A stretch of DNA of 64,000 bases, taken from NCBI GenBank assembly GCA_000733355.1, contig JNVV01000017.1, positions 347,792 through 411,791 on the forward strand. Direction: 5' to 3'. The translations under genes and the position numbers were made by a program. Positions 1 to 64,000 of the stretch are shown piece by piece. The notes under the pieces were generated by a model that saw nothing but the letters and a program-made list of their open reading frames with translations, was not told the origin of the DNA and searched no databases. The DNA comes from Falciphora oryzae. Lineage: Eukaryota; Ascomycota; Sordariomycetes; Magnaporthales; Magnaporthaceae. How positions within the stretch are numbered: the stretch's first letter is position 1; the number at the start of each line of letters is the position of its first letter.

Positions 1-460
1 GCGGCGGCCGGGCCGGCTATTCGTCCGATGTGTTCTAACTGCTTTCCGGCCTGCAGTCTTCTTGTGCGTTCGAATCGTTCGGCTCGGTGCGCGAGGCGAA
101 AGCGAAAAGGAAGTCGAAGGGCGGTCTGGTGATGCGCGGAGGTTGGAGCACCCGATTGTCGAAGGTTTCGGCGCGCGCGAAGCGCGCCCTGGGCGATAGG
201 GTGCAGGCCTTCCCCTCGACTGGCAATAGGCACCCGCATACCTTTGCCAGCCATTCTCTGCTCTTTTGGCCCAGTTGCGTTGCCGACGTCGTTGTTGAAA
301 GGAGTCGGAGAACGCGGTTCAAACAGGGCCAATTGGCCTGTTAGAACCTGTTGTGCAGCCGGCTCATTTTGGTGGCGCGGAACACCAAAATAGCCGGGTT
401 TCCTTAGCGGCCACTAACAGTGGGTCCGACAGGAAAATTTTTCGGGGGGAAGGTGACGAT
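1..460 (+). repeat. Inverted-repeat segment R1, copy 1
   Basis: This segment matches the reverse complement of 18925-19383 over nearly its whole length, with scattered substitutions. Its left end is cut by the window edge. It contains a short hairpin near 364-393, where CATTTTGGTG faces CACCAAAATA across a few bases; the other copy has the same hairpin. Matching fades after the block GAAGGTGA near 452-460. An 85-codon open frame at 87-344 is shared by both copies but resembles no family I know, so I do not call it a gene. Confidence 0.85.
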
Positions 461-639
461 ACCGAGGACCTCGCGTTACTCGCTTGGATTAACTGGAGGC
501 AGTCAGTCGGTAAGTAGAAGTCTCTGATCCAGATTTGGCTGTATTTTAGTGCTGATTTGACTTGCCTTTTTCAGGGACTGGAATCTTTGCCGTTGCCGTT
601 GCCCATGCCGTCGATTCGATCTTCCGCTGCAGACCTGAG

Positions 640-2960
640 CCGCCCTTAACAGATACAAGGAAACAATGGGCGCAATAGTGGCTTAATAAGCACAAGTCGC
701 TTTTAAAGCGCGCAAAAGGCCGGCTACGAGCTGTAGAAAGGCGCGCTGCCTAGAACAGGTTGGTGCTTAGAGAGTGGTTCGACGCCTACGCGCGGTGCGT
801 AAAAGAGCACAAAATTAAACCGGAGAACTTTTGGAACTCCGACGAGGTCGGATTCCGGGTCGGCATGTTCGAAGGAAGCTTCGTTTAATGCTATATAGAA
901 ATCGAAACGTGGTTCTAAAGCGATCCAAATTACCGGGCGCTCGTAACGATATGTTAAAGCAGTTGAGGGCAGAGATATTGGAGTAGCAGGAAGATGATAT
1001 TCGGAGTAGGTTGGAGGCCGGAGGCCTGGCCCTGCAGAGATTTGGGATATCTCTGTGCGGGATCCACCTTGTGGAGCCTCCACTCTTATCTAACGATAAG
1101 GGTCTCCAGTCCCAACTCCTCTATCTACAGTCAAGGCCCTACTGGCCGTGACACGATAATCGAAATTTGCTCGGCTTCTGGCTTAACGATCCTACCGTTT
1201 ATTATCCTTTTTGGTATTAATATTACCGGGAAGCATATATATAACTTTTTCGAACCGGGGACGAAATTTACTATAAGCGAAAACGGTTAAACCGACGATT
1301 TTATTGCGCTCAAGTGGCTGGATTATTTTTTCGAAAATACGAAGCCTGTAAATCTTAACGAATACAGGTTATTGCTAATTGATAACTACGGATTTTATTT
1401 TACCTTTAGCTTTTGGGAAAGATGCCAGAAGGCAAAGATTATTTTTTTTCCCGCTTCCGCCGTATATAACGCATAAATTGCAGCCTTTTAACGTCGGCGT
1501 TTTTTCTTCCTATAAAGCCGCGTATTAACGCGATTTCGCGTTGCAGATCGAGTACGGCGCTATCGATTACGACCGCTTAAAGTTTTTAAATAGCCTTAAA
1601 AATATGCGCCGGCGAGCCTTTAAAGTTAGCACGATCAAATTAGCCTGGTCGAAATGCAGGCTTTCGCCTTTTAACCCCGAGGTTGTCCTTAATAATTTTA
1701 AAGATCCGCTTACCTCTGCGAAATCCGCGTTAGTTATTTTTTAGAAGGTCGGGTATATCCCAGATGCGATTGAGCAGATCCGCCGGATTGAGCGCCGAGG
1801 TTAATTTTTTGCCTTTTTTTTCGATAACGACAGCGAGCTTTTACCTGCTTTAAAAACGCTTTCGCTGGACCTTATGGCGCTGAACTAGAAAAAGGCCAAG
1901 ATTTTATCGCTTGATTTATCGGAAATTATCCCGTTTGAGGATTGGTTTGAGGAAAGGCTGCATTCCTCCTCCTTTTCGGGCAGGCCGGTTTCGCTAACGA
2001 TGATGCACGTTTTTTTTGAAAATGAAGAAAGCAACGTACGCGGCGATTTTCGCAGGCGCTCGCGCGATCGAAGAGCTCCGTGTGACGGTCCGGGTGGCTG
2101 TCGCACGCGCCTATATGAACCTCATGTCGAGTCATGTCATACATGACTTGGCATCGTACCCTTTTGGGAGTGTGTGCCGTAGTGGGGAGGGTTCATTCCA
2201 TTCGTTACACTCCGCCGGCGCGAGCAGGCTGAAATTAAGCGTAAGCAAAGGAACTTTTTCAACCGCTTGATTACTAAAATAGGCTCGATTTCGGTAAACG
2301 ACGCGCGCCTTTAGGCGATTAACAACGAAAACAACCGCCTTGCCCTTAAGCGGAGGGAACGCCGGCGCTTGCGAGGCAAAAATCTAAAGGCAGAGTTAAA
2401 AATACTTAAGCGTTGGCTGCGAAATTATAAACGAAAGGAGGGAATCCGCTTCCGGCAATTGCGGGCACGCTTTAGGGCGCAAAGGATTAAGCGCAACGAA
2501 ATTACGAAAATCGTCCGCCTTCGAGAACAAGCTTTACAAAACGAAACCGAGCTTTTTAATAGATACTGGCAATAACGCCGTAAGCGCAACGATCGGTTCT
2601 ATGCCTTGCAATAAAAGGCTTTGCTTTTTGCCTGCATACAATCTAGCAGGGACGAAGACGACGTTTGCCTTCCTTTAAATTGGCAGTTTGCCGAGGAGCT
2701 TTCTCCCTACACGCCGTGGCAATTTACTGCACGAAACGAGGGCACGACCCGGAAGGTTATCAAGTCCTATTAGCGAGATAAATACGGCCCAAATTTCGCC
2801 CTGGGAGTCCCTCTGCCGGGCAGATATACAACGGAAAAGTACGAGGTATCCTTTCCAAAGGCTACAGATATTAAGGGAAACGTCACTTCTGCATTAAATG
2901 CCGCTAATCAGGACGAAAAAGTAGATTTAGACGATTTGATTGATTCCGGCCTGACTTGAA
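640..2960 (+). pseudogene. Degenerate pogo/Fot1-like (Tc1/mariner superfamily) transposase
   Basis: Read across frames, the segment follows the order of a fungal pogo/Fot1 transposase. A Tc5-type helix-turn-helix end is followed by a block with NSDEVGFRVG (first catalytic Asp, about 830-860). Then comes TIIEICSASG, then a LLIDNYGFY block where the family usually has a D-G-H-G-S-H motif (about 1370-1395). QPFNVGVFSSYK at about 1480-1520 normally carries the third catalytic Asp, which reads Asn here. FKVSTIKLAW and LSPFNPEVVL follow (about 1620-1690). A Lys/Arg-rich C-terminal stretch runs from about 2230 to 2575 and an acidic tail ends near 2955. Many in-frame TAA/TAG stops and frameshifts make it non-functional. 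A possible intron (GTAAGT..CAG, about 510-573) precedes it. The element ends were not fixed; direct repeats of an AAGTTGCAC motif at 3142-3170 may mark the right end. Confidence 0.75.
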
Positions 2961-3914
2961 TAGCTTCATTTTTGGCTAATTTACTGCATTTGCTGCATTT
3001 GCTGCATTTACCTGATTGCATATTAAAGGGCCGGGTGCAACGTGGCCCGTGCCGGTATGCAGTTGAGCGTGCGATTTATTTATTTAAAGGTACATCGATT
3101 TCCCGCTAATTTAGGTAGTAGATAATGTTACAAAAAAACGTCAAGTTGCACGAAAAACGTTAAGTTGCACCACCGCACTTTATCCCCGGAGGGCCGATTC
3201 GTGCGAGCTGCTTTAAAGCCGCACAAGTATATTAAAAGGCTTTCGGACATCTACGACGACGACGAGAACCGGCTTCAGCGCCCTGCCGCCACTCAGGTCT
3301 TCGCCTCCACCCTCTCCTTAGCGCCACCTCCGCTGTCCTGGCACGACGCAGCCGCCAACGTCAAAACTCGGACCGTGGAATACGACACGTTAAGCCATAT
3401 TTCCACATTGGCCCACAGAGCCAGACAGCGCGCTTCCCCTATCTCCAGCTGTTGGCAAGGCTTTCAACGCCGCCCGCCGGGACCCATTCCTAATCAGCCC
3501 GCCCGGTCGGCTCGTTCAGGCGGAAAGGCCGCTGCCTCTAGCTCGAGTTCCGGCCGGAACCAAGACAGCGCGTGGTAGAAAGCAGCAGCGTAGGCAATAC
3601 AGGGCTGGCCGTAATGCACCAATGCCTCCTCGGGGCTGGAAACCCTCAAGAGCTTCTCCCGGGAACTGGCCTGAAGGGGAAGCAGGAAGCGACTGGAGAT
3701 AGTGGCTGGTTGTGGGATGGCGCCAATGTGCTCTGGGTGCTTGCACCTGCAGCGCCTTAAATAAGTATGGGGCGCACTCCCAGCCTCTGCAGACCATCGA
3801 TTGCCAGAGTCATCACCACCGTCACTCAAGCTTTCCCAACCAAGCTCCAAGGATCTCAACAGGTTTCCTGCCACCACCGGTCCAGCTTCCAAGCCATTAT
3901 AAGCAGCACCAATC
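2961..3914. other. No recognisable gene
   Basis: This stretch holds the probable right end of the pogo-like element and then GC-rich sequence with a 137-codon open frame (3165-3578, plus strand). Longer frames on the minus strand (3494-4138) overlap it. None resembles a family I know, and I see no signal peptide or motif. Confidence 0.4.
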
Positions 3915-4309
3915 ATGCAGACTAAGGCCCTCCTCGCAACCCTCTCCACCGCCCCCGCCGGGGCACTCCCCTCGCCGGCCGCTAAGGAGTCGGTGTCACG
4001 GCACGTAGGGGCCCTTACGGGCCCGTCACGTGCCCAGGCCTGCGCACGGACCCCCAGGCCACAGTAGATAGAGATTTTCTCCAGGCCCCAGGCTTCCGGC
4101 CTGGCTCCCTTCCAAATACCAATCTTCTTTGCCGCCATTTTCTATAGCCTCTATCCGCTGTGACAGTCGGCCCCTCGCCCGAGGCGACGGCCGAGGCCAC
4201 CAACCCGGCCACCAGCAGCGGCGGTGACGACAGCATGTCCATCATGGCGTCGAAGACCTGGCAGGCTGGGGGCGGTTGCCAGACCAAGTACAGCGACGTC
4301 AACACCTAG
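3915..4309 (+). CDS. Possible small secreted protein, two exons (weak)
   Basis: The proposed exons are 3915-4004 and 4148-4309, joined in phase 0 by a GTAGGG..TATAG intron, giving 83 residues. The start is ATG after a TATAA-like run (3898). The N-terminus (MQTKALLATLS, then Ala/Pro-rich) looks like a signal peptide. The mature part is Ala/Ser/Thr-rich and ends in CQTKYSDVNT, with only one cysteine. I recognise no family. The donor site is not canonical GTAAGT and the neighbourhood is transposon debris, so this may be a decayed gene or a chance frame. A longer minus-strand frame covers the same bases but shows nothing familiar. Confidence 0.3.
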
Positions 4310-4710
4310 TCTCAGAGGCTCAGACTAGATGTCCCAGTTTTCAGTTGCCGGAGCCCCACCGGCCTCGAAATTGTGGCTCATGTGGCTTAGCGAGAAGTCA
4401 CTGGTCTGTGCACGGTTCTTTGTGGGGCGGGCAACTTCTACTGGATCTAGTCTGAGGAACGAAGGTGATTTTTTCCCGCACATGCGGTGGCTCCCATACA
4501 AAAAAAAACGCACGTACTTTACGAACTCGGCCACAATTTGGCCAATTTTTGCTTTATGAAAAAACGGGTTGTACGTTGGGATTGCTGGGAAGTAGGGCTT
4601 TTTAATGATATTTTTTTTTATATTTTTAACATTCGAATTAGCCGATTTGGATATAGGCAATCGGCGAAATGGCACATGCGGTAGCGAAAACGATCAATTT
4701 TATATATACG

Positions 4711-5010
4711 TATACAACGCGGCCAAATTTAACGGTATAAAAAATCGGGTTGCTCGTTGGGATTCTGTGCGATTAGGGCTTTATAATGATATATAAATTA
4801 TTTTTATAGCGTAAAAATTGGCTGTTTTATATAGGGGTAATCGATATTTTTCCTTTTTTATATGTAAAAAATCGATCGATCACCCTTGTAAAAAACGGCT
4901 AATTTTTATCCGATAAATATAATTTATATATCATTTTAAAGCCCTAATCGCACAGAATCCCAACGAACAATCCGATTTTTTATACCGTTAAATTTGGCTG
5001 GGTTATATAA
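4711..5010. repeat. AT-rich palindromic MITE-like element
   Basis: Bases 4711-4805 are repeated in inverted orientation at about 4907-5010; both arms carry GCCAAATTTAACGGTATAAA and GGGATTCTGTGCGATTAGGG. The 100-bp middle is AT-rich. A looser, direct relative of the same arm lies at 4565-4640. There is no coding capacity. It directly abuts the foldback element at 5027. Confidence 0.7.
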
Positions 5011-5026
5011 ACGGTTTATATATATA

Positions 5027-5454
5027 ACGTGGTTCACTACCGAGTGACGCACCCTCACCGAGTGACGCACTCCAAATCCCATACTAAACGGCGTTTTTTT
5101 CAATTAAATAACTCGCTCAATTTGAGGCTAAACTCCACCAAAATTAAAGCAGTTATATTTAACTTTATAATAATTGTAATTTGAATTTTCCGCATTTTTA
5201 TTATTAGTCCTTTTGGGTTAGTTCGCAACACTGTGTAATACACTGTGTACAATACGCAATTAACCCAAAAGGAGTAATAATAAAAATGTGGAAAATTCAA
5301 ATTACAATTATTATAAAGTTAAATATAACTGCTTTAATTTTAGTGGAGTTTAGCCCCAAATTGAGCGAGTTATTTAATTGAAAAAAACGCCGTTTAGTAT
5401 GGGATTTGGAGTGCGTCACTCGGTGAGGGTGCGTCACTCGGTGGTGAACCACGT
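5027..5454. mobile_element. Foldback DNA element (TA-flanked), copy 1
   Basis: The element has two inverted arms of about 200 bp (5027-5232 and 5250-5454) that match almost base for base around a short loop. It starts ACGTGGTTCAC, ends GTGAACCACGT, and is flanked on both sides by TA, as expected for Tc1/mariner-type target duplication. Just inside each end are two direct copies of an ACCGAGTGACGCAC motif, then CCAAATCCCATACTAAACG. It has no transposase, so it would need one supplied in trans. The same family occurs at 24525-24962 and, cut by a gap, at 13518. Confidence 0.85.
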
Positions 5455-5710
5455 TAGCAAATATATATATTTTATATATGCCAATCCGATACGGCCCGTG
5501 CACTTGGGCAATATATATATTCGTATAAAGCCCTTATTCTAGCCATTCTTTTTATGCAAAAACCTTTAAAAACGGTACAACTGTTATTTTTTAATTAAAT
5601 CGATAGTTTTAATATAAAAAACTAGTTTTATTTTATTTTAACGAATTTTATATATATAATTATAAAAATTTGCAAAAACCTTCATTATTTATAATATATA
5701 ATAAATATAT
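5455..5710. other. AT-rich spacer, no gene
   Basis: This is very AT-rich sequence between the foldback element and the Copia LTR, ending in the target-site copy TATAT (5706-5710). No coding signal is seen. Confidence 0.5.
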
Positions 5711-6010
5711 TGTTGGTAGGAGTGGTACTCCTGTTGGGCTCGGAGATCTCCAAAGAAGGTGAACAATGATCTTTTATATCAGAGGATCAATCTATTCTTA
5801 TGCACGAAAAGGAAAGGAATCTATCTGCCAGAGAGGGAGCAGAAGGGAGGCTATATATACACGATCCAGATCACCAAAGGGGCCCTCCCCTGCTCCCAAC
5901 CTCCACGGGCTTGCGGGTCCTCGGATCCCGTGATCAGAGATCACGGGACAGGAGGATCCGGCCCTCTCTAAGCTCTGCCGATTGCCTGCACAGGCCAGTG
6001 CAATCCAACA
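5711..6010 (-). repeat. Copia LTR (3' LTR with respect to gag-pol)
   Basis: A 300-bp LTR with TGTTGG..CCAACA ends, preceded by target copy TATAT. A purine-rich run (AAAAGAAAGAG on the minus strand, about 6020-6032) lies near its inner edge and could be the polypurine tract, though it is not directly adjacent. Confidence 0.93.
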
Positions 6011-6373
6011 CCGGCAACTCTTTCTTTTGTGCAGGCAATTGGGAGATCCCTTCACGTGACAAATCCCGTGATCCCAGCTCTACTGGATCTTGTAAGGTTA
6101 ATAACAAAGGGAATCTCCGGACCAAGTAGTCCGGATCAGGAAAAGACTGAATAGCCGCTTTCAAAGCGGCTCGTCGCCCTTAATAACGATAATAGGAACG
6201 ATGACGTGATGGGGTCCACCGGACTTGGCTTGCGGTGCGCGGGCAAAGCGGTGGGTGGTGCAATTAGAAAGCACAATAGCAGTGAATAACCTCAACGGGC
6301 TATTCAGGTTGTAACTCAATGCGGGACAATAGGAACGCAGATTAAGGACTCTCTGCAGGCCGGGTCCAGGCTC

Positions 6374-6379
6374 TATAAA
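6374..6379 (+). promoter_or_regulatory. TATA box candidate of the antisense gene
   Basis: TATAAA lies in CTCTATAAAGAG, about 160 bp upstream of the ATG at 6537, between the LTR and the antisense gene. It supports a promoter inside the retrotransposon pointing toward pol. There is no experimental evidence of transcription. Confidence 0.5.
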
Positions 6380-6536
6380 GAGCCTTCCTTCCGGCCCTTA
6401 AGAGGTCGGGCAACTTGATCTGGTAAACCTCGTTGATCCAGATCGTCCGCCTGTATTGCCCTCTGTTTGCAGCATCTTTTACCCGCTCTATTCGATCAGT
6501 CTTCTGTCGGTTGACTTCTCGGTCGCTCTCGTCACT

Positions 6537-7384
6537 ATGGGCAACAAAAAGGGCAACACCAAGTCTGGTGCGGTCGCCAAAAAGGCTCGGAAGCCTCGAT
6601 CTGTCGTGCGCAGCGGTGGTAGATCCTCAAAGCGGCTCCAAGGCCTTGCCGCTAAGGCTCTCGATCTTGCGATGGTCAATCCTGCTCCCGGCGTCGCTAA
6701 CGATCAGTTCCTGGACCCGTTCGACGATAACGCCGATCTCCAAAACGCCGGTCCTGCGCCTGCCTCGTCGGACAAAAAGAAGCCGGCCATCAAAATCGTT
6801 AGGCCTGCTGTTGGTGGCAAAACGGTTTCTGCGCCTGGTCCGCGCGGTGGAAAGGGCGCCCTGCGCGCTATCCCTTGCCTGGGTTGCCTAAAGTCCGCTC
6901 TCGCCGGCAAAATGAAGGAAGGCGATGGCTGTCGGGATACAGTCCCGGTCAAAAAGCGCTGTTGGCTGTGCGCGTCGGGCCACACCTGTCAGCCTATGTA
7001 AGCATCTCGATCTTCCCTCATCTCTTTTAAAGCTCGTTCTAACTATCCTCCAGTCCCTCGATCGCGCTGCGTCCGGCGCTCAAATTCATAGTGGAATGGG
7101 GTCGCGATAATCGCGACAAAAAGGTAAGTTTGTTCTCCTAGTTTAGTGCTTTAGGTGCGCTTGCTAACGTGTTTTCTTGTGATCCTCAAACCCTTAATAA
7201 GTGGCGTATCACCACCAAATGCATGCTGCAGCTGGCGGCTGAGGATGGGGATCAGGAGGATGCCAATGCCGACCTCCTAATAATGACGCGATCAAAGCGG
7301 AAGGCGGCGGGCCGCGCGGCCGCTCTAAGGATGTACGAAACTGCCTGGCTGGGAAATGGCAAAGATAACGAGGAGGAGGAGTAA
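6537..7384 (+). CDS. Intact antisense gene inside the Copia element; lysine-rich protein with Cys/His cluster
   Basis: The three exons are 6537-6997, 7054-7123 and 7202-7384, with introns GTAAGC..CAG and GTAAGT..AAG. Each intron has a CTAAC-type branch site. The joined frame is open for 237 residues and ends in TAA. The N-terminus is basic (MGNKKGNTKSG, then Lys/Arg/Ser/Gly-rich), which would suit nuclear or nucleic-acid binding. Residues about 113-150 carry C-x2-C, C, C-x2-C and H-x-C (CLGC, GCRD, RCWLC, GHTC), a plausible zinc-binding cluster. The C-terminus is acidic (NEEEE). The gene converges on pol, whose end is 180 bp away. Because it is antisense to the genomic RNA, its introns would survive retrotransposition. 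Function is unknown; possibilities are a Gag-like binding protein, a regulator of the element, or a captured host gene. Confidence 0.75.
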
Positions 7385-7566
7385 AGGAAAGTTTGACGGG
7401 ATATCTAGAAAAAGTTTGGTTGTAAAATTGTTTGTTGTTTCGACATGGTCGTTTGTTGCTCTTTTGATCTGAGCATCTTTATTTTGTCGATCTTTGCGTT
7501 GTCTTTAGGGATTTTGGCGTTTTGGTACCATGGAAAACGATCTTATATGCATTCCCTAGCTCTTTT

Positions 7567-10500
7567 TTATTTATAATCCCGCTTCACCCATCCTTCCACT
7601 CTCACGGTGGTTGAATTGCTACTTACAAAGTCCTCCAAAGCTTTGTTTGGCAGCTCCTTTGTTATAGCGTCGGCCGGGTTATCTGCCCCTGCGATCCATC
7701 TGATTTCGTCGATCTCGCGCGCTTCGTAGGATTCGCGGAAAGCCATAATATTTATCATAAGGCGTTTCTCCGTAGTAATCCCAAGCTAAACAAAGCATTG
7801 GTAAAGCGAAAAGCTGTCGGTGCAGATGATTAATTTATAGGGGGGCAGATCCAGCCTTTTACAGATCGTTGCGAGCGTTGTTTTCAGGACATAGCCAATA
7901 TCGAAGCCGCTAACCATGCCGTAAATTTCGCTCGCTAAAACGCTTTTTGTAACCCTTTTGCACTTTACGGAGCTCCAGTGCAGGATGTTGCCGGTAACCC
8001 GGAAGCTATTTTCCTGCTTTGTAGCTCCTTCGTTACCTAGGACGATCACAAAGCCGATTTGTGAACTAAGGTCCTGGTTGTTGGCGAAAGACCCGTCCAC
8101 AAACACATACAGGCTGGCTGTTTGCAAATTTAACTGTACGTAGTTCAAGCCTCTATCTGCATTATCGATCTGCCATTGGATCCTTTTGTTAAACTTAAAC
8201 ACGTCTGTATCTACAGGATCTTTAGCTTGTGCAGCCACAAAGTAGTCGAAAGCGGCTTCTGGCTGGCATATCGAGCTTACATATGCCCCTCGTGCGCGCT
8301 GTACGACGTACTGCTGTTGGGTATCGTCTGATCCCGCAGTTACCAGCTCCAAACGATCTGCCTGTCCTTTTTGCTGCATAGTAACAGCGTTTTGTCTGAC
8401 TAAAATCTTGCACCCGTTAAAATTGCCTTCGTTTCCGGGGTGCAGGATCGATTTTGGTTTCGCTTTAAACCCGGCTTCCTGGAGGGCTGTTTCCTCCCTT
8501 TGCATAAACTCGGCGTTGCCTAAATTCAAAGTATCGTCGGTCTGCATGCCAACTATTCCAAAGCTTTAGCCGATCTTTGAAACAAGCAAGCACGGATCAT
8601 ATTCCGAAGTGGAACAGTCCAGTCGTTTTTTATGGTGCCTCTAGTACGTGACGAACCAGTGCAGCCCTGCCTCGGCCAATCCGTAAAGCGGTTTGATTAG
8701 TTGAAAGGCCGTGCCCTTTGGGTACCGATGTTCCAGTTCCCTGGGAAGGCGCAGAATAACCTCCCTTTGCAGCTCTATTTCAAACTGGGTGTACGTTTGG
8801 CTAATGTCTTTAATTATTAGCATAAAGCCTCGTTCCATAAGGGACGGGCTGAGCGCGAGGATCAGGCGTTAGCTGCATCGCATAATCGTTAGGGACTGGG
8901 TAAGGAAGCTTTTCTTTTCCCAATCGCTGTATCTTTGCACCACAAGTCTCGACTTTTTATAGGGGATCGAGTTGGTGCTTTTAACTTTTCTAACGAAGCG
9001 GGACCTAAAAACTTTCGCGTTACTAATGCCGCTTAGTCTAATCGGTTTGATTACTTCGGCGGCAAGGAGTGCTTCGATCTTAAGCTAGTTGGATTTCTCG
9101 AATGGGCGTCCGGGAGCTTTAATTTTGCCCTCCTATCGGTATTGGAGCGCTAGACGTAGGGATTCCTTTTTTTTTTTGGGCTAGGAATGCCGTTGCTGTT
9201 TGGCGTGGGGGTCGTTCTCGTCGTTTGGGGGCTGGTGCCTCGGTTGCCGTTAGTGCCGGTGCTTTTTGGGCAGGTGCCCTCCGTGGTCTACCGGGCCTGG
9301 CGGGTGCGGGTGGGGGTGCAACTTCGATCTCGGAAAGGGCTTCGCTATCGCTGGACGCACTTGCCGCCATTGTTCTCGTAATCTTTGGCGGTTTCCCTTT
9401 CCGTTTTGGTTCCGTTTGTGGTGGATACTCGAACGGGGCTGGTTGTTTTTCCGTTGTTGCAGTTTTTTATTTTTGCGCTTTGTGGTATGGTTTGCAGGCA
9501 GTGTTCCGGAACGTTGAAGGGCCGTTGACAGTTTCGATTGTTACTTCGTTGTCTGCCACCCAAAGGACCTTGTACGGTCCTTTCCACTCGCCGTTTTCCC
9601 TGTGCACCAACACTTCTGTTCCTAAAACCAGCGCGCTGGGCAAAGTGTTTTTCGTGCTCGGCCCGTTGCGCGTGTTTAGGGCGTCCTGTACCTTGCGTTT
9701 AGCATGGAGCTTTTGGAACTTTCCCATAGCTTTGGTAATCGCTGCCGCTTTTTGAACCTGGCTTTTCGTTAGGGGAGAGTTGTTGTTGATGCGTGGTATT
9801 GCTTCGAAAACGAGCAGTGTAGGGATAAGGCCGTTAGGTCCTACCGTGTCGTTTATGGCTTTGACAGCTCTTTGGAGCACGGAATCGGGGTGCAAATTAG
9901 GGCATTCCTTCCGGATTATTTCGTAAGCTCGGCGGAATGGTCCGTAGTACTTTTCCACCTTGCCTATCGACTAGTGCGCTTCGATCGGGACTTGGTTGCA
10001 GGTGATCCCAAAAAGTTTTGCTTCCGCTTGGAATTCGCTCGCTGCAAAGTTGGTACCTGCGTCGTGAAATACAACGTTTGGGGGCCCCAAATAGGTATCC
10101 AACCAGCAGCGTTTGAGAGCTTCCCAAATCTTTTTTGCGCTTATGTTTTTTAGGAACGTTGCGGCGCTAAATGCTGTGCTCGCATCGATTATATAAAGTA
10201 CTGGTTTGCCGTCTAAATGCATCACGTCAACGACAACTTCATAGTTGAAATCGATGTTTTTTTTAAGCGTGAACCGGAACCGTTATTGTGCGGGTGCTTT
10301 GATTTGGCAGAAATGGCACACGCGTTTAATCATTTCCAAAGCGTTGCGATCAGTCTCGTGGCCAGCTCGTTAGAAAACAATCTAAAGTCGTTTGACAAAG
10401 GGGTGCCCAAAGCGTTTGTAAACGCGCTTAAGCTCAGCCTCCGTAAAATACGTTGCTCCCGCGCTCTTTGGTTCTATTATGAACGAGATGCTTGTCGTAA

Positions 10501-10950
10501 CGTAGCTGACCTCGTCTAGAAAGAACCAGGGGTGGCCGTGGCGTTTTATAATCGGAACGCGCTTGCCTTGCCTGGTTACCAGCTCGTTGCGGGTGTTGTT
10601 AAGGTATACCCCGAGCGTATCCATGTCGTCGTAGGCACTACATGGAATGTAATAGTGCCTATCGGGGTCGGTAGGATGATTTCTCCTATGTTGGAAATGG
10701 CTTTTCCGGATCTAAAGCGCACGCGTCTTTTCTTCCTGGTGGTATCTAAAAAAAGATCAAGTAGATGGCGTTGCAAAGCTCGGAATTGGGTCGTTCCGGC
10801 AGTTGATACTTCTGCCGCGCCGGTATCGGGGATAATGCCGTACCATTTGTCGGTGGTTATAAGCATGTATTGGACAAGTACCTGCTTTGTTGGTACCGTG
10901 GGTTCCTTTTTGTTTGAACTCGGCGCCCTGGTACCGTGGAGGCGGTGCAG
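7567..10950 (-). pseudogene. Copia pol (protease-integrase-RT-RNase H), degenerate
   Basis: Reading the minus strand downward: the aspartic protease motif DTGAAEVSTAG (about 10830); GAG-pre-integrase with RRFGHP-like KRFGHP (about 10400); the integrase core with Asp in YIIDAST and FHDAGTNF and Glu in PIEAH (10225-9971); then the integrase C-terminal part (9958-9467). Reverse transcriptase follows with IKPLYGLAEAG (about 8690) and the catalytic QTDDT (about 8540). RNase H follows with VDGSFA, LASEIYG, CTDSFSLY and ADNPAD (8120-7680), ending at 7567. Catalytic residues are largely kept, but stops interrupt the frame. One example is a TAG directly after PIEAH, where the family has Trp. Confidence 0.88.
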
Positions 10951-11099
10951 GAAGGCCTTATCGGCGAGGTATATTGCCGTGGCTGGTGTTATAAAATGGG
11001 TGCTTGCTGGATTATACTCGTTATCCGTTATGTAATCGGGGGTATCTTTAAACGCGGCTTCCTGGTCTTCCTCGTCGCTGCTACCAGGCTCGTAGGTTG

Positions 11100-12785
11100 C
11101 GAGGAATTATCTGTATCCCTTCTTCGGCTCGCCGCGAGCTTTTCGCCCTCGTTTTCACAGCTTTTTGGCTTGCCTTTATTTTTCGGGCGTGTAATCTTTG
11201 GAGCGGTGTTTTAATTTGCCGCACGTTTAGCACTTTAGCTTTCGCTTTCCGGGTTTTCCGGATCGGAAGTTGTTTCGAGTGTTTGTGCGGTAATCGGGGC
11301 GAGTAGCGTTCCCGAATCGTTGCTCCATAAAATGGATGCTTGATATATCAACGTTCTTTTCCACTTGCATCGTACTCCTAAGCTGGGAGGCCAAGCCTTT
11401 AAAGGTCTTTTCGGGTTTGGAAAGGGCCATTTTTAGCTCAGGAATTCCCTGGATTGCACGGATGGTGCTTGTTACGAGCTGGTGATCCTTTTGGTAGGCA
11501 GGTCCTAATGCTCGTTAGCAAATTTGGAGTTTGTCAAGCAGGATTTGTAGTATTTCCATATTGGATTTATTTGCGTTTCCGCTTTTAAAACGTACAGTTT
11601 GGAAGGTGATCGAGCTCCAGTTTGTGTAGTACTGTTGTTTGTTAACTTTAGTGTCGAAATGCTTTTAGAGGGCTAGGTAGATCGCCTTAAAGGTATAACC
11701 TTTACCTATTTTAAAGGTAAAATATCGAGCAGCACGGCCCCGTAGGGTTAATGGGAAAAGCGCATAGAGCTGTGGAAGGGGAATCCCAAGCATTTCGCAT
11801 ATGTTTGTAAAAAATAGGACCTTGTCGTCGAGGATATCGTACTGTTCCCCTGTGTAGTTGTGCTTTTTATCCCATGCTTGTTTGAACGTTTTTATTGTGC
11901 TCGTATCGATTATAGCATTAGGGATTTCAACCGGTAGGAGCTTCCGGTAGTTAGATAGTGGTGGAGGTGTTGTTTCGTACCGGGCTGGCATTAGGGTTTC
12001 GAGGCGTAATCGTTGGCGCGTTATTCTGTTGGTTAGCCGCGCCTGGGCTTCTAGGTACGCCTGGTGGTAGCGTCTATGGCTAACCGCCGCGGCCGTAGGT
12101 TTCGTTTGTTTTTAAAAAGGGTTACCGAAATCGTTATAATCTGTGAACCTCTTTTCTTTTAGTTGTCGGAGCAGTGGTGGGGTTGCCTAAAGTTGGGTCG
12201 ACAAGTTTAGCTATGGGCCAGTTCTACCCGTCGTGGGATCACCGCGATTTGGTTCGTGGGATCGCGAGATCGGTATTTCGCTTATTGACCGTTTGGGGTT
12301 TAAAAGGGGCGGTGACTAAGGGGGTTGGTCCGAAATGAAGGCCTCGGCCGGTTGATTGGTCTCGGTTTTTACGTTCGTCTTATAATCGGGAGATTGGGGG
12401 TTTTATGTTCTTTCGATCGCCGCGTTTTATGCCGCTGTCTTTGTAATAAATCTTGCGAAACGGATGGTAATTTTGAGCGTTGCATAGCCTGGGAGGGTGA
12501 TTTTTCTTTTTGTCAAAAAGGCTTTAAACGCTCGTGTAATCCGGATATCAATATCCTCAAAATGTTGCTGGGTTTATCCCTTAAAGTCTTCGAGGTAGGC
12601 AGCAAATAGGTTTTCGCCTTTGTATGGTTTGTTTGCGATTATTGTTTTGATAATCCAGGTGTTTTGGCGCTCGTTGGATGCGTCGTTTGGTAAGCATCCT
12701 AGGGTGAAGTTCTGCTCGTCGTAAAATTGTAAATCGCATACGGCGAGGATAGTTTTCGGCAAACCAAAGTCCTTAAATGCGTTTA
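11100..12785 (-). pseudogene. Copia gag, degenerate
   Basis: Minus-strand frames 12762-12574, 11991-11665 and 11430-11227 line up as pieces of one Gag polyprotein separated by stops. The middle piece has the capsid-like FKQAWDKKHNY and LRGRAARYF segments. The last piece runs into a zinc knuckle (KC-x2-CGKLKH..) whose first Cys is followed by a stop and whose last Cys reads Tyr. It would package element RNA in an active copy; here it is dead. Confidence 0.75.
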
Positions 12786-12902
12786 GGAGCTCCTAATCCA
12801 GGATCTTTTGCTCTTTGCGTTCGTTGTTGTCCGGGTTGGCTGATCTGGACATGTTGTCGGGGGTTGGCAAGCGATATTGCCTGGGGTAATCTTTTAATCC
12901 AA

Positions 12903-13140
12903 AAACCGCTCGAGCTTGCAGGACAGGTCGGGGCTTCCGGGGATCACGCAACGCCTTCCGCGAAAATCGTTAAATCTTTTAACCGGAAACCGCTCGAGCC
13001 TGCCGGACAGGTCGGGGTTTTTAGGAGAGCCTTGCCGGTCTTTTTCGAATGCGCTACCAAGCGGGAGATTGGGGGTCTCCTGTTCCAAATCCAGTCGGAA
13101 ACCGCTTTGGCCTGCAGGACAGGTCGGGGTTTCCAAAGGG
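12903..13140 (-). repeat. Three dispersed repeats in the Copia leader
   Basis: A block AAACCGCTCGAGC..GGACAGGTCGGGG occurs three times, starting near 12903, 12987 and 13099, in the untranslated leader between the 5' LTR and gag. Spacing is 84 and 112 bp. Repeated leader blocks may serve RNA dimerisation or packaging, but that is inference. Confidence 0.7.
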
Positions 13141-13160
13141 ACCCTCTACCTTGCTTCTCT

Positions 13161-13180
13161 GTGTTGCCCTGGGGCAACAC
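13161..13180. promoter_or_regulatory. Hairpin beside the 5' LTR, at the primer-binding position
   Basis: GTGTTGCCC and GGGCAACAC are perfect 9-base inverted arms with a 2-base centre, 8 bp inside the 5' LTR (13188). In LTR retrotransposons this position normally holds the primer-binding site. I could not match it to a tRNA end or a half-tRNA by eye. Confidence 0.5.
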
Positions 13181-13187
13181 TGATTAG

Positions 13188-13487
13188 TGTTGGTAGAAGT
13201 GGTACTCCTGTTGGGCTCGGAGATTTCCAAAAAAGGTGAACAATGATCCTTTATATTAAAGGATCAATCTATTTTTGTGCACGAAAAGGAAAGGAATCTA
13301 TCTGCTAGAGAGGGAGCAGAAGGGAGGCTATATATATACGATCCAGATCACCAAAGGGGCCCTCCCCTGCTCCCAACCTCCGCGGGCTTGCGGGTCCTCG
13401 GATCCCGTAATCAGAGATCACGGGACAGGAGGATCCGGCCCTCTCTGAGCTCTGCCGATTGCCTGCACAGGCCAGTGCAATCCAACA
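13188..13487 (-). repeat. Copia LTR (5' LTR with respect to gag-pol)
   Basis: A 300-bp LTR differing from the partner LTR by 13 transitions (C/T or G/A) and nothing else. It is followed by target copy TATAT (13488-13492). Confidence 0.93.
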
Positions 13488-13517
13488 TATATTTTATTTT
13501 TATTATTATTATTTATA

Positions 13518-13673
13518 ACGTGGTTTACAAGTAAGCGGCGCACACAAGTAAGTGGCGCACTTCGAAATCACGTGTTAAACGCGTTTTTCGACACCCTTGC
13601 TAACTCGGCCAATTTAAGCCCAAATTTTACCAAATTTTAACAGGTTATATGCAACTACGTAGTAAATGTAATG
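13518..13673. mobile_element. Foldback DNA element, copy 3 (cut by assembly gap)
   Basis: It starts ACGTGGTTTAC after TA, then carries two copies of an ACAAGTAAGTGGCGCAC-like motif and a block (AAATCACGTGTTAAACGC) matching the same positions in the copies at 5027 and 24525. The right part is lost in the N run. The gap may exist because such a palindrome is hard to assemble. Confidence 0.75.
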
Positions 13674-14605
13674 NNNNNNNNNNNNNNNNNNNNNNNNNNN
13701 NNNNNNNNNNNNNNNNNNNNNNNNNNNNNNNNNNNNNNNNNNNNNNNNNNNNNNNNNNNNNNNNNNNNNNNNNNNNNNNNNNNNNNNNNNNNNNNNNNNN
13801 NNNNNNNNNNNNNNNNNNNNNNNNNNNNNNNNNNNNNNNNNNNNNNNNNNNNNNNNNNNNNNNNNNNNNNNNNNNNNNNNNNNNNNNNNNNNNNNNNNNN
13901 NNNNNNNNNNNNNNNNNNNNNNNNNNNNNNNNNNNNNNNNNNNNNNNNNNNNNNNNNNNNNNNNNNNNNNNNNNNNNNNNNNNNNNNNNNNNNNNNNNNN
14001 NNNNNNNNNNNNNNNNNNNNNNNNNNNNNNNNNNNNNNNNNNNNNNNNNNNNNNNNNNNNNNNNNNNNNNNNNNNNNNNNNNNNNNNNNNNNNNNNNNNN
14101 NNNNNNNNNNNNNNNNNNNNNNNNNNNNNNNNNNNNNNNNNNNNNNNNNNNNNNNNNNNNNNNNNNNNNNNNNNNNNNNNNNNNNNNNNNNNNNNNNNNN
14201 NNNNNNNNNNNNNNNNNNNNNNNNNNNNNNNNNNNNNNNNNNNNNNNNNNNNNNNNNNNNNNNNNNNNNNNNNNNNNNNNNNNNNNNNNNNNNNNNNNNN
14301 NNNNNNNNNNNNNNNNNNNNNNNNNNNNNNNNNNNNNNNNNNNNNNNNNNNNNNNNNNNNNNNNNNNNNNNNNNNNNNNNNNNNNNNNNNNNNNNNNNNN
14401 NNNNNNNNNNNNNNNNNNNNNNNNNNNNNNNNNNNNNNNNNNNNNNNNNNNNNNNNNNNNNNNNNNNNNNNNNNNNNNNNNNNNNNNNNNNNNNNNNNNN
14501 NNNNNNNNNNNNNNNNNNNNNNNNNNNNNNNNNNNNNNNNNNNNNNNNNNNNNNNNNNNNNNNNNNNNNNNNNNNNNNNNNNNNNNNNNNNNNNNNNNNN
14601 NNNNN
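13674..14605. other. Assembly gap (932 N)
   Basis: A run of unknown bases. Open frames crossing it have no meaning. Confidence 1.
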
Positions 14606-15297
14606 GAGCGTCGGCAAACGCTGCCGTTGCTCTGCCAAGGCGTGGGGATGAAAATGGCTCTAATCACTTGACAAGGTCGCGGTGCCTGCGGGATGTCAAC
14701 GTGCGAGCAAATTCGCAGAATGGTACTCTCCCGAAAAGCGTACATCTTGGAAAGCTCGCGGAAAAGGTTATCGAATTTGCCGGACCTAAGGAAGATTCCA
14801 GCCGTGACGTTTACGTTCATTAAAAGACGCCCTATTGCTGGCCGGTCGAAAGAAAAAGCCGTGGACGATTTGTCTGAAAGCGGACAATTACGCCAATTCG
14901 ACATGTCAATGGCTTTCGGAAGGGAAAAATCGTACGCTCCCCAAAGGCGCAATATCAGTTGAGACCCTGGCCTGGAGCAGGATGCCGATATCGATAACCT
15001 CAGCGTTTGCGAACTGGACGACGTGGTCCTCCGCCTTTTCCTGCCGCTGCCTATATACTGGGTCTCAATGGCACGATCCTTGGATAGGCCGTCCTTCTGG
15101 CTTTATTGGCTGTGATAATAACACAGTTGCCGTGATTTGGGCCAAAACCACCACCGTCCCGAAAGCCGGGTCTAGTACTATCTGGAGCCGACTACCAGCG
15201 TTTTCGTAGGTTTCCTGTTCTGTTTCCTGCTTTCGTCCCTGGACCGTCACTATCGTCAGCCACCTTTTCCCTTGTTTATTGGGCTTTTATTATGTTT
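14606..15297. other. No recognisable gene
   Basis: Both strands hold medium open frames (for example 14835-15209 plus, and a minus-strand frame running into the gap), but neither resembles a family I know. It lies just downstream of the broken kinase-homeodomain gene and may include its 3' untranslated region. Confidence 0.4.
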
Positions 15298-15818
15298 TTA
15301 TTTGTTGGTGAAATTGTCCGTAAGGGGTTGCTCCTGCTGCCTACCGTCTTTTCCGTTTAGTGCATCCTTTTCCCATATTTTAACATTCAAAAAGCTTATC
15401 TCTCTTTTTTTTTTCTCGGCCCGGCGGTTTTGGAACCAGACCTAAGATGGCGCGGAAAAGTCGCCATGGTAGTTAGCGAAACGCTACTGTAATTAGATAG
15501 CGAAGTGTGCACGCTCTAAAAGGGGAGCTTCGGGGGACTGGGAGGCTACAGGTGAACTGAAGCAAATGGGCTGTCTTTACCTAAACCTGCCTCAAATCCT
15601 TCGAAATCTGCTCCGCAAACTCGCAATATATCCGGTTATCGGGCTTCGGGTTGTTATAAAACGCGGCTTTAAAAATGGCTTTATCGGCAGCGCTATACGT
15701 GGTTCGTTTCCTACGCTAAACAGCCTGAGCCGGGTCGGCTTCCGCCTCCTCACCTTCGGTTTGCAAAGCGTATCCGCGACCGCTACCAATGGCAGCAGCA
15801 GCAGCAGCAGTCGCTATT

Positions 15819-16196
15819 TGTCACACGGAAGAACCTGTGGACTCACCTAATCGGCCCCATAGAAGGTCCGGGAACCGGTATAGGTGCCCAACGGCCCTGA
15901 GGCCTAAAGGCCGAAGGCCGGAATGGCAGTGTGAATTATATACTTAATACTTCGCACGGATCACAGGGTGGTTTATATAAACCCTGCCATCTCCTATGTC
16001 CTCCATGAAAGATTCCTTCTTCCTCAAGCATCTCTTGAGCCCATAGAAAGATTATCTGCAATATAGAGATCCTTCTCCAAGCCGTCTTTGACCCCTTGTT
16101 ACAGATTCCTTCTTCCTCAAGCATCTCTTGAGCCCATAGAAAGATTATCTGCAATATAGAGATCCTTCTCCAAGCCGTCTTTGACCCCTTGTTACA
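15819..16196 (+). mobile_element. Solo LTR A with internal 93-bp duplication
   Basis: It starts TGTCACACGG, ends CTTGTTACA, and is flanked by the 5-bp duplication CTATT (15814-15818 and 16197-16201). The basic 285-bp LTR is lengthened by a tandem repeat of its last 93 bp (about 16012-16103 and 16104-16196). It interrupts the kinase-homeodomain gene between the KilA-N-like and homeodomain parts. It belongs to the subfamily with copies at 25252 and 51038. Confidence 0.9.
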
Positions 16197-16686
16197 CTAT
16201 TTCCATTTAATCAATCACCGCCGTAGATATGTAAAAGCTTTTGCAAATAGTCTGGGCGTCGTCAAAATCCACGTAGGGCCCGGCGACGTGTGGTCGGCTG
16301 TGCCTCTCGGTCCGTATCATTGGATACCGAGCAAAGCACATTTTGAGCGAATTTCGTGAGATTTTGCGTATGCCGACGAATTGCAAAGCGTTAACTTTTC
16401 TTTCGTTCGGTTTGTATATTACAGCATGCGAGCTGCCCTCGAAATAGAACGTTTGGTATCCTTCGGGGAATGGGGGCGCAGGGCTCGCTATAGCACCCGT
16501 ACTGGGAGGTTCAGGTAGGGTATAATAGCCGACACCACCATCTGCTTCTTCGCGTTTTTCGGCGGTGCCTTCGTGCAAATCGTCGCCTAACGGCTAGATG
16601 TTGCCGCCCAATCTATATGCGACATTAGGATGTCCGACGTAATAAGCCGGTTCAGCGAAGTGTCCTAATGGTTGATCATCGCAATC

Positions 16687-16981
16687 TGTCACACGGAAGA
16701 ACCCGTGGACCTAACTAGTCGGCATCACGAGTCGGCCTCACGGAGGGTCGAAGACCCGCATAGGCGGTCAACGGCCCTAAGGCCAAGCGGTGAAGGTCGG
16801 AAGGCAGTGTGAATCATGTACTCGATACTTCGCACGGATCACAAAGGGTCTATATAAACCCTGCCATCTCCTATGTCCTTCACGAAAGATTCCTTCCTCC
16901 TCAAGCATCTCTTGAGCCCATAGAAAGATTATCTGCAATCTAGAGATTCTTTCTCCAAGCCGTCTTTGACCCCTTGTTACA
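16687..16981 (+). mobile_element. Solo LTR B
   Basis: A 295-bp LTR starting TGTCACACGG and ending CTTGTTACA, flanked by the duplication CAATC (16682-16686 and 16982-16986). It interrupts the kinase-homeodomain gene between the linker and the KilA-N-like segment. It shares its distinctive left third with copies at 19563 and 25662 (second subfamily). Confidence 0.92.
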
Positions 16982-18924
16982 CAATCCTTAACTCCCTTCT
17001 CAGCGGGGGAGCGGGGGGAATGTATATAAGCTATAACGTTTAAAAAATATGTTGCCAGCTGGAACTTAAAGTGCTGGCTGTGGCTAGGGGAGTATGGATA
17101 CTGCGTATTAGGCGCATACAACGGCGGGTGGGCTGGGCTCCATGGCGGGGGAAGGTTATCATCCTCCTCCATAATGGAAGCGTGCGAGGGAGCAGCTCGG
17201 GCAATCGATTCTTCTCCAACCCCACCCCATGCGGCAATGGAAAATCCTACGAGCAGAGGGTTGAATGGATCACCAGAGCTGAAAAGTCCACTTGACTGGG
17301 AATCGACTTGGTTTGCGGGTCCGGGAGGGTCTTCGCCGCAGGAATGGTCGACGCCGGCGCTGTTATTTTGTCCCCAATACCAGCCGCCACCGCTATCTTG
17401 CCCGGGTGGCGCAAATACGTAATTGCCGGGGAAGTGGCCTAATCTGTCACCCTACGCATCTTGCTCATCGTAGCTGCTGGCAACGGTTGACGCGGCCGCC
17501 TCCCCACTAGTTCCGGCCATAAACCCGAAAGGAGTCATCATTCCATGTTGGTTTAATCTCTGCAACATTACCGCGGCATCGACTGCTTTTTAATCGGCCC
17601 CTCCGTTGCCGACCTTATGTTGGAGGAAAGTCTGCATGTGACTTTCAACCTCTTGGCCGACAGGCGAACTCGAACGATGGTCGACTTCGTAAGGCAATTC
17701 GACGCGGGCATTGTCATCTTCTTCCTCCAATGCATCGTGAGGCAGCGATGCCTGCGTACGGTTCCCGAGGAAGCGGTCTCGCTGCTGGAGGGAGGTAGAA
17801 TCGGCCCTGCTGCTGCTGCTGCCGTGCTCTCGGCGCTTCCTGTGTCTTCCGGACGACGAGGGCGTTGACACCGTTGCTCTCTTCCGGCTCGACGCTAATG
17901 CTGGAACGGAAGCCCGAAGGGTAGGTGCGCCTGATCTGTCGTATCTGCCGGCATCGATCGCCAGGGTCGAGTACTCGGACGAGCTCAGCTGCCATATAGG
18001 TATCTCGAGGCCCTGGGCCATGCTTGGCTCTGCTTGGTAGCGAATCGTCGACCGCTCATCATCGCTAACGTACGAAACCGCCACTGCGGTCTCGGACTGG
18101 TTCATGGCTGGAACAGGTAAAAGCACTGCTCTTGCAAGGCAGTCTTTGGCCGGCCAGCGCTGCTCTGGCCGTAAAACCACCATTGCTTCCAAAAGAAATC
18201 TTCTCAGCTCGTCAGGCCGTTCCGCGAAATCCTTCTCGAACTTCTCGATAATTTTTTTGGCCCATGCCGTCCTGCTGCATATGTATTGGTCTTTGAACTG
18301 TGGAAAAGGGCAAAGCAATTCGTACACCACGACACCAAGGGACCAAACATTGACAGCCTCGGTATAGCTAACTCTGCCCTCGCCACCAGCCTCGGTATAT
18401 TGGTGGTTCTGGTACACCTCAGGTGCAAGGTGCGGGAAATTGCCACAAATGGTGGACATGTTATCATAATCCCTCGCCAGCCCGAAATCACCGAACTTAA
18501 CGTAAATGCCGTCTCTATCTCGGTATTGGACCAGGATGTTTTCTGCTTTAATATCTCGATGCACAATCGGGGGGTCGCTTCCGTGCAGGTACTCCAGGGC
18601 CGATAGACATTGCTGGAAAATTAATACACATTCGGCACTTGAAATTCTGCGTTAATCGGCTAAGGATCCGCCGGGGACGTATTGCAGGTATAATCGTAGG
18701 CCCTACGTAAAGTCGGACTTGAGAAGCTTCACGACGTAAGGCTGTAGGTGTATTTTATGTTAAAGTAAACACTAGGATATTGAAATATTAACGGGGACGG
18801 CGATGTACTAACATGCCGAATGAGGTTCATAATGTGCGCCTCATTCCTCCAAGCGTTAATACGGACTCGGCGCTTGCGATCGGCCTCTGTAAAAGGCTTC
18901 TTGAGGGCATACTCCTCTCTGGTG

Positions 18925-19383
18925 CCTCACCTTCCCCCTGAAAAATTTTCCTGTCAGACCCATTGTTAGTGGCCGCTAAGGAAGCCCGGCCATTTTTGGT
19001 GTGCGGCCCACCAAAATGGCCGGAACAGCACTATCGGGCACTAACAAACCATTTGGCTTGTTTTTGCTCGCGTTCTCCGACTCCTTTCAACAACGACGTC
19101 GGCAACGCAACTGGGCCAAAAGAGCAGAGAATGGCTGGCAAAGGTATGCGGGTGCCTATTGCCAGTCGAGGGGAAGGCCTGCACCCTATCGCCCAGGGCG
19201 CGCTTCGCGCGCGCCGAAACCTTCGACAATCGGGTGCTCCAACCTCCGCGCATCACTAGACCGCCCTTCGACTTCCTTTTCGCTTTCACCTCGCGCACCG
19301 AGCTGAACGATTCGAATGCACAAGAAGACTGCAGGCCGGAAAGCAGTTAGAACACATCGGACGATAACCGGCCCGGCCGCCGC
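18925..19383 (-). repeat. Inverted-repeat segment R1, copy 2
   Basis: Reverse complement of 1-460. Its lower edge lies inside the first preserved kinase codons of the gene at 15298-18930: the block GAAGGTGA is the last strongly shared sequence. It includes the hairpin with ATTTTTGGTG and CACCAAAATG arms near 18990-19020. Confidence 0.85.
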
Positions 19384-19393
19384 CGTCCCCCGC

Positions 19394-19485
19394 CACACAC
19401 GCGACCCTTTCGGGCGTACACACACGCGACCCTTTCGGGCGTACACATACGCGACCCTTTGGTCGAACACACACGCGACTCCTCC
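19394..19485. repeat. 23-bp tandem repeats
   Basis: About four head-to-tail units of ACACACGCGACCCTTTCGGG-type sequence, the last two degenerate. They lie between R1 and solo LTR C. No coding role is seen. Confidence 0.8.
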
Positions 19486-19562
19486 TCGGTCGACCGCATC
19501 CCAACGATACGCACGGCGCAAGATTGGCCTGTTTAAGCTTTTGCTTAAGCACGCACGCGTAT

Positions 19563-19857
19563 TGTAACAAGGGGTCAAAGACGGCTTGGAGAAAGAATCT
19601 CTAGATTGCTGATAATCTTTCTATGGGCTTAAGAGATGCTTGAGGAGGGAGGAGTCTTTCGTGAAGGACCTAGGAGATGGCAGGGTTTATATAGACCCTT
19701 TGTGATCCGTGCGAAGTATCGAGTACATGATTCACACTGCCTTCCGACCTTCACCGCTTGGCCTGAGGGCCGCTGACCGCCTATGCGGGTTTTCGAACCT
19801 CCGTAAAGCCGACTCGTGATGCCGACTAGTTAGGTCCACGGGTTCTTCCGTGTGACA
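19563..19857 (-). mobile_element. Solo LTR C
   Basis: A 295-bp LTR in reverse orientation, TGTAACAAGG to CGTGTGACA. The flanks are CGTAT and AAAAC, so there is no target duplication. This suggests a rearrangement at one edge. LINE coding sequence begins immediately to its right. Confidence 0.88.
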
Positions 19858-21180
19858 AAAACGGCCCGGCTGCTGGAACGGGCTTGGGATACGTGCCAGA
19901 CATGGGCAAAAAAAACAGGAATAACGTTTAACGCGGCTAAAACTGAGCTGCTCCATTTTACCAAAACCCTGGACCAGACCCGGGTCCGCACCGGAAACAC
20001 ACAGGTGCAACCAACGCCAACGGCGAGATTCTTGGGAGTTTGGCTAAACCACAAGCTAAACTTTAACGCCCACACCAAGCAGGCAAGGGGCAAACAAAAA
20101 AGATAGCAGCTTGCGGTAACAAAACTCGCGGCGGCAACGTGGGGAAGCAGCCTCGCACGCGCGAGGCAGCTGTACGCGGTCGTGTGCCGCAATGCATTGG
20201 CTTACGGAGCGACAGCTTACCACCTACCAACAAAACCCCGAGGTCGGCCCCGGGGCGCAGCCAAAAAGATGGCGAAAGAACAAAAAGTATGTTTTAAAGT
20301 GGTGGCTAGAGCTTACAAAGTAACCTCGTTGGCACACTTCGAAACAGAAACCCACGTGCCGCCTTTGGATTTATATTTAAACGAAAAGGTTATAAATACG
20401 GAAAACAAATGGGAAAAAATCGGGATAACGTAGCGCATTAACGAAGTGATAGCGAAGGTAGCGGACCGTTTCCAAAGATTCGGCTATAAAAAACGAAAAA
20501 AAAGGCCCCACCCCTAAAGCGGACAAGCGAAAAAAAAGTGGGCAATACGATGGGACCGGCCCGAAACAGCGCCAAAACCGAAACGAGCACCCGTCCTTTA
20601 CGGAGAGGATTGGAAATTTAAACACAAGTACGTAAGGCGCTGGAACCTTAACGTAACAATGGAATGGAAATTGAAAATGGCCAATACGACGGCAATAGCG
20701 AGGAAAGCGAACCGGTACAAAACCGCGTGCCTAGCGGATAACCCCCTATTTACGGAAAAGATAATCGAATACCACGAAGGGATACCAAAAGCACACAGCT
20801 CGGTAGCAATCCAAGTTAAAACGGAAAAATTAGGGCTAAATTCGTTCCTGTTTAGCAAGGGCGTACCCGACGCGGCGACGCTATTGTGCGAGTGTGGCAG
20901 CGGATAAAGGGAAATAGCGTGGCACGTATTAACCCAATGCGCCCGATAGGACAGGCAGCGGGAAGGCACCGGGCTGGCGCAAGCAAACAGCCGGAAAGCG
21001 TATTTCGAGCTGTGGGAAACAAAGGGCATACCGTTTAAGGAAATGGCACGCATAATGTTTCGCATAGGAAAACTATTAGATTTTAGGGCGGCTAAAAAGG
21101 CAAAAAGGGAACGCATAAAAAGAAAAAAGGAAAAGCAACGCTACCGAGCCGAAAACGAACCGAACCAAAGAAAACCATAA
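19858..21180 (+). pseudogene. LINE (Tad-like) retrotransposon, 3' part of ORF2
   Basis: The frame carries the end of the reverse transcriptase palm and thumb (WAKKTGITFNAAKTELLHF, then FLGVWLNHKLNF, about 19895-20065). A linker with ARQLYAVVCRNALAYGA follows, and the sequence ends with a Cys/His knuckle (CECGSG..H..C, about 20890-20945). TAG/TAA codons break the frame at several points (for example 20105, 20433, 20906). The 5' part, including the endonuclease, is missing where solo LTR C abuts. Confidence 0.75.
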
Positions 21181-21343
21181 AAAAGCAAACGAAAGCATTA
21201 TACCCGAAAAGCGAAAAGGAAAAGAAAATTACGCAGATACCGACGCCACGCAACCGAGTCGCTATAAGGGGAAAACCGAGGAAACTACTAAGGGGGGTTG
21301 GCAGGAGGACGACGACGGAGGCTATTATCGTTTATATTCCGTT

Positions 21344-22709
21344 TCATTTTATTAAAAACGTCCTCCCGGCATTCCGATAATATTTTGTCGAAAACGTCCT
21401 CGGTAACGTTTTGCCGAAAGGAAACCTGAAAAATACCGTGGAGTTAGCGGATTGGAAGCGGATAGCAAAAGCGAAAAAATAAACACCCACCCGTATTTTA
21501 GCCCGCTTAAAAGCCAGCTTTTCCATCTAAGTGCGATTTTCCGTGCTCCATTTAGTAACGATCTTTTCGGCCCAGCCCGATATGGCCTGGCCCGGGGGCA
21601 CTATGTTACCGGAGGGGGAGCGGACCAGACCCGAACCACCAAAGGCAGCCACAGCAACGAAGGCATTCCCAAAACTGGCAGGGAACGAGCGGCCAGACCC
21701 GGCGCCGGAAGGAATACCGGACCGTTTAAGGATGTCCTTCGAAATACGGCAATACCCGGCGATCGCATACTCCAAACCGGTGTGGCGAGCCTGGAATGAA
21801 AAGAAATGTTAGGACAGGACAAATAGCGGCCCGGAACAAAGGCGGTATACATTTTAGCAACAGTATGGATATCCGCAAACGCAGTATCGCGGTCCGCACT
21901 AGTTTTAAGCAGGGACTGCATGTAGCGATGGTAGGCACGAAAAATAGCGGCAACCTGGTTTTTGGAACCAGTGGGAGGCTACCGCGACGGGAACGAAACG
22001 TTAGCGACGAGATCGCGAGCGGATATTAAAAGGGAGCGACCAACCTAAACGCAAGCACCACGCGATTAAGTGCAGCCTATATAGGTGAGGCCTTTGGTAG
22101 TTGGAATTACCATGTTAATAAAACCGGAAACGGAGCGGAAAAAAGCAGGATAAGGAGCGCTATATATAGGCCTTATAGTAGCACCAGCGCATAGTACCGG
22201 CACCGTTAATGCCGTTGGCGAAACGCTAAAAATAGCTAACGCATATTTTATACGAGGGATTGGGAAGTTAGCGAGGCGGAACAGGAAGGATAGCGGGGCG
22301 GCAAACATATACCATGTCGTTGTAGGAGACGCAGTTGTCGGGGACCTCGACCGCCGGCAAGTACTCCGATTAACTGTATAGGCGGTAGGGCTGGGAGGAA
22401 AAAAGGAAATTAGTTACAAAACCGGGAAAGGAACGGAGCAAAGCCGCACCCACAGCTTTAACACGAGGGTTTTGGACGCCGTCGCTTAAGCCGCCGTCGT
22501 TCGAGCCGCTGCCGTCGTTTTTGTCCGCAAACGGAGGGCGACTGCAAGGACGACTGCTACCGCTACCACTACCACCACCATTGCCACTAGCTATAGCGGC
22601 GGGAGCGGCGCGGCCACCGCCCGTGGCTCCGCTGCCGGGATTGCCACCGCGACCGCCACCACCACCACCGCGGGGAAATTTGGGAGCTTTATCTTTGGGA
22701 GCCATGTTA
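21344..22709 (-). pseudogene. Degenerate ORF with Gly-rich N-terminus, possibly gag-like
   Basis: From an ATG at 22709 the minus strand reads MAPKDKAPKFPRGGGG and then Gly/Ser/Ala-rich sequence to about 22370. After that the frame continues in pieces separated by stops down to about 21530 (piece 21775-21527 is Gly/Pro/Ser-rich). The layout resembles a retroelement gag but I see no zinc knuckle or protease, so the assignment is a guess. It faces the LINE end at 21180. Confidence 0.3.
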
Positions 22710-23019
22710 TAGGAGAATAGGAAACGGAAGGGAAACGAGGCGCGAGCGAGCAGGAACCTAAATGCAGGCAGGAGAAAAGGAAGCGCGGGCAAAAGGGCAG
22801 GACCGGAAGTGGTGGTAAAAAAAAAGCGAAAGGGAAAAAAAAAGGAAGGAAAAAGGGCCTTTTGTAGCTAGGAAAAGGAAAGCCGGTAAAAACCCGGATC
22901 CGGAGGGAAATAAAGGGAAATTACCACTAGAAACCACAACGCATAATAACGCAGCAACAAAAAAGAGTTACCCAAATAACGCGATTTAAAAAAAGGGAGG
23001 CAACCAATAAAAAGATCAA

Positions 23020-23613
23020 ATGCAAACCACAAAGGCGGACCCGAACCGCACGCGGAGCAACGGCCCCGGAAGCGGGCACCCACCAAAAGCTAAATTACCC
23101 AAAGTCACGAAGCAAAACGCCGGACCCGGAAGGCCCGCCCGCGGCTGGGACCCGGAGCAAAGCCGGGCCAACTCACGCGAAAAAACCACATTAGGACGCT
23201 ACAACACGAGTACCAACACAGACGTTTCGCCACGAGGGCGAGACCCGACACCAAGGCGCTGCCCCGGTTGGGACCCGGAGCGGAGCCGGGCCAACTCACG
23301 CGGAAAAGCCATACCAGAACGCCACAACACGAGTACCAACACAGCCGTTTCGCCACGAGGGCGAAACCCGGCACCGAGGCGCTGCCCCGGCGCAACACAC
23401 CCTCATTCCCTTACGTACTTTCCTTTTGTTCCACTGATCACAAGGACGCTTCCACGACGGAACCCTTACGAGCAGTCGCATGAAGACAAGCAGACGGTAC
23501 CACTGTTTAATACAGCAGGACCGTATACGAAGAGCAGACATGGTTTTTACTCCCAGGCTCTGGAGCGGGGGCGATACGCACCCGAGGACGAGTTCAAGGG
23601 TTTTTACATGTAA
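23020..23613 (+). CDS. ORF with two in-frame 41-residue repeats, function unknown
   Basis: The 197-residue open frame contains two consecutive 41-residue units, each starting GWDPE and containing SRANSR and NTSTNT. They correspond to a 123-bp tandem DNA repeat at 23143-23388. The protein is rich in Arg, Pro and Thr with no recognisable domain. Because the unit is a multiple of three the repeat keeps the frame, but the minus strand is also open here, so it may be non-coding transposon sequence. Confidence 0.25.
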   Translation: MQTTKADPNRTRSNGPGSGHPPKAKLPKVTKQNAGPGRPARGWDPEQSRANSREKTTLGRYNTSTNTDVSPRGRDPTPRRCPGWDPERSRANSRGKAIPERHNTSTNTAVSPRGRNPAPRRCPGATHPHSLTYFPFVPLITRTLPRRNPYEQSHEDKQTVPLFNTAGPYTKSRHGFYSQALERGRYAPEDEFKGFYM

Positions 23614-23676
23614 AATACTACATAGTAGAGGCACCGAGGTCTTTTACAAACATAACGGACGTATGAATATATATAT

Positions 23677-24213
23677 AAAGGGGGGATAGTGTAAAAAGGC
23701 CTGTCGCGATAGAGAGAGAGAGAGAGAGAGAGAGAGTCTATTTAACGTCGGTAAGTCGGGATCTACCAGTCCCTGCCTCCCAGGGGGCATACGACGTGCT
23801 AGCGCTACCTAAGCTTGACACTAGGCTATGTGTTGCTATCGAGGCGGCTAACAGATCAAACCAAGGGGCAAGCCCAAGGCACACGGAGTTCGGGCCGCAT
23901 TCCGGCGCTCCTTGTTGGTGAGCGGGCAATCGGCAAAAGGGGCGAATAAACGCCGGGGCGCTGTAAGCGCTGCTGTTGGTGGTAGTGAAAGCTGTCGGCC
24001 GGCAAAGTGCCGGAAAAAGAGTGAGGCCGAGTGTGGCGGGAGGGATCGCAATAAACCCCCCCTGGGCCCGGCCGGAGGTGCGGGGGACTAACGAGCCTAC
24101 TGTTGGTCCTAATAGTACAAAGGAAAAGTGAAAAATGCAAAGGAAAAAGGAAAAGGGAAAATAGGTTATATGCGGGCTATTTAAACCCTGTTACTATCGC
24201 CCAGCGATAGTGT
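23677..24213 (+). repeat. Possible LTR with polypurine tract and (AG)n run
   Basis: A 13-base purine tract (AAAGGGGGGATAG, 23677-23689) is followed at once by TGTAAAAAGG, as at the inner edge of a 3' LTR. The segment contains (AG)13 at 23711-23736 and ends near CGATAGTGTAATA. I found no partner LTR and no target duplication, so this stays tentative. Confidence 0.3.
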
Positions 24214-24524
24214 AATAGTTGGTAGTTTCGACGAACGAAGCAAAAAGGAAAGGCTTTTGCAATAGCCGTTTCCAATATCCGGGCCTATCAAAAGCCGGGG
24301 AAGGGTCCGTTGTGGGCCACTTGTTTTCTGCCGCCCTAGCCAATGTCGCGATAGAGAAGGCCGTTACAAAAGAGGGTTTTAGCTTCCCTGGTAAGGCTGT
24401 GCCTTGTGGAGGCCTAAGGCACCTAGGTACGTAACGAAGCCCAGGGGGCTATGTTATTTAGGCGGCTTGGTTAAGGCAATCCGGCGATTGCTACAACTAA
24501 GCTGAAGTTGTTGTATTTACTTTA

Positions 24525-24962
24525 ACGTGGTTCACAAGCGAGTAGACCACACAAGCGAGTGGGCCACTTCAAAATCCCATACTAAACGCAGTTTTCGACA
24601 TCCTTGCTAACTCTACCAATTTTAATCCAAATTCGATGCAATTTTGTATTTAACGTTTTAATTATATAACCGATTTATTTTAATTATCTTCGATTTTATA
24701 ACATTAATCCAGGTGAGATATAAAGAAATGCGCTAAAATAATCCCTGCAAAACAGTTTTTCTTTAATACTATGCCCAATTCGGGGTTATAAAATCGAAGA
24801 TAATTAAAATAAATCGGTTATATAATTAAAACGTTAAATACAAAATTGCATCGAATTTGGATTAAAATTGGTAGAGTTAGCAAGGATGTCGAAAACTGCG
24901 TTTAGTATGAGATTTTGAAGTGGCCCACTCGCTTGTGTGGTCCACTCGCTTGTGAACCACGT
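24525..24962. mobile_element. Foldback DNA element (TA-flanked), copy 2
   Basis: Arms of about 175 bp (24525-24700 and 24785-24962) are nearly perfect inverted repeats. The ends are ACGTGGTTCAC and GTGAACCACGT with TA on both sides. Each end has two direct copies of an ACAAGCGAGTGGGCCAC-like motif. It shares the internal block CCCATACTAAACG with copy 1 but differs in the arm middles. No coding capacity. Confidence 0.87.
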
Positions 24963-25251
24963 TATAGCAATATAGGATTTTTACCCCTTGATTACCATTT
25001 AGTATTATCGTGATCACCTCGTATAGGCCTTCGGCTTACCCCGTGACACACTTTTTTTCTCTCTCTTTTTCGCTTTCACCCGTTCGAAAACACTGGTGAC
25101 AATTAAAATGTTTGTGGTGTAGCCTTAAGGTTTTATTCGCTAAAGAAAGCAACAGTTAGGGCTTAGGGGTGCCGACTGACAAGGCCTTTTTAAAGCTTAG
25201 GAGGAAAGATAGTGAGGTTTCCGTTAGGGGGTAGAGCGTAGAAAGATTATT
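24963..25251. other. Intergenic, nothing recognised
   Basis: Mixed sequence between the foldback copy and solo LTR D, with no open frame or motif of note. Confidence 0.4.
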
Positions 25252-25536
25252 TGTAATAAGGGGTTAAAGACGGTTTGGAGAAGGATCTTTATATTGCAGA
25301 TAATCTTTTTATGGGCTCAAGAGATGCTTGAGGAAGAAGGAATCTTTTATGGAGGATATAGGAGATGGCAGGGTTTATATAAACCACCCTGTGATCCGTG
25401 CGAAGTATTGAGTACATGATTTACACTGCCCTTCCGGCCTTCGGCCTTTGGGCCTCAGGGCTGTTGGGCACCTATACCGGTTCCCGGACCTTTTGTAGGG
25501 CCGATTAGGTGAGTCCACAGGTTCTTCCGTGTGACA
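25252..25536 (-). mobile_element. Solo LTR D (older copy)
   Basis: A 285-bp LTR, TGTAATAAGG to CGTGTGACA, with several C/T and G/A changes from the others (for example GGGGTTAAAG). Flanks TTATT and TACGA do not match, so the target duplication is lost or the copy is rearranged. Same subfamily as copies at 15819 and 51038. Confidence 0.85.
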
Positions 25537-26220
25537 TACGAATAGCTACCGGCATGAACGAGTGCCTTCGAGAGAGGGTGACGGCGGCGTTGGTCCAGCA
25601 GTAGGTTCATCTGGCGCACGCCCTTTTCCTCCCCGCAAAATTGCGCCAAATAAAGAATAAGTGTAACAAGGGGTCAAAGACGGCTTGGAGAAAGAATCTC
25701 TAGATTGCAGATAATCTTTTTATAGGCTCAAGAGATGCTTGAGGAGGAAGGAATCTTTCGTGAAGGACATAGGAGATGGCAGGGTTTATATAGACCCTTT
25801 GTGATCCGTGCGAAGTATCGAGTACATGATTCACACTGCCTTCCGACCTTCACCGCTTGGCCTTAGGGCCGTTGACCGCCTATGCGGGTCTTCGACCCTC
25901 CGTGAGGCCGACTCGTGATGCCGACTAGTTAGGTCCACGGGTTCTTCCGTGTGACAATAAGGATAACAGTGACTATTATCGTTACCTTAACGTTATCGGG
26001 ATTGGGGTCCATGGCGGGCATATTGGGAATAGCTTCCTTTTTGCTAATAAATTTGCAAAAACGGATATAGCAACGCGGCCACGGCGCCGCCGCCACGCCC
26101 ATTTTCGTATCGTGATCGAAGCAGTGCAAGAACAAGGGCCTGAGCCAATTTTGACTGTACCGCTAGTACAAATTAGGCTTAGATTTGGCCTGAAACGCCT
26201 CCTCGCAAGCTGGGTACTTC
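25537..26220 (-). pseudogene. Unrecognised ORF fragment split by solo LTR E
   Basis: On the minus strand one frame runs from about 26220 to the LTR edge at 25957 and resumes at 25661. When the LTR and one target copy are skipped it stays in frame to 25537. Features are an N-terminal C-x2-C-like stretch (YPACEEAF), a Cys/Trp-rich segment (PWPRCYIRFCKF) and a basic tail (DQRRRHPLSKALVH). One TAG lies at about 26165. I do not recognise the family. Confidence 0.35.
25662..25956 (-). mobile_element. Solo LTR E
   Basis: A 295-bp LTR, TGTAACAAGG to CGTGTGACA, flanked by the 5-bp duplication ATAAG (25657-25661 and 25957-25961). Second subfamily, with copies at 16687 and 19563. It sits 125 bp from copy D. 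Confidence 0.92.
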
Positions 26221-26229
26221 ATCTAACCC

Positions 26230-26576
26230 CTGTCAGTCCTCTCTCATCGTAGCGGACGCTGAAAACCTTGTTTAGGTGCGGGGTTCCAGCCAAAAACGGT
26301 TAGGCCTGTCGAGATAAAATGAAATACCCCTGTCTCTTGGCGTCCGCCACGGTGGTGGCGGACACGACCGTGGCTGCCGATCACGGCCTCAGGGTGTCGG
26401 GTCCCCAGGAAATGGTCAACACCTTTCATCTGCATGCCTTCCTGGACAAGCGCGCATCACCTGCTGACGGCTTCGCAATAATTCCCGGGTTGGATAAGCA
26501 CAAGCGAAGGGGCGATGTTCATTGTAAACGTCCCTGGCCACCAGGTTATGTTTTTTTTCTTATGCATCTTTTCCGT
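26230..26576 (+). other. Unrecognised 89-codon open frame region
   Basis: An open frame at 26319-26588 (MKYPCLLASATVVAD..) has a weakly hydrophobic start but no motif I recognise. A GT site at 26544 could mark an exon end. The region may be decayed coding sequence. Confidence 0.2.
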
Positions 26577-26760
26577 TCAGTAGCCTAGACGCTTTTTGCT
26601 GGATGGGGTAGAAAAGTTGCCATGGTAGTTGGCGAACGCCACTGGTGGCCACATGGCGAGGTGTTCACGCTCTGACTGGGCGGCAGGAGACGTAGGGTCG
26701 TCGTTGTTTTTGTTGACAGTGCCGCAGTAGACGGAAGACCAGCAACTATCTCTTATCCCG
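26577..26760 (-). pseudogene. Remnant related to the homeodomain-gene segment at 15440-15530
   Basis: The minus strand encodes SEREHLAMWPPVAFANYHGN and then FSTPS, matching the ERAHFAI..RFANYHGDFSAPS segment just before VWFQNRR in the broken gene at 15298-18930. DNA identity is visible around CCATGGTAGTT and CACGCTCT on the plus strand. After FSTPS the similarity stops, so the recognition helix is absent here. It is a fragment of a second copy of that gene family or of a shared exon. Confidence 0.5.
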
Positions 26761-26776
26761 GCTGGTAAAAGCAAAC

Positions 26777-27002
26777 ACCAGAAAACCAGGACGTGCAACA
26801 GCAGGAGGGTTGCTGGTGAGGTTAGGCAGGTGGTGCATGCAGCAGGTGCTGCAGGACAGGCTTACTGTGATGCTAACGGAAACCCGCCCACTTTATCTTT
26901 GACGGTTGCTGTGGTGAAGGAACAAGCCCGAAAGACACAACTACGAAACTTGGTAATCTAATTGATAAACCACGACGACCTCGCGCATTCAATACCGTCT
27001 TA
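26777..27002. other. Intergenic, nothing recognised
   Basis: No motif or convincing exon is seen. Minus-strand frames here continue from 27265 but are unfamiliar. Confidence 0.3.
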
Positions 27003-27230
27003 TTGCTAGATACGACTTTTCGCCGGAGTTCTAGACAGTCATGTCCACTCCTTGTGCCGCCGGCAGTCAGCCACAGCAGCCCGCCCAGGACCGTCCGCTT
27101 CCGATACCCCGCGTATCCAGACTCGGCGCCCGACCTGCTCCGGCTCAGCGCAACCGACGGCGAGCGCGGCGACGGGCTCGACTTTGACGCCGCCAAGGCC
27201 GCGTGCTCCGTCGTCACGGCCGTGGGCTGA
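27003..27230 (+). pseudogene. Fragment resembling the N-terminal part of fungal HNH-nuclease proteins (weak)
   Basis: The frame contains RTVRFRYPAYPDSAPDLLRL followed by LDFDAAKAACSVVT, the pattern I remember just before the HNH nuclease domain in fungal proteins of that type. The nuclease residues themselves are not present, so this would be an isolated 5' piece. The identification rests on memory of the pattern only. Confidence 0.25.
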
Positions 27231-28182
27231 TATCCAAGTCCTGTCGGCATGTCCAACACGCTCATCCTTGCGCGGCAAGGAAGCGCAATCGCGAGGACGG
27301 TGAGGCAGACGTCGCCGTTACGGGTTCGGATGGGGATGTCGTAGGGGGGAAGTCGGGCAAGCGGCTTTACGAGCCAAAATAGTGCGGTTTAGAGATCTGG
27401 TTGTTCGATGCCTCCTGGCTACCCGAGCAGGCGTCGGCAGCCAAATGCTAACCACTGCACCTGACCCAACAGTTGAGGCCATTGACGCTGATTTGCTGTA
27501 AATTCCCCGTGCGGGTGGGCAACATCGATCTTGGTCGAGGGCTCGAGGGCGAGGCCAACAGGATAAATCAAGCCCTAAAAAGAAGGCAGGTGTGCCGAGG
27601 CCTTGGCACAGATTTTGAGCACCCCACCCTGTGAGGTCATGGGCGGATCACAAGCCAAAGCACACTCTTCCCCAGCGTCAATTTTCGTTGAATGTTTTTT
27701 TTTGGTCAATCGCTGGGGCGGATTTGTGCATGGAGACGAGACCGGCTTCCCCCAATCAGGAAAGGGACAAGGGGTCAAATGACGCGCGACAGCAGAGCAC
27801 CTGGCAAGCAGCAAGGGTCAATGCTGCTTGCCCTCTGCCCTATGAATTTAATGGCTTGCTGTTCAAATGTGTGCATGCACCTTTTACACAGGTCGCGCTT
27901 GCCGAGCCGGACGCGCCTCTGCAAACGGGCAAGACCAGGGTGTCATCTGTTTTTTTCTGCCTGTCATTTTCTTTATCCCTCTTTTCCGGAGCCCCTCCTC
28001 CCATTTCATTGTTCCTGCGCTCCTCTTTTTCTTTCCTGTCTCCGCCCAACATCCTCGACCACCACCCCTCCCTCGGCCAGCGCGGACCGACGACGACGCC
28101 GGGTCTGAACAGCACCCGACACATCTCGAGCGTCGCGACGACAAGCGAACGAACGAAGCCTAGCAACCAAACCACAGCAGCC
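27231..28182. other. Intergenic; upstream region of the phosphotransferase gene
   Basis: About 950 bp with no recognised gene. CT-rich stretches near 27945-28060 fit a fungal promoter or 5' untranslated region for the gene starting at 28183. Confidence 0.4.
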
Positions 28183-29616
28183 ATGGTCTACGTCCGCCAG
28201 GAGCAGCTCCCGGCGCTCCGGCAGTACAAGTACTCCGGGGTCGACCACTCGCTGCTGTCCAAATACGTGCTCAAGCCCTTCTACACCAACGTCGTCATCA
28301 AGCTGTTCCCCATGTCCATGGCGCCCAACCTCATCACCCTGACCGGCTTCACCTTTGTCGTCGCAAACTTCCTCACCCTGCTCTGGTACAACCCCACCCT
28401 CGACCAGGACTGCCCGCCGTGGGTCTACTACAGCTGGGCCGTCGGCCTGTTCCTGTACCAGACCTTTGACGCCGTCGACGGCACCCAGGCGTGAGTGTTT
28501 TGTGTATCCCCCCTACACAGCCAAGAGTGACACCCGGTGGCTGACATCTTTTGTGGTTTGTCTTGATGCGCAGGCGTCGTACCCACCAGAGCGGACCCCT
28601 CGGCGAACTCTTCGACCATGGCGTCGACGCCCTCAACACCTCCCTCGAGGTCCTGCTCTTTGCGGGGTCGCAGAACATGGGCCAGAGCTGGTACACGGTC
28701 GCGACGCTGTTCTCCTGTACGTTGCGCCGCACCTAGCCGCAGTTTTTCTACGACGCCAGCGCACCGGAGGGAAAGACATCACAGCTAACATCTAGCTCCA
28801 CACCCCACACCAACAACAGCCCTCCTGACCTTCTACGTCCAGACCTGGGACGAGTACCACACCAAGACGCTGACCCTCGGCGTCGTCAATGGGCCCGTCG
28901 AGGGCGTGCTCATCATCGTGTGCGTCTACACGCTGACGGGCTACATGGGCGGCGCCTCCTTCTGGCAGCGCCCCATGCTCGCGACGCTCGGCGTGCCGCG
29001 CTTCGAGTCGATCCCCTCCTTCGTCTACGACTTCTCCTTCACGCAGTGGTACATGGTGCAGGGCACGTTCGTGCTCGTATACAACACCATCGAGTCGGCC
29101 CGCAACGTCATCAAGGCCCGCCGCGCCCAGGGCGACCGCAGCCGCTACGCCCTCGTGGGCCTGCTGCCCTTCTTCGGCACCTGGGCCACCATCCTGGCCT
29201 ACCTGTTCCTGCAGCCCAACATCCTGCACGGCCACCTGGTGCCGTTCGTCATGTTCGCGGGCATCGTCAACGCCTACAGCGTCGGGCAGATAATAACCGC
29301 GCACCTGGTGCGTCTGCGGTTCCCCTACACCAACGTCCTGACGCTGCCGCTGGCGTGGGGCGTGGTCGACAGCCTGGGCCCCTGGCTGCAGACGACCTTT
29401 GGGTTCGGGTGGCCGTCGGCGCTGGGGGACGGGGTGTATCAGGTTGCCTTCATGTTTTGTCTGCTGGGCATGGCGGTTGGGGTGTACGGCAGCTTTGTGG
29501 TGGATGTTATTGTGACGATCTGCGACTATCTTGATATTTGGTGTTTGACTATTAAGCACCCGTATGTTGAGGGGGAGGAGCAGCAGAACGGGGGCGGGGC
29601 CAAGAAGACGAACTGA
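28183..29616 (+). CDS. CPT1/EPT1: Choline/ethanolamine phosphotransferase (CDP-alcohol phosphotransferase family)
   Basis: The exons are 28183-28490, 28574-28716 and 28820-29616 (GTGAGT..CAG and GTACGT..CAG introns), giving 415 residues, close to the roughly 390 of yeast Cpt1 and Ept1. The CDP-alcohol phosphotransferase signature D-G-x2-A-R-x8-G-x3-D-x3-D is complete at residues 99-121 and is split by intron 1 at the Ala codon. Several hydrophobic segments follow, fitting a multi-span ER or Golgi membrane enzyme. It transfers phosphocholine or phosphoethanolamine from the CDP form to diacylglycerol, the last step of the Kennedy pathway. The sequence does not decide between choline and ethanolamine preference. 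The ATG lies in CAGCCATGG, a good fungal context. It is GC-rich and undamaged, unlike the transposon block to its left. Confidence 0.93.
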
Positions 29617-29656
29617 AGGGCCGTGCGTGCGTCTAGCAAGCGACCGTCGGCGGGCC

Positions 29657-29856
29657 NNNNNNNNNNNNNNNNNNNNNNNNNNNNNNNNNNNNNNNNNNNN
29701 NNNNNNNNNNNNNNNNNNNNNNNNNNNNNNNNNNNNNNNNNNNNNNNNNNNNNNNNNNNNNNNNNNNNNNNNNNNNNNNNNNNNNNNNNNNNNNNNNNNN
29801 NNNNNNNNNNNNNNNNNNNNNNNNNNNNNNNNNNNNNNNNNNNNNNNNNNNNNNNN
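29657..29856. other. Assembly gap (200 N)
   Basis: A run of exactly 200 unknown bases, probably a placeholder of arbitrary length. Confidence 1.
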
Positions 29857-30523
29857 CCGCTACCTAATGACAAGCTAAGCACGGACTAGACCCGAGTGAG
29901 GTCATGGCTGAAAAAAGCCATTTCGTTCCTGCTGGGGGAGCACTTTTTGACGGGAGAGAGCCCGTGGGCTTGTGCTAGAGGGACGAAGCGTCAAGGGGTC
30001 GTCCGCCGAACATAGCGCAAGTGATGTCGGGATTTCAGATGTATAAGCGTCACAGCTTGTTGCTCTTTGCGGGAATCTGTTGGTCTTGGGAAAGGTTGGG
30101 GGGAGTCTGGTTGGTATACCCTTTTGTTTTGTTTTCCCCTTCCTGGCTGTCTTAGTGTGTGTCTGTGTTCTTTTGCAACACGAACGGGAGCTTGAAGCCA
30201 TGTGCGCCGAGCTTGCGGCAGACCTCGTCGGCGGTCTCTGCCTTTTCATGTATTTTTTCACCCATGCACGTCTCGGAAGCCAGAATTTTCAAGTGCCTCG
30301 TCCAAACCATCCCAGTCCATGATGCCCGATTGGCCGCGGCCCTCTTGGGCAGGGGGTGCATCCCCGATTGCACAGCATCATGAGCAGCTCCGTGCGCGTA
30401 CCATCGGCTGGCTGGTGCACTCGAAGGTTCAAATTTCAAGCCCCGTCAATCCATCCAGCAACCCCCCACCCTTCCGCGACCCAACTGTGTCTCGACAATC
30501 GACGCAAGTTTTCCCCTCGCTCC
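29857..30523. other. Intergenic, nothing recognised
   Basis: Upstream region of the broken kinase gene. Open frames here are short and unfamiliar. Confidence 0.4.
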
Positions 30524-32887
30524 ATGGACGACTTTCCCCGCCGCAGCATCGGTTGGTCGGTGGATGGGCAGTGGTGGTGGCCGGCGTCCAAGTTTGGGCT
30601 CACGGATGAGGATCTGGTCGGGTCTCTGTACCATGGTTTCAACACCAAGGCGTTCCCGATCCAGAGCCTGGAATGTTTCCACCTCGACGTGCGCGACATC
30701 GCCAGCGCCTTGCTGCACGGAGACGTCGATGCGCTGTACGCGAAGTTGGGGGAGCGGGCCGCACAGCGGCGAAGCGAGCTTGCCCAGACCTGGTCTCGAA
30801 TGCTCGAGGAGATGGTGCTGCACTCGGAGTGTTTTGCCGACCACGACCAATACCACGCCTTCTTCCGGTGCTCGCGAGAGTTCTCCTTTGAGGCGCTCGT
30901 GGAGTTGGCGCGGGGCTTCTACAAGAGACGGTGCCGGCGCGACCCATCTCCCGACTCGTTCGACTCTTCAGGCCAGAAAGAGGGGAAGCGATTCAGAGTT
31001 CGGTCCCCTCCTCCCTCCACGACCCTGCCGGATAACGGCACTCGGGCGCATACTTTTTTATCCTATCGTTTCCTCCCCGCTCTCTATCCCGTCTCCGCCC
31101 CCGCCTATGGTGGGCTACACCCAGGTGTCTCGGGCTGCCTCTTCCGCTCCCACTGTCGCTCTGCCGCAACCTACTGCTTCGTCTCGACAGGCAGCGTCCC
31201 CTCCATCTACCGCATCGCCTAGGCCTCTCGCTTCGCCTCGACACTATACCCCGTCTGCGGCAAGTGCGGCCTCGCCTCGGTCCTCAGCCGCGTACGCTGC
31301 CTATTGCCACCTCGTCTACGTCTTTTACCATGTCTCCCACGCCTGCCAAGGTCACACTGCCCAGCTCTAACCAAGCGAAGCGCCGAGGTTGCTGTGGTGG
31401 CGATTCAGCAGATGACAGGTGACCGATATTCAGCAGCCCCCACGAGGAGAGCCGGGACAGTAGAAGTCGACGAACCGACTCCGGGGTCATCCGCCGCGCC
31501 TTCTGCAACACCGAGGGGCAGCCTTGGTCCCTAGGCACCACTTCTCTTCCGCCGGCTACCGACTCAAAGTGGGGTGCCCCAGGAGCCTCGGAAGCAACTG
31601 ACGTCGGCGACACCCCTCCCTGCGCAAGAAAAGAGTCGACTCAGCCGCCGTCGCTGTCCAAGGAAAGGACGCGGGGCTCACTAGCGCCCTAATCTTCGAG
31701 GCGCCCCCAGCCCCCACCGCAACCGCAGGCACTACCGCAGGCGGCAGTAACGACGACCCCTGCCAACTCTATCGCCCTGCGAAATCCTTTCTTGGGACTC
31801 GAGCGAGGCACCATCGCCCGTCTTGCGGGGCCAAAGGAGAGCGGCTGTTACACGCTGGTCCGGGGCGAGGATATTGCCGAATCGGTTCACGCATTGGTCT
31901 TCAAGGCCATTCATTCGCCCCCCCAGCAGAAGACCGAACTGGGCAGAAAGCTGGTCGTCGTCAAGGTGCTGAAGAATGGGCACTCCGGCGTAGCTAGGGT
32001 TGCGGATCTGTGGCTGGCGGAAACCGCCATAAATGCGAAATTGACTGGAAATGTACAGCCCACCTGTTCCGGAAGCACAAAGGCATGCCACTGGAAGCGC
32101 TGAGCTGACACGATCATGCGAATGCCACAGGCACACGAGGTAGACCTAACAGTGGCGCGCTTTTATGGCTGCGATGCTCGTCTCCTAGCCATGTGTATGG
32201 AATATATTGCTGGACGCAACCTGGGCCAGCAGCCGTGGTGCAGTCGAGGGACGCACATGTTCACCGGCAGTTTCGACGACGCCTTCTGCATCCTATTCGA
32301 CGTCGCCACCGCTCTTACTTACTCACATCCACAGTCGGGGAATACGACACAACGACGTCAAGCCACAGAACATTGTCACCTCGTGGTCGACAGCACCTCC
32401 TACGACCCGTATGCCACAGCGACCGCTCCGGCGCCGCGTCCGGGCCGTGCTGATCGACTTTGGGCTCGGGTCAATGGACGACGGCTATCACGGCAGCGAC
32501 ACCCCGTGGTATGGCCCACCCGAGTTTATGGGGGAGCAAGCAGCGCGGGATTCCCGGGGAAGTGTGGGCGCTCGGGGTCGTCGGTCTCTTCCTGCTCCGG
32601 CGGGCTCTCGCTCCCTGGCGCGGAAAAGGAACACGAGACTTTGGCTGAGCGCACTCGACGGACGAAAACAGTCGGAGCACGTCCAAAAGGCCTGGGCCGA
32701 CCAAGGGAAGTGGCTCGACCTCGTCGCAGAGGCCCGTCACAACGTGCAGGTCATACCGCGTGGCGAGCGGTCTGGCGAGCGGCTGGCGACCCACGAGACC
32801 GTCTGGGAGATGCTGGAGCCCACCCCGGCGGAGAGGTGGACGGCGCGCATGGCGTGGGCAAAGCTGAACCATCACTCTGTCGATTAA
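30524..32887 (+). pseudogene. Broken protein kinase gene with unusual N-terminal domain
   Basis: From the ATG at 30524 (MDDFPRRSIGWS) a frame stays open for about 160 residues of a mixed helical, Trp-rich domain (ADHDQYHAFFRCSREF) I cannot name. A Pro/Ser/Arg-rich linker with stops and frame changes follows (31000-31770). A kinase domain then appears in pieces: LVVVKVLK (ATP Lys, about 31955), LAETAINAKL, FYGCDARLLAMCMEYIAG (about 32165), IRHNDVKPQN (catalytic loop, about 32340), VLIDFGLGS (Asp-Phe-Gly, about 32450), a WYGPPEF activation-segment end, and GEVWALGVVGLF. The pieces lie in different frames with stops (for example near 31690 and 32100). The catalytic motifs are still readable, so decay may be recent. 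Confidence 0.65.
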
Positions 32888-33530
32888 GAATAACGCCGCA
32901 ACATGGGCACGAGGCACTAATCAACAAAAGGAAACGGAAGACTTGGGACGGACACGTCCGCCTTGTTCATTTTGGCCTTTTTTTCTCATTCGACGCATTT
33001 TGCTGCCCCTTGGTTCACGCCGCCACATTTACAACTCTGCTCACCTTTTCGCCTGCTTGCCCAATTCCCTAGCTTGCCTTGTCGTTGTATCACCTCTTTT
33101 TTTTTCTTTTTTTTTCTTGGTCTGCATGTGCTCGGCTTATTGGGACTGGTTATGAAGTATGACCGCACACGCAGACGTTTAGCATTTGCATCTTTTTCAA
33201 TGTCAACGAGGGGGTAGGCTGTGGTCGAGAAGATACATGGACCCCTTTTTCGTCGAGGATCAGCCGGATCCCGGTGTTTTCGTGCCTCCTGCACCGCCGG
33301 CCGACGAGAACAGCCGCAACGCCCGTCTCCTTTCCCTGCCCGAGAGCGAGCCCCCAAACTACTGGGACTGTGCGGAGGTTTATATAACGGAGGGAGTTCC
33401 CCAGTGTACATAGCCGCTTGTGAAGATGCTCTATTTTCTAAGCACAACGAAGGGCTCCTCTAGTGTGAGCTTTGCTCCCAAGCTTTCCTTTACCGTCCGA
33501 AAGCCGTTCGCTGCGGAGGGCAGCTTCGTA
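32888..33530. other. Intergenic, nothing recognised
   Basis: T-rich stretches (about 33090-33118) and no convincing gene lie between the kinase remnant and the end of the nuclease-like gene. Confidence 0.4.
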
Positions 33531-35258
33531 TTACGACTGCACACCTGTCAAATTTATCTGGGAATCGAGATGGAATACCTGATGGAACCACGCACGGAAG
33601 TCTTTATCCACCCAGCGCACCACCGCCTGCAGCGAAGCCAGAAGCTTGTACAGGCCGACGAGGTCCTTCGTGCTGCCCATCGCAACACCACCAGCCAGGT
33701 CGAAATGCACACCCCTGTCGCAAAAAAAGAAAAGAGTCCACTCGTTCCCAGCCACCGAGACGACCGGGACGGCCTCGATCTTGGGGATGGGCCCGCGTCT
33801 GCAATCCGGATGGCACGAGTACGCCCAATGTTCGGCCCTGCGGAACCAAGCCGCGTTCCACAAACATAGCTGCAGGCGTCCGTCTCCCGCCCCCGCCGTC
33901 GCCTTGGTTTCGATGCTGACGCCCATGGGGTCGTGGATCAGACCGCCGTACATGCTGTGGTTGACGGACCGCTCGGAAAAGGGGAGGGCGTAGAGGTGGT
34001 CGTCGAGCGTGTCCCACAGAGGAGTGTCTTCGGTGGCCAGCACGAACGCGAAGTCGACCATTTTCCCAGCCGCCACCGCGTCTTCGCTCGGCTTGTCCGG
34101 CCCGGTCGCGGGCGTGGAAGACGAACCGGTGGAGGCGGACGAAATAGAGGGTGTCGAGGCGGCGGCGGCGGGAATGGCCGGGGCGGTGTCGGCCGTCGGC
34201 ACGTTGGCGCGCAGCGAGGTGCGTATGGGGGGGAGCCACTTGGGCGCGATGCCAGCCGTCGTCACCAAGACGCGCTCGACGCCTGGACGCGACGCCGCAG
34301 CGAGCTCGAGCAGCGGGCCGTGGACCTCCAGGTTCCATGCCGCTTCGGATAGCTGCTTGGCCGTGCATGCCGCAGCCTTCTTCTGTATGCCCCGGAGCGC
34401 CGCCAGCTCCCTCTCGGCTGCTGCCACGTCCGCGTTTGCCCCGTCGTGCCGGAACCATCCCTGCGGCCACGTCTTTCTGCCGGCGGTCGACTCTTCCAGC
34501 ATTTTGTCGATTGCGCCCTTTGCGCCGACGGGCACGAACGAGTCCTGGTAGACCATGACGTTTTCGATTTGGGAGTGGAGGTCCAACATGCCGCGCGGGA
34601 GCTGCTCTCTGGGGTTCGACAGAGGCACGTCCGGGTTGACTCTCTTGAGGAGCGAGCTCAGGTCGACGATCCGTTTGAGCGGGCTTGCGGAACGTTTTTT
34701 CGGGGACCTGCTCCCGCCTGCACCGGGCCCTGTACGGTCGCGACTCTGGCTAGCACCGCCACTCGGGTGCGGGCTCAAAATGTGGGGAGGAGGTATGCCG
34801 AAGACAGGGGGGGCTCGGAAGGCCAAAGCCTGCTCGGCTCGGCGCGAGGGTCGGGGAGTGGGGAATGCATCTTCGGCCGTCTCGGCCTCGAGGTCTTCGG
34901 CGGTGCTCTCCACGCGACGACGCTTGGAGGGAGAGGCCGAGCGCGACATTGGGGGTGCGGATGCGGGGGGCGTGGCGGGCATGGCGGGATTGATGGAACC
35001 GTAGGCCTCCTCGGGGCTAGAACTGGTGGCATCGAGCCAGCTGCTGATGCGACAGCTCAGGCATTTTTGGGACGCGGTCAGAGGACAGCATATGTGCGAC
35101 ATTGCTGCAACAGAGGAAGCGATGGCGAATGTTTTGGGCGTAAATGGACCACTCGTGGCTGCGTGCAGGCAAGCGCGCTGCTGCCTGATATGCTGCGCGG
35201 AAGGCGCGTTCAACATCCGCTGCCCGACGTCCTGGCTTTGTGAAGCTAGAGTACCCAT
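33531..35258 (-). CDS. PD-(D/E)XK_12-type nuclease-like protein
   Basis: A single open frame of up to 575 residues. The N-terminal third has the layout I associate with this fungal family: a short ISSWLDATSSS motif, a Ser/Pro-rich stretch with SMSRS-like PMSRSASPSKRRR (basic, possibly nuclear), and TPRPSRRAEQ. The C-terminal third has KMVDFAFVL, then MGVSIETKA, which would supply the E-x-K catalytic pair. It also has LQLCLWNAAWF, a strand-rich segment, and STKDLVGLYKLLASL. The true start may be an internal Met (for example MSHICC), because the first 50 residues look unlike the family. The gene is head-to-head with a paralog at 35534. No substrate is known; the family is often expanded in plant- and insect-associated fungi. 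Confidence 0.75.
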   Translation of the reverse strand: MGTLASQSQDVGQRMLNAPSAQHIRQQRACLHAATSGPFTPKTFAIASSVAAMSHICCPLTASQKCLSCRISSWLDATSSSPEEAYGSINPAMPATPPASAPPMSRSASPSKRRRVESTAEDLEAETAEDAFPTPRPSRRAEQALAFRAPPVFGIPPPHILSPHPSGGASQSRDRTGPGAGGSRSPKKRSASPLKRIVDLSSLLKRVNPDVPLSNPREQLPRGMLDLHSQIENVMVYQDSFVPVGAKGAIDKMLEESTAGRKTWPQGWFRHDGANADVAAAERELAALRGIQKKAAACTAKQLSEAAWNLEVHGPLLELAAASRPGVERVLVTTAGIAPKWLPPIRTSLRANVPTADTAPAIPAAAASTPSISSASTGSSSTPATGPDKPSEDAVAAGKMVDFAFVLATEDTPLWDTLDDHLYALPFSERSVNHSMYGGLIHDPMGVSIETKATAGAGDGRLQLCLWNAAWFRRAEHWAYSCHPDCRRGPIPKIEAVPVVSVAGNEWTLFFFCDRGVHFDLAGGVAMGSTKDLVGLYKLLASLQAVVRWVDKDFRAWFHQVFHLDSQINLTGVQS

Positions 35259-35533
35259 GATACTGGATGTCAGGCACGATTGTCAAGTGCATTGATGGTT
35301 GCGGCCAGGGCAGCCCCACCCGACTCGGCAGGCAACAATCGTTATCGATAGCATTGGATGCCCATGGGAATTCGGGTGCCCTCCTGATGCGGGAAACTTC
35401 ATCATCGCTGCACGCCTGCCCGACCAAAGAATGAAGAAACGCCAATGGAAGTACCATCAAGGAAAGGAGTATTAGAAAGAGAGTTAGCCAGCCCAGGGAT
35501 TTGTCCATCCCCCCACCTCCCACGATTGATTCA

Positions 35534-36250
35534 ATGACGGATCTGTTCTACAATCAACACCGTATCATTTCCTGGCTTGACGTGTGCGAAAAGCCAGCAC
35601 CAAACGCAATCCCCGGCCAAAGGGACGACGCGATCGCTGGACAGTTCGACGCCGCCGACGCGCCCACCAAGTTGCCACCTACTCCGCTAACGTCCTCATC
35701 ACCCGCGAAGAGAAAGCGGTCTCGCAAGCCGGACGGCGGCAGCGGCAACGGCGATGGCGATGGCGACGCGGGCAGCGCCAGCCAGCAAACTCGGCAACCA
35801 ACCCAGACTCCAAGGCGCGGCCGCGATTGCGATGGCGACGACAACGCCCATCAAAACCCGTGGCCGGCCACACAGATTGCCAGGCCCCCACTCGTGCAGC
35901 CGACGCTGGCCTTTCGAACCCTCGCTTCTTCCTCGGTGTCCTTCTCTGACTCCGAATCTGCCGTTAGCGAGGATAGCAGTGTGCAGCTGGGGATCTGGAC
36001 AGCTGCATGGCGTCGTCGTGTAAGCGAGCTTCTGCTCGTCCCCCGTGGCGGCATCGTCACGCTGCCACTTTTATTTTGCCATGGGCACGCCTGGAGTCTC
36101 CATTTTAGGTGCGACCGCGGGAGCGAGATCGAGATCCTCGGCCCGATCAGCCTTGGAGGGACCCACAGTCTGTCATTTACATGCTCCCTTTTCGCGGCGC
36201 TGCAGGAGCTTTGCCGGTGGATGGGTGGCCGTTTCGTCGCTAGCCGATGA
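35534..36250 (+). CDS. Shortened PD-(D/E)XK_12-like paralog lacking the catalytic middle
   Basis: 238 residues from the ATG at 35534. The N-terminus has IISWLDVCEKPA, PPTPLTSSSPAKRKR and TPRRGR, matching the layout of the neighbour at 33531-35258. The C-terminus has VQLGIWTAAWRRR, then HAWSLHFRCDRG and LFAALQELCRWM, matching the neighbour's LQLCLWNAAWF-to-end part. The roughly 250 residues between, including the IETK segment, are missing, yet the frame is open. It may be a pseudogene that happens to stay open or a shortened protein without nuclease activity. Confidence 0.6.
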   Translation: MTDLFYNQHRIISWLDVCEKPAPNAIPGQRDDAIAGQFDAADAPTKLPPTPLTSSSPAKRKRSRKPDGGSGNGDGDGDAGSASQQTRQPTQTPRRGRDCDGDDNAHQNPWPATQIARPPLVQPTLAFRTLASSSVSFSDSESAVSEDSSVQLGIWTAAWRRRVSELLLVPRGGIVTLPLLFCHGHAWSLHFRCDRGSEIEILGPISLGGTHSLSFTCSLFAALQELCRWMGGRFVASR

Positions 36251-36806
36251 CGGCGCTCGGGGTTGCAGGTCCGACTCTGATAAAAGGGTGTTGTTTAGCT
36301 AATGTCAATGTCCGTCAAATGGTGGCAGCTCCGGCAACCACGGTAAAAAAAAAAAATAACCAGAAAAGCAAAGACCGCCGACGAGGTCCGCCGCAATACG
36401 TTAGCTAAGAGCCAGAGACCCGCCTAGGAGACGGGACCCCTGGTTCCTCCCTCGTTGTAATGTGCGCTGACCATACCATGCGTCATTGCCCCTCCGCCCC
36501 ATCTCGGTACTCGGCTCGAACCCACACCCTTGCTCAGCCTCCTCGGTTCCTTCCGGTCCACACCGTCTTCCGGCCACCTGCACCAGTTCTATCCAGCGCC
36601 CCTGATACAGCTTTGGACTCGCCGGCACACACAAGAACGCAGGCGGCAGGAGGCCCACACGTGCCACTTCCAGCGTCCGTGTCTACCCTGAAGTGCCGGT
36701 GCTGCTTGCGAGGTGCCGAGGACGTCCTTAAGCCGGTATAGTCTTAAGGGGACCTCGAACCTATGCTAGCCACAATTCTCTCTCGACGGCCTTTTGAAAC
36801 AAGGCG
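36251..36806. other. Intergenic, nothing recognised
   Basis: Short open frames on both strands, none familiar, plus a poly-A run at about 36343-36354. Confidence 0.4.
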
Positions 36807-37199
36807 CTAACATCGTTCCCAAACACCCTTCCAACCCCGATCCGCATAAAGCAATCCTGCCACGTGGAAGCCGTGGCAGCCGGGGGTGTGTTGGGTAATT
36901 GGCGGGTGTTTTTGTATGCGGCGTGAGAAGGAGGTGATCCACCAAAGCCTAAACCCGGCCACGTGCGTATAAAAGGATATTATCCACGATATACGCCCTT
37001 GGTGGTCCACGCCGGCCCCGGAGGGCCTAACGCTTACAGGCTTCGTCCCTGTTTGGGCTTCAACTTCCTCCCGGACCAGCTCTTCCGATACCGGGACACT
37101 TTGTCCGAGGCCGTTCGTTAAAGAGGTAGGGCAGCCGGAAATCACGTAATTAAACCAGATCCCGGGCTTGGCCGACAGGGGGTAACTTGACTTAGTCAT
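36807..37199 (-). pseudogene. LINE ORF1 (Gag-like) fragment
   Basis: The minus-strand frame has VISGCPTSLTNGLGQ, EEVEAQTGTKPVSVRPS, a strand segment with SWIISF, and RIQKHPPITQHTPGCHGFH. That order matches the C-terminal part of the Gag-like ORF1 of fungal Tad-type LINEs, just before its zinc knuckles. The sequence ends before the knuckle cysteines. Both sides lack further LINE sequence. Confidence 0.5.
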
Positions 37200-37233
37200 T
37201 ATAAGGCCTTAGCTGCTGCCTTTGCAGGAGCGA

Positions 37234-38442
37234 TTACTGTTGTTGCTGCTGTTGCTGCATGTATTGCTGAGCAGCCGCATCCCTGGGATCCCAAGGCATA
37301 CTACCGGGCCCAAGGGGGCCTCCCGTATCGCGCATTTGCATATCATTTAGGGGTTCTATGGGCCGCTGCTGCTGCTGAGGCGGCGGCTGCTGTTGCTGCG
37401 GGTGGCCATACTGCGAAGGGGGCGGCGCGTGTCTCCTATCGTCGTACACGCTAACTGGCGTGTAGCTCCTCGGCGGCGGCACCTGCTCTCTCGGCATCCC
37501 AGACGGGCCCGGCGTGGCGCTGTAGCGGGGGTATCCGCCTTGTTGCAGTGGCGGGCCCGGTTCGCCGCCGCGGGGAGGGGGCGGCGGCGGATACTGGTGA
37601 CCGCTTAGCGAGTGCGAATGCTGGTGGTGATGCTGGTGTTGCTGGTGCGGGTGTTGCTGCACCTGGTGCTGAGGATGCTGCTGGTGCTGAGGCGGCGGCG
37701 GCTGGTGCTGGTACTGGTATTGTTGGTGTGGCGGATGTGCATGCTGATGTTGCACCATTCCTGGGCCACCCGGTGGCGGGTTGTTCCGTGGATCTCGTGG
37801 CTCCCTGGGATCTCGTGGCTCCCTGGGATCTCGTGGCTCCCTGGGATCTCGTGGCTCCCTGGGATCTCTTGGATCTCTAGGGTCATGCACACCGTAAGGC
37901 TGCCTGGGCACGCTCATGTGCTGGGGCTGCGGGGACTGCGTGTGGGCAGAGTTGTACGGCTTCGAGGACGGCATAACCGATGTCGTGGGCGTGTTGCGGA
38001 GGTATTGCGAAAAGATGGGCTTGGACGATTGCCGCAGCGGCGCTGGAAGGTGTGTCGGGGCGGCCCTCGAGGATGAAAACGCTGCCGTGGCCGAAGATGG
38101 CTTGGAACTGGGAGCCGGGGCTTCTGCGGGCCGATTGGGAGGGGGAGCAGCGGCCGGAGGAGACGGCGGGAACGGATCGTCGTTAAAAAGCGCCATGAGG
38201 CTGGACGTTTTACGCTCCGGGGCTGGCCTGATATGAGGTCGCGGGTCAAGGCAGCAAAGCTTCTTCCTCCGAGACTCTTCTTCTGCGGATAAGTCTTCTG
38301 AAATGGTGCGCTTAACCGGGACGTTTATAGCGGGATCTGTTGTTTTCTTGTCTCTCGCGAAGCCTTGCTCCCTTCCGATAAATGCAGGTAGGTTGAGAGG
38401 CCGGTCGTTTTGAGATTTGGTGAACATTCCAGCGCGGCTCAT
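37234..38442 (-). CDS. Pro/Gln/His-rich low-complexity protein, unknown function
   Basis: A single-exon frame of 402 residues from MSRAGMFTKSQND. The first 90 residues have normal composition with a basic RRKKL patch. Then come a SSLMALFNDDPF motif, Ala/Pro/Ser-rich sequence, and a run of D-P-R-E-P-R units encoded by an 18-bp DNA repeat (37790-37879). His/Gln and Pro/Gln tracts end in seven Gln. Such composition is common in fungal transcription or chromatin cofactors that form flexible assemblies, but no domain names it. The C-terminus ends within the Gln tract. Confidence 0.6.
   Translation of the reverse strand: MSRAGMFTKSQNDRPLNLPAFIGREQGFARDKKTTDPAINVPVKRTISEDLSAEEESRRKKLCCLDPRPHIRPAPERKTSSLMALFNDDPFPPSPPAAAPPPNRPAEAPAPSSKPSSATAAFSSSRAAPTHLPAPLRQSSKPIFSQYLRNTPTTSVMPSSKPYNSAHTQSPQPQHMSVPRQPYGVHDPRDPRDPREPRDPREPRDPREPRDPREPRDPRNNPPPGGPGMVQHQHAHPPHQQYQYQHQPPPPQHQQHPQHQVQQHPHQQHQHHHQHSHSLSGHQYPPPPPPRGGEPGPPLQQGGYPRYSATPGPSGMPREQVPPPRSYTPVSVYDDRRHAPPPSQYGHPQQQQPPPQQQQRPIEPLNDMQMRDTGGPLGPGSMPWDPRDAAAQQYMQQQQQQQ
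37790..37879 (-). repeat. 18-bp coding tandem repeats
   Basis: About five head-to-tail copies of GGATCTCGTGGCTCCCTG (plus-strand sense) encode the D-P-R-E-P-R units of the low-complexity protein. Nearly identical units suggest recent slippage or unequal crossing-over. Confidence 0.9.
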
Positions 38443-38840
38443 CGTAGCGACTCGCGATCCAATCGGGAGTCAAATGTAAGGGCCCTGTGGGCTAAGTCGG
38501 AAAGAGTTTTGTTTGGCTAATAGATAAAAGTTTGAAATGAAAAGACTGCTTGACTATATAACGCAAGTTGTTGTATGTTCCGTAGAAGGAAGGGAGTTAG
38601 TTGAAAGGGAGATGTTTGGTAGATGTCCCTATCGCGGCGGTGTGTTTTCGACTGGTACTCGGCTCACGTGGTCATGTGTGGTCGAGCAGCCGTTGGGCAG
38701 CCGTTGGGCAGCCCCAGCGCGTCACCTCAACTCCCACACGAATCGATTCACCTGCTGTCTCCCCTCAAACATTACGCAGTCTATCGTCATGAGCAGAGTT
38801 TGTGCAGCTCTTGGACCGCATATCAACTAGAAGCCAGATC

Positions 38841-41364
38841 ATGCCAGGCTCTCCGTCTATCTCTTTTTCAACGGACCACGCTCCAAGGGGGTCTACGACA
38901 CCTCCTCAGCTTGATCTTGGCGCAGGCATTCTCAGAAAGCGGCATCGAGAAGCGACACCGACCTCGGACTCAAACTCTTCGACCGGTGAGCTCAGAGGCG
39001 ATACCGTAGTCTCGCGAGCCGAGAAGCGTCCTCGCCACCACGACCACCCAGACGGACAGCCGGCTGTAACGTCGGTAATCATCCACCGGGTCCGATGTCC
39101 GAGGCCCGCCGTCGGCCACCGGGAGCACGAGGGGGAGACTCTGTTTCTAGACCGGCCTCGCCTGTTTGAGGGCGACAGCAAAGCGAGCGCCCTGCGCGGC
39201 CGGAAAGTCGTCAACGGCGACATCGATGACTACCTTGAGGCATACTCCAACACCAGTTTCGTCGTGGTCCGGGATTACAACTGCGTCAAGTACCATGAGT
39301 CGATCCGGGGCGGCTTCACGAGGCTCCCGCTGCCGGCCGCCGACTGGGAGACGCCCGTGGAGGTTCGCCCTACTTCTACTTCCTAAGCCATGATGCTACG
39401 CCCGCGAAGCCTCTAGCCGAGTCCATCCTGGCCACGCCCGCCTTCGAGGACGCGATGGGCGAACTAGAGAAGCTCGAGCCGCTGCTCGTCGCGGAGTGGC
39501 GGACGACCCTAACGTCGCCGTACCTACATGCCTTCCACACTCGCCGGCGGATGCAAACCCTGGCAGACGACGTACTCGACGAGAAAGATGCGGCGCATGT
39601 TCTTGCGTTCCTAGCTTACGTCGAGGGTTCGTTCGGGGCGCAGTACCGGGCCGTCAAGCACCTGTTTTCGCAGGGGCTCGTCACCCGCGAACACTTTGAC
39701 AAGCTATTTGGTCCGAACAAAGTTGTCGTGAGCATCGAGGGAGGCGAGCCAGTAGCTTTCGTCGCGACTCGGTGTCCCCAGCCCAGTTTTAACGGCCAAA
39801 CGGTGATGCTGAACTGCTACCACTGGTTGTTCAACGGCGCTTTTTACAAAGAGCAAAAAAGCCTCGAGATCCCATGGCCAGCTGAGGATAACGGCCCAAT
39901 CCGCATCACGGACCTGAGGGCGTACCCGCTCAGGTTTGACTCCACCGGCGAGCTGGAGAAAACCCTGCGGGAAAGAGGCAACATGTTCTGGTCCTGCAGA
40001 CAGCGGAGGTTCCTTGGATATGCTGGCCCGGAATCATCATTCGGGATTCAAGTCGTAAGAGGATTCGTCAGCGGCATTGGTTCTTACCTAACCGCAGTCC
40101 ACATGTGCTGACACTCAGCAGTCGAATCCTCGGTATATGATTGATATCGCCACATATTATGACCTGCACAGTAACCAACAAGGCCAATCGGTGGTACTTC
40201 AGGATGACCTTGGAAAGGACATCATGGAATCCAGTCAGCCTCCTAAGGACCCTTTCGTTCTACTCCTGCCTCCGAAGATCCGGGGCTTCGGACTCCACGA
40301 CAAGAAATGGAGTAAGAATGAATCTTTCCTCACCAGGCGTAACAACCACGTATGAACCTGAACCCCTAACACGTGGTACACAGGAACACTGCTGGTCAAG
40401 CATCTCCGTCCCATCAAGTGGAACAAAAAGGCTTTTGAGCGGCTCGTCCTGGACCGGCAGAAGAAGGAGCTCATCGAGGCCATGGTCCGGATCCACGTCT
40501 CGTCCAACATGTCTACCGACGTCATCGAGGACAAGGGCAACGGGCTTATCATCCTACTCCATGGCGGGCCCGGGACGGGCAAGACTCTGACGGCCGAGAG
40601 CGTAGCGGAGCTCGCGGAAAGGCCGCTATACCGGGTAACTTGCGGGGATGTCGGAACGGACCCCGAAAGTGTAGAGACGTACTTGGAGCGCGTGCTGAAT
40701 ATTGGTAGCACCTGGGGGGCTGGTGAGTGGCTTCGTGACGCTCTCTATCGGCCCAGCAGACTAATTTTGCGCAGTTCTCCTACTGGACGAGAGCGACGTC
40801 TTCCTCGAAGAGCGAGAGAAGACGGACCTCCAGCGGAACGCGCTCGTGTCCGTTTTCCTTCGAGCTCTCGAATATTACGAAGGCATCCTGATCTTGACTT
40901 CCAATCGAGGTAAGACTCCCAAAACTGTCGCAAGTCCCACCGGAGCTGACGACACCCCCCCAGTTGGCATTTTCGATGAGGCGTTCAAGTCCCGTGTCCA
41001 GCTGGCGCTGCACTACCCGCCGCTGGACTATAAAGGCCGGCAGGAGATCTGGAACAACCTCATCTGCCTGCTCAAGCAGCAGCAGGACAGTGCATTAACG
41101 GGGCTGGCCGAGGGCGAGAGCTTTAACATCGGCGAGCTGCGGGACAAGCTCGACATCCTGGCCAAGGAAGAACTTAACGGACGGCAGATCCGCAACGCCA
41201 TCACTACCGCCCGACAGCTCGCCCGCTTCCGGAATAAGCCCCTCGGGTACGAGCACCTAAGCCAGACGATCAGCATCGCGAACGAATTTGAGGCCTATGT
41301 TGAGAAGACGCACGGGCACAAGGCGGGGGAATATGCGCGTGCGTCGGGTGTGCGGCTGGAGTAG
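38841..41364 (+). CDS. AAA family ATPase (fungal type), one frameshift
   Basis: The start is ATG at 38841 (MPGSPSISFS). Four introns are clear: 40055-40121, 40312-40383, 40723-40774 and 40910-40963. A Ser/Arg-rich N-terminus leads to a long conserved region before the ATPase core. Walker A is GGPGTGKT (about 40563); Walker B is VLLLDESDVF, spanning the 40723-40774 intron; sensor 1 is ILTSNR; then comes FKSRVQLALHYPPLD with the arginine-finger region. The protein ends in a helical lid. Near 39364 the frame shifts by one base: VEVR..TSTS and stop in one frame, PYFYFLSHDA in the next. Otherwise the gene is intact, so the shift is either a real mutation or a sequencing error. It is likely an ATP-driven remodelling enzyme; the substrate is unknown. 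Confidence 0.8.
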
Positions 41365-41424
41365 CTGGCGTGAGACGGGTTTTACGTTTCCCGCAGGGCG
41401 CGGGTTTTTGTGGCTTTTCGTAAT

Positions 41425-42000
41425 CTATCGCTTATTCGGAGTTGCGGTTTTGTTTTCGCTATGGATAGGAGGGAGCGGAGTAGGGAGGGTAATAGCACGC
41501 GCAAGGCGATCCGCCAAGAGCAAGGGTTTCGGGTCCTGCCCTAGGGAGGTCATGATGGACCTATAAGTGTCGCTTAATGCACCGGCAAAGAACTCCTCTA
41601 TGGGATTCAGGTCGGGGGAAAGTACGCCGGAAGGCAGACAGGCTTGATCCCGGCCGTCGTGCTCAAGCCATTTTGAGCGGTGAAATGAGGCATTGACTAC
41701 CAGTCTACCACAAGCACAGATCTGAGATCCCGTCACCTGCCACAATGCAGTAGCATTCCTCAGCGGAGTCCTCGAAGGCGGCGCTATCTGTGCGACCTTG
41801 GAACACACGGGCAAACACGATGCCATCCTGGGCATACGCTGGTAAAATCCAGCAATTATCTCTGGCCCCGACGGAATTGGGGCCACCTGGATGGGCGCCG
41901 CCCCCAGAGGAGAGCACCCGAGACCACCCAATCCTCCTAAACCTAGTCCGCGCATTACACCCCGATTCGTTTATACTATACGCCGAGTGGTACGAACGGA
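41425..42000 (-). pseudogene. Tc1/mariner-type transposase fragment
   Basis: The minus-strand frame contains NASFHRSKWLEHDG, where active relatives have an Asp before Asn-Ala-Ser, and LSPDLNPIEEFF. The latter is the signature around the last catalytic acid of DDE-type Tc1/mariner transposases. The order and spacing fit the C-terminal catalytic half. Upstream frames to about 42480 are scrambled. The remnant separates the AAA gene from the PNP gene. Confidence 0.6.
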
Positions 42001-42580
42001 ACTTAGAGAGCCGATGTTGGTAGAAGTACGCAGCTTAGCACTGGGTTTACGAGCGACGCGACGCCTTTGTCGATCCAAAGCAGCGAAGGATTCCTCGGGG
42101 ACTTCAGATGGTGCGATCAGAGCAGCTAGCGATTTTGGCCATTTTTGTGCCCGTTAGTTTGCCGCTTCCTGTTATGGCACGAACCATTTCATACCGCGAA
42201 GTCGCAAAATTATCTCAGCAGGCTCAGACGTCGTCTCGTCCTGCATCTTTCCCCGCGGGCCGATACGGGTGGATAGAAGGGCCACAAATACATAGCGACT
42301 TTGCAGACCCCCATTGAAAACCATTCTTGAAGCCTGTTCGCTGTCATTGGGTGCACTGGCTTACGCCACTTGATTTTGGTGATGCGGGCAGCCGCCAGGA
42401 GGTCTGAGCCTGCCGAGATGACTGTGGGATTGGTCTGGCTGGCTCGGGACGGGGCAATCCTCGGATAGTTGGGCTGAAACACAGTCTACTCGGGCCGCAT
42501 GGTCAGACTCCATCACCAGTTTCGTACTCCCTGCCGTGCTGTCACCCAGGACCCCGCGCAACCGAGCCCGGCCTATAAGT

Positions 42581-43546
42581 ATGGCTCGCCCAGCTGGTCG
42601 TGGCGATTTTCAAATTGCCATCATCTGCGCCCTCACAATTGAGGCCGATGCCGTGGAGGCTCTCTTCGACCGCCAATGGGACGACGGAGATCCTCCTTAC
42701 GACAAAGCTCCCGGCGATCCCAACGCCTACTCCACCGGCTCCATCGGCCGCCACAACGTTGTGCTCGCTCACATGCCCAGCATGGGGAAGGTCAATGCTG
42801 CGCTCGTGGCGAGCAACTGCCGTACCAGCTTCCCCAACATCAAACTCGCTCTTGTCGTTGGCGTCTGCGGCGCGGCGCCCTTTGCGCCCAGCAACAATGA
42901 TGAGATTGTGCTCGGCGACGTCATCATAAGCGATGGCGTTATCCAATACGATCTCGGACGGCGGCTTCCCGAGCACTTCGTGCGTAAAGACACTCTTTTT
43001 GACTCTCTGGGGAGGCCCAACACGGAGATCCGTTCGCTTGTGGTGAAGTTGAAGGGTATCCGCGGCCGAACGACGCTTAGAAGCAAAATGGCCAGCTATA
43101 TGGAAGGGCTCCAGAAACAGCCGGCGCTGAAAGCGGAGTATCCAGGCGTCCAGCACGACCGGCTTTTCGAAGCGACATACCGCCACGTCGGCGATGGGAT
43201 GATGTGCGAAGACTGCGGCTGTAGCGGTCGGTTGGTTTCCCGCCCTCGCCTCGATCAGGGCATACCGCAACCTGCGGTCCACTTCGGCTTGATCGCGTCT
43301 GGCGATACGGTGATGAAAGCTGGGGAAGAGCGTGATGACATCGTACGACGGGAGGGCGTCGTCGGTTTCGAGATGGAGGGAGCCGGGGTGTGGGACAGCT
43401 TCCCATGCGTGGCGATCAAGGGCGTTTGCGACTACGCGGACAGCCACAAGACGAAGGTATGGCAGTGGTACGCAGCAGCAACGGCGGCAGCATGTATGAA
43501 GGCTTTTTTGGACTATTGGACACCTTCAGTTACTACCGGTGCGTGA
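42581..43546 (+). CDS. PNP/UDP phosphorylase-family protein (NLR-type N-terminal module)
   Basis: 321 residues from the ATG at 42581 (MARPAGRGDFQIAIICAL). The fold's landmarks are in order: IAIICALTIEADAVEALFD at the start, VVLAHMPSMGKVNAALVA, LALVVGVCGAAP, GDVIISDGVIQYDLGR, a basic variable middle, FGLIASGDTVMK, GFEMEGAGVWD, and CVAIKGVCDYADSHK. In fungi this module is typically the N-terminus of NLR-like proteins, followed by a NACHT or NB-ARC ATPase; bacterial-type relatives cleave or phosphorolyse nucleosides. Here it ends in a stop, and NACHT-like sequence begins about 330 bp later as a separate, damaged piece. It may therefore be the truncated head of an NLR or a stand-alone enzyme. Confidence 0.85.
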   Translation: MARPAGRGDFQIAIICALTIEADAVEALFDRQWDDGDPPYDKAPGDPNAYSTGSIGRHNVVLAHMPSMGKVNAALVASNCRTSFPNIKLALVVGVCGAAPFAPSNNDEIVLGDVIISDGVIQYDLGRRLPEHFVRKDTLFDSLGRPNTEIRSLVVKLKGIRGRTTLRSKMASYMEGLQKQPALKAEYPGVQHDRLFEATYRHVGDGMMCEDCGCSGRLVSRPRLDQGIPQPAVHFGLIASGDTVMKAGEERDDIVRREGVVGFEMEGAGVWDSFPCVAIKGVCDYADSHKTKVWQWYAAATAAACMKAFLDYWTPSVTTGA

Positions 43547-43879
43547 TAGCGTCGTCTTCGCAATGGTTGGAACGGATTTGCTGATCTCTTTTGGGGTAGG
43601 TCGAGTTCCAGAACAACCCACCGGCCCTTGGCGTACGTAGTTGGCCTTTCATTCGGAATCTCTGACGGATGAAAACTTACACGGTTCGCAGTTCTCATTC
43701 CATTCCTAAAAACCGACGCATTTGTCGGTCGAGGCGCCATGCCTGAGAAATTGCAACAACTCGTGGGTACTCCACAGGCAGTGGCCCCGCTCGTTGGTTT
43801 GGGCGGCATGGACGGGTCCAAACTTGTTTCTCCGAACGAGGGAACGATCCCCGGAGCCGTCAAATGTAGGACGAGGCTT
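43547..43879. other. Spacer between PNP gene and NACHT-like fragment
   Basis: Plus-strand frames here are broken. Some may be decayed coding sequence that once joined the two modules. Confidence 0.35.
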
Positions 43880-44760
43880 TTTTGACCACAGGTTACAAGG
43901 CCGTGGCCGAGCTGACTACTGCGCCAGGCGACTCGACTAGGCTCAATGAAGTCCACCTCGACGTTAGAGACATGAGGCCTCGCATCGTCGACATGCATTT
44001 CGACAAAATCCTCGACATCATGAGGCCGAAACGGTCACCCGAAAACGCACTCCAGAAACACAAGTCGATCGCCAGGCGCTCCTCTCTCTGGAGGAGCCAG
44101 AACCGGAACACCCTCGAACTTTTACAGCGCATCGGGCAGTGGGCTTCCGCACCCAAGTCGTCGTTGCTGGTCCTGCAGACGCAGCCGCGAGCCCACGCCC
44201 GGGTCAAGGAGATCGCCGCCGAGTTGATCGGATTTCTGCAGCCGCAGTCACCGAAGGTCATTTGGTACCTATCGAGCACGGGCATCGAGGACGAGTGCGC
44301 TTCCGCGCTCGGGGTCCTGCGGAGCCTGATATTCCAGTCTATGAAGCTGGTGCCGGAACTCATCGCCTCGGAGCTGGGCAACTTCTCCACGGCCAAGCTG
44401 CGTGCGTCGCACTCTGAGAACGAGTGGCTCGACTTGCTGTGCGGCATCCTTCAGCATTTAAATGCCTGCTTCATCATCATTGAAGCAGAGGATGTCTTCA
44501 GAAACGAGGAGTCGGGGCAACTCGTGGGGCTGTTACAGAGGTTGGCCGACCGCTTCCGAGATTCGGGGGCTGCGATCAAGCTCCTGGTTGTCAACTACAG
44601 TTGCACTTGGCCGAGCCCCGATGAGCCTCGATCGGAAGGCGTGCCAGTGGTGCTTGTTGTCAACCGAGAAGCTCCTGTCCCTCCGCGGCTCAGAAGACCT
44701 GGGGCGCGTTCTGTGTTCCGCGGGGCTGCCTGGAGCCGTAACCTGAGTCGTACAACGTAG
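43880..44760 (+). pseudogene. NACHT/STAND-like fragment
   Basis: The open frame (292 residues) contains SSLLVLQTQPRAHARVKEIA, VIWYLSSTG, ALGVLRSLIFQSMKLVPELI and ACFIIIEAEDVFRNE. That spacing is what I expect of a NACHT-type ATPase between its first strand and the Walker-B-like strand. No clear P-loop (G-x4-G-K-[ST]) is visible, so it is a degenerate ATPase or a related region. The C-terminus changes to Pro/Arg-rich sequence near 44640, suggesting a frameshift. It lies directly downstream of the PNP module. Confidence 0.4.
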
Positions 44761-45203
44761 CTACTAGCAATAGGTTCGCGGCTGTAACGGGCTTAGGCCG
44801 TTGCAGGGCGCACTCGGCGAAGCTAGAAAGAGTTTATCCTCTGTATAAGGGGAAAAGGGGGGGACAAAAATCCCTGGGGGATGTGTCCCCGGGTCGGCAC
44901 CAACTAGTCCGGGTCGGCCGGGTCGCTTCCGGGCAACGGGCGTCGGACAATGGGCGTTCGGGCGCGGGGTGTGCGCTCGTGTATCTGTGTCGTGTCTTGT
45001 GTGTTGTGACCTGCGTGCGTATGTCGAGTGCGTATGTCCGTGTATGCGCTTGTGTATGCACGAACCCGCCGTCGCGTCGCATGGCGCTAAATATGGGCGC
45101 TGCATGTTAGGTGGCTCCAAGAGGTCTTCCAGGTCCCCCTGATCATCATCATGATCGATGTAAGTACGAAAAGCTGGTGCTCTAAGGAAAGAATCAGGAA
45201 TAT
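44761..45203. other. Intergenic, nothing recognised
   Basis: GT-rich stretch (about 44970-45065) and no gene signal. Confidence 0.4.
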
Positions 45204-45435
45204 TGTTGGATCAATGGCAGCGCACGCACTTGGACCTCGGCAAAGGACGTGCCACAGCCCCTTTCAGGGGCTGTAGGGCCCCCACAAGCCTCCCTATAAA
45301 AGGGGGCCTCTGGCCCCTCCAGTACAGATAGATCCTACCTACTCGACACGCATGCATACAAGACTTTGATCACTGATCAGTGTGCGTCACCTTGGGAGAT
45401 CTCCGTGCCCTACAAGAGTAACACTCCTACCAACA
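45204..45435 (+). mobile_element. Solo LTR of a second Copia family
   Basis: A 232-bp element starting TGTTGGATC and ending CTCCTACCAACA, flanked by the 5-bp duplication AATAT (45199-45203 and 45436-45440). It contains a TATAAAAGG box near 45295. Its last 12 bases equal the sense-strand end of the large Copia LTRs, but the rest differs, so it is a related yet distinct family. Confidence 0.9.
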
Positions 45436-45632
45436 AATATGAAAAAAACTAACAAATCGCAGGACGAGGTATGTGGCTTCTAGAGCCGTCCTGAGGTTGG
45501 CACTCGCTCACATCCCGCTAGAAATATCTCTTTAGCGAGAAGAGGACGATCGAGGAGGTCCAATCCTATACAAAGACGTCGTATGCCCCTAAGGAGGCAT
45601 GGACTGGTAAATCCCGATACACCGACGTTAAA

Positions 45633-45662
45633 TAAACTCTCTCTCTCTCTCCCTCTCTTTGC
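45633..45662. repeat. (CT)n microsatellite
   Basis: A run of CT units followed by CCCTCTCTTTGCAG. The latter would also serve as a splice acceptor, but no matching exon was recognised. Confidence 0.7.
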
Positions 45663-46243
45663 AGCCGCCCAAGCTGCCATAACAGCAGGTACTGTAAGGC
45701 GGTGCAACTTTTACTAGGAGCAATTGTAGTGAAAGTTGAGGGGATGTGGTGATTGGTTAAAAAAGTGATGTGGCTGGGGGTGGGAAAAAATGGCATGTGG
45801 CTTCCGCTCCACGGCTGGTCTGGGCCTCCGGGGCTAGCAGGTTGGGTAGGCCGATGGTCCAAAGATACCTATTTTAGTGTGGCCGTTGAACGGTTGCCTG
45901 TTGTCCATGCGCCTGCCGGTGTGGTCATACAAGGACTTCCTTCCCACCGACTTTGATCTGTTTTGTTCTTGCATATTACACCAACACCAATTCCCCCGTC
46001 CCTGCCTGCCTGCCTGCACAACATCTTCTACCAGTCCAGTACTTGCTTTGGGACTCTGATAACTTTGATCGTCGTCTTTTTTTCTCGCTCACCTTTTTTT
46101 TTTTCGCTCACGCTTTGCCGCCCCCAGTTCAGACGTTTACGCGCGCTTCGTGCTTTTCCCGTCCTTTCAGACGTAAGCAGCCCTGTTTCCGTCCTCCCCT
46201 TTGAACAATTGGTCTCCGATCGCTAACACTTCGCAGTATCGCC
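45663..46243. other. Intergenic, nothing recognised
   Basis: Pyrimidine-rich sequence upstream of the spliced gene at 46244, with no motif of note. Confidence 0.4.
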
Positions 46244-47101
46244 ATGTCTTCCATTCGGTAACATACGGCCATCTATGGTGCCCTCGGGACCTTCTCCTCG
46301 CTGCCTATAGTTAGCGCCAACACCCGCGCTCGTCGAATCGAGCTGGCCTGCACAGCTCGGCTGGTTGCCGTTCCGGTCCCGCCTCTCGACCTCCCCTATG
46401 ACGATGACGGCGTGAACGACGAGCGCGACCGGCTGTTCGAGTCCGCCGTTCGGGAGGATTGTTGTGGCAATTGCCACTTCGACGTCCAGTCCGCCGGTGG
46501 CCCTCAGTCTCGTCCACGGCGCTGGTCCCGTTTCTCCCGTTTCTTAAATGGTCGGGCCTGCCGGCATCGACGGACCCTGCTCTCGTTGCTGGCTGAGCGA
46601 CTAGGAGTGCCGTCCTCTGTGAGTGTTGTCGTTTTTTTCTTTTCTGTTCGTAATTTGTTCTGACAGTTGTCCAGGCCCGCCGGCGAAGAGGAGCTGATCG
46701 CCGATGCCACGGTGTGCGCGACTGCCTGGCACCACCATGCCGGCCTCGACGGCGTCTTTCGGCGCGTGGCCTATCGCGGGCGCCACAACGTCACCGTGTA
46801 CGAGTACAGTCATGGGGTCTCGCTGACCACCCATCCCGACGCACACCTGGGCGCCGGCTACCAGTTTTACAGCGGCGAGCTGGTTCCGCTTGGTGCATCC
46901 GCTCACATCGACGGGCAGCCTGCGGCGCAGTACATCCAGTATAAGCCCGTGACCCGCGAGGCGCTAGACATTTTAGACTCTGACCGAGTTCGAGCTCCCC
47001 TGCCCGAGGGCATGGGCCAGGCCGATCGGATCCGCCTCGCGCAGCCCCTTTCGGATGTGTTGAGTGGGAGGTCGCTTGGGATTTTATATTTCCTCGGCTA
47101 A
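46244..47101 (+). CDS. Spliced orphan gene, 250 residues, unknown function
   Basis: The exons are 46244-46257 (14 nt), 46315-46618 and 46667-47101. The introns run GTAACA..TTAG and GTGAGT..CAG, and the joined frame is open to TAA. The very short first exon encodes only MSSIR. Exon 2 holds DLPYDDDGVNDERDRLFESA, a Cys cluster (EDCCGNCHFD) and a basic stretch. Exon 3 is globular-looking (VCATAWHHHAGLDGVFRRVA, VTVYEYSHGVSL) with no transmembrane segment. I recognise no family. The clean splice phases argue for a real gene. Confidence 0.55.
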
Positions 47102-48032
47102 TGTTTGCCCTCCATTCCAGGCCCTTGGCCTCTAGATTTCTTACGTGATACCTAGTCCTGGCTTGCCCGCAGGATTACAAACCGCCAGCATTCTCGACCC
47201 AGATCTCAATGGCTGGGCCGGCCGGGCCTAGCTGGCTACGCAATCAACCAACAACCGATGGGACGGCGCCGGGACACCCCGAAGCGGAGCAACAGGGACC
47301 ATGGATGATACTCTGACTGGACGAGGTTAGATAGCCCGAACACACCAGGAACATAATTAATGGGGAAATCTTTTCTGCATAAGCAGGGTCGGTCTAGGCA
47401 GACCAAAAGCAAAAAGTAACGAAGCCCCGCGTCGCGATATGTTCTTTGCTTAACTTCCATTGTGGGTCTGGCCTGGCCAACGAAAAGCTTGCCGAGTCAT
47501 TCTGCCGGTTCTGCTTTCAAGAACCCGCGGGCCTTGCCTGCTGCCAGTGGACTTTGTGCTTCGAGCTTGCGGCTTGTACCGCAGGTGCTGGGAAAATCCT
47601 GCACAAGCAACGGCCGGTAATCATGGATTCATATGGTTTTGTTTTCCTCTCCAGGGCGCAAGAGCAGAAATCGATGCCTAGAAGCACCGGCGGGTTCTAG
47701 TCAAACTTCCAGTTGTTGGGTGTGTCAGGACAGTCCGGCGATAGAGAAACCACTGCAATTTGATGTCTGTGCGGAGGAATGGGCAGGGGCATCTGGGCGC
47801 AGCCGGAAGCTTGGTGCGGCATGGAATCGGGCTGCCCCTTAGTCGCCCACGAGCTTGTTTCCCGATCGCCGCACGCCGTGCTTATTAGGAGTCGCCTCTC
47901 TGCCGTGCTCGCGGATCTCCTTTCTTTCAACGGCCTGCTAATTAGTAGACTTGACTCTAATTCACTCACCGCTCCGCGCTTTTGCGTGGCCTACACCCTA
48001 GCCAAGGCGGCGTCCCCCGATGATAAACCGCC
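47102..48032. other. Intergenic, nothing recognised
   Basis: About 930 bp with only short open frames. It includes the upstream region of the membrane-protein gene at 48033. Confidence 0.4.
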
Positions 48033-49370
48033 ATGGCTCCCGAGGACAACGGCATTACGGCCTACAACCCGCCACAGGGTACCGACGTCTTTCTCGTGGT
48101 TATATTCGCAACGATGGCGCTGTACAATGTCATAGAGCTGGCCTTCATCATTCCCATCACATTTAAACGGCGAAGCGGAAACTACTTCTGGTTCTTTGTG
48201 CTGGCGACAGGGTCCATAGTACCATATTCGGTGGGCTTTATATTGAAGGGCCTCAACGTACTGCCGCTGGCCATATACTTCTGGGTCCTTCTTACCTTCG
48301 TGGGCTGGTGCGGCATGATCTTGTTCCAGTCGCTTGTCCTGTGGTCGCGCTTGTGCTTCGTCGTCCACGGTCCTCGCCGCCTCCGTGCGGTGCTTTACGT
48401 GATCATCTTCGACGCCGTCATTTGCGACGTGCCCGGGGCCGTGCTGGTTTTCGGCTCCAACAGCAGCAATCCGGACCCTTTCGCGACGGCCTACAGCATT
48501 TTCGAAAGCATACAAGTAACCCTTTTCGCCATCCAGGAGCTCCTCATCTCGCTCGTCTACATCCGCGAAACAGCCAAGCTCCTGCGGTTGGAGAAGGCAA
48601 ACGCCGGCACGTTCAACCTCCCCGCCCGGCGCCGGGTCATGACGCACCTGATATACGTCAGTATCATTGTGGTTTTGCTCGACATCCCGACCATGGCGCT
48701 CCAGTTCAGCGGGCAGTATGCGACCCAGACGGCCTACAAGGCGTTCGCCTACAGCGTCAAGCTCAAGCTCGAGTTCAGCATCCTGAACCGCCTCGTCGAC
48801 GTTTCCCGGAACCGCAACGCCTCGGCACCGCAGTCGTTGCCCGTGTATACAGGCGACTGCCAGCCCATGAACGTCGTCGTGGCGTCGTCGTTATCCCCGA
48901 CCGATCCGAATCTCTCCAAGTCCCGAAACGACGCCACTCCCGCAACAAACCACCCTCTGCTCCCACGGCTCCCTCGGTTCTCCCGGCCTTTTGGTTGCAG
49001 TGGCGACCTCGAGAATCAGAACGGCGCCGGCGATGCCGCGCCGGTGGATCCGGCAATGGGTGCCGGGAGTGGTAGCCAGGCCATACAGGTGACGGTAGAG
49101 ACCCAAGTGACGATTGAAACTAGCGACAGTGGCAACCAAGCAGAGGCGGCAACAAGCGAGAAACGGGCGGAAGCAAAGGAGGCCGCCGGGCACGCGGAAG
49201 GGGCAGGGGGAAAAGGAAAAGCAGGAATACAAAGATCAGAAGAAGAAAAGCCGGAAAGGGGAGAAGCGGAAGTAGGAGCCGACCAACATAGCGCACGGCC
49301 ACCCCGACCGCACCTGTCAGAGAGCTTGACTTTACCAAACATGCTTTCCGAACGAGAGGCCGGTCCATAG
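48033..49370 (+). CDS. Seven-span fungal membrane protein (DUF7703-like)
   Basis: 445 residues in one exon, ATG in CCGCCATGGC. About seven hydrophobic segments fill residues 15-260 (for example VFLVVIFATMALYNVIELAF, FWFFVLATGSIVPYSVGFIL, LISLVYI, LIYVSIIVVLLDI). A NPxF-free loop and a YKAFAYSVKLKLEFSILNRL segment end the membrane part. The roughly 180-residue tail is hydrophilic, presumably cytosolic, and rich in Gln/Glu/Ala. The layout fits the fungal DUF7703 integral membrane proteins, whose ligand and role are unknown; receptor-like function is only a possibility. No damage is seen. Confidence 0.8.
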   Translation: MAPEDNGITAYNPPQGTDVFLVVIFATMALYNVIELAFIIPITFKRRSGNYFWFFVLATGSIVPYSVGFILKGLNVLPLAIYFWVLLTFVGWCGMILFQSLVLWSRLCFVVHGPRRLRAVLYVIIFDAVICDVPGAVLVFGSNSSNPDPFATAYSIFESIQVTLFAIQELLISLVYIRETAKLLRLEKANAGTFNLPARRRVMTHLIYVSIIVVLLDIPTMALQFSGQYATQTAYKAFAYSVKLKLEFSILNRLVDVSRNRNASAPQSLPVYTGDCQPMNVVVASSLSPTDPNLSKSRNDATPATNHPLLPRLPRFSRPFGCSGDLENQNGAGDAAPVDPAMGAGSGSQAIQVTVETQVTIETSDSGNQAEAATSEKRAEAKEAAGHAEGAGGKGKAGIQRSEEEKPERGEAEVGADQHSARPPRPHLSESLTLPNMLSEREAGP

Positions 49371-49837
49371 TGTGAGGCGGCTTATACGACACGGCAGCGG
49401 AGTATCCCGACAGCCTGGCTCTTATCATTGCTTTCGGTTTCGAGAACAGGAAAAGCGAGAACGAAGGATGGTTTCGATCATGGAAGGCATAATGTATGTC
49501 ACTTGGCTTAGTGAAGCCAGCGATCATGAGCCTGGCACCGGATGGAAAGCGACTGGATGTTCAATCAGCGAGACGGTCTTACAACTTGAGTTTTTTAACC
49601 CCAGACTGATCTCCATTCAGAAACCTGGTATTATATGGCCGCGTGTGATTCGCCTGGGGGCAATTTCAAGGACGGCTTCGTGTATCCAGTCAGAGGGCGG
49701 GGATGGCGAAGGGTTGGATTTGTCGACGAGCACTACTACGGGCGTGCCTGGTGCACGGTAGGAGTGTATTTGATGCAGACGTTGCAAGAATCCTATGGAC
49801 TGAACACCCGGCACGAAGTCACACTCCTGGGTACACT
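49371..49837. other. Intergenic, nothing recognised
   Basis: No gene signal lies between the membrane-protein gene and the ZIP fragment. Confidence 0.4.
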
Positions 49838-50235
49838 TCATCCATGCTTGACCCTGTCGTTCAAGAGGAACTTATGGGCCATAAACCCAACTAGACCGGT
49901 GTAGAGCAGGATGCCAGCCGAGATGGCGTCCAAGACGCCAATGACAACCAGGGCCGTGTGCGTCTTCGGCTCCAGCGTCCCTCGCAGCCCGAGGCCGGCA
50001 GCGATGGCGATTGGCGTGGATAACGAGTAGGCGAGGCTGAGGACATACGGCAGCCACTCGCCGCCAGACAGCCAGATATCGATGGCAAAGCAGGATCCGA
50101 GGCCCAGACCTTCAAATGTCTGGTGGAAGACTAGAACAACGTAAAGGATGAACTCCTCTCCCGAGACTGCCAGTGTCAGGCCAATGAGGATAAAGTGGAA
50201 GACAACCCCGAACTCGAGAATTAATAAAGTGGTGA
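49838..50235 (-). pseudogene. ZIP-family zinc transporter, C-terminal fragment
   Basis: The minus-strand frame starts inside the family at LEFGVVFHFILIGLTLAVSG and keeps VFHQTFEGLGLGS, which holds the metal-binding His and Glu of transmembrane segment 5. It also keeps LAYSLSTPIAIAAGLGLRG and LVVIGVLDAISAGILLYTGLVGF. The usual His-Ser in segment 4 reads His-Phe. The N-terminal half and the last segment are missing, and upstream sequence is unrelated. It would be a plasma-membrane or vacuolar zinc importer if complete. Confidence 0.8.
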
Positions 50236-51037
50236 GCGGGCTGGCCTGACCAACCCCCCTTCTGCTTGCTGGACCTGCTGATTCGGCGGGCAAGACACGT
50301 GGCCAGCCGTTTCAGGGCCTGTTTCCGTATATTATTCGGTTGGTCATGGCTACTACCAAGTGTAGTAGGAATAGACAATCGCATACCAGCAGGGCCCTTC
50401 TTTTAGTCAGGTGCTTGACTGGAACCTTTGATGAACTCAAGCGAAGGGTTATAACCGCCGACGCCGTGGAGACTGGTTCTCGGGGCTTTGCTGATGCGTC
50501 CTTAGCCTCCCCAAAAAGGAGGTTACTTTACTATTTAATATGTTATAAGGCTTTCTGTTCCAGTTAGCCATTCCCATGGGATTTAGGAGAAAATGGCACC
50601 GGCTACGGCTATGGATCCTGTTACTAAGACAACCTTTAAACCGGCAAGTGGAGTAGGTACTGTCCCGGCACTGTTTGGGCTTCGAGTCGGGAACGGGGAT
50701 GAGGAGCTTGAAGCGGTGCCGCTACTGCCTGACCCGTTGCTTCCAACAAGCGCAGAAAGGGTTGGATCGGATGTAAAGGAAGCCGACACGCTCGAAGCGT
50801 TCTTGCAGAAGTCGGGCATGTTGCCCGTTCCCGCGACGAAGGTGATGGCGGAACACTAAAGTGCGTCCCATCCCAGTCGCTAGGGCCAGTTTTGCGGTCG
50901 AATGCGGTTTGCAATAGTTCTATGGGCTGTGGTAGATGCCGTTTACGCGCTGGGCCCGAAATGCAAGGCATTTGACGAATGATTAATTGCAGACGAACGC
51001 GGACGAGATTTAAGGAATAGGGGACAGAGTGATTTAC
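50236..51037. other. No clear gene
   Basis: An 88-codon open frame at 50593-50859 (MAPATAMDPVTK..) has no recognisable motif. The remainder is without signal. Confidence 0.3.
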
Positions 51038-51322
51038 TGTAACAAGGGGTCAAAGACGGCTTGGAGAAGGATCTCTATATTGCAGATAATCTTTCTATGG
51101 GCTCAAGAGATGCTTGAGGAAGAAGGAATCTTTCATGGAGGACATAGGAGATGGCAGGGTTTATATAAACCACCCTGTGATCCGTGCGAAGTATTGAGTA
51201 CATGATTCACACTGCCCTTCCGGCCTTCGGCCTTTGGGCCTCGGGGCCGTTGGGCACCTATACCGGTTCCCGGACCTTCTGTGGGGCCGATTAGGTGAGT
51301 CCACAGGTTCTTCCGTGTGACA
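51038..51322 (-). mobile_element. Solo LTR F
   Basis: A 285-bp LTR, TGTAACAAGG to CGTGTGACA, flanked by the 5-bp duplication TTTAC (51033-51037 and 51323-51327). First subfamily, with copies at 15819 and 25252. It is the only copy of the family outside the left transposon block. Confidence 0.93.
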
Positions 51323-51642
51323 TTTACCGCGAGCGCGGGGAAGTCGGGAGGAAGCGATGCAGAGGTACGCGAGCACGTGCTGAAAGTCGTAAAGGTCGTG
51401 AAGGCCGTAAAGGGAATGCTGGAAAGGGCAGGAGGCCGGGGGCGTTGGTAGTCGTAGCGGTGGTGGTCGTGATCGTCTGGTCCGGAGGCAGAGTTCCTCT
51501 CTTCTCCTTTTTTCCTTTTTTTACTGCGAGTGTAGCTTAAATTGACAGGTTCCGTGAAGGTGCAATCAATTTTAAAAGTGACAAGAGGCAACGGACCGAG
51601 TAAAAGCGCAGTGGATCAGGATTTGCTAGATTTAAATGATTG

Positions 51643-51827
51643 ATGTTGTTGCGGCCAGACTAATGGAAGCACGATGGCCTTGCATTGGCGATATGAAGGA
51701 AAAGGCGCTGGTCGCGCCCGAAGTTGTCGTGAGCCCCCCCCCCCCCCCCCCCTATGTGGCTTGCGCGCTTGCGCCTGCCTCACAGTTGTGGCGGTGCCAC
51801 TGGACGTCTGGCTCGTGGCGGAACCGT
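51643..51827 (+). repeat. Dispersed direct repeat, copy 1
   Basis: It matches 58574-58735 in the same orientation: TTGCGGCCAGACTAATGGA, CCTTGCATTGGCG, then TATGTGGCTTGCGC and GGCGGTGCCACTGGACGTCT. A 17-base C run at about 51730-51749 is unique to this copy. I do not recognise the source. Confidence 0.75.
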
Positions 51828-51974
51828 CACACCCGCCCACGCCCACTCTTTTTCCCGACGACACAACCCGCCTCCGTCCGCTTTCGACATCTCCAACATC
51901 TGATACCAGAAAAACCACAGCAACGATATAAACGACATGCATTTTGACCCCGGCTGGCTGGGCCGCCTTGGCGT

Positions 51975-52592
51975 CTGCTGAAGAGGTCCCATTCAAGTTC
52001 ATGCCGCACGACCAGTACTCGTCCGCAAAGGGCGCCCTGGGCTGCAAGGTTTGTCCTGGCATCGGCCCTCGACCACCCTTTTGTTCACGACTTTCTCCGC
52101 CTGTTAACATGCATGTGCAGATAGACATTAACCGCGTCGCTTATTGGCCCACCCCTGTGGATTGTAATAAACTGTGTGTTAAAGTTTCGGCTCACGGCCG
52201 GAGTGTCCATTTCCTCAAAATCGACCTTTCGCAGGGTGCCTGGGATATCAGCTATGTTTGCCGCCCCTTCTCCTCGTCCTTAATGCTTCTCTTTTCTCCG
52301 TTGCAATTGGAATTTATCTCTAACAACTAACAGGACTCCTATGCCGCAAGTTTTCCCACTTTTCCCACCTTCCCGATCCTCTACTCCCGCTTTCCTAAAA
52401 CGTGTAGCCACCACCGCTTGGCATCCCGTGACTAACAAATCTTGTCCCTGCAGTACCTTGTTAGCGGCCATGGTGCATTAAGCAATCGCATAACCGGCGG
52501 CAATGAGTATGGGATTTGGGAAGATGTGCCGATGGAGGAGCGCAAAAGCCTGCTCCACACTCCAGGAAACAAGCTCGCTCTTTCAGCCAGCA
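51975..52592 (+). pseudogene. Secreted-protein remnant (probable small double-psi barrel type)
   Basis: A first exon with the end of a signal peptide (WAALASAEEVPFKFMPHDQY, to about 52047) is followed by a GTTTGT..TGCAG intron. The next exon encodes INRVAYWPTPVDCNKLCVKV, GRSVHFLKIDLSQGAWDISY. Another intron ends at CTGCAG (52453), followed by YLVSGHGALSNR and LLHTPGNKLALSASNS. This order matches, from memory, a family of small secreted fungal proteins. An ATG for the signal peptide is not in frame, and sequence after SASNS switches to PKS, so the gene is broken at both ends. Confidence 0.4.
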
Positions 52593-53543
52593 ACTCCAGT
52601 TGGGGGCCGTCCGATCGGGCGATAACTTTGCCCGGCTGCCTAAGGATCTGTGGGACTACAGCCTGGGACCTAAGGTTAAGGGCACGTGGAACCTGCACCG
52701 GGCCACGGCCGACCGTGGCATCAAATTTGACCCGTTTGTTCTTTCTAGCTCGCTGTCGTGCGCCATCGGCAACCCGGGCCAGGCCCACTACGTATCGGGT
52801 AACAGCTTCCTCAACGCCTTCGTGCAGCACCGCAATGGGCTCGGCCTGGCCGCCTCGGTTCCATCTCCGACGTGGGGTTCATGTCCGAGAAGGAACAGGC
52901 CTCGCTCCCCCAGGCGGCCAACCTGAGGGGCTTCAAAGACGCTGCGCGAGCAAGAGGTTCTGGACTCGATCGGACTGGCGATGATGGCCAAGGTCCACGA
53001 TGCCAGCAACAAGGGATATGCGAACAAAACGACGGCGGCGGCGGCATCGACCTTTTCCGAGCCCAACGTGTTCGTGCTGGGCCTCGATTCCACCATGCCG
53101 CTTGACAGTCCCGCCAACCGCGCGGTGTGGAAGAAGGACCGACGCATGGCAATCTACCACAACGACAGCGGAGCATTATAGCCGCCGTCCGGCAGCGGCA
53201 CTGGCAACACCTCGGACCGGATTAAAGTGCACCTCGCTAACGCGCGCGCGGACCCGGCGGTCCTTAAAACGCCCGAGGCGGCCGGCTTTTTCGCTTAAGA
53301 GATCGGCAAGAGGCTGATGTGCCTGCTGCTTAAGGCGACGGGGACTTGAACACGGGGATGTCGCTCACGGACCTCGGCCTCGACTCCCTGGTCGCTATCG
53401 AGCTGCGCGCCTGGCGGAAGCAGACGTTCGGTTTCGACATTTCGGTGCTGGAGATGCTGGGCACGGGCAACCTGGATGCCCTTGGTGGGCTTGCCGCCGA
53501 GAGGCTGCTGCAAATGTTTGTCGAGGAGGGCAGAAATGAGTGA
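52593..53543 (+). pseudogene. 3' end of a highly reducing polyketide synthase (ketoreductase to ACP)
   Basis: The pieces follow the end of a fungal reducing PKS. LGPKVKGTWNLHRAT and FVLSSSLSCAIGNPGQAHYV with GNSFLNAFVQHR form the ketoreductase C-terminal half. After a frame change come DVGFMSEK and VLGLDSTMPLDSPANRAVWK with KDRRMAIYHN, the linker. Then comes the acyl carrier protein with DLGLDSLVAIELR, the Ser being the phosphopantetheine site, near 53385. It ends in a stop at 53541. TAG/TAA codons and frame changes lie in the linker (about 53180 and 53297). The rest of the synthase is absent, so no product can be made. Confidence 0.8.
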
Positions 53544-55326
53544 GCGGTTTTACCTTGGGTTAGCGTTACCCGCCCAAGGGCATGGAAGTCCGTTGGCGGT
53601 ACGTCGGTAGACCGGCGGCCATCCGGGGAAACAATCCCATTTTCGCGCTCAAGGGCCAGCCATTGGCCCCTTCCAGACGACCATACTTACAGTAAGTAGG
53701 TATGGAACAAAAGACTGCTGGAATCCAACGGCGGCACGAAGATAGGTAGAGAACGGGCATTTGTTGGAGGCTGGATGAAACCTTGGAGAGCGATCTAGGT
53801 TGGAACTTGGCGGGTAGGTCGAATGGACGGATCACATTCCGAAAACATGAACCTTAACCTTTGGACTCGCTGGGTGATGTCTGGTGCCGTTCCATTGGGT
53901 GTGCGGTCAGTTTTAGGGCCATTAACGCCACGAGGACAGAAGGTGTTGCCCTCCTCATAGTGGTGGGACACCGCCACGGTAGTGCCGCGTGATCTCAACA
54001 AGGCGAGGATGGTCGCGGGGACCATCGCGCTGCAGAACGCGCCGCACCTCGTTTGGCGCTGGGAGGAGTGATTCCCACGCCACAGGGAAGATTACGCACG
54101 CCAAGCATGATGGCGCTGATGATCAAGATGGTAGGGGACGACAAGGGAGTCTAGGCGATCAGGCAGGTGATCTGCGTTGGCGCCGTCACTGCCAGACGAG
54201 ACAGAAGATTGCAAAGAGACAGACATCGTGCCGAGGGAAATGTTGGCAAAGCTTATGGTTGGACAAGCGTTCTGAGAAAGGAAGGGACGAAAAATATGCT
54301 ACTCACCAGGTCAGACGAGCTCAAGGAGGGGAATCCAGGTGTAGACGGGTTCGGCGCGCGCGACGACGAGAGGATCAAACGGGCACAACAAGAAGCAGAT
54401 GGATAGGCGTGCATGGGGCAAGGAGCCGTGCAGGCAGGGGGACGAGGCTCCAGAAACGACGGCCAGGAAGTGCGTTGTTGTGATTGTTGGGAGGGAAGGA
54501 AAAAGTGCCTGGAGTTGGGAAGAGGGAATCGCCTGACACCCACCCACGCACCTGCCGTCGCCAACACGCTCCGTCCCTTCGCTCCCCCCTGCATGGATCT
54601 CCGCCAAGCAAAGGAGAGCGACCCCTCGGGCATGGGAGGCAGCGCAACCAAAAGGCAAAATGACAGGCAGACTAGGCATCTATCTACAACCAAGCCCACC
54701 TCGGAAGATTGAATCCGGATTCTAGGAACAACGTCCCGCGTGCTAACCAACTGCACCGAGAGCCCTAAACAGGCGGCCGCGGGGAAGCGTAAAGTAAAGT
54801 CTCGGGGACTCGGAGAACAGGTAAAGGTCAAAGAGGAAGAGCGTCGCTTCTACAGAACCTGGTGGACTTGAAAGGTCGCTGCTCATGAACGCGTTTGACC
54901 TCCCGGGACCGGTGCACCCAGGACCGCGGGTTGGGAGATTGATCATCCTTGGCATAATGAGTTGCCTCCTCGGGGCCGGCCAGTTTGTGAAAGGGGGTAC
55001 ACACATCATTACCTAGTCATCAGTCGCTTGGCACCCCGCGCCTTTGACGATCCGCCTTTCCGACTGTTGGAGAGGCCCTCACTGGACCAGGTAGGATTGA
55101 AACGAAACCAACTGATATCTACCAGCCTCCACACAGAGATTCTGAAATCTGGTGGCGACAAGCAGGCTATCTACAATCCCGGTCACAGCCCCAAACTCCG
55201 AGTACGGTTCTTTTCAAGCAACGCGTCTCGGGACATTAACATTATTACACCACCTAGACCGGAGCGCCCGCCGGGCGACAAAGCCAGCCACAAAACAGCA
55301 GCCTTTTTGCTCCCCAGCAAGTGCCA
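53544..55326. other. About 1.8 kb with no recognisable gene
   Basis: Open frames on both strands (for example 53989-54483 plus, 54253-54831 minus) are Arg/Gly- or Pro/Ser-rich and unfamiliar. I see no repeat copies of elements found elsewhere in the window. Confidence 0.4.
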
Positions 55327-55565
55327 TTAAGCAGCGGTGCACGCCCGGGCGTTGGCCCACAGGTTCGTGCATCCCGAGTTGATGAACTTGTTCCAGCGCC
55401 TAAAGTCGGCCACCGAGATGCCGTTCTTGCTCGCGACGGTGTCGCAAGAATCGCCCGAGACAACCTGGTAGCGGCGCCTGCAGCCGGATACGACGTCGGG
55501 CATGGGCGTGGCGGCGCCGGGGATGCAGACGCAGGCGAAGTATCCGAGCAGCAGGTTGTTGCAGC
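55327..55565 (-). pseudogene. LysM-domain protein, 3' exon only
   Basis: The minus-strand exon begins after an acceptor (AAACAG, preceded by a 19-base A run) and encodes the end of one LysM-type repeat (CNNLLLGYFACVCIPGAATP). A second follows: YQVVSGDSCDTVASKNGISV, then FRRWNKFINSGCTNLWANA, ending at 55327. LysM proteins bind chitin or related glycans and are often secreted effectors. No upstream LysM exon was found within 300 bp, so this is an isolated 3' end. Confidence 0.65.
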
Positions 55566-55568
55566 CTG

Positions 55569-55587
55569 TTTTTTTTTTTTTTTTTTT
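55569..55587. repeat. 19-base poly-T tract
   Basis: A homopolymer directly upstream, in minus sense, of the LysM exon. It is unusually long for a fungal intron end and prone to length error. Confidence 0.9.
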
Positions 55588-55927
55588 GCAAAGCTCAATT
55601 CGATACGCTGTTACAAGCGCTGCATATGGCTCGGCCAGGAGCTGTAACTGCGTAGCCATTTACCAGCATCGATCATTTCTACCGAATCACCAGGTTGCGG
55701 TGGCGTGGGGCGGTGAGACCCTCCGGCAGCAGAATTTGGACCAATCAGAGGGAGCGCACGAATTTGCCACCAACAACCGCTTCCCAATCGGCGCCACGAG
55801 CGAGCCTTTCCATGCTTACGGTCATCTTCCATCGTCATTACGGTACGAAGGTGAAGGACGGCTTTGTTTCTGTTCTGCATTTCCATACTCTAACCTTCCA
55901 TCTGCTGCAGTTCCAGCGCATCATACA

Positions 55928-58307
55928 ATGTCGTACATTCAGCAAAGGTTCACCCAAGTCGCGCTGCTGATGGATGAGCTTCAGCTCCTCTACGAAGAAT
56001 ACGAAGCAGAGAAACGGGACCGAGATGCGCCATTTCAGCAAAGGCAGAGCGAACTCGAAATAGAGCTTAAAACGCTCAAGGAAGACCGCGAAGCCGCGAG
56101 CAAGGAGGTGGAGCAAGAATATAAGCACAGATTCGACGAGTTAACTTGGTTCCTTCCCCAGCCCCATGTATGTTTCGCATGTGGTGTCCGAATCCCGTTA
56201 TTTCCGTCGATTTAATTCTGACATTGGAACTGTTGTGTAGCCTGACCAAGCTGCTAAGTCCCCGGCATCTCCCAATGTCGGCCCCGGCGTGCGAGAACGA
56301 CGGAACACAGGCGACCGCTTGTCGAGCGACGACGGATCGGGCCACGATGACGGGTCAGAAGACAACGACGACGAGTTAGAAGACAACGACGACGGGTCAG
56401 AAGAAGACAACGACGACGGGTCAGAAGAAGATAACGACGACGGGTCGGATTATAGCGACGACCAACCGGTAGATAACGATAACGAGCCCGGAGACGACGA
56501 TAACGGATCGGATCATAGCGACGGCGAGTCGGAAGACAACGACGCCGGGCCTGTAGACAACGGCAACAGATCGGCGTACAGCCATAACGGACCGACAAGT
56601 GCAGCATTGGACTCGCCAAGAGCGCTTCGAAAACGCAAGCCAGCAAAAGCGGAAAGCGATCTCGAGCGTCCCAAGAAGAGGCGTCGAAGAGATGCGCAGA
56701 CAGCCAGCTCTGGCAATGTGAGAGCGCGCAGACTCGGGGAGGCGACGAGCGACAGGACCGAGAAAACGGTCAGCTTTGAAGACGTTTTTGGGCAATACCG
56801 TATCGTCACTTGGCCAGCGGCTTCTCATCGCTTTTACATATTACGGTGCAACCACCACGGCAAGACTTTTAACAGCAAAGATCCTGTCCAAGGAGCTGGC
56901 AAACATCTCAGCAAAAGCCATGGCATGACCGGGACACACGAAAATGCTATTAAGGAGCTTGGCTTCCGTGTGCAAGATTGCACACAGGAACAGGTCGACG
57001 AAAGCAACCGCGCGGTCGATCAGCTCAATCACGCAGTCGATCAGCCCAACCACGCAGTCGATCGGCCCCAACAACGCCTTGCCAGCGACCCAAAGACCAG
57101 CATCCAGCCTATCAGCGGCGGATTCTACCAAGTTTACTGGCACGCCGGCGCGAAAACCCGTTCCGGCACCCGCTCCGGCACCCCATTCGTAGCCTTGTGC
57201 CTTCCGACCGACAGCTTCGACGCAGTGGGCATATTAGGCTCCATTCACGACACAGGCCTGGTGCGTAGCATTCCCATATGCTACCGCACTCACACGCGAA
57301 CGAACAAGATCCTGGGCTGGAACGAGGACTACCAAGATGGCGGCACAAAGGCTTCCCAGCGCAAATTCCCCTTCCTGTTTTTCACCGGTGACGTTCAGTT
57401 GCCTTCCGAAGGTAAACTCTCTATTCCCAAGAGAGGGAAGATGCTTTCGTGGGTAGCCGCAAACAATATCCAACCACTCGATCTCAACGACAGCACCACC
57501 AGTCATCTTCCAGGCCATGCGACTGCGTTGGCGTTTGCGTCCAGATTGCTCCACCAGCATAAGCCAGCCACCGCTATCAATAATCAGTCGTCTGCAACGG
57601 ATTCGGGCCCACTTCCCAATGCCGGAAACGACGACGGATTCGGAGATCAAAGCCAGGCAGAGGGCAGCCAAGAAGCCCTAGCGCTGATAGCATCAGCTAG
57701 CCTCCTTGCAAGCAGTTCTGAAACTAGCAGACGCAGCGCAAATGCCGAGCAGCCAGCAGCTGATACTTCTCGATCCGAGCCAAAGCCAGCACCTTCAGAC
57801 GGGGCAGATAACTCCGCCAGCTCCGCGCCGGCAGCCCTCGACATTATCGTACAGGGGCCCGACTCACAACCACTGGACGAGGATGCCGACACCGCCCAAA
57901 ACGGTCTGACATCAGTGACACACCTTCCAAGCAACTCAGAGGACAGCAGACCCAGCTCCGAGAACAACAGGCCCAGCTCCGAGGACGGCAGACCCGGTCC
58001 CGAGGACAGCGGACCCAGTTCCGATAACAAACCCAACTCCGAAAACAATAGACCCAACCCCAAGGACAGCAGACCCAGCCCCGAAAACAACAGGCCCAGT
58101 TCCGAGGAAAACAGGCCTAGTCCCGAGGACAACAGACCCAACTTTGAAAACAACATACCCAGGCCCGAGGACAATAGACAAGATATACGCGAGGTAGTAG
58201 TCGGCGCTCCACAGTCTCAGCCAGGTTCGGACGGGCGGGGGCGCGATTTAAAAGCAGAAAGAGGTAGTTTAAGCTTTATTTTGGGAAAAAGTGATGTGGA
58301 AAAATAA
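55928..58307 (+). CDS. Acidic, repeat-rich 768-residue protein with coiled coil and Cys/His motif
   Basis: Exon 1 is 55928-56167 and exon 2 is 56241-58307 (GTATGT..GTAG intron, phase 0). Exon 1 encodes a heptad-like helix (MSYIQQRFTQVALLMDELQL and onward, Glu/Lys-rich). Exon 2 begins with an Asp/Asn/Gly/Ser-rich tract of about 100 residues and a basic KKRRRR patch. A compact region follows with YILRCNHHGKTF and HLSKSHGMTG, a plausible C..H..H zinc-binding motif, and GFYQVYWHAG. Then comes a long Ser/Ala-rich part. The C-terminus has about ten repeats built on S-x-E-x-N-R-P (57930-58190). The basic patch suggests a nuclear protein. I know similar fungal proteins only as uncharacterised. Confidence 0.8.
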
Positions 58308-58573
58308 CAATTTTTGTATGCGAGCGTTGGTAAATATTAATGGGCGGAGATACAGGTTTGGGGTCGCGCTGAGCGAACTCCCCTCATGTTATATTCCAAC
58401 GTCCCGCAGCCCCTGGCTGGTGGAGAGGATGTCCAGACTCGACAGATATATACGCACTTATCCCCTGTAATTGCCGTACGGAGCTGCCACCATCTAATAA
58501 GCATTGGCTTAACAACGTGCTTTTCATCCTTGGGTCTTTTATTTGCCACGTTTTAGGTACGCAAGTAGAGGTG
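58308..58573. other. Intergenic, nothing recognised
   Basis: 3' flank of the acidic protein gene with no gene signal. Confidence 0.4.
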
Positions 58574-58735
58574 GTGGGTGGTGTTGCGGCCAGACTAATG
58601 GAGGACGAGGGCCTTGCATTGGCGCTATGAACGAAGATTCCACACTGTCGCCCTAAAGTTGCCCCTCTATGTGGCTTGCGCCTGCTCCAAAGTTGTGGCG
58701 GTGCCACTGGACGTCTGGCTCGTGGGGAGGTGACG
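58574..58735 (+). repeat. Dispersed direct repeat, copy 2
   Basis: Matches 51643-51827 in the same orientation, with small indels; it lacks the C run of the other copy. An open frame of 273 codons (58676-59497) continues from it but has no familiar motif. Confidence 0.75.
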
Positions 58736-59630
58736 TTGTTATTCGAGAAGCCTCGCAACGGCGTCGTGCCCGTTACCCGCGGCCCACGACAGCGGCGTCC
58801 GCCCGTACTCGTCCTTCGAGTCGACGTCGACCTTGCCTGTGGCGCTCACGACAGCGGCGTCCGGCCATCTCCATCTTTAATGTCGATAGTAGTGTGGTCC
58901 GCTCTCTGCACCTCAGCCTCGTCCACTCCTGATATCGACACCCCACTCGGCATTCAGTTTGTTTCCAACGCCAGCGCAGAACGGGGCCTCTGCGAGCACC
59001 ACGAGTACGCTTCCAAGCACGGCTTCCTGATGTGTCCCGCAACGTTCCGGAGCTTGTCGTCTGAAGCCCCCTCGCTTTCCCGTGCCGCTCCTTACCCCCT
59101 TTCCGACATTCTCTTCCCCGCCACCCACTATTCCCTCAGGTCAAGCCTAGGTATACAGCTTGTGGCAGGATCGCTGCTGGGAGAAGAAGCGGAACGCCGT
59201 TGGACCGGATCGTCGACCGGGTGCGAATGGTCGCCCGAAACCTGGCCCATGGGTCCCGGGCGAACGCCACGGAAGAAATATGCCCACGATAGCCGAAAAA
59301 CAAGCCCCGGCGGACACCACGGAGGAGGAGGCGTGCCGACGGCAACCGAAGGACGGCCGGAGGGCCAAGGCATAAGAAGGGCCCGAGGGACCCCCTGTAA
59401 GGGAGTTTGGAGGGCAAGCTATCGTTTCTTTGTTCACCATCACTATAGACTTATCAAGCCTTGCACGAATACGACTGTTGAACCGCTGGACCCCTGAGAT
59501 CGCCCTGGGAGAACCCCCCTTTCCCGGCCTGACACTCCCCTAGGAGCCAAGGGTTACGCCCAGACGAACCCGACCCTTCTCGCCTCCACAGGTGGCAGCA
59601 CGCGGGATATGCCGAGAGCCAATCGTTTAG
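58736..59630. other. No recognisable gene
   Basis: Overlapping frames on both strands, none with motifs I recognise. Confidence 0.35.
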
Positions 59631-60550
59631 CTAACCAATCAGGAGGAAGAATGACATCATCACCACCTGGGGTGGAAACGAAGTTATCACCAGACGAAGG
59701 CTCAGGTTGTCGGTAGAAAGCTCGCCGACACCGCTCATGAGGTCAAGGACGTCGTTGAGCTTGTCGAAGCCTATCAGGAACAGGAGGACGACCTCCCAGG
59801 GCGTGTTCCTCTCTAGGGCGCGGGCGCATTCGGCGACGAAATGCGCGGCCTCGCCCACCCTCGCCCTCAGCTTGAACGACAGGACGCCAGCGGGCTCCAC
59901 TTTGTCAATCCGCTGCCGCATCAACTTGCTGTCCGCGAGCTCCGGGATCAGCCGGTGGGCTGCGCCGTTCACCGCGTCTGTACCCGGGTGTTGCTGGATC
60001 GTGAGCGTATAAGACCGGCCGTCGACGCCGGGGCCGTAGAGCCGCTTTCCGATCCCCGAGAACTTGCCATCGCGTCCCAGACGTTGATGAGCCAGGGAGC
60101 GAGCCAGGCTGAGGTGGTTCAGTAGCTCTTTGATGACTTTTCACAAAAGATGATTATCTTCTTCGGAGGCGCGTACCTATCACTGCCTGCCCACTCCTCT
60201 CAGTCGGCGAGCATGGCATTGGTCGGCTCGCCCAGCCGAAGCCAATTTGGGGCTACACTCGCAGATTTCGGCCCAGGTACCCCACACCAGGGACTTGCTC
60301 TCCGCCTCGGTGACGGTGCCCGAGTAGAAGACGTTCTCGAACTCCTTCCCGTTAAAGACCCAATCCGTATAGCGTTCCTCCTGCCTGAGCGCTGCCAGGG
60401 CCGGGAATGTGGCGCATGGCGTCAGGAGCGGAAGTTGGCGGCGCTGCGGCCCTTTTTGGCGTCCTCGATGACGTCCGCAAGCGTCGGCTCGTTACCCCGT
60501 TTGTTTGTGGCAGGCCCTTCCATTCCGTGACACGCTCGTGCAGCCCCGCT
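59631..60550 (-). pseudogene. Degenerate gene, possibly helicase-like
   Basis: Minus-strand pieces read GPATNKRGNEPTLADVIEDA (about 60530), EFENVFYSGTVTEAESKSLV with WGTWAEICE (about 60340-60260), PKKIIIFCEKSSKSY (about 60165-60120), then a long Leu/Arg-rich frame to 59631. KIIIFCE is like the first strand of a helicase C-terminal domain, and STW- and W-rich surroundings fit some fungal SNF2 proteins. The last frame has WEVVLLFLIGFD and LRLVITS, which could suggest a STAND ATPase instead. Frames differ and stops occur, so the identity stays open. Confidence 0.25.
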
Positions 60551-61034
60551 TCGCGGCGGAGAGCAAGGCAGCCTTGATCCTTCACTGAAGCTCCAAGGAC
60601 TTGTGCCTCCGTTGAGTCCGCTCTCCAGTCCCACGCCTCTCCAACCGGGCGCATGAACATGCATCACTGAGCTGGCAACAAGCTGGGCGGCATGGAGCTT
60701 GTGCTCTGGCTCTTGATTTGTATTCTTTAATTGCCCCTCTCGTTGACGGAGGCAAGCCCGCACCACCCATCACCCCTTGCGGGCATGCAGCCGTGACGCC
60801 CAAGTCATCCGCAAAAACTCAGTGAGCAGCGAAACACAAGTGCTCCGCAACAGTAAGCCCTCGGCATTTGTGCCAAGTGAAGAGAGGATCCTGGTCGCGT
60901 CTCCTTGATGCCTCCTGCCAGGCAGCGCGTCCTCGGACAAAAGCCTGCCACTTTTAGCATGCTTCGCCGGCCCCACGGGTGAACGGAGGCTTCCGAGGCG
61001 CAGGATACCTACGTACATCACGCCCGCGAGCCGT
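60551..61034. other. Intergenic, nothing recognised
   Basis: No gene signal upstream of the APH-family 3' end. Confidence 0.35.
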
Positions 61035-62001
61035 TTACTGAAGCCAGGGCCGGTTTTTCTTCCACTCCGCCTCGCGAGCGTCGCGCAACTTTTGATATGC
61101 CGCGGTGACCTCTGGGAATCCCATCTCTCCAAGCCTCTGCTCAACCCGCACCCTATACTCGTCGTTGAGCTCAATCCGCACCGGGGGCTTGCCGTCGCGC
61201 ACTACGCTGGGTCTAGTGACACGTTCCGCATTCGAGACTCCACAGATGGCGAACTTCATCCGCACCCATTCCAGGGGAGCGTACCCGGCCATTTCCCAGT
61301 CGATGACGACAATCCGGTCCCCATTGACGATGATGTTAGTAGGCCCAAGGTCGTTGTGAGACAGGGTAAACACCGAGCAGTCCATTTCCAAGCTCCTGGC
61401 ATTGTTGTTGGAGAAATTCTACTCGATCGTCGCGCGGCTCTTGCAACGGGTTCATCCAGTTGCAGTCCGATCCAGTCATAGCGTTGGACTGGGAGACCTT
61501 GATTTCGGCGCAAATTTCTGCGACGCGAGTGACCACGTGCTCCTTCTCCTCTTCAGACATATCCCACCACGCCTCGTTGAGTCGCTTGCCGGGGAAATAC
61601 GGCTCAATCAGGTAGGTCTTGCCGGCGTCTTCGGTATAGAAGAGGACGGTGGGAATGTCGAAGCTGAGTTGCGCCAGGGTTTCGGGTTCTCGTCGAGTGT
61701 TGTCGCTGGCGATCCTGATCTTGATGATGAGCGAGTCGCCAAAGCTGAAAACGGCTGACGAATCGCCAGCGTCGTGGATCTGGCGGGAATGCCCGTCGGG
61801 GGCGAGCGATCCAGCATCGGGCCGGGAGGCTGGCGCCGCGGAGAGGGTATAATACGAGCCATCGCTGGGGTTCTCCCATAGGCAGTTGCAGTCTTCCTTG
61901 CGCGGCCCTTGGATGTGACGGAGGACGTGCTTGCTCCCGACGAGCCAGGAGGTCGCGTCGATTTGCATGGCCGAGTCTCGCACGCGGATGGGGGCGTCCA
62001 T
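61035..62001 (-). pseudogene. Aminoglycoside phosphotransferase (APH)-family kinase with one frameshift
   Basis: From MDAPIRVRDS (62001) the frame encodes an APH-type small-molecule kinase. VFSFGDSLIIKI holds the ATP Lys; PTVLFYTEDAGKTYLIEPYF spans the hinge; RLNEAWWDM and EEEKEHVV follow. Near 61390 the frame shifts: after EFLQQQC the next frame gives the catalytic loop SHNDLGPTNIIV (Asp and Asn of H-x-D-x4-N) and VVIDWEMAGY (the metal-binding Asp), running to the stop at 61035. All key residues are present, so a single indel or sequencing error is all that breaks the roughly 320-residue protein. Fungal members are diverse and their substrates mostly unknown. Confidence 0.8.
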
Positions 62002-63033
62002 GTCAGGCTAGTTGAGGGATGAGCACCTGTTGCTGTTGTTATTTGAGCAACAAATTGCCAAAACTGGGACCGATGCTTCTTAGGTCAAGAACTCGGATGG
62101 CGAATTGGTGACGTGTGGCAAGCCTAGCAACTACGCCAGTACTGCTAAATAGGACTTGACAGCAGGTACTCGTTTGTTCACAACCAAGTTGCCTGCGCAC
62201 TTGTTTCTGACCTGAGAGACAGCCACTTTGGGATTCGTAACAGATTCGGGAACGCATCTGCTTGTCTCAAGTGGAAACACAGCCGGGTTTCAATTCTCTC
62301 GCTGTTTTGTCAGCTGTCGGCGAAGAAGTTTCAGTGAACAGAATACATAGTTATGCGGCTTGCAGTAGCAACGCAAAGTTTGGTGGTGCCAAGATGTCTC
62401 AGCGTCTCCTACCTCCACCAGCCAGCGGCATATCCACGGCCTCAGGTCTGCCCTTGCGCGACACGTGTACCTGCCTATGGTTTCTGGGCCACAGTGAAGA
62501 AACAGAGGTACTTCGTGTTGGTCATCAGCACCGCAATAAGCCGTCTGTCGAGAGCCTTTCCACTCAACCAACATCTTTGCTCTTGTCCCATGCGGCTGCC
62601 GCCCCAAACACGGCGGAGTCGTCCCGCCCACTGATATCCACACCAACCCTCGCCCTCGTCCTTGTCGTCGTCCTCCTCTTCGTCGTCATCCCCCTCCCCT
62701 CTCCTCCTGGTGCTCGTGCGTGTCGACGCCGCCCACCGTGCTCGTGTAGAGCCGCACGACGCAGTCGCCCCGGCGCTGGAACACCGCCGCCTCAAGCACC
62801 TTCTCGATTTTTTCTCTTCTCTCTTCTACATGTGGCTCTGCGCTTCCGCTGGTTCGGCCGTGTGATGATCCTTTCTAAGGTGGGGATCCGATGATGGGGG
62901 ACTCTGAGGTCCTGGGGCGTTTGGAAGGGGATTCGTGGCGGTGGGGGGCGACGTTGACGGATGAGGAGGAACGGGGCTCCTCCTAGCGAGTGGCTCGGTG
63001 CGGAATGGAATACTCGACGCCAACGACGCTCTG
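62002..63033. other. About 1 kb without a recognised gene
   Basis: A short minus-strand segment near 62700-62810 (VLEAAVFQRRGDCVVRLYTS) looks protein-like but is isolated. The rest is unfamiliar. Confidence 0.35.
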
Positions 63034-64000
63034 TTAAGGGCGCGGAGCAGACGGTTCCTCATGGACGCCCCGTGGTGACGGGTGCTCCTTGGAGTCCACG
63101 TATTCGTCGAGGCTCGAGCCTTCATCCTGCTGCTGCACCACCGTCGTGCCTGCCGGGGTTTCTTCGCCAGACGACCGTGCTTTCTTGTTTGCCGCTTGGA
63201 TGAAACCGTCTCGGTACTGCTTCGCCAAGCCGCGGGCGTTCCTGAAGGCAGTGGCGCCTTGGACGAAGGTTTCACGGTTGTTTGTCATGCTGAACGACCC
63301 CAGCTCAGTTATGTGGTACTCCGGCCGTCCTCCGGGAATGGCCGGCTCGGTAATGTGGTGCGCGTATAGCTGAAGGGACCCGGTCCCGCCGTAGTAGGCC
63401 GAGCTGAACGTGTAGGGTCTCCCGTCATAAACGGGCTCGCCATTGCCGTAGCTCTGCAGGCTGTGTATTCCGCGGGCTCCAATCGCCCCGTCGTAGCGTG
63501 CCTGTCTCTGCATTACGGCTGCAGATCCATCCGGTCCTTTGAACTCCGTAAAAAAGTTCGGCACCATGGGTTTGTTTTCCATGGTTGAGGGGATGATGTG
63601 ACGGCTGAGCTCGTCGCGGATGGATCGATCAAGTTCCTTGGGACGCGCGCCGTAGTAGAGATCGGGCTTGGCCGCTGCCAGGGAGCCGTCCGTGAGCGGG
63701 GCGAGATTCCCAAATGCCGTGTCCGTGGAGGACGGTTGGTCCGTCGTACCAACAATCGCAGGAAAGACACGCATTTTCACGTCCCCTTCGTCCTTGGCTC
63801 GAGCGTTGGCCCTTTCGAAATTCGAAAAGTTTTCGTCAGAGAATCGAGAAGGTGAAAGCGATGGCCTTCGGGCTGCGAGTGCGGAATCCAAATCCTCCAC
63901 ATTTGGCGCCTGCGAATCCCAGATCGGGTGTATGTCGTGGTCGTCAAAGTGCTGTTCGCACGCGCGGTTGTAGGGCGTTATCGATTTGTTGGTTTTCGAG
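63034..64000 (-). CDS. DUF7924-type protein, 5' end beyond the window
   Basis: The frame is open from the right window edge (reading SKTNKSITPYNRACEQHFDD) to the stop at 63034, at least 322 residues. Family landmarks in order: RRPSLSPSRFSDENF, AFGNLAPLTDGSLAAAKPDL with YYGARPKELDRSIRDEL, PNFFTEFKGPDGSAAVMQRQ with ARYDGAIGARGIHSLQSYG, YAHHITEP, and NRETFVQGATAFRNARGLAK. The invariant-looking E-F-K-G in FFTEFKG would suit an E-x-K nuclease-like core, but that is inference. The tail is Gln/Glu/Pro-rich. Members are common in accessory regions of ascomycete genomes and uncharacterised. Confidence 0.82.
   Translation of the reverse strand, partial: SKTNKSITPYNRACEQHFDDHDIHPIWDSQAPNVEDLDSALAARRPSLSPSRFSDENFSNFERANARAKDEGDVKMRVFPAIVGTTDQPSSTDTAFGNLAPLTDGSLAAAKPDLYYGARPKELDRSIRDELSRHIIPSTMENKPMVPNFFTEFKGPDGSAAVMQRQARYDGAIGARGIHSLQSYGNGEPVYDGRPYTFSSAYYGGTGSLQLYAHHITEPAIPGGRPEYHITELGSFSMTNNRETFVQGATAFRNARGLAKQYRDGFIQAANKKARSSGEETPAGTTVVQQQDEGSSLDEYVDSKEHPSPRGVHEEPSAPRP

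Follow-up and report, generated by a model that had tools for sequence, protein, structure and literature searches.

The presence of introns usually suggests that a sequence did not go through an RNA intermediate. How, then, can an intron-bearing gene lie inside an LTR retrotransposon? The locus that raises this question is a Copia element at positions 5711-13487 of the window, the whole 64,000-nt stretch of DNA analyzed here (C17:347792-411791). On its plus strand, between the end of pol and the 3' LTR, lies a gene with introns, antisense to gag-pol and converging on pol. This layout, which had been proposed in the original prediction, was borne out by the LTR pair, the position of pol on the minus strand, and the gene frame on the plus strand. 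We consider it reasonably probable that this is an accessory gene of the Copia lineage, kept with its introns through retrotransposition, and that its predicted product is most likely a nuclear protein acting on the element.

The LTRs, at 5711-6010 (3' LTR) and 13188-13487 (5' LTR) on the minus strand, are 300-nt repeats with TG...CA ends that differ by 13 mismatches, all transitions. A reverse transcriptase (RVT_2, PF07727) was matched at C17:356303-356812 (about 8512-9021 of the window, minus strand) with 38.3 bits against a cut-off of 31.6, and is broken by three internal stops. The RNase H part of pol is an open frame (7786-8565, minus strand) with 87 protein matches in the same genome. 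An integrase-like region of two open frames (9467-10282, minus strand), in which the matches to rve (E 0.015) and IN_DBD_C (E 0.027) were both below cut-off, lies 5' of RT and RNase H. Because the RVT_2 match exceeds its cut-off and the integrase region comes ahead of RT, the element was assigned to Copia. The frame at 11665-12111 (minus strand) is probably gag, judging from its openness and position, and had no Pfam family above cut-off. pol as a whole is broken by many stops. An Rfam search of the window gave no match at the gathering threshold. As for the predicted limits of the element, the LTR pair and the order of integrase before RT agree with them, whereas the TATAT found on either side, which had been read as a target duplication, is weak evidence because the flanks are AT-rich. 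The window contains runs of N at 13674-14605 (932 bases) and 29657-29856 (200 bases), and therefore the right flank of the element is not readable far.

The predicted gene has three exons. Exon 1 (6537-6997, plus strand) encodes a basic N-terminus and the whole six-cysteine motif C-x2-C-x14-C-x9-C-x2-C-x5-C, exon 2 (7054-7123) is 70 nt long in all 37 aligned copies, and exon 3 encodes an acidic C-terminus followed by a stop. As predicted, joining 6537-6997, 7054-7123, and 7202-7384 yields a frame of 237 residues with zero stops. Intron 1 (6998-7053), with the form GTAAGC...CTAAC...CAG in phase 2, is found in 36 of 36 other aligned copies, in which its splice sites are often mutated. The end of intron 2, predicted at 7201, had to be revised: an AG acceptor 12 nt upstream is kept in L034 and L053 (two of the 37 aligned copies), and reads TAG in L062, a copy of a sister family. 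Given AG in these three copies at the site homologous to 7188-7189, the ancestral intron 2 most likely spanned 7124-7189, with exon 3 at 7190-7384. In the window copy, 7188-7189 reads AA. Because this usual acceptor has been lost, the 237-residue product would need a fallback site 12 nt downstream, an AAG ending at 7201, which would keep the frame and drop four residues. The description of the gene as intact is thus doubtful for the window copy.

In the region between the LTR and the gene (6011-6536, plus strand), which is 87-95% identical in the copies that have it, the predicted TATA box was found as TATAAA 163 bp ahead of the ATG. Of the 20 other copies fetched with their surroundings, 18 have the motif, at -162 to -182; the remaining two, L022 and L024, do not have the upstream region beside the gene and hence lack it. 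At the matching place in L062, TATAAA was not seen by eye. A purine-rich stretch of the minus strand near the LTR, inside 6011-6536, was also noted by eye.

We then searched the same genome (50.18 Mb in 123 contigs) for other copies of the gene, and found at least 40 matches, at least 37 of them nearly full length, window included. Among the matches listed, 37 of the 39 others were fetched: 20 with surroundings (L021-L040) and 17 as the gene only. The LTR and the upstream region precede the gene in 18 of the 20 (the exceptions being L022 and L024), and pol follows it in 19 of the 20 (the exception being L031). Both LTRs are visible in 13 of these copies, one cut by the fetched end. Because the 20 copies had been picked by their gene, a reverse survey was begun at pol. 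This survey covered 57 RNase H loci out of 87 rows, the shorter 30 being left out. A window-type gene accompanies RNase H at 41 of the 57 loci, each time antisense, on the proper side, and 0.4-1.3 kb distant; seven loci have an antisense DUF3716 gene and nine have neither. Which type is present sorts by pol divergence. When RNase H is at least 75% identical, 31 of 33 loci (window included) have the antisense gene adjoining, the two without it being C77, 1.2 kb from the contig end, and C82. Since most related elements carry the gene at the same place, as had been predicted for other copies of the family, it looks like part of the element and not a stray passenger. Capture by the window element alone is ruled out by the genome matches and the close loci. 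What had been called internal cargo is indeed inside the element, but it is a feature of a Copia clade rather than cargo of one element. Its position antisense between pol and the 3' LTR in most family copies places it, by layout, with the antisense additional ORFs of the aORF-3R class.

Transversion distances among the 20 copies L021-L040 revealed at least two gene alleles and at least two gag-protease-integrase backgrounds, in three combinations. L036-L038 have the window's integrase, and its protease and gag where covered (0-2 per 1000), together with a gene allele that differs from the window's by 11-13 per 1000. A comparable allele (12-13 per 1000) occurs in L026-L028, L030, L034, L035, and L039, whose background is 44-84 per 1000 from the window in the upstream half of integrase, protease, and gag. 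These combinations indicate that the gene travels as part of the element through replication, the shuffling presumably having occurred by template switching.

To compare gene structure, we aligned the window gene with 36 other copies (L021-L056, of which L024 has no start), leaving out the fragment L057. All 36 of these other copies retain both introns. Length differences in exon 1 are multiples of three in 33 of the 36, as are those in exons 2 and 3 in all 36, with exon 3 differing by 0 or 3; intron 2 is shorter by 1 nt in 25 of the 36. Of the 37 aligned copies, 15 keep the ATG, 21 and 36 keep the two donors, 11 keep the intron 1 acceptor, and two keep the upstream acceptor of intron 2. Transitions outnumber transversions 12 to 1, and the frequency of C-to-T states depends on the next base (A 0.455, T 0.391, C 0.088, G 0.074). 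The decay of the family is RIP-like, CpA and CpT being struck about equally and CpC and CpG spared. Within the family there was no third-position excess of transversions, the polymorphic columns numbering 12, 3, and 5 at positions 1, 2, and 3.

The gene in the window copy is likewise partly decayed by RIP. Its frame is nevertheless the only open one: none of the 37 other family copies read is open, and the other in-frame copies have one to seven stops. Being the only stop-free copy beside a broken pol of its own, it could be viewed as a domesticated locus, held open by host selection after the death of the element. We regard this as very unlikely, in light of the mutation load. The window copy is the least mutated of those read, with 20% of RIP-type sites derived compared with 24-51% in the 36 others, and about 2.0 stops would be expected in it, scaled from 33 other in-frame copies (P(0) = 0.14). 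Moreover, the mutation level of the gene (0.197) is near that of RT/RNase H (0.234) in the same element (gag/protease, 0.374), and the acceptor of intron 2 has been lost. Thus, no selection on this single copy need be assumed, and its frame is probably open because it is the least RIP-mutated copy read. The original prediction had named an openness confined to this copy by chance, together with a lack of structural conservation, as the outcome that would count against it. The former was observed, within the range of chance; the latter was not, as the exon-intron structure is conserved in all 36 other copies and in a sister family.

That family is represented by L062 (C3), in which RNase H is 69% identical to that of the window element and carries two stops. 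The L062 gene is intact and encodes 209 residues. Its two introns match those of the window gene in position and phase and have canonical splice sites, as expected from the predicted conservation of exon-intron structure. Over a 124-codon core, its protein and that of the window gene share 54% identity, and omega is 0.29 (core), 0.33 (local alignment), or 0.35 (global alignment). Third codon positions hold an excess of transversions, a type of change that RIP does not produce (p = 0.0005 core, 0.002 local). Constraint is stronger on RNase H than on the gene (dN 0.21 versus 0.43-0.47), dS being saturated in this comparison. The synonymous-biased change that had been predicted is therefore present between sister families, and this comparison shows purifying selection on the predicted antisense gene between families. 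The layout recurs at nine further divergent loci, at which RNase H is 57-67% identical. A divergent version of the gene was found in L058 and L059, which belong to a Copia lineage outside the reach of the RNase H search. The L059 gene has an open frame of 332 residues and two introns at other places, and is followed by an antisense frame that was recognized by eye as Copia RNase H. L058 has an RVT_2 match on the expected side (C35:43940-44350), one lost donor site, and a 1-nt gap in exon 2 relative to L059. The exons of the two differ by 108 transitions and 10 transversions; because the difference consists mostly of transitions, this pair provides no RIP-free test.

A single-sequence protein search with the window protein identified two homologs, P0001 (E 9.8e-18) and P0002 (E 2e-8). 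P0001 aligns with 35% of the query at 55% identity; its last residues are 'CKPM', at the start of intron 1, which is how a reading without splicing would end. A search with the family alignment (A4) screened 7988 candidate proteins and retrieved none at E up to 1, and a Pfam search with the window protein found no family at E up to 10, DUF3716 (PF12511) included. Against solved structures, the best profile match was glycerol kinase at E 0.7, which was taken as chance. The fold model was poor (mean pLDDT 55), with 71-74 in the cysteine part. From its composition, the six-cysteine domain is probably metal-binding, and the same composition would suit a nuclear regulatory role of the protein. Antisense ORFs are common, and the lack of a Pfam match might be expected of a chance ORF without biological meaning; with conserved introns, in-frame indels, an intact sister gene, and two protein homologs, such a chance origin is hardly credible.

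A different gene occupies the antisense position in L061 (C61:1500-6500), a further Copia lineage with an RNase H identity of 54%. This gene matches PF12511 (DUF3716) with 31 bits against a cut-off of 22, and reads as two exons separated by an intron GTGTGT...GCTAAC...CAG, with an open frame of 205 residues. Three of the four matches of its protein are hypothetical proteins of Magnaporthiopsis poae, Pyricularia grisea, and Polyplosphaeria fusca. The pol of L061, near a contig end, is open over a long stretch (449 residues as fetched; 1084 in the RNase H match list). DUF3716 thereby gains a concrete setting, at the end of a Copia pol and antisense to it. The DUF3716 gene of L061 resembles the window gene in place, orientation, possession of an intron, and several cysteines, whereas sequence homology between the two proteins was not detected. 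Such homology, hinted at by the cysteine spacing, was rejected, with an hhalign probability of 2.7% (E 0.017). Among 24 DUF3716 loci over cut-off in the genome, seven are antisense beside Copia RNase H, and the remainder lie elsewhere, several in long open frames (C37, C10, C13, and C1). Five DUF3716 matches fall in 75-residue open frames away from any listed Copia RNase H (C34:305517, C34:306134, C40:259, C89:93432, and C94:32058; the first four have the same score), and are perhaps another repeated DUF3716-bearing family.

The long DUF3716 frames away from Copia make a host source conceivable for the DUF3716 type, and six window-type loci were not placed in an element (C66:160836, two on C27, the N-terminal pieces C33:360739 and C27:467567, and the weak C13:483026). 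These loci bear on the idea that the element picked up a host gene and carried it, neutrally or for the benefit of the host, which we judge distinctly unlikely. The window type adjoins pol at 41 loci. Among the 13 of 54 compared loci that are not beside pol, seven (C25, C43, C14, C30, C17, C33:302873, and C15:58920) are on contigs with shorter stretches of RNase H in the vicinity, C82 has an LTR (L031), and two belong to the divergent Copia lineage. No clear host paralog outside an element was found in the genome, in which a few fragments and weak matches could not be assigned to an element.

Introns have thus survived retrotransposition in several Copia lineages of one genome, in a gene that runs against the genomic RNA. 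If this is an accessory gene of the element, it would be transcribed from integrated DNA by its own TATA promoter in 6011-6536, beside the 3' LTR, and splicing of the antisense transcript would yield its mRNA. The introns would survive because the gene is antisense: the RNA that is reverse-transcribed holds them as complements, which would not be removed when the element is copied. The product would be a small protein with a basic N-terminus, a probably metal-binding six-cysteine domain, and an acidic tail, most likely a nuclear one that influences transcription of the element itself, the fate of its RNA, or its integration. Alternatively, the antisense transcript itself might matter, convergent transcription giving rise to dsRNA or interfering with gag-pol and so limiting copy number. 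Counting the window type and DUF3716 together, a gene converges on pol at 48 of the 57 loci surveyed for RNase H, and the review PMC7264820 proposes a dsRNA or interference role for plant antisense ORFs. An RNA-only role would not need the exon frames, the splice positions, and an omega of about 0.3 that are conserved between families, and we consider it unlikely.

An accessory protein finds several partial parallels. HBZ, the spliced antisense gene of HTLV-1, encodes a bZIP protein that is a nuclear regulator and has its promoter in the 3' LTR. Like the window gene, it lies antisense in a retroelement and retains an intron, being read from the provirus; it differs in its 3' LTR promoter, its bZIP product, and its animal retroviral host element. 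In fungi, brtn of Boty-like elements in Botrytis cinerea was reportedly described by Zhao et al. in 2011. In the passages that mention it, brtn is named among antisense extra genes (PMC7264820) and placed in BcGypsy1 (PMC8365987). It shares with the window gene a fungal LTR element and a position antisense between pol and the 3' LTR, but its element is Gypsy, not Copia; introns and the cysteine domain fall outside this comparison. Passages on plant antisense aORFs list Grande gene23, RIRE2, and the Retand ORF with TRP28, and report for Grande its own promoter and a nuclear protein, a regulator also being proposed (PMC7264820, PMC11963269); unlike the window gene, these belong to other element types and encode unrelated proteins. 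The word 'intron' is absent from PMC11963269. The plant elements Ogre and EVADE are described in part of PMC12786077 as having functional introns in sense orientation. They thus resemble the window element, with its predicted introns, as LTR retrotransposons with functional introns, but theirs are in genomic RNA and make subgenomic RNAs, whereas the window introns are on the opposite strand. The same part states that loss of sense introns on retrotransposition was established by intron reporter assays, and cites extra ORFs in other fungal LTR elements, Tuber Tmt1 and anaerobic fungi (PMC12786077).

Antisense additional ORFs in LTR elements, fungal Boty included, are thus already known from passages of PMC11963269 and PMC8365987. 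Titles and abstract openings in the literature searched contained no intron-containing antisense gene in Copia and no DUF3716 in Copia, and the passage of PMC5225507, the literature match for PF12511, does not mention Copia. Judged against that literature, the intron-bearing antisense gene in Copia and DUF3716 as part of Copia appear to be new. These elements offer a natural setting in which to study how spliced genes are retained by retroelements. Tentatively, and with rather low confidence, one could go further and regard the intron-bearing antisense cysteine-rich gene as an ancient hallmark of ascomycete Copia, whose protein signals how many live copies are integrated and sets element activity. 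The protein could signal this because its spliced mRNA would come only from integrated DNA, and particle RNA would never serve to express it. Some DUF3716 proteins would then likewise be Copia accessory proteins of this type, and the source or descendants of host DUF3716 genes.

Outside the element, we observed two near-perfect palindromes at 5025-5456 and 4711-5009 of the window, with 199-nt arms that are 97% and 135-nt arms that are 88% complementary, respectively. Their ends read ACGTGGTTCAC...GCAC, and a similar end, CGTGGTTTACAAG...GCGCAC, occurs at about 13518-13543, close to the LTR, and also in L060. The palindromes are probably members of a foldback or MITE family.
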